Shown: positions 1 to 35,975 of the stretch, one piece after another
Layout of the letters: each line of letters begins with the position of its first letter
Position numbering within the stretch: position 1 is the first letter of the stretch
Assembly (NCBI GenBank): GCA_001873115.1
Contig: MNYK01000033.1
Location: 1,913-37,887, forward strand
Direction of reading: 5' to 3'
DNA: 35,975 nt
Origin: Desulfobacterales bacterium CG2_30_60_27
GTDB taxonomy: Bacteria; Desulfobacterota; Desulfobulbia; Desulfobulbales; CG2-30-60-27
The notes under the pieces: generated by a model
Databases searched by the model: none
Seen by the model: only the letters and a program-made list of their open reading frames with translations
What the model was told of the DNA's origin: nothing
Program-made: the position numbers and the translations under genes

Positions 1-53
1 GGCTCGTTCGTTTTTCCATCAGGATGTTTCCATATCTTCGGCGGTGTGCAAAC

Positions 54-83
54 TTGACAGAAGACAGCCTTTGTGACTACAAT
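54..83 (+). promoter_or_regulatory. Sigma-70-type promoter for the phd/vapC pair
   Basis: TTGACA (54-59) and TACAAT (78-83) are separated by 18 bases and lie about 40 bases upstream of the antitoxin start. The -35 box is a perfect consensus and the -10 box has one mismatch. This is read from sequence only. Confidence 0.65.
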
Positions 84-122
84 AACCACATGCTGATCAA
101 TACACCAGCACGAGGTTGAATC

Positions 123-410
123 ATGCCCGCAAAAACCGTTGGCATCCGTGAAGCCAAGGCCAATCTCAGCAAATATCTCCAGACCGTCCGCCAGGGCGCC
201 GAGATCATCCTTACCGATCGCGGCCGGCCGGTGGGGAAAATAGTACCCATCCAGCCGGAAGAACTCCCCCTGGCGGCCCGGCTGCGGCAGCTTGAGGAAA
301 AGGGGCTAATCGAACTCCGCGTACCCCGAAAGGCCCGGTTCGCCCCCATTCCGCTGCCGGACGGACTGGCCCAACGCCTGCTCCAGGAGGACAGGGGCCA
401 TGACCGATAA
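123..410 (+). CDS. Phd/YefM-family antitoxin
   Basis: This 95-aa protein is the antitoxin of a type II toxin-antitoxin pair. The N-terminal half has the Phd/YefM pattern: 'VGIREAKANLSKYL' followed by a 'G..I.LTDRGRPVGKIVPI' strand, the fold that dimerises and binds operator DNA in this family. The C-terminal part would wrap the toxin. The start at 123 has a GAGG ribosome-binding site 7 bases upstream. The stop overlaps the toxin start by 11 bases (400-410), which implies translational coupling. By family behaviour the protein should repress its own promoter at 54-83. Family assignment is confident; the exact subfamily is not. Confidence 0.9.
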   Translation: MPAKTVGIREAKANLSKYLQTVRQGAEIILTDRGRPVGKIVPIQPEELPLAARLRQLEEKGLIELRVPRKARFAPIPLPDGLAQRLLQEDRGHDR

Positions 411-849
411 GCACCCGGGCGCCTTGTACTGGGACGCCTCGGCCGTACTCTCGCTGCTGTTCAAAGACTTTCACAGCGATTCCGCCGCGACCTGGGCGCA
501 CGGCGGCGCGGTTCATCTCATCTCCACCCTGGCCTGTGCGGAAACCAGTGCGGTCATCGCCCGCCTGCAACGAGACCAGGCGGTTACCGATGTCCTCGCC
601 CAGTCCGCCAGGAACGCTCTCGCCTCCGGGCCCTGGCGCCGCACCACTGTTCAGCCGGACTGGGAAAAAATCCATTCCCTGGCAACAAGCTGGCCCCTGC
701 GCGGCGCCGACCTCTGGCACCTGGCCTGCGCCAAGAGCCTGCAACAGCACCTGCCGGAACTCCACCTGCTCACCTTTGACAACAGGTTGCACGAGGCCGC
801 CCTGGGGGAAGGCCTGATCCATGCCGGCCCGATGCGCGGGAAGGCGTAG
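400..849 (+). CDS. vapC: PIN-domain toxin (VapC family)
   Basis: This 149-aa PIN-domain protein is the probable toxin of the upstream antitoxin. VapC toxins are Mg-dependent ribonucleases that usually cut tRNA or rRNA. The acidic quartet can be placed at Asp12 ('YWDASAVLSLLF'), Glu48 ('CAETSAV'), Asp104 ('RGADLWHLACA') and Asp127 ('LTFDNRL'), so the active site looks intact. Length is normal for the family. It is translationally coupled to the antitoxin through the overlap at 400-410. The RNA target cannot be read from sequence. It runs convergently toward higBA, and a short GC-rich repeat lies between them. Confidence 0.9.
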   Translation: MTDKHPGALYWDASAVLSLLFKDFHSDSAATWAHGGAVHLISTLACAETSAVIARLQRDQAVTDVLAQSARNALASGPWRRTTVQPDWEKIHSLATSWPLRGADLWHLACAKSLQQHLPELHLLTFDNRLHEAALGEGLIHAGPMRGKA

Positions 850-855
850 TCCAAA

Positions 856-898
856 GCCCGGATTCCGAACCCCGAACCCCGGATACCGGGCACCGAAC
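856..898. repeat. Short CCGG-rich intergenic repeat, copy A
   Basis: A run of near-repeating units of the form CCGGAT, CCGAAC, CCCGAAC, CCGGATACCGGGCACCG lies immediately after vapC. A similar run lies after rlmH (about 26000-26070). It is probably a dispersed intergenic repeat. It may form weak hairpins but has no T-run. Confidence 0.5.
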
Positions 899-959
899 AT
901 AGTTATTTGCTACTCTCGACTCGTGATGGATACGACCTAAGAGGCCTCGCTCGGTTCCT

Positions 960-1259
960 TTACGCCGCGACCGGGATGATCTCCTGTTCGATGCGTTTGG
1001 CGTTTGCAATCTCCGCCACCCGCAGGTCGTATGCCGCCTGCAAATTCAGCCATGAGCGGGCATCGCCGCCAAAGTAACGCGCCAGGCGCATGGCCGTATC
1101 CGCCGAAATACCGCGCCGCTCCCGGACAATATCGTTGATGCGCGGCGCCGGCACGTTGAGCGCCTTGGACAGCGCGTTGGCGCTTAAGCCCAGCGGCACC
1201 AGATATTCCTCCCGCAGGATCTCGCCGGGATGTACCGGCCGCATGCCATTCTTGAACAT
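960..1259 (-). CDS. higA: HigA-family antitoxin (XRE-type HTH)
   Basis: This 99-aa antitoxin belongs to the HigA addiction-module family. The opening 'MRPVHPGEILREEYLVPLGLS' is characteristic, followed by an XRE helix-turn-helix ('SANALSKALNVPAPRINDIV') and 'GISADTAMRLARYFG'. The C-terminal helix ('SWLNLQAAYDLRVAE') matches the family. It follows the toxin gene by 12 bases, the usual higB-higA order with the toxin first. In this family the antitoxin binds the promoter palindrome and represses the pair. The palindrome at 1569-1578 is the likely target. Confidence in the family is high. Confidence 0.93.
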   Translation of the reverse strand: MFKNGMRPVHPGEILREEYLVPLGLSANALSKALNVPAPRINDIVRERRGISADTAMRLARYFGGDARSWLNLQAAYDLRVAEIANAKRIEQEIIPVAA

Positions 1260-1271
1260 AGCAGTTCTCCG

Positions 1272-1550
1272 TCAGTGGTAGTCCACGATCTCGACGTCTT
1301 CCGGGCCATTCTCCGTCCACCGGAAACACACGCGGAACTGGTTGTTCACGCGGATGCTGTACTGCCCGGCGCGGTCGCCCTGCAATGCTTCCAGCCGATT
1401 GCCAGGCGGCGAGCGCAAAAACTCCAGCGTTTGCGTCGCATCGAGCATGACCAGCTTGCGTGCCGCGACATTGGCAATGGTGGCAAACCGCTTGCACTTG
1501 CCGGTGGTGAACAAAACTTGCGTATCGGCGCAACGGAAGCTGTTGATCAT
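1272..1550 (-). CDS. higB: HigB-family toxin (RelE superfamily)
   Basis: This 92-aa protein is a RelE/HigB-fold ribonuclease toxin that would cleave mRNA on the ribosome. Visible family marks are 'MINSFRCADTQVLFTTGK' at the N-terminus, 'LEALQGDRAGQYSIRVNNQFRV' in the middle and 'WTENGPEDVEIVDYH' at the end, closely following the HigB pattern. It lies directly upstream of higA and shares its promoter. The ATG at 1550 has no ribosome-binding site upstream and sits about 7 bases from the predicted -10 box, so the message may be leaderless. Length is typical. Confidence 0.92.
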   Translation of the reverse strand: MINSFRCADTQVLFTTGKCKRFATIANVAARKLVMLDATQTLEFLRSPPGNRLEALQGDRAGQYSIRVNNQFRVCFRWTENGPEDVEIVDYH

Positions 1551-1556
1551 GCTGCA

Positions 1557-1585
1557 ATCATATAACGCTTAACGTTAAACATCAA
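1557..1585 (-). promoter_or_regulatory. higBA promoter with palindromic operator
   Basis: On the minus strand TTGATG (1580-1585) and TATGAT (1557-1562) are exactly 17 bases apart. The perfect palindrome TTAACGTTAA (1569-1578) lies in the spacer, where bound HigA would block RNA polymerase. The assignment rests on motif match and position. Confidence 0.7.
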
Positions 1586-1634
1586 GGATGAAAGACGATA
1601 TCAGCGTGTCTTGGGCGCACAGCTAAGCTGGTGT

Positions 1635-3164
1635 TCATGATAACCCGAGAATGGCCTTTACCTTCTGGACCTTATCCCACTGTTTTTTGGAGCATTGTTT
1701 CTTTGTCCAATTTTTTTCAGCCTGCCAGCGTTCCATGATGGCTGCGGCTAATTTTTTTTGGTTCTCCGTCGAGGCTGTAGCAACCCTTGGCCAGATATTC
1801 GGCATGGGGTCTTTGGCGTCATTAGAGGCCAGACGTAAAGCCATGTCCTCTTTGCGAATGCAGGCCAGGTCTTTTTCTGATTGGGTCATGCCGTCCCATC
1901 TCTCCTGCTGTCCGGCCTTTGCCCTTTCCTCCTCGGCCTGGCGCATAGCCTCCTGCCTGGCCTTTTCCTGGGCGGCTTCCCGCTGAATAAGGAACTCTTC
2001 ATCCTGCTGTCGTTTTTCCGCTCCCAGGCGCTGATGTTCAGTATGAATATCGGCGCAAATCGCCTGGTGCTGCTCCTGCATGATGGCGGCTTCCGGGGCG
2101 GACAGGGGCTTTAACTCAACCCAGCCAAAGGGGCGCAAGGTGTGCATGACCTTTGGCTTACTGGAATCGGCGGCCAGCCAGATGGTGTTGGCGTGGTCCT
2201 GAGTCTGTTTGCCTTTGCCCTGCATGATTCTGATCTGTCGTCGTCCTTCAACCGTGCAGCATTCGGCCCCGGAGTGGCGACCGATTCGAGCGAAACAGGG
2301 TGGCATGGCGGATGGGTTTATTCCTAAGCCGCTAAGCTCACGGTCTTCGCGGCTTTTTTCTTTGCCAAAGAATGTTTGTACGGCCTTACTGATCTCGGCC
2401 ATGGTCACTGGCTGCTTGATCCCGGCCTTGGCGTGTGGAGTGATGACCGTGATCGAGCCCAGGAACGTCACTCCTGGTTCGATGACCTCCAGAATCTGAT
2501 AGACCCGTTCTTTCTCCTCCACCTTTTTCGATGGCCACTTGCGACAGTCCACGCCATAAACGATTTTCCTTGGCACCGTCGCAGTTGGCATGAAGTCCGA
2601 GACCTTAACCAACCGGAAGGGGTCGGTTTCAAACTGCGAAAATTTCAACAAATCCTTTTCCATCTTTTTGGCCTCACGGGCATTATAGGGGGGGAGGGTC
2701 TTGCCGTTATTCCGCAGGTTGAGAATGGCGGTGCGCAGCGCCCCCTTAATCGAAGAGCCGGGCAGATAGGGCAGGCCGGTCATCTGTAAACTGGCGGTGC
2801 GGCTGATCGAAAAATTATTCAGATTTTGCTGCACATCTTTTGGCGCCAGATTCAAGGTCTTGTTGTAGTGCTCGACAAACCCGGGACAAACCGCCACCCG
2901 CTCACCATCCAGAACAACGCCGACTTGGCTCCGCATGAACTTGTAGATGTCCAAGAGTGACGGCACCGTGCCTTGCAAACAGATACGGGAAAACTTTTCG
3001 CGGTCGGCCTTGCTGAGCGCGGCCACAAAACGGAACGGATCGAAATGAATTAATTCGCTCTTCTTGTCGTCAATGGCAAACGCTGTCGGCTCATAGACCT
3101 GGTCGCAGCCGACATGAACCGGGGCAAGCGTCGTGATTTGAAAAAAGGTGGTTTCAGGCTGCAT
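1635..3164 (-). CDS. csm5: Type III-A CRISPR effector subunit Csm5, with long C-terminal extension
   Basis: This 509-aa RAMP protein would cap the backbone of the Csm complex near the crRNA 3' end. Family marks are 'TTLAPVHVGC' near the N-terminus, 'FSISRTASLQMTGLPYLPGSSIKGALRTAI' across residues 118-147, and 'HTLRPFGWVEL' near residue 341. I chose the ATG at 3164 because GGAGG lies 10 bases upstream; the ATG at 3188 lies upstream of that site and inside csm4. Csm4's stop (3167-3169) sits just ahead of this start. Residues about 357-425 are Glu/Gln/Arg/Lys-rich and look like coiled coil. Residues 426-509 form a further basic, Trp- and Lys-rich tail. The RAMP body seems to end by about 355, so this extension is unusual. 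Confidence 0.9.
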   Translation of the reverse strand: MQPETTFFQITTLAPVHVGCDQVYEPTAFAIDDKKSELIHFDPFRFVAALSKADREKFSRICLQGTVPSLLDIYKFMRSQVGVVLDGERVAVCPGFVEHYNKTLNLAPKDVQQNLNNFSISRTASLQMTGLPYLPGSSIKGALRTAILNLRNNGKTLPPYNAREAKKMEKDLLKFSQFETDPFRLVKVSDFMPTATVPRKIVYGVDCRKWPSKKVEEKERVYQILEVIEPGVTFLGSITVITPHAKAGIKQPVTMAEISKAVQTFFGKEKSREDRELSGLGINPSAMPPCFARIGRHSGAECCTVEGRRQIRIMQGKGKQTQDHANTIWLAADSSKPKVMHTLRPFGWVELKPLSAPEAAIMQEQHQAICADIHTEHQRLGAEKRQQDEEFLIQREAAQEKARQEAMRQAEEERAKAGQQERWDGMTQSEKDLACIRKEDMALRLASNDAKDPMPNIWPRVATASTENQKKLAAAIMERWQAEKNWTKKQCSKKQWDKVQKVKAILGLS

Positions 3165-3166
3165 AG

Positions 3167-4195
3167 TCAATGAACCTCCAGGCGGCATGGCAGATACATC
3201 GAATAGCCCTGGCCCACGGTACGTGGGTCGGCCAGGGAAATGCCGGTTACGGCTCGACCGAGATAAGGATTGTTAAAGGCGTCAGCCGATTGCGGCAAAA
3301 AGACCGCCCCTTCATCGGCCATGACAATGGGTGCCTTAAAAGGTTTGTCGGTTAACACCAGGCGGTCGCCGTGCTTGCCGAAGCGGGTGAACGGAGAAAA
3401 GAATGACTGGCGGTAAGCGCCCTGCTCCGGCACCGCAGGCCCCAGGGTGTAACAGGCGTTGGCATTAGGCAGGGATGGCAGCGGCAATTCTTGCCATTCG
3501 CCTACCATGAACCGGCCCAGTCCGCTGCTGGCGTCTCGGCCGAAGCCGAAGGCCCCGATATTTTTAAACGCCTGCAACACCCGGTCAATATCGGTGGCTG
3601 CGGGGTCGAGCAGGCAGAAGATGGTCAACTCGGTTTCCGGTAGATAGCATTGATTTTCATGGACAAAGGGGGCGAAGCACTCGCCGGTGGTTTGGGTCAG
3701 ACGATTGATGGTGTTGTGGATGCGGCGGTCAAGCGCCATAAAATTTCTGACTTGGCCAAGCTGCCGGGCAGTTGTCGGAGAGACAAGCTTACGGTACCGT
3801 TCAAACAGGGCTGTATCGTCGATAAGGTGATCTTCCTTAAGGTGCAGAGCGAGAGTCTCCTCGATCAGCAACCATTTCTTTTTTTTGTTGGCCTTGCGCT
3901 CGATAAGTCGTGCCAGCCCATCGTCCTTGTCCTTGGCCGGAAACATTATGGCCATGGACAGGTCAGGCCTTTTGACGGCATAAACCGTCTGGTCGTTTTC
4001 CACCAAACGCGGCCAGGCGGTGGAAAACACTGCAAAAGGTTTAGTCGGATACAGTTCAATCCAGCGATCAAGGCCGCCGTTCAGGGTGGCGGGCTGGTTG
4101 GCCGCCTGCCAGCAGAAGTGACCGAAGATGGTGTCTCCCTTCAAGGGTGTTCCAAAGGCGGTCCGGGGCTTGATGGTGATGGCGTAAAGTTTCAC
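3167..4195 (-). CDS. csm4: Type III-A CRISPR effector subunit Csm4
   Basis: This 342-aa RAMP protein holds the 5' handle of the crRNA and contacts Cas10 in the Csm complex. The N-terminal 'TAFGTPLKGDTIFGHFCW' (about residues 12-29) is the conserved Csm4 loop. 'IGAFGFGRDASSGLGRF' is the glycine-rich RAMP loop. 'HNTINRLTQTTGECFAPF' also fits the family. It starts with GTG at 4195 behind GGGAGA. It lies 26 bases after the embedded ParE-type toxin gene and just upstream of csm5, so it appears to be in one transcript with both. Length is normal. Confidence 0.92.
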   Translation of the reverse strand: MKLYAITIKPRTAFGTPLKGDTIFGHFCWQAANQPATLNGGLDRWIELYPTKPFAVFSTAWPRLVENDQTVYAVKRPDLSMAIMFPAKDKDDGLARLIERKANKKKKWLLIEETLALHLKEDHLIDDTALFERYRKLVSPTTARQLGQVRNFMALDRRIHNTINRLTQTTGECFAPFVHENQCYLPETELTIFCLLDPAATDIDRVLQAFKNIGAFGFGRDASSGLGRFMVGEWQELPLPSLPNANACYTLGPAVPEQGAYRQSFFSPFTRFGKHGDRLVLTDKPFKAPIVMADEGAVFLPQSADAFNNPYLGRAVTGISLADPRTVGQGYSMYLPCRLEVH

Positions 4196-4221
4196 AGTCT
4201 TCTCCCTGGTCAGGTTATCAA

Positions 4222-4503
4222 TTAGGGCAACTTCTTAGGGTCTTGGCGGTTATCGAATACAGCATGAACGACGATTCCCTCGGCTTCTATTGTGAAAAAG
4301 ATGGAAAAAGGAAATCGCCTGATGACGCACCTACGAAAGCAGGAATGGACGACTTGGCAACTTTCCGGAAAGCTGATGATGTGCCTGATGGCCACCTCAA
4401 GGCAATCCAGAAATTCAAAACCAAGACCTGGCCGCTGTCTTTCGTACCACGAAAAAGCCGACTCGGTTTCAAACTTGGCGCGTCCGGTATAGATGATCTT
4501 CAT
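4222..4503 (-). CDS. RelE/ParE-family toxin embedded in the csm operon
   Basis: This 93-aa protein belongs to the RelE/ParE toxin superfamily. The pattern 'FETESAFSWYERQRPGLGFEFLDCLEVAIRHI' followed by 'FPESCQVV', 'RRCVIRRFPFSIFFTIE' and 'VVHAVFDNRQDPKKLP' is typical of ParE-like toxins paired with the short addiction-module antitoxin upstream. Family members poison gyrase or cleave mRNA; which applies here cannot be told. It overlaps the antitoxin gene by 4 bases and lies 26 bases before csm4, in the same direction as all csm genes. It appears full length, so it is not visibly a decayed remnant. Confidence 0.9.
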   Translation of the reverse strand: MKIIYTGRAKFETESAFSWYERQRPGLGFEFLDCLEVAIRHIISFPESCQVVHSCFRRCVIRRFPFSIFFTIEAEGIVVHAVFDNRQDPKKLP

Positions 4504-4727
4504 CGGACAGGATTCCTCAATGCGGCATGGACGTCCTGCCAGTCATGGAGTGTCGCCTTGCCTGCCTTGTATTCGGCGTATCGCTGATCGAGTTCTTGTC
4601 GTTGCCATTCCGGCAAGGGCAGTTCTGCATTGCTGCGTGCGATGGAATCCCAGATGTCCTCAACCAGGAGAATTTTTTCCGGAAGTGCCAGGTTATCAAT
4701 TTCCTGAATCAGGTTGTTTCGTTCCAC
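4500..4727 (-). CDS. Addiction-module antitoxin (TIGR02574-like), partner of the ParE-type toxin
   Basis: This 75-aa acidic protein has the form of the 'putative addiction module component' family. The N-terminal helices carry 'LALPEKILLVEDIWDSIA', followed by 'LPEWQRQELDQRYAEYKAGK' and a short tail ending 'HDWQDV'. The family acts as antitoxin to RelE/ParE toxins. It begins 24 bases after the csm3 stop and overlaps the toxin gene by 4 bases. No separate promoter is obvious in the 24-base gap, so expression probably depends on the csm transcript. Confidence 0.9.
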   Translation of the reverse strand: MERNNLIQEIDNLALPEKILLVEDIWDSIARSNAELPLPEWQRQELDQRYAEYKAGKATLHDWQDVHAALRNPVR

Positions 4728-4751
4728 GGCATGGGCCTCCTGTCAGCTTGG

Positions 4752-5474
4752 TTAATTGTTCTTTCCCGCAAAGAGAGTGACATCGTTAAACTGTTGTTGC
4801 AGCGCCGCATCGTCAAACTCAAAGCGCACCCGACCATATCCCCGGCTGCCGCTGCCGCCCAAGGCGTCATATTCCAGCATCTTCAAACCATCCAACAGAA
4901 ATTTTTCCAGGCCGGAATCCTGACCGTAGACTTTGAGCGAAATGGCGAAGTCAAAAGTCAGTCCGGACGGCACCCGTTCGGTAAAACGGGGATGCTCTGC
5001 AGTGCCATTGATCCGGTTGATAGTGTTTTCCGATTTAACCTCGGTAAAGGGCAAATTCTGGCCCCGTAGTTCATCGCGGGAGCACTCAGCCAGGTTGCAA
5101 TCGGCAAAGGACAATCTGGTTGGGCCGAGTTTGGCTGCGGCCTCACCGTCAGCGCCGGAGGAGCCGAACAATTTCAGGATGGCCTCGGCCTGCTCTCTTT
5201 GTGTGGGCGAAAGCTCCTGGCGGTCAAGGACTTTGGCGCTCAAGGCAGTACCATTATTGCCGAAGAGGCCGATCAGGCCGCTGCGCATCTCCAGGAGAGA
5301 CCGGACCTTGCCTTTCAGAGAAGAGCCGGGGATATATGGTTCCAGGGTGTGCGGGTGTTTGACCACCGGGTTGTCGGTGCCGCCGATGTGCATCTCCAGG
5401 TCACCGGCCCCGATATGGAGGCCGCTCTGCAGGATGATTCGGCCCTTGATCTGTTTGATATCGTTCAATTGCAT
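4752..5474 (-). CDS. csm3: Type III-A CRISPR effector subunit Csm3 (target-RNA nuclease backbone)
   Basis: This 240-aa RAMP subunit would form the repeating backbone of the Csm complex and cut target RNA at 6-nt intervals. 'GLHIGAGDLEMHIGGTDNPV' (about residues 18-37) contains Asp34, which aligns with the catalytic Asp of known Csm3 proteins, so slicing should be intact. 'PYIPGSSLKGKVRSLLE' follows, and 'LGGSGSRGYGRVRFEF' is the C-terminal glycine-rich loop. I chose the ATG at 5474 because GGGAGG lies 7 bases upstream; the ATG at 5492 would overlap csm2 and lacks such a site. It is directly followed by the embedded TA pair instead of csm4. Confidence 0.94.
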   Translation of the reverse strand: MQLNDIKQIKGRIILQSGLHIGAGDLEMHIGGTDNPVVKHPHTLEPYIPGSSLKGKVRSLLEMRSGLIGLFGNNGTALSAKVLDRQELSPTQREQAEAILKLFGSSGADGEAAAKLGPTRLSFADCNLAECSRDELRGQNLPFTEVKSENTINRINGTAEHPRFTERVPSGLTFDFAISLKVYGQDSGLEKFLLDGLKMLEYDALGGSGSRGYGRVRFEFDDAALQQQFNDVTLFAGKNN

Positions 5475-5488
5475 GGATGTTCCTCCCG

Positions 5489-5875
5489 TCAATTAGGTCC
5501 GTGAATTTTATAAAAGGCAGTAAAGGCCTCAAACAGATTGGCAAAGACCTGCAAGTCCTCTTTGCGCTTGATCTGCTCGATGCCGGTTTTCATGAAGCCG
5601 ACAAACTCATCGGTCACTAATTTCCGGCCCTTGGCATAGGCGACTTTGGCCAGCAGCATATGGACATGGGGCAGGATTTGATCCCAGTCGGTTTGCGCGG
5701 CGCGAGACATGGTGTTCAAGCGAACGATTTCATCAAAAAAGCGTCGTAACTGCGTGCCCTTGTTGACGTTGCTTCCCTTGCTCCCGATGTCCTTGGCGAG
5801 TTTCTCGGCCATATCCGAAAAAAGCGTGGGGTCAATCACCTTTTTGACTGGATCCTTCCATAAGACATATTGCAT
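5489..5875 (-). CDS. csm2: Type III-A CRISPR effector small subunit Csm2
   Basis: This 128-aa helical protein is the small (Cas11-type) subunit that lines the crRNA-target duplex in the Csm complex. 'KGTQLRRFFDEIV' near residues 46-58 and 'VTDEFVGFMKTGIEQIK' are recognisable Csm2 segments. The ATG at 5875 has AGGAGG 7 bases upstream and lies 20 bases after the cas10 stop. A longer reading frame to 5992 would run into cas10 and is not supported. It precedes csm3 by 14 bases in the standard csm1-csm2-csm3 order. Confidence 0.92.
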   Translation of the reverse strand: MQYVLWKDPVKKVIDPTLFSDMAEKLAKDIGSKGSNVNKGTQLRRFFDEIVRLNTMSRAAQTDWDQILPHVHMLLAKVAYAKGRKLVTDEFVGFMKTGIEQIKRKEDLQVFANLFEAFTAFYKIHGPN

Positions 5876-5895
5876 TCGTATCCTCCTTTTTTTGC

Positions 5896-8523
5896 TTAGA
5901 GCGACCGTTGATTGTAGAGCACGTCCCACAAGGGGATGCGAACCCCGGCATCGAAGCTGTTGAGCCAGTCCACAAAAGCAACCAGCCGGCACCGGGCGGC
6001 ATTACGCTCCGCGCCTTTCAACTCCTTATTCATGTTTCTTTCAATGTTGTAGACAAACAAAGCCCGCCACTTGAGACAGGACATGGCATCGAGAAGCGAG
6101 GCGCCAAGCCCGGAAAGCCTTTTTTCCTGCTCGCGCATCGCCAGAAATTCATTGAAGCGGTAAAACGAGCCGACATGGATTAGCCCTTCCTGTAGCCAGG
6201 CGCGAATTTCCGTTCGGCAGTCAAGGAGACAGTCAAAGTTATTCCACTTCACGGTGGCGTTAAAGGCGGTGATGCTATTTCGTCCGGCGTTCTTGGCAGC
6301 GGCCAGGGACTCCTCGGCATCCTTGGCCAACCGTTCCACCGGCACATGTGGTTTATGTACCGTTATACCCGCCGAAAAGTGAATGTCGGGGTTTTGACAG
6401 CAATACGCCGCAAACCGCTGGCGAAGGTGGGCCGCCAAGTCGGCCAAACGGTTCCAGGGGCCGATCAAAAAGAGGTCATCGCCGCCGGCAAAGACGGTGT
6501 ACACATCCCGGAACTCCTCCGTATTGGCCAACAAGTGCGGCAGATAGAGGGTGAAGAAAAAATTGAGTTGTCGGCTCAAGGTGGCGATCCGGGAAATGGT
6601 GTAACGATCCTCTTGCAGGCCATAGCCAAACAGGGCGCCCAAATTATCAATATCCGCCTTGAGCACGCCAATGGCGGCTATACCTTGATGCTTCTTACCA
6701 TCCGGGTTTTGGTTCAAGGCCTTACTGGCGATATGGGCAAAGGTCTTGGGACGGCCTTCCTTGATATCGTCAACCAGTTCCAGCTTTTTCTCCTCCGATG
6801 CCCTGCCCGCCAAGAGCCGATCGTCATGCTCGTCTTCTGGCCGATACACCGGCACATAGCCATTGATCAAACGGACAGCGGTCTGGTTGTCCAAGGTGCC
6901 ATCCGCCTGGGCGCTCAGGGTGAAGAGATGCAGGAGTTTGCCCTGGCGAGCGGGGTTTGGATGTTCGTCAGACGTGAATGAGACATTATACTTGCCGAAA
7001 ATCGGCATGGTCAAACATTCACGGGCAGGCAACGGGTGGCCGGTTTCCCAGATCGCCAAACGATTGCCCTTGACCAGACTAGTCCCCAGCATGACATGAT
7101 CGCGGCACACCCGGCAGGCCGAGGTATCGCCATGCAGCCAGGCCTTATCCTTTTCCACCGCCGGGTGGGATGGCCTCTTGCCGCAGAGGGGGCAGAGCTT
7201 ACTTGCCAAGTCATTGCGAAAACTTTCAAGATAACCGGGCACCACGCCGCCGTAACGGTCGAGATCAATCTTTGCCCCTTTTCGCTTGTCCATATTGTCG
7301 CAGTGCTTTTGCCAGAGACCGTGAAAACCGCCTCGTAAAAAATTAGCCGGAGAGGCTGGAGTACTGGAAAACCCCATACTGCTTTGGCCCAGGGAGATAT
7401 CGAAAAGCCACTGATTGACCTCTGCCTCCACGTCGCGAGTCGCTACTCTGGAAGCCTCGGTGTTCGGCATCAGCACGGTAAACTTGCCCGCCGCATTCAA
7501 AATAACGGAAAGAAAGGTGAGATCAGCGCGACGGTAGAGCATGTCGGCCGCCAGTTCGGAAAAAAGAGAAACGGCAAAGGAACGCCCCCGGAGCAGCTTG
7601 GATCGGTATCGTTGCGTGTCGCCGCCTCCGGCAAAAATGAAATCCTGAATGCCATAGAAGTCACCGGTGACCAGCAAGAATTTTTCTTCCTGCTCCGTGC
7701 TCACCGCCGTGCTGTTCATGGTGTCGCGGTCAGCATGATACAGATAGATGGCGCTAGCCAGAGCCGCGGTGGTGCGGCAATGGTCATACAGTGAAATATC
7801 ATGTACCACGTTTTTGACGCGTGCCGCTGGGATGGAGGAGGTGTATGTCTGCAGAAGCGAATCAAAATGCTCGGCCCACAGGCTAAGACTATCTTGGGTG
7901 TGCCAGAGGGAGCGGAGCCCTGCGATAAAGGCGTCGAACAATTTCCGATACTCGGCGTCCGCCTCGGCCTTGGTGATTTTCCCTTCCCTTTCAGTTGCCG
8001 GAAAGATGGCAGCGCTGCTCAATGGCGCAAGCGGATAGCGACAGGAAAAGTCTGCTGCAGTGGTAAATTTTCTTTTTTTGCCGGGACTGATGATCTCGAT
8101 CTCTTCCAAGACAGGCAACAGGCGAGTGCTTTTGAACTCCTGGAATGGAATAGAGTCGCCTTTGGCAAAGGTCGCCCGGTCAAGCCCGCTGGAAATGCAG
8201 TCCGCCTCGGTGATAATGCGTTGCATGGCGCTTTCCGGTTTGTGGTGACAGGCCGCCAATTTTTGGAAAGTGTCGCCCGATTCACCCCCGCCCCACTTGG
8301 GATCGTTTAATTTCGTGGGCAGGGACGCTGCCAATTGCTCAATAAAGGCCGCCGTAAACATGGCGTGCTGATGGCTGTACCCGCCGCCGTGATGGGCCGT
8401 CGGCTGAAAAATAGCCTCGTTGTTCTCACGGAAACCTGGTGGCAGCTCAAGGCAGCCTTGCGCGAACTTCCCGATATCGTGCAACAGCCCGGCCAGGGCG
8501 ATTTTCAGAACCGTGTCGTTCAT
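5896..8523 (-). CDS. cas10: Cas10/Csm1, type III-A signature subunit (HD nuclease and cyclic oligoadenylate synthase)
   Basis: This 875-aa protein is the large subunit of the Csm complex. The N-terminal HD domain has 'LLHDIGKF' with His15-Asp16. The first Palm domain carries 'GDFYGIQDFIF'. A zinc ribbon is visible as CPLC (444-447) and CRVC (470-473). The second Palm domain has an intact GGDD at 680-683 ('FAGGDDLFLIG'), the motif that converts ATP to cyclic oligoadenylates in active homologues. Both enzymatic activities therefore look intact. The start ATG at 8523 has GAGAGGG a few bases upstream. The two CARF genes upstream are the expected receivers of its signal. Length is in the upper normal range. 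Confidence 0.96.
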   Translation of the reverse strand: MNDTVLKIALAGLLHDIGKFAQGCLELPPGFRENNEAIFQPTAHHGGGYSHQHAMFTAAFIEQLAASLPTKLNDPKWGGGESGDTFQKLAACHHKPESAMQRIITEADCISSGLDRATFAKGDSIPFQEFKSTRLLPVLEEIEIISPGKKRKFTTAADFSCRYPLAPLSSAAIFPATEREGKITKAEADAEYRKLFDAFIAGLRSLWHTQDSLSLWAEHFDSLLQTYTSSIPAARVKNVVHDISLYDHCRTTAALASAIYLYHADRDTMNSTAVSTEQEEKFLLVTGDFYGIQDFIFAGGGDTQRYRSKLLRGRSFAVSLFSELAADMLYRRADLTFLSVILNAAGKFTVLMPNTEASRVATRDVEAEVNQWLFDISLGQSSMGFSSTPASPANFLRGGFHGLWQKHCDNMDKRKGAKIDLDRYGGVVPGYLESFRNDLASKLCPLCGKRPSHPAVEKDKAWLHGDTSACRVCRDHVMLGTSLVKGNRLAIWETGHPLPARECLTMPIFGKYNVSFTSDEHPNPARQGKLLHLFTLSAQADGTLDNQTAVRLINGYVPVYRPEDEHDDRLLAGRASEEKKLELVDDIKEGRPKTFAHIASKALNQNPDGKKHQGIAAIGVLKADIDNLGALFGYGLQEDRYTISRIATLSRQLNFFFTLYLPHLLANTEEFRDVYTVFAGGDDLFLIGPWNRLADLAAHLRQRFAAYCCQNPDIHFSAGITVHKPHVPVERLAKDAEESLAAAKNAGRNSITAFNATVKWNNFDCLLDCRTEIRAWLQEGLIHVGSFYRFNEFLAMREQEKRLSGLGASLLDAMSCLKWRALFVYNIERNMNKELKGAERNAARCRLVAFVDWLNSFDAGVRIPLWDVLYNQRSL

Positions 8524-8695
8524 GGTTTTCCCTCTCCCCTGTTTTCTGGTTTATCTTTTCTGGCATACTGCCATTGCAGTTGTTTTTCCGCCACCTCGGA
8601 AACATTGCAACCGGTCTCATCCTTGTCGGTGAAGCGCCTGGCGGCGTGGCCTATCACCCGCGGAGCGGAGGTCCAGGGGGCATGACAGGCTGTGC

Positions 8696-8745
8696 TTTAC
8701 AGACGCCGTAGCGCCGCCCATAATAAGGGTGGCACATAATATGGG
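8696..8745 (+). promoter_or_regulatory. Promoter and possible operator of the orphan vapB-like gene
   Basis: TTTACA (8696-8701) and CATAAT (8719-8724) are 17 bases apart on the plus strand. CCCATA (8717-8722) and TATGGG (8740-8745) form an inverted repeat over the -10 region. This would suit a ribbon-helix-helix autorepressor. Confidence 0.5.
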
Positions 8746-8759
8746 AGACGGAGGGCGTC

Positions 8760-8987
8760 ATGACCAACATCACCTTGAGCGTTGATGAGACCATTATCAA
8801 AAAAGTCCGCAAGATCGCCATCGAGAAAAATACCTCCCTGACCGCCATGGTCCGGGAATATCTGGAACAGATGGCGGCGCGGGACGGGGCGGAAAAACAG
8901 CGGCGCCTCGAATCGTTGCGCAAAAGCCTTGCCCTCCTGAGCCGGGACATGGGGGGAACGCTCCTGGCGCAGGGAGGAGCTCTATGA
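8760..8987 (+). CDS. Orphan ribbon-helix-helix antitoxin (VapB-like)
   Basis: This 75-aa protein resembles antitoxins that pair with PIN toxins. 'MTNITLSVDETIIKKVRKIA' is a typical ribbon-helix-helix strand and helix, 'NTSLTAMVREYLEQMA' the second helix. The C-terminal 'LRKSLALLSRDMG' would contact a toxin. The start has GGAGGG 7-8 bases upstream and its own promoter. The stop is arranged as ATGA (8984-8987), the usual overlap with a vapC start, but the frame that follows shows no PIN motifs and runs into the 3' end of the csm6-like gene. It is the only plus-strand gene inside the cas cluster. I infer its toxin has been deleted. Confidence 0.75.
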   Translation: MTNITLSVDETIIKKVRKIAIEKNTSLTAMVREYLEQMAARDGAEKQRRLESLRKSLALLSRDMGGTLLAQGGAL

Positions 8988-9053
8988 CACCCGTACGCCG
9001 ACCAGCAGCCCGGCCAGGGTCAGTTGAAGCGCGATGTCCGGTGCCTTCTCCTC

Positions 9054-10379
9054 TTACCACCCGCAACAAACTATTGCACCTGTTGCAACATTGCAGGCAC
9101 CTGGCCCTGGGCCAACCGTTTCTTTTGTTCCAGAAAACGCTACATCAAATCTTGGAAAGACTGGCAAGTCCGCAGGGTCAAACAGCTTAAGGGTGAGGAC
9201 AAATTCCCGCAGACTTTGAAAGGCGTTTTGTCCGATACTCTGGAAGCCATGGGCCAGGTAGGAGTCATTTCGTGCCTTTTGGATGTTTTTGAATTTCTGC
9301 TCATGCTGGCTGAAGGTGCGCCCCAGTTCATCGCCCAGGGCCTCCAGCAGCCGGAAGGCCGCTGCCTGGGAAATTTTTATCTGGCCGTCCGGGGCAGCGT
9401 ATCGCTTGATGTATTCAGCACGCACTGTTTCCGGGATACGGGTTCTGTCCACGTTGCTGGTGTCGATGGACCAGGCTGTGACAAGTCGAGCCTGGGCCGC
9501 CATTTCCACCACCCGATAGAGACGGAGCACGGCATCATCGATCTTGCCTTCCTGAAAACGGCGTTCAGCATTGGCATAGAGGTCCAGCAGACACAAACTG
9601 ATGGGGTTCTTCTTTTTGTCTTCCGTTAATTTTTGTAAAAAAGGAAGCAGCTTCAAGGTGGCAAGGGCTGGCTGCCGAAAGAAAATATCGTCGAGCTCGG
9701 CCAGTTCCTCAAGGCGGGCGCGACTAAAGCGCTGCTGCGCCTCCGAGTGCCGGAAGAGATCCCAAAGCTGAAAGCCTTCCACCATAAAGCCGAGCTTCTC
9801 GTAGCGGCTCGGGAAGCGGACATTTTTTCCCTTAAGCCCTGCTATCCGTTCTTGGGCGGCCGTAAACTGAAACTGGTTGAAAAGCAGGGCGATATCCCGC
9901 CTGGCCTCAATCCCCATGATATCCCACGGATTGAGGCTGCGGCGCACCTCTTCGGATCCGTCCTTGACAATGCCTAGCCCTTCCTTGGTTCGCTCCCTGC
10001 CGCCCACATAGGAAAAGGAAAACCCATGAGAAACCGCGGCCAGGGTGAGGGCCGCGGTCATGTTCTTGGTGCCGCCCGTATAATCAACCATCACCTCGCT
10101 GCCGGGGTATCCTTTGGCAAGCACCCGTTGGACCGCCTCTTCAGCCTTACCGTAACAGTGGACAAGGTCATTCACATCATCCACCAGGGTCTGCTCGAAG
10201 GAGGCCAGCCGCCCTGATTTTTCTTTGGCATCCCGGAGGCATTCAGGAATTTTGGCACAGCTTTCCTGCGAGGCCAGAAAGGAGATGAATTCCGGCCCGC
10301 AGGCGCAAATGGATGCCACGATCGGCTCCGTAGTACCGCCTACGGAAATGATCATGGCCTTCTTTTGGTGCTCTGTCAT
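9054..10379 (-). CDS. CARF-HEPN ribonuclease, Csm6-like (TIGR02710 family)
   Basis: This 441-aa protein is an ancillary effector of type III CRISPR immunity. The N-terminal CARF domain has 'IISVGGTTEPIVASI' and the ligand-loop motif 'VDYTGGTKNMTAAL' (DYTGGTK at 99-105), the signature of cyclic oligoadenylate sensors in this family. The C-terminal half is helical and contains 'KARNDSYLAHG' with Arg370-x6-His377, matching the HEPN RNase motif R-x4-6-H. It should cut RNA non-specifically when bound by the Cas10 product. The last ~25 residues are Gly/Ala/Cys-rich, unlike a HEPN terminus, and end next to the orphan antitoxin, which suggests a disturbed 3' end. It lies 34 bases downstream of the NE0113-family gene. 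Confidence 0.88.
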   Translation of the reverse strand: MTEHQKKAMIISVGGTTEPIVASICACGPEFISFLASQESCAKIPECLRDAKEKSGRLASFEQTLVDDVNDLVHCYGKAEEAVQRVLAKGYPGSEVMVDYTGGTKNMTAALTLAAVSHGFSFSYVGGRERTKEGLGIVKDGSEEVRRSLNPWDIMGIEARRDIALLFNQFQFTAAQERIAGLKGKNVRFPSRYEKLGFMVEGFQLWDLFRHSEAQQRFSRARLEELAELDDIFFRQPALATLKLLPFLQKLTEDKKKNPISLCLLDLYANAERRFQEGKIDDAVLRLYRVVEMAAQARLVTAWSIDTSNVDRTRIPETVRAEYIKRYAAPDGQIKISQAAAFRLLEALGDELGRTFSQHEQKFKNIQKARNDSYLAHGFQSIGQNAFQSLREFVLTLKLFDPADLPVFPRFDVAFSGTKETVGPGPGACNVATGAIVCCGW

Positions 10380-10413
10380 GTGGGCCTCCGATATTTTTCA
10401 GCAGTTCTCTGAG

Positions 10414-11529
10414 TCATTCCTCCATCCTGATCCGGCCGCGGTCCAGCATCAGGCCGAAGCGGGTATCCGGTTTGCCGCCGACCGCGGCGATTTCCAGTTC
10501 CTTGACATGGGTTTGGCCAAACCGGCCCAGGATGTCCTGACGTATTTTGGATTTGTAACTGTTGAAGTTTTCGCGTGAGAGCCGGGCGATGCCGGTGTCG
10601 CTCATTTCCTTGAGGCGACAGCCGCCGATGATATGGCGATAGAGTTCGGTGATTTCGTCGTTGCCAAGCGCCTCGGTGGCCTCGATAAAACATGCGGTGC
10701 AATTGTGACAGGGCTGGTCCAGTTTGCAGCGGAGCTTGAGCCCGGTGAAAAAGGCATAGAGGGCCAGGCGGGCCGGATGCATATCGAGCTCAACGGCGCC
10801 GTAAACGATCTTGCCCGCGGCGAGATCCACGGTGAGCAGGCGGGGGGCGTCGCGGACCAGCGACTGCATGAGGTCGGCCGGCGGCCGTGGCCGGTCGAGC
10901 AGGCCGCGGTCCAGCCGGTCGCGGACCGAGACAAAGGGGATGGTGATGAGATGGATGGCGGCGTACCTGGTTTCCTTAAGCACGGGCTCATGCTTGCGGT
11001 CATACAGGGTGAGGCTGACCGACTCCCTGGGCGGGTACCAGAAGTCCGGGCACGACTCGAACTCCGGCGAGACGAGGACATGGTAAATGCGGTCCTGGGG
11101 CCGGCCATAAAGCTGGGCCGCCAGGCTCATGCAGGAGGTCATGGTCTTGCGGCCGCCGGCCACCAGGAAAAATACGGCCGTGCCCGGCTGGCTGGTAAAC
11201 TCAAAGGTCAGGCCAAGGCAGGTTTCGAGGAGGATTTCGTTGTCTTCGTCCGTCACGATGTCGTCAAGCTCGCGGCCATCCGGCCGCTGCAGGACGTGGA
11301 TGTTTTCAGGCCCGAACTGGATGGCGATATCAGGGCAGAATTCTTGGCGGAACTCCGCGAACACCCCGCCCGCCGGGGTCAGGAGGCGAGCGAGAATCTT
11401 CTCCCGCCCCGTCCGGGTGGTGATCACATGGATGGCATCAACCGTGCGGCCTTCGTGCAGAAGGGCGTAGAGGGCCTCGGTGATTACCTGGGGATTGAGC
11501 CCGGCAACCGCAAGCAGGATGTTTTTCAT
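10414..11529 (-). CDS. CRISPR-associated CARF protein, NE0113 family (TIGR02584)
   Basis: This 371-aa protein begins 'MKNILLAVAGLNPQVITEAL', the hallmark of the NE0113 family. The CARF ligand loop is 'FLVAGGRKTMTSCMSLAAQL' (121-140). A tight cysteine group follows at residues 268, 274, 277 and 280, probably a zinc site. The C-terminus ('NFNSYKSKIRQDI' ... 'TRFGLML') looks like a winged helix. Members of this family are annotated as ring nucleases that degrade cyclic oligoadenylate, or as CARF sensors; sequence alone does not decide between them. It starts 9 bases after the cas6 stop, so it is co-transcribed with it. Its base composition is visibly GC-richer than csm1-csm5. Confidence 0.85.
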   Translation of the reverse strand: MKNILLAVAGLNPQVITEALYALLHEGRTVDAIHVITTRTGREKILARLLTPAGGVFAEFRQEFCPDIAIQFGPENIHVLQRPDGRELDDIVTDEDNEILLETCLGLTFEFTSQPGTAVFFLVAGGRKTMTSCMSLAAQLYGRPQDRIYHVLVSPEFESCPDFWYPPRESVSLTLYDRKHEPVLKETRYAAIHLITIPFVSVRDRLDRGLLDRPRPPADLMQSLVRDAPRLLTVDLAAGKIVYGAVELDMHPARLALYAFFTGLKLRCKLDQPCHNCTACFIEATEALGNDEITELYRHIIGGCRLKEMSDTGIARLSRENFNSYKSKIRQDILGRFGQTHVKELEIAAVGGKPDTRFGLMLDRGRIRMEE

Positions 11530-11538
11530 CTGGCGTCT

Positions 11539-12474
11539 TTATATGTGTACCTGAATCTGGCCCAGCCCGAAGGATGTCTGTTTTCCCAGGTGGGTTTTCT
11601 CGCAATATTTCAGCAAGGGAACATATTCATCGAGGTTCCCTTCGTAGCGCAGGGTGCCGAGCAGCCCCCCCATGAGCATGGCTGTCTTTTGTCGGTTACT
11701 GTAGCGTTCCAGCTCGACCCATTGACAGGTACTATGGCCGAGGGTGACATTTTGTGCCCGCCTGACAAGACCAGCATAATCCAGAGCTGGCTCGCCTTCG
11801 CCGTAAGCGTTTTCCAGGGAGGAGATTCTTCTGAGGGCTGCCCTGACCAGCATGTGGAAGGGCAGGGAGGTTTGAAAGTGGTTGTCCTGTTTCAAGCGCA
11901 GGGGGGTGATGAGGTCGATGGCCAGTGAGGTTGCCCCGCCATGGGCGGCAGGCTGGACGGACAAGGGAATAAGGGGGCTGGCATGGCGCAGGACTTTCGT
12001 GTCGGCGCGGTAAATCTCTTCGCCATCCCTGGTGACGGCAACCAGGGAGAACCTGCCAAGGCCATTGGCGCTGCTCCGGCCCAGGCCCAACCCGCCAAGG
12101 TTCTCGATCGCATACACGATGTGCGGCAGATACTCGTTGGCCTTGCCGAAAAGGCCAAGGCCGAATTCGAATTCGTCGCCAGCCGCGAATTCCTGCCGGG
12201 CGTCTTGGGGCACCATGAAAACATAGGGGTGGGGCCGGGCCGCGATGCGGGCGGCATCTTCCTGTCCGGCGCGGGAGGCGGGTTGGGTTTCAAAGATGAC
12301 GGCGTAGGCGCAACTGGAGCCGAGCAGGCAATCCTGGCAGGTCTGGCGTCTGAGGGCGCAAGCGACCTTCCGCAAGGCATGGCCAAAACCGCCCCGCAGC
12401 GTGGAACCTTTAAAGGCCGGCAGATGCGCGGGCGTCTGCAAGCGGCAGTGACAATGATAGGTTCCGACTAACAT
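11539..12474 (-). CDS. cas6: Cas6 pre-crRNA processing endoribonuclease (RAMP)
   Basis: This protein of about 311 aa would cut CRISPR repeat RNA to release crRNAs for the Csm complex. The N-terminal part has 'PAFKGSTLRGGFGHALR' and a cysteine-rich insert ('TCQDCLLGSSCAY'). The middle has 'ENLGGLGLGRSSANGLGRF', and the C-terminus ends in the glycine-rich Cas6 loop 'KQTSFGLGQIQVHI'. The start is uncertain: an in-frame TTG at 12486 gives four more residues, and neither start has a well-placed ribosome-binding site. A Cas6 here implies a repeat array somewhere in the genome, though none is in this window. It leads the block cas6-NE0113-csm6. Confidence 0.88.
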   Translation of the reverse strand: MLVGTYHCHCRLQTPAHLPAFKGSTLRGGFGHALRKVACALRRQTCQDCLLGSSCAYAVIFETQPASRAGQEDAARIAARPHPYVFMVPQDARQEFAAGDEFEFGLGLFGKANEYLPHIVYAIENLGGLGLGRSSANGLGRFSLVAVTRDGEEIYRADTKVLRHASPLIPLSVQPAAHGGATSLAIDLITPLRLKQDNHFQTSLPFHMLVRAALRRISSLENAYGEGEPALDYAGLVRRAQNVTLGHSTCQWVELERYSNRQKTAMLMGGLLGTLRYEGNLDEYVPLLKYCEKTHLGKQTSFGLGQIQVHI

Positions 12475-12576
12475 TCTCCCACTCAAAAGGAAAAAATGGT
12501 TAGAGTCAATAACTTTTTATCATAATTGAAGGCGAAAGCGAACCATGCGAGTTTTTGCGAGTCCGTCACGTTTGTG

Positions 12577-12604
12577 TTGAAAAAAGTGATGATTGGTGTA
12601 TTAA
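12577..12604 (+). promoter_or_regulatory. Candidate sigma-70 promoter for the rnf operon
   Basis: TTGAAA (12577-12582) and TATTAA (12599-12604) are 16 bases apart, about 70 bases upstream of rnfC. The match is moderate and nothing better is visible between cas6 and rnfC. Confidence 0.4.
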
Positions 12605-12676
12605 GCAAAGGCTCGATGCCGTGATCCATTATGTAGAGGACGCGTTCATAACCAGATACCGCAACGCAAGGGCGAT

Positions 12677-13996
12677 ATGAAAGACCTGTTGACATTTCCC
12701 AAGGGCGGCGTGCATCCGCCGGCCGCCAAGCACCTGACGGCGGGGCTGGCCATTGAGGTGATGCCGGTTGCCGATGAGCTGGATATCTTCGTTGGCCAGC
12801 ATATCGGGGCGCCGTGCACCCCCACGGTGGCGAAGGGCGATAGCGTGGCCGAGGGCGACGTCATCGGCACGGTGACCAAGGGGCTCGGCACCCCCATTCA
12901 CGCGCCGGTGGCCGGCAAGGTCAAGGCGATTGGCGCGGTCGCCCATCCCATGCGGGTTACCGCACCGGCCATCACCCTGCAAACCGACCATGAGGCCCCC
13001 GCCCGGGTCTATACGCGTAAAGACTGGGCCGGTCTGGACCGGGCCGCACTGCTGGCCGCCATCAACCAGGGTGGCATCGTCGGGGTTGGCGGGGCGGGTT
13101 TCCCCACCCACGCCAAGCTGTCGCCGCCGCCCGAGGCCAAGATCGACACCCTGATTTTAAATGGCGCCGAGTGCGAGCCGTACATCACCGCCGACCACCG
13201 GCAGATGCTGGAGCACGCCGCCGAGATCGTCGAAGGCGCCAGGATCATCATGGCGGTACTCGGGGTCTCCCGCTGTCATATCGGCATCGAGGCCAACAAG
13301 CCCGACGCCATCGCGGCCATGCAAAAGGCGGTGCGCGAGAATACCGTTGGCGCTGGCACCATCACGGTGGATGTGCTCAAGGTCAAATACCCGCAAGGCT
13401 CCGAGAAACAGCTCATTCAGAGCATCACCGGCCGCAAGGTGCCCGGTTTTGCCCTGCCCTCGGCGGTCGGCGTGGTGGTCCACAACGTCAGCACCACCAA
13501 GGCCATCTTCGATGCCGTGGTTCTGGGCAAGCCCCTCTACGAAAAGGTGGTGACCATCTCCGGCAAGGGGATCAGGCGGCCGGCCAACCTGCTGGTCAGG
13601 GTTGGCACCCGGCTGAACGAGATCGTCGCCTATCTGGGCGGGGTGACGCCGGAGCTGGCCAAGATCGTCTTCGGCGGCCCGATGATGGGTTTCGCCGCCT
13701 CTTCCCTGGAGATTCCCGTCACCAAGACCACCTCCTCGGTGTTGTTTTTGGCCGAGGACGAGATTGATTCCACCCCGCATTCCCAGTGCATCCGCTGCGG
13801 CTGGTGCCTGGCGGCCTGCCCCATGGGATTGGAGCCCAAGGAAATCGCCATTTACGTGGAGGCGGGGCGCGAAAAGGACACCGAGCCCTTCGGGGTGTTT
13901 GAATGTTTTGAGTGCGGGTGCTGCGCCTATGTCTGCCCGGCCAAGCGGCCCCTGGTCCAGTTTATCCGGCTGGCCAAGCTGCGGGCGAGAAAGTAG
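12677..13996 (+). CDS. rnfC: Rnf complex subunit RnfC (ferredoxin:NAD+ oxidoreductase)
   Basis: This 439-aa peripheral subunit carries the NAD(H) and FMN site of the Rnf complex. The biotinyl-like N-terminal region is visible ('GTPIHAPVAGKVKAIG'). It is followed by the flavin and nucleotide region 'GVGGAGFPTHAKL' and 'LNGAECEPYITADHR'. Two 4Fe-4S motifs follow near the C-terminus: 'CIRCGWCLAACPMGL' and 'CFECGCCAYVCPAKRP'. The length is near the minimal form of the family. It opens an operon in the order C-D-G-E-A-B. The ATG at 12677 has AAGGG 4 bases upstream. Confidence 0.96.
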   Translation: MKDLLTFPKGGVHPPAAKHLTAGLAIEVMPVADELDIFVGQHIGAPCTPTVAKGDSVAEGDVIGTVTKGLGTPIHAPVAGKVKAIGAVAHPMRVTAPAITLQTDHEAPARVYTRKDWAGLDRAALLAAINQGGIVGVGGAGFPTHAKLSPPPEAKIDTLILNGAECEPYITADHRQMLEHAAEIVEGARIIMAVLGVSRCHIGIEANKPDAIAAMQKAVRENTVGAGTITVDVLKVKYPQGSEKQLIQSITGRKVPGFALPSAVGVVVHNVSTTKAIFDAVVLGKPLYEKVVTISGKGIRRPANLLVRVGTRLNEIVAYLGGVTPELAKIVFGGPMMGFAASSLEIPVTKTTSSVLFLAEDEIDSTPHSQCIRCGWCLAACPMGLEPKEIAIYVEAGREKDTEPFGVFECFECGCCAYVCPAKRPLVQFIRLAKLRARK

Positions 13997-14040
13997 GCCG
14001 TCCAGAGGCAAATTGCTAACCTGCGTGAAGGAGAACCGCC

Positions 14041-15081
14041 ATTAACACGCCAGAGACAGATAAGGAAAAGCCGGGCCCCCTGCCGGGGCTGCTCAAGGTT
14101 TCGATCTCCCCGCATGTGAAGAGCGGCGAATCGGTGGCCAGAATCATGTGGACCGTGGTGGCCTGCCTGGTGCCGCCCCTGGTTTTCTCGGTGTTCATCT
14201 TCGGCATTCGAACCCTGATCATCACGGCGGTGAGCGTGGTGAGTTGCGTGGCCGTGGAGGCCATCACCCAGAAGTGCTTGAAACGGCCGGTGACGGTAAA
14301 GGACGGCAGCGCCGTGATCACCGGCATGTTGCTGGCCTTTGTCATTCCGCCGGGCGTGCCGCTCTGGCTGCCGATCCTGGGCTCGGTCATGGCCGTTTAC
14401 GTTGGCAAGCACCTGCTGGGCGGTATCGGCTTCAATATCTTCAATCCCGCCCTCTTGGGCCGCGCCTTTCTGATGGCCAGCTTTCCCGTGGCCATGACCT
14501 CGGCCTGGCTGCCGCCGTTGCGTGATCTGGCCATCTTCTCCTATCTCGGCACCCCGATCGATGCCCTGACCACCGCCACGCCGCTGGCCGTACTGAAAGG
14601 GCAGGGCATGGCCGCCTTCACCGCCCAGTTCGGCGCCGCCCCCAACGTCTACACCGATTTTTTCCTGGGCTGGCGGCCCGGCTGCATCGGCGAAACCTCG
14701 GGGCTGCTGCTGGTGCTGGGCGGCCTGTATCTGCTGTATCGCGGTTACATTACCTGGCACATCCCGGTCACCGTGCTGGCGACCATCGCCCTGCTGACCC
14801 GGGTGGCCGGCGGTGACCCGCTCCTGGCGGTGCTGGCCGGTGGCGCCTTGCTGGGCGCCTTCTTCATGGCCAACGATTACGTCACCAGCCCCACCAGCAA
14901 GATGGCGCAGCTTATTTACGGGGTAGGGGTGGGAGCGCTTACCGTGCTCATTCGCCTGAAGGGCGGCTATCCAGAGGGCATCTGCTACGCCATCCTGCTC
15001 ATGAACCCGCTGAGCCCGGTGCTCGACCGCTGGTTCAAGCCCAAGCGTTTCGCCCCGTTGCAGGGAGGTGCGAAGAAATGA
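14041..15081 (+). CDS. rnfD: Rnf complex membrane subunit RnfD, with probable ATT start codon
   Basis: This 346-aa integral membrane protein carries covalently bound FMN and belongs to the ion-pumping core. The residues 'LLKVSISPHVKSGESVARIM', conserved near the N-terminus of RnfD, are encoded upstream of the first GTG (14116), so the gene must begin earlier. An in-frame stop at 14026 limits the start. The only position with a good ribosome-binding site (AAGGAG, 7 bases away) is ATT at 14041; two in-frame CTG codons lack one. The likely FMN-attachment Thr is Thr180 in 'LTTATPLAVL', where many homologues have SGAT or TGAT. Many hydrophobic helices follow. The stop overlaps rnfG by 4 bases. Confidence 0.93.
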   Translation: MNTPETDKEKPGPLPGLLKVSISPHVKSGESVARIMWTVVACLVPPLVFSVFIFGIRTLIITAVSVVSCVAVEAITQKCLKRPVTVKDGSAVITGMLLAFVIPPGVPLWLPILGSVMAVYVGKHLLGGIGFNIFNPALLGRAFLMASFPVAMTSAWLPPLRDLAIFSYLGTPIDALTTATPLAVLKGQGMAAFTAQFGAAPNVYTDFFLGWRPGCIGETSGLLLVLGGLYLLYRGYITWHIPVTVLATIALLTRVAGGDPLLAVLAGGALLGAFFMANDYVTSPTSKMAQLIYGVGVGALTVLIRLKGGYPEGICYAILLMNPLSPVLDRWFKPKRFAPLQGGAKK

Positions 15082-15986
15082 AGGACATCTCCACCATCAT
15101 CTTCCGCCTGACCCTTACCTGTCTGGTGGCCGCTTTGATCATGGGCGGCAGCTTCATCGTCACCAACCGCGCCAAACAGCACAACCAGCAGGTCAATGAG
15201 CAGAAGGTCATGCTGAGCCTGCTGGGCTATTCGGCCGCCAAGCCGGCCCCCGCCTCCCTGGCCCTGCATCCGGTGTACCGTTATCTGGTCACCGAGCAGG
15301 ACGTCCAAACCTTGGGCTACCTGGTGCCGGTGGCGGGCGGGGCCACGGATGCCTTTGCCCTGGTGACCATCGCTCTGGACGGCAAGTTTGTTGCCCGGCA
15401 TGACCTGCGGCTTGCGCCGGAGAAGGCGGAACAGGCGAAAGAGCGGCTGCAGGCGGTGCAGACGGCCGTTGGTTCTGGGAAGACCATCCAGTACGCCGAT
15501 CAGACCATCATCGTCACGGACAATGGCCAGCGCCAGGCCTATCTGCTGCCCGGCGAGTTCCCGGGCTTCAAGACCTTTGTCAAGGTTATCCTGGCGCTGG
15601 ATCCCGGCTTTACCGTCCTCGGCCTGGAGATCATGGAGCACGAGGAGGATCCTGGACTGGGCGGCGAGATCGTCCAGGATTACTTCAAGAATCAGTTCCG
15701 CGGCAAGCCGTATGAGGCCTTGAAAAAGCTCGGGGTGGTCAAGGAGCCCCTGCCCGACGAGTACCGTGGCGCCCTCGAGGCCGGCAAGACCGGCCGGCTG
15801 GGGCCGGAGGAGGTGGCGCGGATCCAGGAGCAGTACAAGGATCACGATATCTATGCCCTCACCGGCGCCACCATTTCCAGCCGCTCGGTGACCAACGGCG
15901 TCAAGGGTATTGTCAAAAAATTCGCCTATCGGATCGCGTTTTTGGATCGGGTCCTGGCGGAACAGCGGATAGTGGTGCCTTTCTGA
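15078..15986 (+). CDS. rnfG: Rnf complex subunit RnfG (covalent FMN protein)
   Basis: This 302-aa protein has one N-terminal membrane helix ('LTLTCLVAALIMGGSFIV') and a periplasmic FMN-binding domain. The flavinylation motif is 'DIYALTGATISSRSVT', with TGAT at residues 262-265; the Thr of this motif is where ApbE attaches FMN through a phosphoester. 'EHEEDPGLGGEIVQDYF' is another family segment. It overlaps rnfD by 4 bases and has GGGAGG upstream of its ATG. The transferase it needs is encoded at the end of the same operon. Confidence 0.95.
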   Translation: MKDISTIIFRLTLTCLVAALIMGGSFIVTNRAKQHNQQVNEQKVMLSLLGYSAAKPAPASLALHPVYRYLVTEQDVQTLGYLVPVAGGATDAFALVTIALDGKFVARHDLRLAPEKAEQAKERLQAVQTAVGSGKTIQYADQTIIVTDNGQRQAYLLPGEFPGFKTFVKVILALDPGFTVLGLEIMEHEEDPGLGGEIVQDYFKNQFRGKPYEALKKLGVVKEPLPDEYRGALEAGKTGRLGPEEVARIQEQYKDHDIYALTGATISSRSVTNGVKGIVKKFAYRIAFLDRVLAEQRIVVPF

Positions 15987-16015
15987 GCAAGGGCCGTTAA
16001 CCCGGAGGCGTGCGC

Positions 16016-16630
16016 GTGGCTACGGACAAGTCGAATCTGCAACTGGTCGTCAACGGCATATTGAACGAGAACCCGATCTTTCGGCTGGTGCTCTCCATGT
16101 GCCCGGCGGTGGGCATCAGCACCACGGTGATGAACGGCATCATGCTGGGGGTGGCGGTGCTCTTCGTGCAGGTTTTTTCCAGTTGCACCATCTCCCTGGT
16201 GAAGAACTGGATTCATCCGCGCATCCGCATCCCCACCTACACCCTGACCATCGCCACCTGGGTGACGGTCATCGACATGGTGCTGGCCGCCTACTTGCCC
16301 GAGGCCTACGCCAAGATGGGCATCTTCGTGAAACTGATCGTGGCCTTTGCCATCATCACCATGCGGCTGGAGATGTTCGCCAGCAAGGAAAACCTGACCC
16401 ATTCTTTTTGGGACGGGGTCGGCATGGGTCTGGGCTTCATGGTCGGCATGATGGCCATCGGTTTTGTCCGCGAGCTGCTTGGGCTGGGCACCATCCTGGG
16501 TTATGACGTCCTGGGCTTCCGGCCGCTGCTCTTCTTCATCCTGCCGTTGGCCGGGTTTTTCTGCGTTGGTCTGATGATGGGCTTTTTCAACTATATCGAA
16601 ACGCGCTACAAGCGCGTTAAACAGGGCTGA
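16016..16630 (+). CDS. rnfE: Rnf complex membrane subunit RnfE
   Basis: This 204-aa hydrophobic protein is one of the two homologous inner-membrane subunits (with RnfA) that hold a membrane-embedded iron-sulfur cluster in Rnf/Nqr complexes. 'NGILNENPIFRLVLSMCPAV' is the signature, including the Cys in the first helix region. 'ILGYDVLGFRPLLFFILPLAGFF' lies near the end. I chose GTG at 16016 because GGAGG ends 7 bases upstream; the GTG at 16010 is only 1 base from that site. It is followed by rnfA after 3 bases. Confidence 0.95.
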   Translation: MATDKSNLQLVVNGILNENPIFRLVLSMCPAVGISTTVMNGIMLGVAVLFVQVFSSCTISLVKNWIHPRIRIPTYTLTIATWVTVIDMVLAAYLPEAYAKMGIFVKLIVAFAIITMRLEMFASKENLTHSFWDGVGMGLGFMVGMMAIGFVRELLGLGTILGYDVLGFRPLLFFILPLAGFFCVGLMMGFFNYIETRYKRVKQG

Positions 16631-16633
16631 ATC

Positions 16634-17590
16634 ATGCATCGACTGACCATGTTAATGCGCGCGCTGGCCGTCCTGACCCTGGCTCTGCTGCTGCCGGTTT
16701 TGGCGCAGGCGGACGGACTCATCGCCGGCAAGTCCTTTGGCAATGACCGCGAGATTGTCGTCACCTTCAAGGCCCCGGTGGACCAGGCCGTCTTTGCCGA
16801 CCCTGCCCATTACCTGGTCTATGAGGAGTCAGACCCGGACATCCGTCTGGAGCTCGCCGACGTGCGGCTTGACAGCACCGGCAAGATCGCCTTCCTCGGC
16901 TTCAAGGAGCCGCTGAACACCACCCGGCCGCATGTGGTGTCCATGATCGATCTGCCGGCCGCGGTTACCGGCCGCACGGTGGAAACCTTCCGGGTGGCCA
17001 AGCCCTATCTGGGCTATCTGTTGTCCATTCTGGTGAGCGCCCTGCTTATCAACAACTTCGTGTTCACCAAGTACCTCGGCCTGTGCGTCTTCTTCGGGAC
17101 CTCGAAACGGCGGGATACGGCCAAGGGCATGGGGGTCACCTTTACCATCGTCATGGTGGTGAGCGCCCTCATGAGCTGGTTCTTTTACCAGTTCGTCATG
17201 AAGCCCCATGGCCTCGATTTCCTGCAGATCGTGGTTTTCATCGGCCTGGTGTCCCTTACCGTGCAAGCGGTGGATACCATTCTCCGCAAGGTCAATCCGG
17301 TGTTGTTCAACGCCTTCGGCGTTTACCTCGTGCTGGTCATCGCCAACTGCGTCATCATTGCCGTGCCGCTTATCATGGCCAACAACGAGTACAACTTTCT
17401 GGAGACCTTCATGCTGGCGCTGGGTGCCGGCGGTGGCTTTCTGCTCGCCCTCTACATGATGGCCTCGGTGCGGGAGCGGATGGAGCTGGCCAGGGTGCCG
17501 AAGTCGTTCAAGGGGGTGCCCATCGCCTTTATCGTGGCTGGGCAGTTTGCCCTGGCCTTTCTGGGGTTCTCCGGTTTGAGCCTCTTCTAA
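16634..17590 (+). CDS. rnfA: RnfA with an extra secreted N-terminal domain
   Basis: The C-terminal ~190 residues are a normal RnfA membrane subunit. It starts at 'YLLSILVSALLINNFVFTKY' (about 128-147), with the cluster-binding candidate Cys151 in 'LGLCVFFG', and ends in 'QFALAFLGFSGLSLF'. RnfA is usually about 190 aa, but this one is 318. The added N-terminus has a signal peptide ('ALAVLTLALLLPVLAQADG', about 10-28). A beta-rich domain of about 95 residues follows ('EIVVTFKAPVDQAVFADPAH' ... 'EPLNTTRPHVVSMIDLPAAV'), resembling a bacterial Ig-like (SbsA/Big_5-type) fold. A periplasmic N-terminus fits the expected topology of RnfA. AGGG lies 7 bases before the ATG. The domain's function is unknown. 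Confidence 0.93.
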   Translation: MHRLTMLMRALAVLTLALLLPVLAQADGLIAGKSFGNDREIVVTFKAPVDQAVFADPAHYLVYEESDPDIRLELADVRLDSTGKIAFLGFKEPLNTTRPHVVSMIDLPAAVTGRTVETFRVAKPYLGYLLSILVSALLINNFVFTKYLGLCVFFGTSKRRDTAKGMGVTFTIVMVVSALMSWFFYQFVMKPHGLDFLQIVVFIGLVSLTVQAVDTILRKVNPVLFNAFGVYLVLVIANCVIIAVPLIMANNEYNFLETFMLALGAGGGFLLALYMMASVRERMELARVPKSFKGVPIAFIVAGQFALAFLGFSGLSLF

Positions 17591-17625
17591 CGTCGTCTTT
17601 CAGCAGGGAGCATGGGTAACTGGAT

Positions 17626-18501
17626 ATGGATCCGACATTAATCAAGCTGGCCTTGGGCGGTATCGCCCTGCTTGGCTGCATTGGCCTGTTCTTTGGCATC
17701 GGGCTGGCCCTGGCCGCCCATCGGTTCAAGGTGGAGGTCAACCCCAAGATCGAGGCGGTTTTGCACTCCCTGGCCGGCGCCCAGTGCGGCGGCTGCGGTT
17801 ATGCCGGCTGCGAGGGCTATGCCATCGCCGTGGTCAATGACCCGGAGGTGCCTCCCAATCTGTGCTTTCCCGGCAAGGAACCGGTGGCGGCCAAGGTGGC
17901 CGAGATCACCGGCAAGAAGGTGACGGCCGTGGAGGATATGATCGCCACGGTGCGCTGCTCCAGGATCGAGGGGCGGGTCAGCCACAAGCATGCATATATC
18001 GGCTTTGCCTCCTGCACCGCGGCCAATCTGGGGTTCGGCGGCCCATCGGCCTGCCAGTATGCCTGTATCGGTCTGGGCGAGTGCGCCAGCAGTTGCCCGT
18101 TTGACGCCATCACCATGCGGGATGGCTTTCCGCAGGTCAATCCGGACAAGTGCGTGGCCTGCGGCGCCTGCGTCAAGGTCTGCCCCAAGCAGATCATCGA
18201 ACTCATGACTCTGCGGGCCCGGGTGTATGTTCCATGCAGCAGCAAGGATCTGGGCAAGCAGGTGATGAAGGTCTGCCAGGTCGGCTGCATCGCCTGCCAG
18301 ATGTGCGTGAAGAAGTGTCCGGCCGAGGCGGTGACCTATGCCGGCGGGCTCATCAAGATCGATCACAAGAAGTGCCTGGAGTATGGACCCGGGTGCGGCG
18401 AGGTCTGCGTGGAGAAATGCCCCCGCCATATCTTCAGGAAGTATGAAGGCCGTAAGGTGCTGGCCCGCAAGGGCCGCATTACCCTCGATAACGTAGCATG
18501 A
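17626..18501 (+). CDS. rnfB: Rnf complex iron-sulfur subunit RnfB
   Basis: This 291-aa protein brings electrons from ferredoxin into the complex. It has an N-terminal membrane anchor ('LALGGIALLGCIGLFFGIGL'). A four-cysteine Fe-S domain follows ('CGGCGYAGCEGYAIAV' with the last Cys in 'PPNLCFPG'). Several 4Fe-4S ferredoxin motifs come after it: 'CIGLGECASSCPFDAI', 'CVACGACVKVCPKQII', 'CQVGCIACQMCVKKCP' and 'CLEYGPGCGEVCVEKCP'. The number of cluster motifs is at the high end for the family. The ribosome-binding site is weak. rnfB is the last structural gene of the operon. Confidence 0.95.
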   Translation: MDPTLIKLALGGIALLGCIGLFFGIGLALAAHRFKVEVNPKIEAVLHSLAGAQCGGCGYAGCEGYAIAVVNDPEVPPNLCFPGKEPVAAKVAEITGKKVTAVEDMIATVRCSRIEGRVSHKHAYIGFASCTAANLGFGGPSACQYACIGLGECASSCPFDAITMRDGFPQVNPDKCVACGACVKVCPKQIIELMTLRARVYVPCSSKDLGKQVMKVCQVGCIACQMCVKKCPAEAVTYAGGLIKIDHKKCLEYGPGCGEVCVEKCPRHIFRKYEGRKVLARKGRITLDNVA

Positions 18502-18533
18502 ATGCCAATAACCATCCGCGGCAGAGGAAGACG

Positions 18534-19601
18534 ATGATGAAACATGAGCCAGAATCCCAGGGTCCTTGTGATCAAAAACGCAGATCCTTCCTGAAGCTTT
18601 CCGGCCTGCTCGGGCTGGGGGTCGCTTCGGGAGCAACTCTGCTACCCGTTCAACATGCCGAGGCAGTGCTGTTCGGGCGGCATGAGTACAAGGTCAGCGA
18701 TACCCGGCTGGCCATGGGTACCTTCGTGGCGATCACCGCCATGCATGCCTCCCGCGACGAGGCGCAAGAGGCCATCGGGCTGGCCTTTGCCGAGGTCGAC
18801 CGCCTGGTCGGGATGCTGAGCCGCCATGACCCGGACTCCCCGGTCTCCCGCCTGAACGCCACCGGCCAGTTGCCGGACGCACCCTTGGAGATACTGGAGG
18901 TCGTGGCCCGTTCCCTTTATTTCCACCGGCAGACCAACGGGGCTTTTGACGTAACGGTGCAGCCCATTGTCGATCTATACGAGAAGACCTTTGCCGCCGG
19001 CCAGAGTCCGAGCGACGAGGCCATAGGCAATATCCTTGGCCGCGTGGGGTCGGAACACCTCCGTTTGGAAGGAGGGGGCGTCCAGTTCGCCCGTGCCGGC
19101 ATGGGGATCACCCTGGACGGCATTGCCAAGGGCTATGTGGTGGATCGGGTTTCTCAGTTCCTCGCCGACCGCGGAGTGGTCAACCACCTGATCAACGCCG
19201 GTGGCGAGATCCGGGCCAACGGCTCGGCTGCCAAGGGCGCGCCCTGGACCATCGCTATTCAGGATCCGGAGAAAAGGCGGGAGTACCCGTCGATTGTCCG
19301 CATGGCCAGCGGTTGCATCGCCACCTCGGGGAGTTACGAGGCGTTTTACGATCAGGAGAGGATGTTCCACCACATCGTTACCCCCGGCACCGGCCGCAGC
19401 CCGGTGCTGTCCACCAGCGTTACGATCAAGGCCGCCACGGTGATGGACGCCGACGCCCTGGCCACCGGCATCTTTGTCATGGAGCCGGCCCGTGGGGTCC
19501 AACACGTCAATGCCCAGGCGGGTTGCGAGTGTTTTCTGGTCCAACATGACGGCGGCACGCTGCAGTCGGCCGGCTGGGCTAAACAGTTCGCGGCGGCGTA
19601 A
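18534..19601 (+). CDS. apbE: FAD:protein FMN transferase ApbE, Tat-exported
   Basis: ApbE attaches FMN from FAD to Thr/Ser residues of RnfG and RnfD in the periplasm. This copy has a twin-arginine signal ('KRRSFLKLSGLLGLGVASG'), consistent with export. Family marks are 'MGTFVAITAMHAS', 'DVTVQPIVDLY', 'GITLDGIAKGYVVD', 'NAGGEIRANG' and 'HHIVTPGTGRSP'. I prefer the ATG at 18534, which has AGAGG 6 bases upstream; an in-frame ATG at 18498 overlaps the rnfB stop and would add 12 residues. It closes the rnf operon and is followed by a strong terminator, so it should be co-expressed with its substrates. Confidence 0.93.
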   Translation: MMKHEPESQGPCDQKRRSFLKLSGLLGLGVASGATLLPVQHAEAVLFGRHEYKVSDTRLAMGTFVAITAMHASRDEAQEAIGLAFAEVDRLVGMLSRHDPDSPVSRLNATGQLPDAPLEILEVVARSLYFHRQTNGAFDVTVQPIVDLYEKTFAAGQSPSDEAIGNILGRVGSEHLRLEGGGVQFARAGMGITLDGIAKGYVVDRVSQFLADRGVVNHLINAGGEIRANGSAAKGAPWTIAIQDPEKRREYPSIVRMASGCIATSGSYEAFYDQERMFHHIVTPGTGRSPVLSTSVTIKAATVMDADALATGIFVMEPARGVQHVNAQAGCECFLVQHDGGTLQSAGWAKQFAAA

Positions 19602-19679
19602 GCGCTCTCGTGTTGCCCACGTTTTCCTTCTGAGTGGGCCGTATCCCGTAAGCCACCCGAGGCAAGCACTGGTGGCGCT

Positions 19680-19719
19680 GGCGAATCTCGCGGTTTTTGC
19701 GGGGTTCGCCATTTTGTTT
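19680..19719 (+). terminator. Intrinsic terminator of the rnf-apbE operon
   Basis: A 12-base-pair stem (19680-19691 with 19699-19710, two G-U pairs) with a 7-base loop is followed by a T-rich tract. It lies about 80 bases after the apbE stop. Confidence 0.85.
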
Positions 19720-20050
19720 GTGTTGTTATAACTACTCAAAAGGTTGGTCATAGTTTAGTCTGTCGGGACTGCGCAAAGAACAAAGCAAGACCCCCAATAT
19801 AGGTAATTCCGCATGGTTATTCTATACTTCCCACTTCCCACCTGAGCAGTTACGTGTTGTTAATAATTATTCTTGACATGACTGGGTCTGTCGCGGCGAT
19901 AATGAAATTGAGAGAATGGTTGTCAGTAAATTCCGTTTATTTGGAAAACATTTCCGGGTTTTTGAAAAAAACGCGATTGGATACCTTGTCTGGAGAACAT
20001 TATGTCAGTAAACCAGTTGGAATTACAGGTTAAAAAATATTTATCATCGA
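19720..20050. other. AT-rich intergenic region between apbE and the PEP-CTERM gene
   Basis: No convincing gene lies here. The stretch 19731-19770 resembles the left part of the dispersed repeat seen at 24119 and 30908. A TTGACA (19873-19878) with GATAAT 19 bases further (19898-19903) is a weak promoter candidate. A 29-codon ORF starts at 20002. Confidence 0.5.
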
Positions 20051-20091
20051 TGGCACATTGTTTGCTTAACTCTTATGTGCAAAATTATTAA
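20002..20091 (+). CDS. Possible 29-aa small ORF (doubtful)
   Basis: The ORF encodes MSVNQLELQVKKYL plus 15 further residues and stops at 20091. GGAG lies about 7 bases before the ATG. It overlaps the sigma-54-type promoter of the next gene, so it is either a short upstream peptide or chance. I see no known family. Confidence 0.2.
   Translation: MSVNQLELQVKKYLSSMAHCLLNSYVQNY
20051..20065 (+). promoter_or_regulatory. Sigma-54-type promoter upstream of the PEP-CTERM gene
   Basis: TGGCAC, five bases, then TTGC reproduces the -24/-12 consensus exactly. It lies 112 bases upstream of the start of the PEP-CTERM gene in the same orientation. Sigma-54 control of PEP-CTERM genes is known in exosortase-bearing bacteria. 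The activator site is not identified. Confidence 0.75.
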
Positions 20092-20176
20092 TGCATACAA
20101 AGTAATGGTGTTTCATGGGCAAATTAACTGGCAAGCAGAAGGATAAACACAAATCAGGAAAATGGAGGAACAAATC

Positions 20177-20767
20177 ATGTGTAAACGCATGGTGATTATT
20201 CTTGCAATTTTGTTGGCCGTAGGTTTTTCTTCCCCAGTCAAAGCCACTCCCTATACCTTTCAGCCTAATCCTGTCAATCTCTACAATCTGGACCATGGCC
20301 AGTACTACAAGTGGGGAATTAATTGGACTGTCCCGAATGGGGAAGTCATTACTGGGGCAACCCTGTTTTTCAATGATATCCGTAATTGGGACAGCAACCC
20401 CAATGATCTCTGGGTCCATCTCCTGCCTGCCGCGACTTCCGGCGTGACTGTAAAATGGGACGGCCAGGCAAATGGCGATGCTTTTGACGGCCAGGGTACT
20501 CTCTTGGCGCACTATCATAATCTTTCCAATCATGCCCAGGATATCACTTACACCTTTCTTGACCAAGACTTGGCGGCTCTCATCAGTGCCGTGGCCGACG
20601 GTAATTTTGGTCTCGGTTTCGACCCTGACTGTCATTACTGGAACAACGGGGTAACCCTAACCATTGAGGCTGGTTCCAACCCGGTGCCCGAGCCGGCCAC
20701 TATGTTTCTTTTTGGCACCGGCCTCGTAGGTTTTGCCGGGTTTAGCCTGAAAAGGATCAAAAAGTAG
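20177..20767 (+). CDS. PEP-CTERM sorting domain protein
   Basis: This 196-aa secreted protein has an N-terminal signal peptide ('MVIILAILLAVGFSSPVKA'). The C-terminal sorting signal 'NPVPEPATMFLFGTGLVGFA' is followed by 'GFSLKRIKK', the three-part PEP-CTERM layout of motif, helix and basic tail. Exosortase would recognise and process it. The ~150-residue body is beta-rich with many Asn, Asp and Trp residues and matches nothing I can name. The ATG at 20177 has GGAGG 8 bases upstream; the ATG at 20162 is too early. No exosortase gene is in this window. The gene has its own sigma-54-type promoter and its own terminator. Confidence 0.88.
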   Translation: MCKRMVIILAILLAVGFSSPVKATPYTFQPNPVNLYNLDHGQYYKWGINWTVPNGEVITGATLFFNDIRNWDSNPNDLWVHLLPAATSGVTVKWDGQANGDAFDGQGTLLAHYHNLSNHAQDITYTFLDQDLAALISAVADGNFGLGFDPDCHYWNNGVTLTIEAGSNPVPEPATMFLFGTGLVGFAGFSLKRIKK

Positions 20768-20796
20768 CAAGCGTTTGATCCAGTTGTCAGCCGCAT

Positions 20797-20831
20797 AAGG
20801 CAGGGTTCCTTTCGGGATCCTGCCTTTTTGT
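20797..20831 (+). terminator. Intrinsic terminator after the PEP-CTERM gene
   Basis: GGCAGG (20799-20804) pairs with CCTGCC (20819-20824), extended by GTTCC with GGGAT, around a TTTC loop. TTTTTG follows. It begins about 30 bases after the stop codon. Confidence 0.85.
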
Positions 20832-20869
20832 TTGTTTGGCGTCGGCCTGGGCAGGCCCCGGTTGCGGCC

Positions 20870-21049
20870 TTATTCGATGTTTTCCTCCAGGAAGCGGCAT
20901 TCCTCGGGGGAGAGGTCGAAGCGGATTTCCGCCTCGCAAATTGCTTGATGCCTGGTTTTCTCCGGATGGGTCCGCAGGGTGTCGCTGATCCAGCGGATGG
21001 CCTTGCGCATTTTTTCGCCCTGGGGCTGGATGGGGTTGGATGCCGTCAT
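20870..21049 (-). CDS. Small conserved-looking hypothetical protein (59 aa)
   Basis: The ORF starts with ATG at 21049 (AAAGG upstream) and lies 29 bases after the glgB stop on the same strand. The protein has a plausible helical, charged composition ('KMRKAIRWISDTLRTHPEKT', 'FDLSPEECRFLEENIE'). The longer frame to 21385 is only a shadow of glgB. No function is recognised. It may be co-transcribed with glgB. Confidence 0.6.
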   Translation of the reverse strand: MTASNPIQPQGEKMRKAIRWISDTLRTHPEKTRHQAICEAEIRFDLSPEECRFLEENIE

Positions 21050-21078
21050 GAGGATGCCTTTCGTGTCTGGATTTGGCT

Positions 21079-23271
21079 CTAGCGGAGCGGCCGCAGGATG
21101 AGACCGCCCAAGGGTGGCACGGTGACTTGTACCTGACAGGGCGCTTCTCCGAAGGGCTCGCGCACTGCCTGCCTGGGTGCCGGGTTGGTGATGTTGCTGC
21201 CACCGAAACACCCCTGGTCGGAACAGAGGATCTCCTGGTACTGACAGTCTTCCGGCACCCCGAGGCGGTAGCCCTGGATCACCTGGGGGGTGAAGTTGAA
21301 CAGGCAGACCAGATGATCCTGTCGGTTCTTGGCGAAGCGGGCAAAGGCCACGATGCTGTTGTCCACGTCCTTGAAGTCCATCCAATGGAAGCCCTCGTAC
21401 GAAAAATCAATCTCCCACAGAGCCGGATTTTCCACGTACAGGTGGTTGAGCGCCTTGATGAAATCTTGCAACTGGCCGTGTTTTTTGTCCGCCTTGATCA
21501 GGTGCCAGTCCAGGCTGACCTTGCAGTACCATTCCGACCGCTGGCCGAACTCACCGCCCATGAACAGCAGTTTTTTGCCAGGGTGGGCCCACATATAGAG
21601 GTAGAGCAACCGCAGGTTGGCGAATTGCTGCCAGGGGTCGCCGGGCATCTTGTTAAGCAGCGAGCCTTTGCCGTGTACCACCTCGTCGTGGGACAGGGGC
21701 AGGGTGAAATTCTCGGTAAAGGCGTACAGGAAAGAGAAGGTGAGGTGGTTGTGGTGATATTTGCGGAACAGGGGGTCGCAGGCAAAATAGCGCAGGGTGT
21801 CGTTCATCCAGCCCATGTTCCATTTGAAACCGAAGCCCAGGCCGCCGGCAAAGGCGGGTTTGGAGACCCCGTAGAAACTGGTGGACTCCTCGGCCACCAT
21901 CATGGTGCCGGGAAAACGGTCGTAGACCACGCAGTTCAAGTGCTTGAGGAATTCGATGGCCTCCAGATTCTCCCGGGTGCCGTACTGGTTGGGGATCCAC
22001 TCCCCCTCCTTGCGGGCATAGTCCAGATAGAGCATGGAGGCCACGGCGTCGACCCGCAGGCCGTCGATGTGGAATTTGTCGAGCCAGAAGAGGGCGTTGC
22101 CGATCAAAAAGTTTTTTACCTCGGCCCGGCCATAGTTAAAAATCAGCGTACCCCATTCCCGATGGGCGCCCTGGCGCGGATCCTGGTGCTCGTAAAGGGC
22201 GGTGCCGTCAAAGCGACCCAGGCTGTGGCCGTCGGTGGGGAAGTGGGAGGGTACCCAGTCGAGGAGTACGCCAATGCCCGCGGCGTGGCAGCGGTCCACA
22301 AAGGCCATGAAGTCCTTGGGTGCGCCGTGGCGGCTGGTGGCGGCATAATAGCCGGTTACCTGATAACCCCAGGATTCGTCCAGGGGGTGTTCCATGATGG
22401 GCAGCAGTTCGATATGGGTAAAGCCCATCTCCTTGACATAGGGGATGAGGTGGTCGGCACATTCACCATAGCTCAGGAAGCGGGTCGGCGAGGCAGGATC
22501 CCGCTGCCACGAGCCAAGATGCACCTCGTAGATCGAGATCGGCCTTTCGTTGGCGGCCGCGGCCCGTCGTTGGTTCAGCCATTCGTCATCCTGCCAGGCA
22601 AAGGCGTCCAGATCGTAGACCAGGGAAGCAGTTTTGGGCCGGACTTCGGCAAAAAACTGGTAGGGGTCGGCCTTCTCCAGGATTTCCATGCCCTGGGTGC
22701 GGATTTCAAACTTATAGGGTTCGGCCGCTTCGATTCCAGGAATGAAAAGTTCCCAGATGCCCGAGCCGCCCAGGCTCCGCATCTGGTGGACCCGGCCGTC
22801 CCAGTAGTTGAAGTTACCAATGACGCTTACCCGACGGGCCGACGGCGCCCACACCCGGAAGACCGTGCCCGCCACCCTGCCCACGGAGAGCAGGTGGGCG
22901 CCCAGTCGGGTGTAGATCTCGTAATGGGTGCCGTTATTGAAAAGATACTGATCGAAATCGCTTAATAGCGGTCCGAACCGATAGGGGTCTTCAATCCGCT
23001 GACTTACGTTGTGGGGAAAGCTGGCCTCGAAAGAGTAGTCAAACTCCTGGGCCGGCGGGGTAATAACCGCTTCGAACACGCCTTGCTCCCTGATCCTGGT
23101 CATGGAAATTTTGCTGTTGTCGATCACCAGCAGCATCTGGTCCGCGTGGGGCTTGAAGGCGCGGATCGCTACCTGTCCTGGAGCACCCTCCGCCGGATGG
23201 ATACCCAGCACCTGATGCGGGTTGTGCTGGTCGGATTGAATGAGTCGATCAAGTTCCTGGGCAACATTCAT
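21079..23271 (-). CDS. glgB: 1,4-alpha-glucan branching enzyme GlgB
   Basis: This 730-aa GH13 enzyme makes alpha-1,6 branches in glycogen. An N-terminal carbohydrate-binding domain of about 110 residues is followed by the '[20 protein letters not shown]' domain and the catalytic barrel. The catalytic residues can be placed at Asp408 ('[10 protein letters not shown]'), Glu461 ('MVAEEST') and Asp529 ('[12 protein letters not shown]'). The '[20 protein letters not shown]' segment is typical of bacterial GlgB. Length is normal and there is no sign of damage. No other glycogen gene is adjacent. The start ATG at 23271 has GAGG 7 bases upstream. Confidence 0.97.
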
Positions 23272-23446
23272 GGTCTGGCCTCGGTCAAATGCGGCTGCAG
23301 GGCAACCGTCTGGAAATCATAGTGCTGCTGGCCCACTCTAGCATATCTGTTGGGCTGTACGGCAAGATTTTTTTTTTGCTTGGATGCGTCCGGTTCGTTG
23401 CGGGCAGGAAATATGCGGCTCGGCGGGGAGGCCGCCAGGCATTAAC

Positions 23447-23476
23447 TTGACTGACCTTCCGGCCAGGTGCTAGAAT
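23447..23476 (+). promoter_or_regulatory. Sigma-70-type promoter for algH
   Basis: TTGACT (23447-23452) and TAGAAT (23471-23476) are 18 bases apart, about 70 bases upstream of the algH start. Confidence 0.55.
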
Positions 23477-23549
23477 AGGGCCGGCCCCGGGGTTGATTCC
23501 CCGGCCATGGCTGGGCCTCGGCAAAAAAGGTACGGAGAGTACACGCTCG

Positions 23550-24107
23550 ATGAGGCACATGGAAAGTTTGCAGGGTAAATTTTTGCTGGCCACCTCCAGA
23601 ATGCCAGACCCGCGTTTTCGGGAGATGGTCATCTATATGTGTTCCCACAACGAGGAGGGCGCCATGGGGCTGGTGGTGAATCAGCCGACGCCTTACTCTC
23701 TGGCCGATATTTTTCGGGCCGCCGAGGTGGAGCCGCCGCCGGGCAAATTGCCGCCGGTTCACATCGGCGGACCAGTGGAGATGACGGCGGCCTTTTTTTT
23801 GTTTTCCGCGGACTATCAGCCCGAGAATTTTATCGCGGTGAACGATACGGTGCGCGTGTCGGGTGATTCCCGCATCATTTTTGATATCGCCGCGGGTCAT
23901 GGCCCCAAGGATTTTATCTTTCTTTTGGGCTATACCGGCTGGGCGGCCGGGCAACTGGAGAATGAATTGACCGTAAACGGCTGGCTCACCCTGCCCGCCG
24001 CCTACGAGGATATCTTCCACACGCCGGACGAGTTGAAGTGGCGCAGGGTGGCTGAGCGGTACGGGATCAATATCGCCCTGTACGATGACAGTATCGGCAA
24101 CGCCTGA
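23550..24107 (+). CDS. algH: AlgH/UPF0301 family protein
   Basis: This 185-aa protein belongs to the AlgH (YqgE, UPF0301) family, whose biochemical role is unsettled. Signature segments are 'MESLQGKFLLATSRMPDPRF', 'GAMGLVVNQPT', 'VHIGGPVEMTAAFFLFS' and 'FLLGYTGWAAGQLENEL'. The start is chosen at 23550; 23559 is also possible. A frame from 23493 exists but its first residues do not match the family. A GC-rich 9-bp hairpin (24096-24118) spans the stop codon. Confidence 0.9.
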   Translation: MRHMESLQGKFLLATSRMPDPRFREMVIYMCSHNEEGAMGLVVNQPTPYSLADIFRAAEVEPPPGKLPPVHIGGPVEMTAAFFLFSADYQPENFIAVNDTVRVSGDSRIIFDIAAGHGPKDFIFLLGYTGWAAGQLENELTVNGWLTLPAAYEDIFHTPDELKWRRVAERYGINIALYDDSIGNA

Positions 24108-24118
24108 ACGGCGTTGCC
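24096..24118 (+). other. Strong hairpin over the algH stop codon
   Basis: GGCAACGCC and GGCGTTGCC form a perfect 9-bp stem with a 5-base loop that contains the stop codon. No T-run follows, so it may stabilise the mRNA end and is not a classical terminator. Confidence 0.6.
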
Positions 24119-24226
24119 CAGGTTGTTTAGCATGTTAGCAAAACACATCGGACATCGAGCTCCACACGTGTATTTTCTGGTGGTTCGTACTTGCTAACAG
24201 ACTAAACACCTACAGACTGTCCCCCT
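24119..24226. repeat. Dispersed palindromic intergenic repeat, copy 1
   Basis: The element begins CAGGTTGTTTAG and ends CAGACTGTCCCCCT. Its inner arms are inverted: AGGTTGTTTAGC / ATGTTAGCAA (24120-24141) against TTGCTAACAGA / CTAAACACCT (24191-24211). A related element lies at 30908-31020. It fills the space between algH and the agmatinase gene. Confidence 0.7.
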
Positions 24227-24243
24227 GAACATTTAAGGATAAT

Positions 24244-25128
24244 ATGTCACATTCCATGCGTTTTATTGACGAGGATCCGGCGGGTTTGCCGGAAAAAAGG
24301 GTGGCTATCATTTCAGCGCCCTTGGCTAACACGGTGAGTTGGGTCGGCGGCACCGAGCAGGGGCCGGCCGCCCTGCTTGCGGCATCCCTGGCCGTGGAGG
24401 CCTTGGACGACGAGCTGTTGCGGGAAACCTGGCAGGTTGGTATCGAGGTTCGTGAACCTCTGGAGCTTGACGGGTTGTCGTCCGATGCGGCCCTGCAGCG
24501 GATCTGCGAGGCAGTCAGGCAGGAGCTGCGGCAGGGGCGTTTTCCCGTGGTGCTGGGCGGCGAGCACACGGTGACCGTGGCTGCCGTGGCCGCCTGCGCC
24601 AGCCAGTTTGCCGGTCTGCACGTGCTACAGGTGGATGCTCATCTCGACTTGCGGGAAAGCTATGGCGGGTCGTCCCTGAGCCATGCCTGCGTCATGCGGC
24701 GGCTGCATGACCTGGGCCTGTCCTTCACCCAGGTCGGGATCCGCTCCTTTTCGCCCGGGGAACTTGAGTTCCTTGGCCCAGACCGACCCGGGGTGTTTAC
24801 CACGGAGCGCATCCGGCGCGAGTTGGACTGGGTGGAGCAGGTCTGTGCCCGGATCGCCGGTCCGGTCTACCTGACCCTGGACGTGGACGGCTTCGACCCG
24901 GCGGTCATGCCGGCCACCGGCACCCCGGAACCCGATGGCCTTTCCTGGCCCCAGGTGACCAGTCTCTTCCGGGCCCTGGCGGCGCGGCATCGGATTGTCG
25001 GCATGGACGTGGTGGAACTGGCCCCCTGCCCCGGGGCGCACCATGCGGTCTTTACGGCCGCGAAAATTCTTTATCGCACCCTTGGATATATTTTTAAAGA
25101 CACCCCGTTGCCTATACACAGAGGTTGA
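24244..25128 (+). CDS. speB: Agmatinase (ureohydrolase family)
   Basis: This 294-aa enzyme would hydrolyse agmatine to putrescine and urea using two Mn ions. Metal-ligand motifs are intact: His108 in 'GGEHTV', Asp131/His133/Asp135 in 'VDAHLDLRE', and Asp213/Asp215 in 'LDVDGFDPAVMPATGTPEPDG'. The last motif favours agmatinase over arginase, but the family also includes formiminoglutamase and guanidinobutyrase, so substrate is inferred. AAGGA lies 5 bases before the ATG. It is followed after 3 bases by the ykgJ-like gene, suggesting one operon. Confidence 0.9.
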   Translation: MSHSMRFIDEDPAGLPEKRVAIISAPLANTVSWVGGTEQGPAALLAASLAVEALDDELLRETWQVGIEVREPLELDGLSSDAALQRICEAVRQELRQGRFPVVLGGEHTVTVAAVAACASQFAGLHVLQVDAHLDLRESYGGSSLSHACVMRRLHDLGLSFTQVGIRSFSPGELEFLGPDRPGVFTTERIRRELDWVEQVCARIAGPVYLTLDVDGFDPAVMPATGTPEPDGLSWPQVTSLFRALAARHRIVGMDVVELAPCPGAHHAVFTAAKILYRTLGYIFKDTPLPIHRG

Positions 25129-25131
25129 GCC

Positions 25132-25539
25132 GTGGAACCGGAAAAGATATTTTTTGAGTGCCAACGTTGCGGCTATTGCTGCCAGGGGCAGACCACCGTG
25201 TCCCTCGATCCGGCCGACGTGGACCGGCTGGTGGCCCACCTGGGCATGCCGGTGGCCGAGGTGATGGAAAAATATCTGCGTTGCACCAAGGGGGTGATTC
25301 AGATGAAAATCACCAACGGCCATTGCATCTTCTACGACCAGGGTTGCACGGTGCATCCGGGCCGGCCCTGGCGCTGTGCCCAGTGGCCCCTGCATCCGAG
25401 CATGCTCATCGACCAGGCCAATTTTCTCGCCATCAAGGGCTCCTGCCCCGGTCTGGCAAGGGGCATCGGCTACGAGGAGTTTCATGGCCTGCTTGCCGCT
25501 CTGCTTGGCCAACCGGGGGCCGTGGGCAAGCGCGGGTGA
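25132..25539 (+). CDS. YkgJ-family cysteine-cluster protein
   Basis: This 135-aa protein has the YkgJ Cys pattern, starting with 'CQRCGYCCQG' (Cys10, 13, 16, 17). Further Cys residues occur in 'YLRCTKG', 'HCIFYDQGCTVH', 'WRCAQWP' and 'GSCPGLARG'. The family probably binds zinc or an iron-sulfur cluster; its function is not established. It starts with GTG at 25132, 3 bases after the agmatinase stop, with GAGG upstream. Its stop overlaps the rlmH GTG start by 4 bases (GTGA), so translation is coupled. Confidence 0.88.
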   Translation: MEPEKIFFECQRCGYCCQGQTTVSLDPADVDRLVAHLGMPVAEVMEKYLRCTKGVIQMKITNGHCIFYDQGCTVHPGRPWRCAQWPLHPSMLIDQANFLAIKGSCPGLARGIGYEEFHGLLAALLGQPGAVGKRG

Positions 25540-26021
25540 GCAAAAGCCCCCTGCATCTTATCCTGCCGCTTTTGGGCAAGACGAAGCAGGCCTACCTGGC
25601 CGCCGGGGTGGAGGATTTTCAGACGCGGATGGGCCGCTTCGCCCGGCTGACCGTCCGCATCTTGCGGGAAAAACGTTACAGCGCCAAGGTGCCGGACGCC
25701 ACGATCAGGCGGGAGGAGGGCCGGCTGTTGCTCGACCAGGTGACCCCGGGGTCTCTGGTGGTCGCCCTGGCCCCTGCCGGCCGGGAGCTGGCCTCCGAGG
25801 AGCTCGCCGAGCTGCTCACCCGCTGGGAGGAGCAGGGCAAAAAGGAGGTCTGCTTCCTGATCGGCGGCGCTGTTGGCCTGGCGCCCGAGGTGCTGGCGCG
25901 GGCCGATCTGCTCCTTTCCCTTTCCAGAATGACCTTTACCCACGAAATGGCCCGTCTCATTCTGTTGGAACAGTTATACCGCGCTTTTGCAATAAGGGCC
26001 CGAACCGGGTATCATAAATGA
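25536..26021 (+). CDS. rlmH: 23S rRNA pseudouridine-1915 N3-methyltransferase RlmH
   Basis: This 161-aa SPOUT methyltransferase methylates pseudouridine 1915 in helix 69 of 23S rRNA. The knot motif 'CFLIGGAVGLAPEVL' and the C-terminal 'LSLSRMTFTHEMARLILLEQ' followed by 'LYRAFAIRARTGYHK' are the family hallmarks. The start is GTG at 25536, overlapping the upstream stop. A longer reading frame from 25158 runs through the ykgJ gene and is not real. Length is normal (about 156 in the family). Confidence 0.93.
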   Translation: MSKSPLHLILPLLGKTKQAYLAAGVEDFQTRMGRFARLTVRILREKRYSAKVPDATIRREEGRLLLDQVTPGSLVVALAPAGRELASEELAELLTRWEEQGKKEVCFLIGGAVGLAPEVLARADLLLSLSRMTFTHEMARLILLEQLYRAFAIRARTGYHK

Positions 26022-26073
26022 ATATCGGATACCGGACAATGGAAACCGGATCCCGGTTCCCGGACACCGATGG
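26003..26073. repeat. Short CCGG-rich intergenic repeat, copy B
   Basis: Units such as CGAACCGGGTATC, CGGATACCGGACA and ACCGGATCCCGGTTCCCGG recur here, from the last codons of rlmH into the gap before cheV. They match the style of the run at 856-898. Confidence 0.5.
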
Positions 26074-26106
26074 CCACGATCAATCCCAGCAAGAGAGGAA
26101 AAACCC

Positions 26107-27093
26107 ATGGCCCAGCCCCTGGTGAAAAATCAAGAAATTCTCCTGAAAGCCGGCACCAATGAACTGGAGATCATCACCCTTTTTCTTCGCTGGCTTGAGC
26201 CCGGCACCGACAGGATTATCCAGACGGCATACGGGATTAATGCCGCCAAGGTGCGGGAACTGGTCGCCATGCCCGAGGAGGTGACCGAGGTGCCGGACAG
26301 CCCTGCCTGCGTGGTGGGCGTTTTTTTGTTGCGCGGCCACACTATTCCCCTGGTGGATCTCTGCGCCTGGTTCAAGTATGTGCCGGACAAGTCGGCGGCG
26401 GCCTTGGAAAAGTGGGTGGTGATCGTCACCGAGATCAACGGCAAAGCCTTTGGCTTTATCAGCCACGGGGTTGACAAGGTCTACCGCGTCTCCTGGCAGC
26501 AGATCCAGCCGCCGCCCGCCCTTATCGCCGCCTCCAGCAGTCTGACCGGTGTCTGCCTGGTCGATGGGCAGATCATTCAGATGGTGGACTTTGAATCGAT
26601 TACCGCGGCCATTGATCCGACCATGGCCATGAAAGCGCGGGATGTTGCGAACCAATCGGCAAGCGCCGCCGATCACCGGGACAAGCTGGTGGTCGTGGCC
26701 GATGATTCCAGGGTTATTCAGCACCAGATCAAGACCACCCTGGAGGCGGCCGGCTATAAGGTTGCCGTGCATGCCGATGGTCAGGCGGCCTGGGAGTATC
26801 TGGAGGCGTTGCGGACGACGGGGGCGGTTGATGACACCGTGCTGGCCGTGATCAGCGACATCGAGATGCCGCGCATGGACGGCCACCACCTATGCATGCG
26901 CATCAAGAATGAGAAGGCGTACCAATATATCCCGGTGCTGCTTTTTTCTTCCCTGATCAGCAAGTCCCTCTTCCATAAGGGGCAGGAGGTGAAGGCCGAC
27001 GACCAGATCACCAAACCGGAACTCGGTCAACTGGTCGATCGGCTGCGGGCCTGCGTTCTGGCGATGGAAAAAAGGCGCGCGGATGCGCGCTGA
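26107..27093 (+). CDS. cheV: Chemotaxis coupling protein CheV (CheW-REC)
   Basis: This 328-aa protein joins a CheW-like domain (about 15-170) to a receiver domain (about 193-320). CheV couples chemoreceptors to CheA and tunes the signal when phosphorylated. The CheW part shows 'YGINAAKVRELVAMPEEVTE' and 'GVFLLRGHTIPLVDL'. In the receiver, the phosphorylation site is Asp251 ('AVISDIEMPRMDG') with acidic partners Asp199/Asp200 and Lys303 ('ITKPE'). GAGAGG precedes the ATG. No other chemotaxis genes are in the window. Confidence 0.93.
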   Translation: MAQPLVKNQEILLKAGTNELEIITLFLRWLEPGTDRIIQTAYGINAAKVRELVAMPEEVTEVPDSPACVVGVFLLRGHTIPLVDLCAWFKYVPDKSAAALEKWVVIVTEINGKAFGFISHGVDKVYRVSWQQIQPPPALIAASSSLTGVCLVDGQIIQMVDFESITAAIDPTMAMKARDVANQSASAADHRDKLVVVADDSRVIQHQIKTTLEAAGYKVAVHADGQAAWEYLEALRTTGAVDDTVLAVISDIEMPRMDGHHLCMRIKNEKAYQYIPVLLFSSLISKSLFHKGQEVKADDQITKPELGQLVDRLRACVLAMEKRRADAR

Positions 27094-27111
27094 ACCATGA
27101 GGTCGGGCGGT

Positions 27112-28314
27112 TTAGAGGTCAAGGGCCGAGCCCGGCGGATTGGTGGTTGTCCGCGCCTGGCGAACAAAGGCGTCGATCCCCGCCGCGGCCTGCCGACGGG
27201 CAGGCAGGAAGGCGATGCCGAGGTCATAGCTGTCGGGCCCGTAGGCCGCGATGCGCACCACCTTGCCGGTCACCAACAGGGGCATACTCGGGTTGATCGG
27301 CAAGCCGAGCTGGATCTTGACCCCCAAGTCGAGCGCGGTCTTGCTGGCCAGAAGCAGGCCGCCGGCGCTGAGGTTCTTGCCCATTACCGGCATGGTGGCC
27401 ATGGGCGCGGGCCCCAGCACTTCCAGTTCCAGCGCTTTGTTGAAGTCAATCCGCTGATGGCGCCGCCGGTTGTCTGAGTAAACGCTGATGGTGTTTTTCC
27501 CCGCGGCCTTGGCCTGATAAAGGGCGCGGTCCGTCTTGCGGAGGAGATCCTTGCCGTTGGCCCCATCCTGGGGGAAGGAGGCCACCCCGCCGCTTAAGGT
27601 AAGTTGTATTGTCTGGCCGTTATACACCATCGGGGTTGCCTCGACCCTTTGGCGGATCCTCTTGGCCACTACCAGGACGCTGGTTTTATCCGTCTCCGGT
27701 AGAATGATGGCCAGTTCATCGCCACCGAGGCGGGCGGCGATGTCTTCTGTCCGTTTTTCCTCAAACATGATGCGGGCTATATGTTGCAGAACCTTGTCGC
27801 CCGCCAGGTGCCCGTGGACATCGTTGACCTGCTTGAAGTCGTCCAGATCAATGAGCAGCAGCGACAGCGCCGTTTTGTGCCTGTCGGCGCGCGCCAGTTC
27901 CCGGTTCAGCACGTCGTCGAAATAATGGCGGTTGAACAGGTTGGTCAGGTTGTCGTATTTTGACAGGGTATCGATCTGTTCGAAGAGCTGGAGCTCGATG
28001 AGCTTAGGGTTCCGCAGGCGCTTGTTGATTGAGCAAAAATAATCGCAGATCGCCGTCCGCAGGTTTATCCGCCGTTTCAGGATACCGCACGTCCCTTCCC
28101 AGTGGGCGATGATCCGGCCCCAGGTGGCCTCGGCCTCGTCAGGCGCCAGTTCCAGGTTGGTGAGGATGTGAAAGAATACCGGGTAGGCGTCCTGGCCTTG
28201 CTCTGCCAGGAGGAGCTGGAGGGCCGGGATGAGGGCAAGATCATCATCGGCGTATTGCCGCAGGCATGCCAGGATGGCGGGCCGGCAGGTTTCCATGGCG
28301 AGTTTTTCGGACAT
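27112..28314 (-). CDS. Diguanylate cyclase with C-terminal PilZ domain
   Basis: This 400-aa protein has three parts. An N-terminal helical region (1-115) carries no named motif. The GGDEF domain (about 120-280) has an intact active site as GGDEL (197-201) and an inhibitory I-site RxxD (Arg188-Asp191). The PilZ domain (about 282-390) has the c-di-GMP motifs RRRHQR (283-288) and NLSAGG (314-319). It should make c-di-GMP and also bind it. There is no signal peptide. The ribosome-binding site is weak. It runs convergently with cheV. Confidence 0.92.
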   Translation of the reverse strand: MSEKLAMETCRPAILACLRQYADDDLALIPALQLLLAEQGQDAYPVFFHILTNLELAPDEAEATWGRIIAHWEGTCGILKRRINLRTAICDYFCSINKRLRNPKLIELQLFEQIDTLSKYDNLTNLFNRHYFDDVLNRELARADRHKTALSLLLIDLDDFKQVNDVHGHLAGDKVLQHIARIMFEEKRTEDIAARLGGDELAIILPETDKTSVLVVAKRIRQRVEATPMVYNGQTIQLTLSGGVASFPQDGANGKDLLRKTDRALYQAKAAGKNTISVYSDNRRRHQRIDFNKALELEVLGPAPMATMPVMGKNLSAGGLLLASKTALDLGVKIQLGLPINPSMPLLVTGKVVRIAAYGPDSYDLGIAFLPARRQAAAGIDAFVRQARTTTNPPGSALDL

Positions 28315-28443
28315 TTTATCACTTGTACCAGTTCTGGCGCCTTGCTATTCATCGGTTAGCCGCCTGCTCTTCTTTAAAGAATAAACCATCCGGGGTATTT
28401 ATTCAAATATTTCCATGTGCGGCGCGCCGCGGCCTGCGTGTCC

Positions 28444-28464
28444 CCGTGGCGAAAGAAGCCACGG
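28444..28464. other. Perfect 7-bp hairpin in the 28315-28595 gap
   Basis: CCGTGGC and GCCACGG flank a 7-base A/G-rich loop. No T-run follows on either strand. Apart from this and the next hairpin, the gap between the two minus-strand genes holds nothing I can name. Confidence 0.4.
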
Positions 28465-28519
28465 CCTGGCCGGTCGAGCAGTGCCCGGGTTGTGTGTCGA
28501 GCGCCACTCTCCCCGGATA

Positions 28520-28560
28520 AACTGGCCCGGCTCTTTGCAGCGCAAGGAACCGGGCCAGTT
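28520..28560 (-). terminator. Probable terminator of the secreted coiled-coil gene
   Basis: AACTGGCCCGG and CCGGGCCAGTT form a perfect 11-bp stem, with a second small stem inside the loop. On the minus strand it lies about 35 bases after the stop and is followed by a short T/A stretch (TTTAT), so termination may be partial. Confidence 0.6.
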
Positions 28561-28595
28561 AGTCGGCATGGCGGCGCTGGCCACCGGCCGGCGTC

Positions 28596-29606
28596 TTACC
28601 AGGTGCGAATTTCTACCTGGAAGATGTTCAATGCCTCGTTGCCATCCTTGTATTTGAATTCTACCTGATAGGTGCCAGGGGCCGTGACATAGCTGGAGAT
28701 ATCGGCATCCACCGGTTTTACGTCCTTGGCGGCTTGCACGCCATAGAAGTTGATGGCCTGCAGATTCTTGGGCGACCATTCGGCCACCATCCGGCGTTTG
28801 CCGTCCGGCGAGATCAGATTGACTTCGCCGGCCGAGTCGGTGCCGGTTTTGCCTTTGCCGTAAGCATAGAAGACCAACTGGGAATGCTCGCCAACCTTAT
28901 TCAGGTTGAAGGAGTAAACGTTGTTGGCAACATTGCCGGCGGAGCCGGCCAGTCCCCGGGTATTGTTGACGTAAGTCAGGGGGGCGGCCGCGGTCATCCC
29001 GCCCTGGGCCAGGGTCACGGCGGTGGGCGCCGGGGCCGTTGTCTGGATCTCGTTTTTTGGAACAACAGGCGTCGCTTTTGGTGCGGCCGGCTCGGCGCCA
29101 GGCGTGGCCGACATGGCCTTCTTTTTTTCGACCTGGACCATGAGGGCCCCGGCCAGATCGTTTTTGGCGACCAGCGTTTTCTCAAGTTTGTCCATCTCGG
29201 CTATGTAGTTTTTTTGCGCTTGGCTCAGGGCGGTGGTCTCAAAGTCGGCCGATTCGCGCTGGTACTTCTGGTCAATGCCGGCCAAGGTCTCTTTCTGCAG
29301 CTTATCGAGGCTTTCCTGGTAGCGGGCGGTGATTTTCTGTATATCCGCGTCGCGGCTGGCCTCCAGGGCGGAGCGCTGGCGCAGGAAATCAGGAGAGTTC
29401 AGGGCGTCCCGCCGGGCGGTCTCGTATTTTTTTTGTCGGGCGGCCTGTTGTTCCGGGCCCACGGCCTGATTCTTTTGCGTCTCATAAGCCTGCCGCAACT
29501 GGGTTAGTTCCGGCGGCACCTTGTCAATGGTCAGTACCTCGGCTCTTAGGGCGCCAACCCAGAAAACCAGCAGAAAAATCAGCATGGCGGAAACTCTCGT
29601 GGACAT
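28596..29606 (-). CDS. Secreted coiled-coil protein of unknown function
   Basis: This 336-aa protein has an N-terminal signal peptide ('MLIFLLVFWVGALRAEV'). A long charged helical region follows (about 35-165, rich in Gln, Lys, Glu and Arg, including 'LDKLQKETLAGIDQKYQRES') and is probably coiled coil. An Ala/Pro linker follows (about 170-205), then a beta-rich C-terminal domain with 'YSFNLNKVGEHSQLVFYAYG' and 'YVTAPGTYQVEFKYKDGNEA'. I know no family for it. The ATG at 29606 has AGGAGG 7 bases upstream. It stands alone between a GGDEF-PilZ gene and a REC-HD-GYP gene, so an envelope or surface role is only a guess. Confidence 0.8.
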   Translation of the reverse strand: MSTRVSAMLIFLLVFWVGALRAEVLTIDKVPPELTQLRQAYETQKNQAVGPEQQAARQKKYETARRDALNSPDFLRQRSALEASRDADIQKITARYQESLDKLQKETLAGIDQKYQRESADFETTALSQAQKNYIAEMDKLEKTLVAKNDLAGALMVQVEKKKAMSATPGAEPAAPKATPVVPKNEIQTTAPAPTAVTLAQGGMTAAAPLTYVNNTRGLAGSAGNVANNVYSFNLNKVGEHSQLVFYAYGKGKTGTDSAGEVNLISPDGKRRMVAEWSPKNLQAINFYGVQAAKDVKPVDADISSYVTAPGTYQVEFKYKDGNEALNIFQVEIRTW

Positions 29607-29716
29607 AAAAAACCTCCTCAATCATGTTTGGCCGTGTGCGAGGCCGTTAGCTGTGGAACCCGAAGTGTGACACGCTTGCTTCAGGAAATGTCTGGCCGGT
29701 TCAATAATTTTATTGG

Positions 29717-30832
29717 TTACCCTTGCAGTCGCCCCGGGGGCATGGATTGGTTGTCGATGTATTCGTCTTTTATTGCCAGCACCTCGTCCATGGAATTCAT
29801 GAAAAGGTCAAGCAATACCGGGTCAAAATGGTTGCCCCGGCCTTCCATCATGATCTCCACCGCCTTGTCAACCGGGTAGGCCTTTTTGTACACCCGGTCA
29901 GAGGTCAGGGCGTCAAAAACGTCGCAGACCGCGGCGATCCGCCCTTCAATGGGAATGCTTTCCCCGGCCAGGCCGCGGGGGTAGCCGGAGCCGTTGAATT
30001 TTTCATGGTGGGTCCAGGCGATGATGGCGCCTGTCTCCAGCATGGTGGAGCTGGAGTTGGACAGCAACCGGTGGCCGATTTCCGCGTGTTTCTTGATGAT
30101 TACAAATTCCTCGGCCGTCAGTTTGCCGGGTTTCAGGAGGATGTTGTCCGGTGTGCCGATCTTGCCCACGTCGTGCAGGGGGCTGGCGCTGCGGATAAGC
30201 TCGCAGTCCGCGGGCGGCAACCCCGCCCGAATCGCCAGAATCTGGCAGAAGCTGCCCATGCGAACGGTATGCAGGGCGGTCTCGTCGTCACGGAATTCGG
30301 CGGCCATGGCCAGACGCTGGATGGTCTCTTCCCTGGAGATGCTCAGTTCCTTTTCCGTCTCCAGCAGTTTACGAATGGTTTCCTGGAGCTTGCGGGTCCG
30401 CTCTTCCACAAGCTGCTCCAGTTCCTCCCGGTGACGACGATTTTCCATTTCCAGTCCGCGCAGGTGCAGGCCGTTGGCCACGTTGAGGAGCACCTCGTTA
30501 CGATCCAGGGGCTTGATGACATAGCCGTACGCCCCGATTTCCAGGGCATGGGTCCCAACCTGCCGGTCGTCTACGGCCGTGGCCATGATTACCGCCAGAT
30601 CCTGGTACTTTTTTTTGGCGGTAGCCAGCAGTTCCAGGCCGGAGATGCCCGGCATCATGATGTCGGAGATCATCAGGGAGACAGGGGAATGGGCGAGAGT
30701 CAGCAACGCTTCTTCGCCATTGCTGGCGGTCAGGCAGTCGTAACCGTCCTTGCTCAGCCAGCGGGAGAGAATTTCCCGGATATAGATCTCATCATCAACG
30801 ATAAGAATCTTGGCGTCCTGTGGAGCCAGCAT
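29717..30832 (-). CDS. Response regulator with HD-GYP domain (c-di-GMP phosphodiesterase)
   Basis: This 371-aa protein has an N-terminal receiver domain with phosphorylation site Asp57 ('MISDIMMPGISG') and Lys107. A coiled-coil linker (about 128-170) leads to the HD-GYP domain. The catalytic motifs are His220-Asp221 ('PLHDVGKIGTP'), 'HHEKFNGSGYP' (from His275) and 'AVCDVFDALTSDRVYK'. The signature GYP motif is intact, so c-di-GMP hydrolysis is expected. No cognate histidine kinase is adjacent. With the GGDEF-PilZ gene it gives the neighbourhood both sides of c-di-GMP turnover. Confidence 0.93.
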   Translation of the reverse strand: MLAPQDAKILIVDDEIYIREILSRWLSKDGYDCLTASNGEEALLTLAHSPVSLMISDIMMPGISGLELLATAKKKYQDLAVIMATAVDDRQVGTHALEIGAYGYVIKPLDRNEVLLNVANGLHLRGLEMENRRHREELEQLVEERTRKLQETIRKLLETEKELSISREETIQRLAMAAEFRDDETALHTVRMGSFCQILAIRAGLPPADCELIRSASPLHDVGKIGTPDNILLKPGKLTAEEFVIIKKHAEIGHRLLSNSSSTMLETGAIIAWTHHEKFNGSGYPRGLAGESIPIEGRIAAVCDVFDALTSDRVYKKAYPVDKAVEIMMEGRGNHFDPVLLDLFMNSMDEVLAIKDEYIDNQSMPPGRLQG

Positions 30833-30900
30833 CTTCCGGGTACCTCGATTTTTTTTGGACCGGCAATCTGGTTGCGGCGGCCTGCGTCATAAGCGATGCT

Positions 30901-31031
30901 AATTACTCAGGTTGTTTAGCCTGTAGCGGCTCACGCCGCCCGGGGCGATTTATCATAAGGATGTTGGTGAATGAGTTGGCTTCCAGCCTGAAAGACTAAC
31001 ACCTTCAGACTGCCCCCCCTTGTGAGTAATT
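30901..31031. repeat. Dispersed palindromic intergenic repeat, copy 2, with 9-bp terminal inverted repeats
   Basis: The core 30908-31020 begins CAGGTTGTTTAGC and ends TTCAGACTGCCCCCCT, matching copy 1 at 24119-24226. It is bounded by perfect inverted 9-mers AATTACTCA (30901-30909) and TGAGTAATT (31023-31031). It fills most of the 319-base gap between the HD-GYP and AsmA-like genes; I see no gene in the rest. Confidence 0.7.
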
Positions 31032-31151
31032 ATAAAAAATAACACATTGTTTGTCTATCTTTCAATAAATATCCACAAAAGATCTTGTCCCGGGGCTGTC
31101 GGGTACGCAAGCCGAGGCATGGCGCCGCCTCAACCACCATGGCAGGCCAGG

Positions 31152-34100
31152 TTATTTCTCCTTTTCCATCATGGGGCTCAGAATGGTGAAGGGCAGCTTC
31201 AAGGTGTTGGTCACGAGGTTCAAGATGGATTCGCTGACCGCCTGGGCCGGCAGGAGCTGGATGTCCGGGTCGGGCATGCGACCGGTCACGCCAAAGGGAA
31301 TGGTGACCAGGGCGGTGTTCTTGCCGACCAGTGCCTTGCCGAGAATCGGCACGCTGGCGATAAGGCGGTCCACGGTCTTGAAGGGTGAGACGAGCAGGGT
31401 CATGTCGGTCTCCATGGTATCCAGGTCGAGGCCGCCCCTGGCAAACAGGGTGAGGCCGTCACCTTTGACCACCGCCTGGTCGATGAAGAGGCGGCCTTCT
31501 TGCACCGTGGACTCGATGTCCAGGGACGAGTACTTAAAGCCTTTCTGGGCCATGTCTTGCAGGCTGGTGCCGGAAAACATATCGGTGACATTCAGGATGC
31601 TGAAGACCTTGGAGAGCAGGGTCAGCCGTTTAATGGAGCCGCCGGGCGAGCGCAACTCCGCCTGGCCGCTGGTCCAGTGCCCATGTTCATGCTGAAGGCT
31701 GGCGTTGAGCTGGAAAGGCCCCTCGATGAGTTCGTCTTTTTTGCCGAGGCAGAGCAGCACTTCTTGAAAGAGCGGGGGGCTGGTCTGGTCGGTGGTGATC
31801 AGCAGGGTGCTGGTCCCCAGGCCGGGGTCGGAAAACCAGGTGCCGGCCATGGCCAGCGAGCACAGTGAAGCCTGGCTGACATCGATTCGCATGCCAACTC
31901 CGGGGAGCAGTGCCAACCGCCCGGCGACCGGAGCCCAGGTGTAACGAACGGCCGGGGCCGGGTTGGTATCGTCCTTGGCCCGCGCCTTTTCCCGGGTGAG
32001 GGCGTCTACCCGAAAGCTCATGGCGCCCAGTACGTCCCAGTTCCAGGGAGGCTGAATGCTGGCCGGGGGTACGACCGTGTCTGGTGTCCCCGGCGGCCTG
32101 GTGGGGAAAAAGCGGTGGGCCAGGGCGGCCCACTGGAGAGCTTCGGCCCGGGCCTCCAGGTCGACTAGCAGGCCGTTGGCGCCCAGGGTCAGGAGGCCGG
32201 CGAAATTTACGGGCTCATCGTTCAGACCCAGGCGTAACCGTTCGATCCGCACCTGCTGGCCAGTCGCCGCCAGGCTGGCCTCAAAAATGGTGAATGGAGT
32301 GTCGTGCCCGGGCACCGGCAAGTGCAGGCCGCTAAGCGTCAGTCGTCCCCGGGCGTAGGAGGAGGCGCACTCCGTGCGCAGTTCAAGTTGCATGTCTCCC
32401 GACAGGTGGCCGCCAAGCAGGGAATTGGTGGCCAGTAACTGGTCCAGGGTGGTGCCCGCCAGTTCGCCTTGCCAAGTGAGACGGAGCTCGCGAGGCTCGG
32501 TGGCGCGTGTCCACAGGGTGAGTTCCCCCTGGTCGTCGCCATTGTAAAAACGCGCCAAATTTACTTGGAGTGCGCTAGGGGTGATTTCCAGGTCCAGAAA
32601 GGCGTAGGGCAGCGGTTCCGGGCCGCCGGCCGCGTGAATCGCCCCAACGAGGCTGGTGGCCCCCTCTGCCCAGTTCAGAGTCAGTTGGTCCAGTCGGCAG
32701 GGGATGGCCGGAAAAAAGCGGTCCGGAATCCAGCCTTTTTCCCGGATCCAGTCGGCCAGGGGCGCCTCTACAAGGCCGGAAATTTTTACCTCGCCGGTCC
32801 AGTTCTCGAACATGTTGTGCAGGCAAGTGCCATCCAACAGCAGAGGCTGCCCTTGGAGACGGATCTTGCCGGCGCTCATGGTCACGCTTTCCTGGTTCAG
32901 GGCGCCGTGCATGGTTTCAACCACGATGGTGTCCGGCAACAGGGGGCTGGTCACTTCGAGATCGTTCAGGTCGTACCCCACGGCATAATGCCAGGCCCGC
33001 GGCTCCAAGGCCGGCCCTTGCATGGTCGTGTTGCTGGTAATGAGGCGGCCCGCCGCGCTGCTTATCGCCTGGTCGATGCTGGCCAGCAGGGCGTCATGCC
33101 GCTTGATTTCCCGCAACAGGGTGGCGGCGTCCCAGTCACCGTCCAGGGCGGTGAGCGTAAGCCTGGGCGTCCCGGTCCAGTTCACCGTGCCGGTGCAGCG
33201 CGTAACCTTCTGTGCGCCGCCCGTGGCCCGTACCTCCTCCCAGCGTACCGTGTCCGGGGCGATATCCAGGCGGCCACCCTGCACCACGATGGGCCAGGCA
33301 ATGGGGGCATAAGAGAAGCCGCCCTGCATGGCCCCTACCTGTACGCGGGTTTCAATATGGTCCAGGGTTTCACCCAGCAGCAGCCGTCCATGGGCCGTGC
33401 CCCGCACCTCGGAGAATTTTGCCAGTTCTTCCTGAAAAGGCGCCGAGCTGACCAGTTTATGTAGCACCGGCGGCAATTCGGTAAGATCCGCGGCAATGTC
33501 CAGGGCCAGCCTGAAGGCATGGTCCCGATCGGTGAGATCGAGATAGAGGTCGCAGTTGGAACCATAGCTGTGGTCGAGCCAGGCGGTTAATCCCTGCCCC
33601 GCCAGGTAACCGTTGATAATCGTGATATCGCCCCGCGCCTCCCGCAGCGTCAGGTCGGCCCCGGGTACATGGATGGGGGCCTTGATGCCGGCCACGCGAA
33701 TCTCCATCTTTTCCAGGTGCTTAAAGTCCGAGGCCGGGCCGTGCAAGCGGTAATTGGCCTGTTGGGCCGTGCCACCCAGGACTATAGCGTCGACCGTGCG
33801 GGCGATTTCGTTGGTGCCAAGGGTGTCAAGGGTGGCCTGGCGGAGGGCGGCCAGGTCAAGTTCTTCGGCTAGCAGATCAAGGGTCCAGTTGGCGGCCTCG
33901 CCCGCGGCGCCTGGTTCCCGGGCTACCATGCCATGCAGACGCAAGCCGGGCTCCCGGCTTTCCAGGGAGTTCAGGTCAACCTGCCAGCGGTCGCCGGCTT
34001 TGCTGAACAGGAGATCGGCCTGGCCCAATTTGGCAAAGACCCGGGATGATGGCCCGCTAATTAGGCCGGGCAACTGGCCGGTAAGCTTGACCGTAAGTTT

Positions 34101-34829
34101 TTCCAGACCTCGTCCCTCCAGTCGGGCGGCCAGATCAACCGGCGTATGGTCGGGCCGCACCGGCAAGTCCAGTTTCGGAGCGAGGGCCTTGGTCAGATCG
34201 ATTTTTTTTAGCGCCAGGTCGGCCTGGAAGGTGAAGTCCGCCAGGGAAAAAAAGCCGCTGGCCTGGCCGTGCGCCAAGGCCTTGCCCCCGCCGCCGGCGA
34301 GAGCAAATCGCACTTCCTGGTCAGTGGTCTGGAGCGTGCCGGAGACGGCCGTCACCGTAAGTTTGCCGGGGAACCAGGCCGTTGCCGGCTGGTCGGCGGT
34401 TTCCAGCAGCAGGGTGCCGTCGGTGATCTGGAAGCGGGCCTTGGGCAGGGCCACGGCGCCAGGCACCATCCCGCCCGCCGGCAGGAAGAGGCGTACCACC
34501 GGCCGGGCAAGATGGATGGAGCCAAGTCCTTCGGCCCGGCCCAGCAGCGTCCGCCAGTTCGGGTAGATGTCCACCTTGGGCAGGTCCATGGAAAGCCCGT
34601 CTTTTCCGACCTTGAGGTCGACCAGGGCGAGATGGGGCAGGGGGAGCCACTGCCAGCGGAGCTCTTGCAGCAGCAGGTCGCATTGCAGGCTGGTGCAGAA
34701 CTGCTGAACCAGCGCCAGCCTTACCCGGTCGACCCGCAGGAGCATGGGCGACATGATGACAACGCCCAGGAGAAAAAAAAGCAGACCGGCCCATGGCCAC
34801 CATCGGCCCCCGGCCCTTTTTTTTCTCAC
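31152..34829 (-). CDS. Very large AsmA-like membrane-anchored periplasmic protein
   Basis: This protein of about 1225 aa has one N-terminal membrane helix ('WWPWAGLLFFLLGVVIMSPM') and a long periplasmic part made of repeated amphipathic beta strands. That layout is typical of AsmA-like proteins (YhdP, TamB relatives) thought to carry lipids between the membranes. The C-terminal region 'GGLDLDTMETDMTLLVSPF' and 'IPFGVTGRMPDPDIQLLPAQ' is characteristic of the family. I chose GTG at 34829, behind GGAGGGGG; the open frame continues to 35114 but those residues look non-coding and overlap the divergent gene. Which AsmA subfamily it belongs to is uncertain. Confidence 0.85.
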   Translation of the reverse strand: MRKKRAGGRWWPWAGLLFFLLGVVIMSPMLLRVDRVRLALVQQFCTSLQCDLLLQELRWQWLPLPHLALVDLKVGKDGLSMDLPKVDIYPNWRTLLGRAEGLGSIHLARPVVRLFLPAGGMVPGAVALPKARFQITDGTLLLETADQPATAWFPGKLTVTAVSGTLQTTDQEVRFALAGGGGKALAHGQASGFFSLADFTFQADLALKKIDLTKALAPKLDLPVRPDHTPVDLAARLEGRGLEKLTVKLTGQLPGLISGPSSRVFAKLGQADLLFSKAGDRWQVDLNSLESREPGLRLHGMVAREPGAAGEAANWTLDLLAEELDLAALRQATLDTLGTNEIARTVDAIVLGGTAQQANYRLHGPASDFKHLEKMEIRVAGIKAPIHVPGADLTLREARGDITIINGYLAGQGLTAWLDHSYGSNCDLYLDLTDRDHAFRLALDIAADLTELPPVLHKLVSSAPFQEELAKFSEVRGTAHGRLLLGETLDHIETRVQVGAMQGGFSYAPIAWPIVVQGGRLDIAPDTVRWEEVRATGGAQKVTRCTGTVNWTGTPRLTLTALDGDWDAATLLREIKRHDALLASIDQAISSAAGRLITSNTTMQGPALEPRAWHYAVGYDLNDLEVTSPLLPDTIVVETMHGALNQESVTMSAGKIRLQGQPLLLDGTCLHNMFENWTGEVKISGLVEAPLADWIREKGWIPDRFFPAIPCRLDQLTLNWAEGATSLVGAIHAAGGPEPLPYAFLDLEITPSALQVNLARFYNGDDQGELTLWTRATEPRELRLTWQGELAGTTLDQLLATNSLLGGHLSGDMQLELRTECASSYARGRLTLSGLHLPVPGHDTPFTIFEASLAATGQQVRIERLRLGLNDEPVNFAGLLTLGANGLLVDLEARAEALQWAALAHRFFPTRPPGTPDTVVPPASIQPPWNWDVLGAMSFRVDALTREKARAKDDTNPAPAVRYTWAPVAGRLALLPGVGMRIDVSQASLCSLAMAGTWFSDPGLGTSTLLITTDQTSPPLFQEVLLCLGKKDELIEGPFQLNASLQHEHGHWTSGQAELRSPGGSIKRLTLLSKVFSILNVTDMFSGTSLQDMAQKGFKYSSLDIESTVQEGRLFIDQAVVKGDGLTLFARGGLDLDTMETDMTLLVSPFKTVDRLIASVPILGKALVGKNTALVTIPFGVTGRMPDPDIQLLPAQAVSESILNLVTNTLKLPFTILSPMMEKEK

Positions 34830-34942
34830 TGTTTTTTCCCCCTCCACCACAGGTCTCCTTCGGATGCGGCGCCATTGTCCGTTTCCGGCCAAGCATACCA
34901 GACCCGGGCGCGGGTGCCAACGGGGAAACACATGCGGCGCAT

Positions 34943-34971
34943 TTGCCGGCCCCGCCGCCGGCCGCCGGCAA
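34943..34971. other. GC-rich hairpin in the divergent upstream region
   Basis: TTGCCGGC and GCCGGCAA form a perfect 8-bp inverted repeat between the divergent AsmA-like and AMMECR1-type genes. It could be a regulator site or only a GC-rich structure. Confidence 0.35.
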
Positions 34972-35024
34972 TCACCAGAAGGGCACCATCTGAACATGAC
35001 CTTGGGCCGGCACTGTAAAAGACT

Positions 35025-35053
35025 TTGACACCTCCTAGGGCGCCGGGTAATGA
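35025..35053 (+). promoter_or_regulatory. Weak promoter candidate for the AMMECR1-type gene
   Basis: A perfect TTGACA (35025-35030) is followed 17 bases later by TAATGA, which matches the -10 consensus poorly. It lies about 60 bases upstream of the start. Confidence 0.35.
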
Positions 35054-35112
35054 TAAATAAAGACAAGCTGCTATGCGGGCAGGCAGGCCCGGTCGGGTCG
35101 CGGGAGATAACC

Positions 35113-35706
35113 ATGGCCGAACAGGCTGAACAGACAACGATCTTTAACGAGGCGCAGGGTCAGGCCCTGGTGCGGTTGGCCCGGCAGACCATAGCCGCTG
35201 AACTTGGCCGACCGGTAGCGGCCGTGGTGCCCGACATCCTGGCCGATCCGGCCTTGCAGGCCAGGCACGGCACCTTTGTTACCTTGCATTTGTCTGGTGC
35301 GTTGCGGGGCTGCATCGGCAGCCTGGTCGCCTTGGAGCCGTTGGTGGATGGGGTGCGGCGCAACGCCATGAACGCCGCCTTTCAGGATCCGCGCTTTTCC
35401 CCCCTTACCGTGGACGAGCTTAACGAGCTGGACATCGAGGTGTCGGTACTAACCGACCCCGCTCCCTTAGAGTATAAAGACGGCGCCGATCTGCTCGCCA
35501 AACTGCGGCCAAACATCGATGGAGTGATCATCCGCCAGGGTCATGCCGCCGCCACCTTCCTGCCCCAGGTCTGGGACCAGTTGCCGGAGCCGGCCGATTT
35601 CCTTGCCCATCTCTGTCGCAAGGCAGGCCTGCCCATGGACGCCTGGCAGCAGGGCAACCTGGTCGTCTCCACCTATCAGGTCCAGTATTTTTCCGAGAAA
35701 CCATAA
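35113..35706 (+). CDS. amrA: AMMECR1-domain protein (AmmeMemoRadiSam system protein A)
   Basis: This 197-aa protein is of the AMMECR1 family. 'HGTFVTLHLSGALRGCIGSL' is the signature motif, followed by 'AAFQDPRFSPLTVDELNELD' and 'IEVSVLTDPAPLEY', then 'GVIIRQGHAAATFLPQVWDQ'. Bacterial members often sit beside Memo and radical SAM genes; neither is present here. The activity is not established. I chose the ATG at 35113, with GGGAG 7 bases upstream, over the ATG at 35050 whose extra residues do not fit the family. It is transcribed divergently from the AsmA-like gene and is followed by tRNA-Leu. Confidence 0.92.
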   Translation: MAEQAEQTTIFNEAQGQALVRLARQTIAAELGRPVAAVVPDILADPALQARHGTFVTLHLSGALRGCIGSLVALEPLVDGVRRNAMNAAFQDPRFSPLTVDELNELDIEVSVLTDPAPLEYKDGADLLAKLRPNIDGVIIRQGHAAATFLPQVWDQLPEPADFLAHLCRKAGLPMDAWQQGNLVVSTYQVQYFSEKP

Positions 35707-35724
35707 GGGTTGGTTTGCCGGTGA

Positions 35725-35753
35725 TTGCCTTTTCGTCCGGCCTGTGCTACAAA
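35725..35753 (+). promoter_or_regulatory. Promoter of tRNA-Leu
   Basis: TTGCCT (35725-35730) and TACAAA (35748-35753) are 17 bases apart and lie about 30 bases upstream of the tRNA. Confidence 0.55.
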
Positions 35754-35782
35754 ACCTTGGGCGCTTGGTCAAAGCTGCCTGT

Positions 35783-35870
35783 GCCCGGGTGGCGGAACTG
35801 GTAGACGCAAGGGACTTAAAATCCCTCGGTCCTCGCGACTGTACGAGTTCGACTCTCGTCCCGGGCACCA
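35783..35870 (+). tRNA. tRNA-Leu (anticodon UAA)
   Basis: The 88-base gene includes an encoded CCA end. The acceptor stem pairs GCCCGGG with CCCGGGC. The anticodon stem is AGGGA/TCCCT with loop CTTAAAA, giving anticodon TAA. A long variable arm marks a class II tRNA, and the T-arm is ACGAG-TTCGACT-CTCGT. Confidence 0.95.
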
Positions 35871-35878
35871 GTAAAAAC

Positions 35879-35916
35879 AAGCACTTAGCGGATTACCGTT
35901 AGGTGCTTTTCTTTTT
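35879..35916 (+). terminator. Intrinsic terminator after tRNA-Leu
   Basis: AAGCACTTAGCGG pairs with CCGTTAGGTGCTT (two G-U pairs) around a short loop, followed by TTCTTTTT. Confidence 0.8.
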
Positions 35917-35938
35917 ATGGCTAAAGAATGGCTAAAGA
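35917..35938. repeat. 11-bp perfect tandem repeat downstream of tRNA-Leu
   Basis: ATGGCTAAAGA occurs twice in a row (35917-35927, 35928-35938). Paired short direct repeats beside a tRNA 3' end resemble integrase arm-type sites. Read forward from 35917 it gives only a 10-codon ORF. Confidence 0.6.
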
Positions 35939-35975
35939 AAATATTGTAACCGTGTCGTCTCTGGACGTTTTTTTC

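What the first reader, a model, noticed from the sequence alone, without database searches (positions are those of the whole stretch)
4222..4727. Intact toxin-antitoxin pair nested inside the csm effector operon
A ParE-type toxin and its antitoxin sit between csm3 and csm4, in the same direction, with gaps of only 24 and 26 bases and no obvious promoter of their own. Every csm gene around them looks intact. Loss or shut-down of the CRISPR operon would remove the antitoxin and release toxin, so the pair may addict the cell to its type III system. It could also be activated when Csm6-like RNase destroys the shared transcript during infection. The location is seen; the addiction role is inference.
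Basis: partly seen in the sequence, partly recalled or inferred. Interest (0 to 1): 0.75.

Follow-up and report, generated by a model that had tools for sequence, protein, structure and literature searches.

The report
Toxin-antitoxin pair inside CRISPR effector operon
A complete toxin-antitoxin gene pair sits inside the operon for a bacterial RNA-targeting CRISPR complex, and the survey shows that unrelated toxin-antitoxin pairs have entered the same kind of spot several times in distant bacteria, so this is a recurrent arrangement, although what it does for the cell is still unproven.

Summary
A PF09720 antitoxin (4500-4727) and a ParE-fold toxin (4222-4503), joined by a 4-nt ATGA overlap, lie in sense orientation between csm3 and csm4, 24 and 26 nt away. 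Both are intact, and no promoter-like site was found upstream. Cas10, Csm3 and Csm6 keep their active-site motifs.

The arrangement is not unique. Among 190 non-redundant csm3-csm4 junctions, 14 carry a toxin gene and 5 only an antitoxin. Five toxin kinds are involved (ParE, two VapC types, PIN_3, MazF), in three phyla, all sense strand. In Methylococcales the genes overlap or abut (csm3 TAATG vapB, vapC|csm4), leaving almost no room for a promoter. The three other csm junctions together hold one classical pair. Four of the window toxin's closest relatives sit in type III-B operons, between cmr3 and cmr4. The AU test rejects one clade for the type III-nested pairs, so there was more than one entry.

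Best reading: a read-through-transcribed pair that ties cell survival to continued expression of the type III operon. Residence, recurrence and intactness are shown; addiction is inferred. Prior art: vapBC in Sulfolobales type III cassettes with a suggested maintenance role (PMC4390879). I call it a new variant of a known kind.

The parts
4500..4727 (-). antitoxin, PF09720 / TIGR02574 family, 75 aa, GTG start, AGGAGG ribosome-binding site
   Evidence: E=3e-18; TIGR02574 E=8e-16; 12-member alignment; AlphaFold model all-helical, moderate confidence
4222..4503 (-). toxin, RelE/ParE superfamily, ParE-type fold, 93 aa, ATGA overlap with the antitoxin
   Evidence: PF05016 E=9e-6; pLDDT 92.8; best PDB match ParE 3kxe, TM 0.84; E. 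coli RelE about 0.67; relatives 52-63% identical
4752..5474 (-). csm3 (Cas7 backbone subunit), gene upstream of the pair
   Evidence: TIGR02582 E=4e-60; D34 invariant
3167..4195 (-). csm4 (Cas5 group), gene downstream of the pair, GTG start
   Evidence: TIGR01903 E=2e-17
1635..3188 (-). csm5
   Evidence: TIGR01899 E=5e-16
5489..5878 (-). csm2
   Evidence: PF03750 E=2e-19
5896..8523 (-). csm1/cas10 with HD and GGDD motifs
   Evidence: TIGR02578 E=5e-177; motifs
9054..10379 (-). Csm6/Csx1-like CARF-HEPN ribonuclease, R-X6-H present
   Evidence: PF09670 E=2e-40, TIGR02710, motif
10414..11529 (-). CARF protein of the NE0113 family
   Evidence: PF09623 E=6e-60
11539..12486 (-). cas6
   Evidence: PF10040 E=1e-18

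Best explanation
A complete, apparently active type II toxin-antitoxin pair has been built into a type III-A effector operon at the csm3 (Cas7) / csm4 (Cas5) junction and is expressed by read-through from the csm transcript. Shown: position, orientation, intactness, absence of a recognisable promoter, and repeated independent occurrence of the same arrangement in csm and cmr operons. Inferred: because the labile antitoxin and the toxin depend on the same transcript, loss or lasting shut-down of the operon would free the toxin, so the pair stabilises (addicts the cell to) the type III locus. The pair is probably selfish in origin, with maintenance of the operon as the consequence.
For: Gap sizes, ATGA coupling and missing promoter. 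In an 80-locus genome scan seeded only by Csm3, all five csm3-csm4 gaps of 350 nt or more hold a sense-oriented TA pair. In the enlarged set 14 of 190 junctions carry a toxin of five kinds, against 1 of 552 at the other three junctions. By independent events 5 of 6 fall at csm3-csm4 (p=0.005 with four equal junctions, 0.018 with three) and 6 of 6 are sense (p=0.016). In Methylococcales the csm3 stop overlaps or lies a few bases from the vapB start and vapC abuts csm4, so read-through is nearly unavoidable. Nested VapCs group together apart from the sampled free VapCs (bootstrap 88, SH-aLRT 91), and dN is well below dS wherever dS could be estimated. Five antitoxin-only remnants but no toxin-only remnant fit a toxin that was active while nested. 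Four of the window toxin's closest relatives lie between cmr3 and cmr4, and in three of them toxin identity tracks Cmr4 identity.
Against: No transcript or toxicity data. The module is patchy: on the Methylococcales csm tree the VapBC family needs about 8 gains or losses, so operons shed it and survive. No other csm3-csm4 junction in the Desulfobacterota sample carries a TA pair. A promoter inside csm3, or one not of sigma-70 type, is not excluded.
Confidence: 0.5

Rival explanations
1. Passive insertion: TA pairs land in many places, the csm3-csm4 junction tolerates short sense insertions because the two genes are not translationally coupled, and the pair persists by its own addictiveness with no role for or effect on the CRISPR system.
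For: csm4 and csm5 overlap and take almost no insertions, while csm3-csm4 is looser. Other cargo enters csm1-csm2 and csm2-csm3: an IS200-like transposase, a GIY-YIG-like ORF, DUF4160/DUF2442 genes. The pair's patchy distribution. TA modules are common in defence islands, and this locus has two more beside it.
Against: Tolerance does not explain why classical pairs favour csm3-csm4 over csm2-csm3, which is about as loose (1 event). Nor does it explain why the same ParE subfamily entered csm and cmr operons more than once (AU p=0.012 against one clade; binomial p=3e-4 with the window left out, under a rough assumption of 8 type III junctions in 3000 genes).
Confidence: 0.3
2. Accessory effector: during infection, cOA-activated Csm6-type RNases degrade the shared transcript or host mRNA, the labile antitoxin runs out, and the toxin adds a second abortive or dormancy response.
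For: The window has a Csm6-type HEPN RNase with its motif, a second CARF gene and a Card1-like effector beside it. All 14 TA- or antitoxin-bearing loci with enough flank carry a CARF gene, against 21 of 28 without (p=0.075). In phylogenetically independent pairs the association never runs the other way, but significance is not reached. RelE-fold toxins are already used as type III effectors: Cami1 (8phb) appears in the fold search.
Against: The association is weak and partly an effect of sampling. No CARF or other cOA sensor is fused to the nested toxins. Release by transcript decay is hypothetical.
Confidence: 0.2

Closest known systems
vapBC pairs interspersed in Sulfolobales type III cassettes (reviewed in PMC4390879, section 8)
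   Same: Type II TA pairs inside type III effector gene cassettes, with the published suggestion that they help keep the CRISPR system in the population
   Different: Archaeal and vapBC only. Here: bacteria, five toxin kinds including ParE and MazF, a preferred junction (csm3-csm4), and gene overlaps that leave almost no room for a promoter in one lineage
CreTA CRISPR guard modules (PMC9458426, PMC10097628)
   Same: A toxin whose control is tied to an intact CRISPR system, so that loss of the system is punished
   Different: CreTA uses an RNA toxin repressed by the CRISPR effector through a CRISPR-repeat-derived RNA. Here both partners are proteins and no repeats were found in the window
lch, RelE-like gene after cas1 in the Lactococcus pKLM type III-A locus (PMC3519859)
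   Same: A PF05016 toxin-family gene collinear with a bacterial type III-A cas cluster
   Different: At the end of the cluster, no antitoxin reported, on a conjugative plasmid
ParDE toxin-antitoxin complexes (e.g. 3kxe, 8c24)
   Same: Toxin fold (TM 0.84)
   Different: Sequence identity only 15-18%. The antitoxin here is PF09720, modelled all-helical with no ribbon-helix-helix strand, so gyrase poisoning and self-repression cannot be assumed
Cami1 (CARF-RelE) type III effector, 8phb
   Same: A RelE-superfamily toxin in type III immunity
   Different: Cami1 is fused to a CARF sensor; the window toxin is a stand-alone protein held by an antitoxin (distant fold match, TM about 0.59)

Membership tests
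Type II toxin-antitoxin system (RelE/ParE superfamily with PF09720 antitoxin) | Both partners match family profiles above the curated cut-off | tested here: met
   PF05016 26.6 bits against 23; PF09720 65.9 against 23.3
Type II toxin-antitoxin system (RelE/ParE superfamily with PF09720 antitoxin) | Adjacent, co-oriented, overlapping genes with the antitoxin first | tested here: met
   (4-nt overlap)
Type II toxin-antitoxin system (RelE/ParE superfamily with PF09720 antitoxin) | Toxin inhibits growth and antitoxin neutralises it | not testable with these tools
   needs expression in a laboratory strain
Type II toxin-antitoxin system (RelE/ParE superfamily with PF09720 antitoxin) | Own autoregulated promoter upstream | tested here: not met
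   no sigma-70-type site in 150 nt upstream; other promoter types not covered
ParE (gyrase-targeting) toxins | ParE fold | tested here: met
   best PDB match 3kxe, TM 0.84; RelE about 0.67
ParE (gyrase-targeting) toxins | DNA gyrase as target | not testable with these tools
   no biochemical data; target left open
Type III-A (Csm) CRISPR-Cas | cas10/csm1, csm2-csm5 in one operon | tested here: met
Type III-A (Csm) CRISPR-Cas | Cas10 GGDD cyclase motif and Csm6-type CARF-HEPN gene | tested here: met
Type III-A (Csm) CRISPR-Cas | CRISPR array in the locus | tested here: not met
   no array-like repeats in the window; cas1 on another contig
CreTA CRISPR guard | Antitoxin is an RNA flanked by CRISPR-like repeats | tested here: not met
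   protein antitoxin; no repeat families at 4222-4727
TA pairs that stabilise type III cassettes (Sulfolobales vapBC) | TA pair interspersed among type III effector genes | tested here: met
   also csm and cmr loci
TA pairs that stabilise type III cassettes (Sulfolobales vapBC) | Loss of the cassette is penalised by the toxin | not testable with these tools
   needs genetics

The most novel reading that the evidence does not exclude
Nested TA pairs are a functional, repeatedly recruited layer of bacterial type III CRISPR-Cas: a protein-based guard (or reserve effector) that is made only with the effector complex, inserted by preference between the Cas7- and Cas5-type genes of both csm and cmr operons, and set off when the operon's transcript is lost, for example by anti-CRISPR shut-down, deletion or Csm6 collateral RNA decay.
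Probability: 0.33. Interest if true: 0.85.

Novelty: new variant of a known kind. Interest (0 to 1): 0.62.

Why it matters
How costly, often toxic type III CRISPR systems are kept in populations is an open question. The published case of CRISPR addiction by a toxin (CreTA) concerns type I systems with RNA toxins. A recurrent protein TA pair wired into the csm or cmr transcript would be an independent, simple route to the same end, and it gives a directly testable prediction: deleting csm is harmless without the pair and costly with it.

Tried and rejected
1) Chance ORFs: rejected; both proteins have profile hits and families of intact relatives. 2) Decayed insertion: rejected; no stop or frameshift in the window pair, although one close relative of the toxin does have a stop (L003). 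3) CreTA-like RNA guard: rejected; no repeats. 4) All type III-nested ParE pairs descend from one capture: rejected by AU test p=0.012. 5) One vertical inheritance of VapBC in Methylococcales csm loci: not clear; about 8 changes on the csm tree, and the VapC subclades do not follow it, so exchange between loci or repeated loss is likely. 6) Counting TA frequency: the 190-locus set is enriched for Methylococcales because that order was searched after the first hit, so 7% is not a population frequency; the unbiased figure is 5 of 79 junctions with a toxin. 7) Sequence search of the PDB gave no meaningful relative for toxin or antitoxin. 8) Plasmid search: toxin relatives on plasmids are at most 40% identical; plasmid-borne csm3 loci were listed but their junctions not examined. 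9) A first csm tree was discarded because csm4 starts were mis-set and many rows dropped out (repeated).

Full report
WHAT IS THERE. On the minus strand the window carries cas6 (11539-12486), a CARF gene (10414-11529), a Csm6/Csx1-type CARF-HEPN gene (9054-10379), csm1/cas10 (5896-8523), csm2, csm3 (4752-5474), then antitoxin (4500-4727) and toxin (4222-4503), then csm4 (3167-4195) and csm5 (1635-3188). The distances are csm3-24 nt-antitoxin, a 4-nt overlap (ATGA), toxin-26 nt-csm4. Each gene start has a plausible ribosome-binding site in the sequence (AGGAGG before the antitoxin's GTG, GGGAG before csm4's GTG). No sigma-70-type promoter was found in the 150 nt upstream of the antitoxin, and no terminator-like site on that strand between csm3 and csm4. 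Cas10 has HDIGK and GGDD, and Csm6 has R-X6-H.

THE PAIR ITSELF. The antitoxin is PF09720/TIGR02574 and the toxin PF05016. An AlphaFold model of the toxin (pLDDT 92.8) matches ParE structures best (3kxe, TM 0.84) and E. coli RelE less well (about 0.67). The target (gyrase or ribosome) is not decided by this. The antitoxin model is all-helical with no strand (moderate confidence), so there is no sign of a ribbon-helix-helix or AbrB DNA-binding fold. Twelve aligned toxins share 26 invariant positions, all kept in the window.

IS IT UNIQUE? CSM OPERONS. A genome scan seeded only with Csm3 returned 80 loci. In 79 the csm3-csm4 gap could be measured: the median is 9 nt, five gaps are 350 nt or longer, and all five contain a sense-oriented toxin gene with an antitoxin in front. 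Pfam confirms PIN toxins in Methylocaldum sp. 14B and Methylomonas, PIN_3 in Candidatus Jettenia ecosi, and PemK/MazF with a DUF2281-like antitoxin in a betaproteobacterium; the fifth, a Methylococcaceae MAG, is a homologue of the Methylocaldum VapC (73% identical). csm4-csm5 had no gap of 150 nt or more in 76 loci.

The set was then enlarged with the Methylococcaldum-containing order, other orders and the Desulfobacterota phylum, giving 196 non-redundant csm3 loci, 190 with csm3 and csm4. Toxin genes sit in csm3-csm4 in 14: the window (ParE), nine VapBC of one family, two of a second PIN family (L231, L233), one PIN_3 (L099) and one MazF (L118). Five more keep only the antitoxin (L200, L213, L221, L146, L127). 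The other three junctions (552 measured) hold one classical pair, MntA/HepT in L138, plus an IS200-like transposase, a GIY-YIG-like ORF and DUF4160/DUF2442 genes. By independent events, 5 of 6 are at csm3-csm4 (p=0.005 or 0.018) and 6 of 6 are sense (p=0.016). The larger set is enriched for Methylococcales by design, so its frequencies are not population values.

HOW TIGHTLY EMBEDDED. In most VapBC loci the csm3 stop overlaps the vapB start (TAATG or TGATG, with GAGG inside csm3) or lies within 16 nt of it; vapB and vapC overlap by 1 or 4 nt; and vapC ends 0-1 nt before csm4. One locus (L189) has 89 nt before vapB. Csm-nested VapCs group apart from the sampled free VapCs (bootstrap 88, SH-aLRT 91), keep their reading frames at 48-80% identity, and have dN well below dS where dS could be estimated. 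Their spread over the csm tree is patchy (about 8 changes), so they have been lost or exchanged repeatedly. Antitoxin-only remnants (5) without any toxin-only remnant fit a toxin that was active while nested: losing the antitoxin first would be lethal.

CMR OPERONS. Four of the window toxin's closest relatives in its order (L055, L059, L061, L063; 63, 59, 61 and 52% identical) lie with their antitoxin between cmr3 and cmr4, 7-11 nt after cmr3. NCBIfam matches the neighbours to Cmr3 (one of three above the cut-off, the other two slightly below), Cmr4 and Cmr5. Among the Cmr4 loci of the order, these four, the most similar in Cmr4 (67-100% to the query), have the pair; the others do not. Toxin identities track Cmr4 identities among L055, L059 and L061 (0.74/0.72, 0.75/0.69, 0.86/0.78), so pair and operon have travelled together there; L063 is more divergent in the toxin. 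The five type III-nested pairs do not form one clade (AU p=0.012), so this TA subfamily entered type III operons more than once. With the window left out, 2 of 10 lineages in a type III junction has p about 3e-4 under a rough model of 8 junctions in 3000 genes. In both settings the pair lies between a Cas7-type and a Cas5-type gene (csm3/csm4, cmr3/cmr4); that correspondence rests on established Cas nomenclature.

MECHANISM. Shown: intact pair, nested, sense, no recognisable promoter, recurrent and independent. Inferred: co-transcription; release of toxin if the transcript is lost; hence stabilisation of the type III locus (confidence 0.5). Rivals are passive insertion at a tolerant junction (0.3) and an accessory effector set off by Csm6-type RNA decay (0.2). 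All 14 TA- or antitoxin-bearing loci with enough flank have a CARF gene against 21 of 28 others (p=0.075; independent pairs not significant), which leans towards the effector idea without settling it.

WHAT IS KNOWN. The idea is not new in kind: vapBC pairs inside Sulfolobales type III cassettes have been described, with the suggestion that they help maintain the CRISPR system (PMC4390879); a RelE-like gene follows cas1 in a Lactococcus type III-A plasmid locus (PMC3519859); and CreTA guards type I systems with an RNA toxin (PMC9458426, PMC10097628). A 2024 survey of type III effectors did not mention toxins or antitoxins in its main text (PMC11229360), and my literature searches found no report of a preferred csm3-csm4 or cmr3-cmr4 site. 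The library holds only open-licence papers, so this is not proof of absence.

VERDICT. Observation confirmed; addiction reading partly supported; new variant of a known kind; interest 0.62.

Noticed in passing
window 960-1259 and 1272-1550 (-): A higBA-like pair (PF05015 toxin, HTH antitoxin) lies just downstream of csm5, same strand, with a promoter-like site at 1585-1557.
   Followed up: partly
window 123-410 and 400-849 (+): A Phd/YefM antitoxin with a PIN toxin on the opposite strand, a third TA pair beside the csm operon.
   Followed up: partly
window 8760-8987 (+): A lone DUF6364/ribbon-helix-helix antitoxin-like gene between csm1 and the csm6 gene, with no evident toxin.
   Followed up: no
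L315 (contig C114, left of the window) 337-1515 (-) and 1519-2001 (-): A Card1-like CARF-endonuclease gene and a further small ORF with no Pfam hit: the locus goes on beyond the window edge, with four undetermined bases near the boundary.
   Followed up: partly
L191 4298-4846, L198 4643-5004, L241 4939-5464, L107 4721-4990, L109 3723-4025: DUF4160/DUF2442 pairs or a single DUF2442 gene in the csm1-csm2 or csm2-csm3 junctions of distant bacteria; function unknown, possibly another TA-like cargo.
   Followed up: partly
L194 4128-4658, L204 4417-4947: IS200-like (Y1) transposase, probably REP-associated, in the csm1-csm2 junction of Methylococcales loci.
   Followed up: no
L138 4320-4625 and 4615-4992: A nucleotidyltransferase/HepT pair nested between csm2 and csm3 in a Magnetococcales MAG, the one classical TA pair at another csm junction.
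   Followed up: partly

Follow-up and report, generated by a model that had tools for sequence, protein, structure and literature searches.

The rnf operon of Desulfobacterales bacterium CG2_30_60_27 encodes an RnfA with an immunoglobulin (Ig)-like domain in front of its membrane core, together with an RnfE from which one cluster-ligating cysteine is missing, and judged by sequence this combination is a new form, homologous to Rnf. We regard it as nearly certain that an exported Ig domain is part of a remodelled Rnf core in this organism. The operon lies in the window, by which we mean the whole stretch of DNA that was analysed (35,975 nucleotides). A first-pass annotation of this DNA had drawn attention to the extension of RnfA; going beyond it, we find the larger oddity one gene upstream of rnfA, in the RnfE without its cluster-ligating cysteine.

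All six Rnf subunits are encoded on the + strand in the order C-D-G-E-A-B, followed by apbE, between positions 12677 and 19601. Profile searches identified rnfC (12677 to 13996), the first gene of the operon, and rnfB (17626 to 18501), while profile matches identified rnfD (14116 to 15081), rnfG (15078 to 15986; 302 aa, with the FMN-threonine motif TGATIS) and rnfE (16010 to 16630; 206 aa), the last of which also aligned with the RnfE proteins of the clade with extended RnfA. The ATG of the extended rnfA (16634 to 17590; 318 aa; PF02508, E 8.5e-45) lies three bases downstream of the rnfE stop codon, and the last gene encodes an ApbE-like flavin transferase (PF02424; 18498 to 19601). RnfE and RnfA of this operon were the only PF02508 proteins found in the genome, which is 93% complete, so that, as far as the assembly goes, the operon encodes its sole Rnf/Nqr-type pump. 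On sequence grounds, the window RnfA belongs to an Rnf complex that is divergent but complete, a putative ferredoxin:NAD+ oxidoreductase coupled to Na+ or H+ transport. Type III CRISPR genes adjoin the operon in divergent orientation (5896 to 12486, − strand) and encode Cas10, a CARF-HEPN Csx1/Csm6, a CARF5 Csx1-like protein and Cas6. At 20162 to 20767 (+) lies a gene for a 201-aa protein with a hydrophobic N-terminal segment and the C-terminal tail VPEPATMFLFGTGLVGFAGFSLKRIKK, which we take to be PEP-CTERM-like.

Solved RnfA chains have 190 to 191 aa, and their alignment to the window RnfA starts only at residue 128 to 130; the Pfam Rnf-Nqr match is similarly limited to residues 130 to 315, leaving about 95 residues extra. 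The protein begins with a predicted signal peptide (residues 1 to 26; 16634 to 16711) consisting of the n-region MHRLTMLMR, a hydrophobic core with a hydropathy peak at residue 15, and an AQA site, with cleavage predicted between AQA and the following D. Then come the Ig-like domain (residues 27 to 121; 16712 to 16996), a linker, and the first transmembrane helix, starting at about residue 125 to 129 (17006 to 17018). By alignment to the solved chains, the core comprises six transmembrane helices (17018 to 17587) and keeps both RnfA cluster ligands, Cys151 (17084 to 17086) and Cys239 (17348 to 17350). The first-pass description of a signal peptide and some 95 beta-rich residues ahead of the first Rnf helix was therefore borne out. 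Against PF02508 the window RnfA scored 153.3 bits (gathering cut-off, 23.8), and against the RnfA subfamily TIGR01943 it scored 196.6 bits, below the curated cut-off of 229.3. Because it falls short of TIGR01943 and its complex departs from the four-cysteine rule described below, we do not file the protein as a canonical RnfA, though it is homologous to Rnf.

A mis-called start or a lack of conservation had been named in the first-pass annotation as what would overturn the extension, and a search against relatives had been suggested as a check. A search with the whole protein gave matches in 25 of 58 genomes of the order. In 17 of these, the genome itself included, the match extended over the additional domain, with 60 to 91% identity in the 16 others, and the remaining 8 matched only in Nqr- or Rnf-like cores. 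In G001, a genome of the same genus, the N-terminal sequence of RnfA is identical to that in Desulfocapsa sp. IMS_BF-2 (L002, L031). The extension by itself, together with a motif pattern, was used to scan a collection of 84,980 species, which returned 84 relatives, from which 80 loci were kept. The Ig domain and the RnfA core lie in one reading frame in 78 of these 80 loci. Neither exception is a stand-alone domain gene: one (L099) lies on a frameshifted contig, on which the reading frames of rnfC, rnfD and rnfG are broken up as well, and in the other (L104) the contig stops within the ORF. In a codon comparison, the extension had a dN/dS of 0.05 to 0.40 in 14 of 14 pairs, compared to 0.013 to 0.055 for the RnfA core, indicating that it is translated and under selection, less tightly than the core. 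The homologues, the purifying selection and the fusion to RnfA together rule out a mis-called start or a chance open frame. It was also noted that at two loci, which may stem from a single organism present in two collections, one 580-codon frame with no internal stop spans both rnfE and the extended rnfA (L007, − strand; L053, from 550, + strand); this may be a natural RnfE-Ig-RnfA single polypeptide, or translation of rnfA may begin at an internal start.

The extension was next modelled alone from 77 aligned rows, which gave a beta sandwich with a mean pLDDT of 92.2 and a pTM of 0.84; the model of the whole RnfA (16 rows; mean pLDDT 59.8) was good only in the Ig part. The closest solved structure was the S-layer protein SbsC (4uic; Z 13.6, rmsd 3.7, 99 aligned residues; Foldseek E 3.6e-6), followed by the Ig domain of the S-layer protein Sap (Z 12.3) and the copper carrier CopC (Z 8.5), whose likeness is one of fold alone. 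According to the model, then, the extension has a bacterial Ig-like fold, as the first-pass annotation had proposed. Big_5/SbsC-type Ig domains are known from secreted and surface proteins. Compared with this type (PF13205; 4uic, 2ra1), the RnfA domain has the same fold and a weak profile similarity: 52 of the 77 extended members matched PF13205 at E ≤ 1 (best, 1.9e-7), and the window protein had no match at that threshold. It differs from the SbsC and Sap domains in its fusion to a membrane subunit of a redox pump and in an EExDPDI loop (VYEESDPDIRL in the window, residues 62 to 72; 16817 to 16849). The family form of this loop, V-x-E-E-x-D-P-D-I, was not found in the aligned SbsC or Sap stretches. 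Its invariance in the 77-row alignment, which comprises 76 of the 80 loci (L092, L095, L099 and L104 were dropped), results partly from the search pattern, which contained the motif. In seven relatives found by profile (L184 to L190), E64, P68, D69 and I70 were kept, while E65 and D67 varied.

Of the 77 homologues, 67 have an AxA-type cleavage site according to a script, and those displayed had a hydrophobic segment at the N-terminus. A lipobox replaced the AxA site in L101, L106, L107 and L109, as judged by eye, and was visible also in L188 and L190; the N-terminus of L108 resembles an uncleaved anchor. In the core, the predicted inside loops carry on average 3.9, 2.1 and 3.0 lysines plus arginines, compared to 0.6, 0.05 and 0.13 in the outside loops (77 rows). 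By this distribution the RnfA core is oriented N-out, which agrees with section 14 of PMC12174285, where RnfA and RnfE are described as inverted in their arrangement, and the Ig domain accordingly stands on the periplasmic face. The periplasmic location given in the first-pass annotation is thus supported by the signal peptide and the loop charges, and the adjacency to RnfG that it assumed is expected from published structures.

In a sample of 395 genomes of the phylum, 13 had the Ig domain on RnfA. When the same genomes were ranked by the RnfA core alone, these 13 came first, with 60 to 100% identity, and all later matches had at most 48% identity and no domain. In a tree of 70 RnfA cores, from which the domain was excluded, a single branch (support 100/100) separated all 30 extended rows from the rest, and their stem measured 1.52 changes per column. 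By this phylogeny, the extended RnfA is a single clade with a long stem, centred on Desulfobulbales. Some genomes have a second, ordinary RnfA (G048, and also G157, G280, G320, G393 and G411, the latter being 5 of the 13). Two loci in the comparison set, L202 (by tree and motif) and L241 (by motif), look like Nqr rather than Rnf.

The membrane core of the clade is altered at several positions that are conserved outside it. Since some loci in the RnfA and RnfE alignments represent the same gene from two collections, distinct sequences were counted; two extended loci yielded no RnfE, and longer regions were used for the comparison loci, most of which were initially too short to include rnfE. According to passages of PMC11889175, C25 and C113 of RnfA and C25 and C108 of RnfE ligate the intramembrane [2Fe-2S] cluster in A. 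woodii, and mutants in these cysteines were inactive and did not grow. The window complex keeps three of the four, with alanine in place of RnfE C108. At this position (window residue 114), 88 of 89 distinct clade sequences have Ala and one has Thr, whereas Cys was found in all 49 non-extended RnfE/NqrD rows with a residue at this place in the alignment. Those rows include L204 to L206 of family f33, to which L180, the nearest non-extended RnfA in the core tree, also belongs. The surrounding stretch reads K108-LIV-A112-F113-A114 in the window (16331 to 16351, +), compared to P102-LIV-V106-N107-C108 in A. woodii: N107 is replaced by Phe (89/89 in the clade; Asn in 50/50 others), and the outer-gate P102 by Lys in 87 of 89. 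Around the retained cluster cysteine, S29-M-C31 (16094 to 16102, +), a clade-specific serine stands two residues before it (Ser in 89/89, versus Gly, A. woodii G23, in 50/50 non-extended sequences). For the V. cholerae homologue NqrD, part of PMC10643135 describes a single Cys-to-Ala exchange, C29A, as giving a variant without that cluster. With one of the four cluster cysteines missing, transmembrane electron transfer by the Rnf of this group of sulfur-cycling bacteria is therefore probably altered.

RnfA itself has an altered break in its fourth transmembrane helix, where V233, L234, V235, I236 and A237 (17330 to 17344, +) stand in place of A. woodii P107-L-I-T110-T111. P107 is Val in all 86 distinct clade sequences, versus Pro in 38 of 39 non-extended ones, and E88 is Asp in 86 of 86. 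Ile replaces T110 in 78 of 86 sequences, and Ala replaces T111 in equally many; in A. woodii, as stated in section 9 of PMC11889175, T110G abolished growth and T111G had an effect only at low Na+. The Ile-Ala pair is absent from 8 of 97 rows, including the basal L184 to L187 and L189, so that this part of the remodelling is not clade-wide. Since in the basal members at least one of the threonines is retained or valine is found instead, we infer that the domain and the cysteine loss arose on the stem, and that the threonine changes were later or partial.

RnfG is enlarged in the same operons. Its median length was 298 aa in extended loci (found in 74 of 75), compared to 198 aa in non-extended ones (51 of 53); medians are given because the lengths include split or over-long ORFs (L099, L058, L038), and some ORFs, such as those of L041, L040, L043 and L069, have upstream starts. 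Alignment to solved RnfG and NqrC places most of the additional residues in two stretches, one from the membrane helix to the flavin core and the other ahead of the FMN threonine. The covalent-FMN motif [ST]GAT.[ST] was present in 70 of the 74. RnfC, RnfD and RnfB of the window align to solved chains over most of their length and look ordinary; motif patterns for RnfD were too narrow to judge by, as they matched in only 11 of 51 non-extended loci. Covariation between the Ig domain and RnfG (the window and 64 of 75 loci, 11 being dropped for missing or short subunits) had a mean z of 0.31 with 1.1% of pairs above 3, barely above the cytoplasmic control, Ig domain against RnfC (0.18 and 0.86%). 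In ordinary Rnf operons of the phylum (L191 to L194 and L200), an RnfB of about 680 to 720 aa and a 123- to 130-aa ORF with four CXXCH motifs beside rnfC are often found; the Ig clade as a rule has neither. L109, the most divergent extended operon, has an RnfB-like ORF of 552 aa at 8875 (+) and another downstream, at 12563 (+).

The simplest joint reading of the enlarged RnfG, the altered cluster site and the position of the domain is a clamp or lid. We propose, with slightly more doubt than belief, that the Ig domain is a periplasmic clamp for the RnfG flavin domain near an altered membrane redox site. Attached at the N-terminal helix of RnfA, it would stand above the RnfA/RnfE vestibule, where RnfG docks; a passage of PMC9588780 names this helix as a site near RnfG at which solved Rnf and Nqr differ. 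RnfG/NqrC must move to bridge about 35 Å between RnfA/E and RnfD (PMC12174285, sections 14 and 15), and the energetics and driver of this movement are not understood according to section 15 of that 2025 review. The domain could clamp or guide the mobile flavin domain and keep RnfG near the membrane redox site. This would allow electrons to be transferred from a cluster other than the standard four-cysteine [2Fe-2S], one that may have three cysteines and another ligand, perhaps RnfE Ser29, or be of another type. Such a clamp could also change the gating of ion movement. That the domain gates the complex was one of two roles suggested in the first-pass annotation, and this one stands as a possibility, strengthened by the co-occurring longer RnfG and remodelled RnfA/RnfE core. 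Against a clamp, the sequence of the extension changes more quickly than that of the core, as could be expected of a tether under little constraint, and the enlargement of RnfG could be unrelated, since NqrC is also large while NqrE has no such domain. More doubtful still is that the clade represents a separate type of redox-driven ion pump derived from Rnf, with a three-cysteine cluster (with another ligand or of another type), RnfA Na+-path residues shed in most members, a lysine (K108) gained next to the outer gate of RnfE in nearly all, and the Ig domain and the enlarged RnfG forming a new periplasmic clamp that controls electron exit; such a pump may move H+ or use a different gating step.

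The fast evolution of the extension would suit a passive lid or assembly aid, which shields the vestibule or helps to insert the N-out first helix and has no catalytic part, as would the variety of N-termini (signal peptidase I sites, lipoproteins, an uncleaved anchor), suggesting that export is what counts. We consider this unlikely, because non-extended RnfA is inserted without such a domain, E64, P68, D69 and I70 persist in the deepest members, and the domain is still present in all 13 clade members that were picked out by the core alone. A part in metal or cation handling, in which the conserved acidic loop would serve as a metal site or gather cations where the RnfA/E path opens to the outside, would fit the EExDPDI loop of the extended-RnfA alignment, the similar fold of CopC, and the proposal in section 9 of PMC11889175 that acidic surface residues of A. 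woodii RnfA and RnfG meet Na+. Among the acids, however, only E64 and D69 are fixed in deeper members, and the Na+-path residues are changed, not reinforced, in most members, making this reading improbable.

The other role suggested in the first-pass annotation was docking of a periplasmic cytochrome, which we widen to electron carriers of the periplasm in general, multihaem cytochromes among them. The domain is located in the periplasm, and the entry 5n1t is titled as CopC, which has a related fold, in complex with flavocytochrome c. Gene neighbourhoods gave the idea no support: of 64 extended loci (those of the 80 with at least 9 kb), 2 had an ORF with at least two CXXCH motifs in the vicinity of the operon, as did 1 of 7 further ones, compared to 8 of 13 comparison loci (12 Rnf and one Nqr). 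We therefore rate docking as very improbable, and give the same low rating to an envelope anchor, through which Rnf would be attached to peptidoglycan, to a polymer resembling an S-layer or to some other protein of the envelope, in the manner of the Ig-like domains in surface proteins. S-layer Ig domains are indeed the closest folds, but there is one short domain with a short linker to the membrane, and the fold class includes CopC and many others, so that the fold by itself gives no function.

The first-pass annotation could name no described version of such an RnfA, and in the open-access literature that was searched we likewise found no description of an RnfA with an Ig-like domain or N-terminal extension, or of an extended Rnf in Desulfobulbales, Desulfobulbaceae or member genera. 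A cable-bacterium genome paper mentions an Rnf complex (passage in PMC6976610), and according to the S9 Fig legend of a survey, Desulfobulbales have no Rnf (PMC10553843). The rnf operons present in cultured Desulfobulbales, for example Desulfofustis glycolicus DSM 9705 and Desulfobulbus elongatus DSM 2908, contradict this legend and correct the energy-metabolism map. The clade also bears on the question of what moves RnfG/NqrC between RnfA/E and RnfD.

Compared with known systems, the window complex has six subunits in common with the Rnf of A. woodii, Clostridium tetanomorphum and Azotobacter vinelandii (9eri, 7zc6, 8ahx) and shares with them the six-helix RnfA and RnfE, the FMN threonine of RnfG and the cluster motifs of RnfB and RnfC. 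It differs from these solved complexes in the Ig domain on RnfA, an RnfG about 100 aa longer, an Ala instead of RnfE C108, a Val and an Asp instead of RnfA P107 and E88, respectively, and, in most clade members, the replacement of T110 and T111 by Ile and Ala. The core (NqrE, NqrD and NqrC) of Na+-NQR is homologous, and the clade RnfG is similar in length to NqrC, which its N-terminal part resembles in this respect. The window operon, in contrast, has rnfC and rnfB instead of nqrA and nqrF, and NqrE has no Ig domain, with the cysteines kept in the 8 to 9 NqrE and NqrD rows that were compared.
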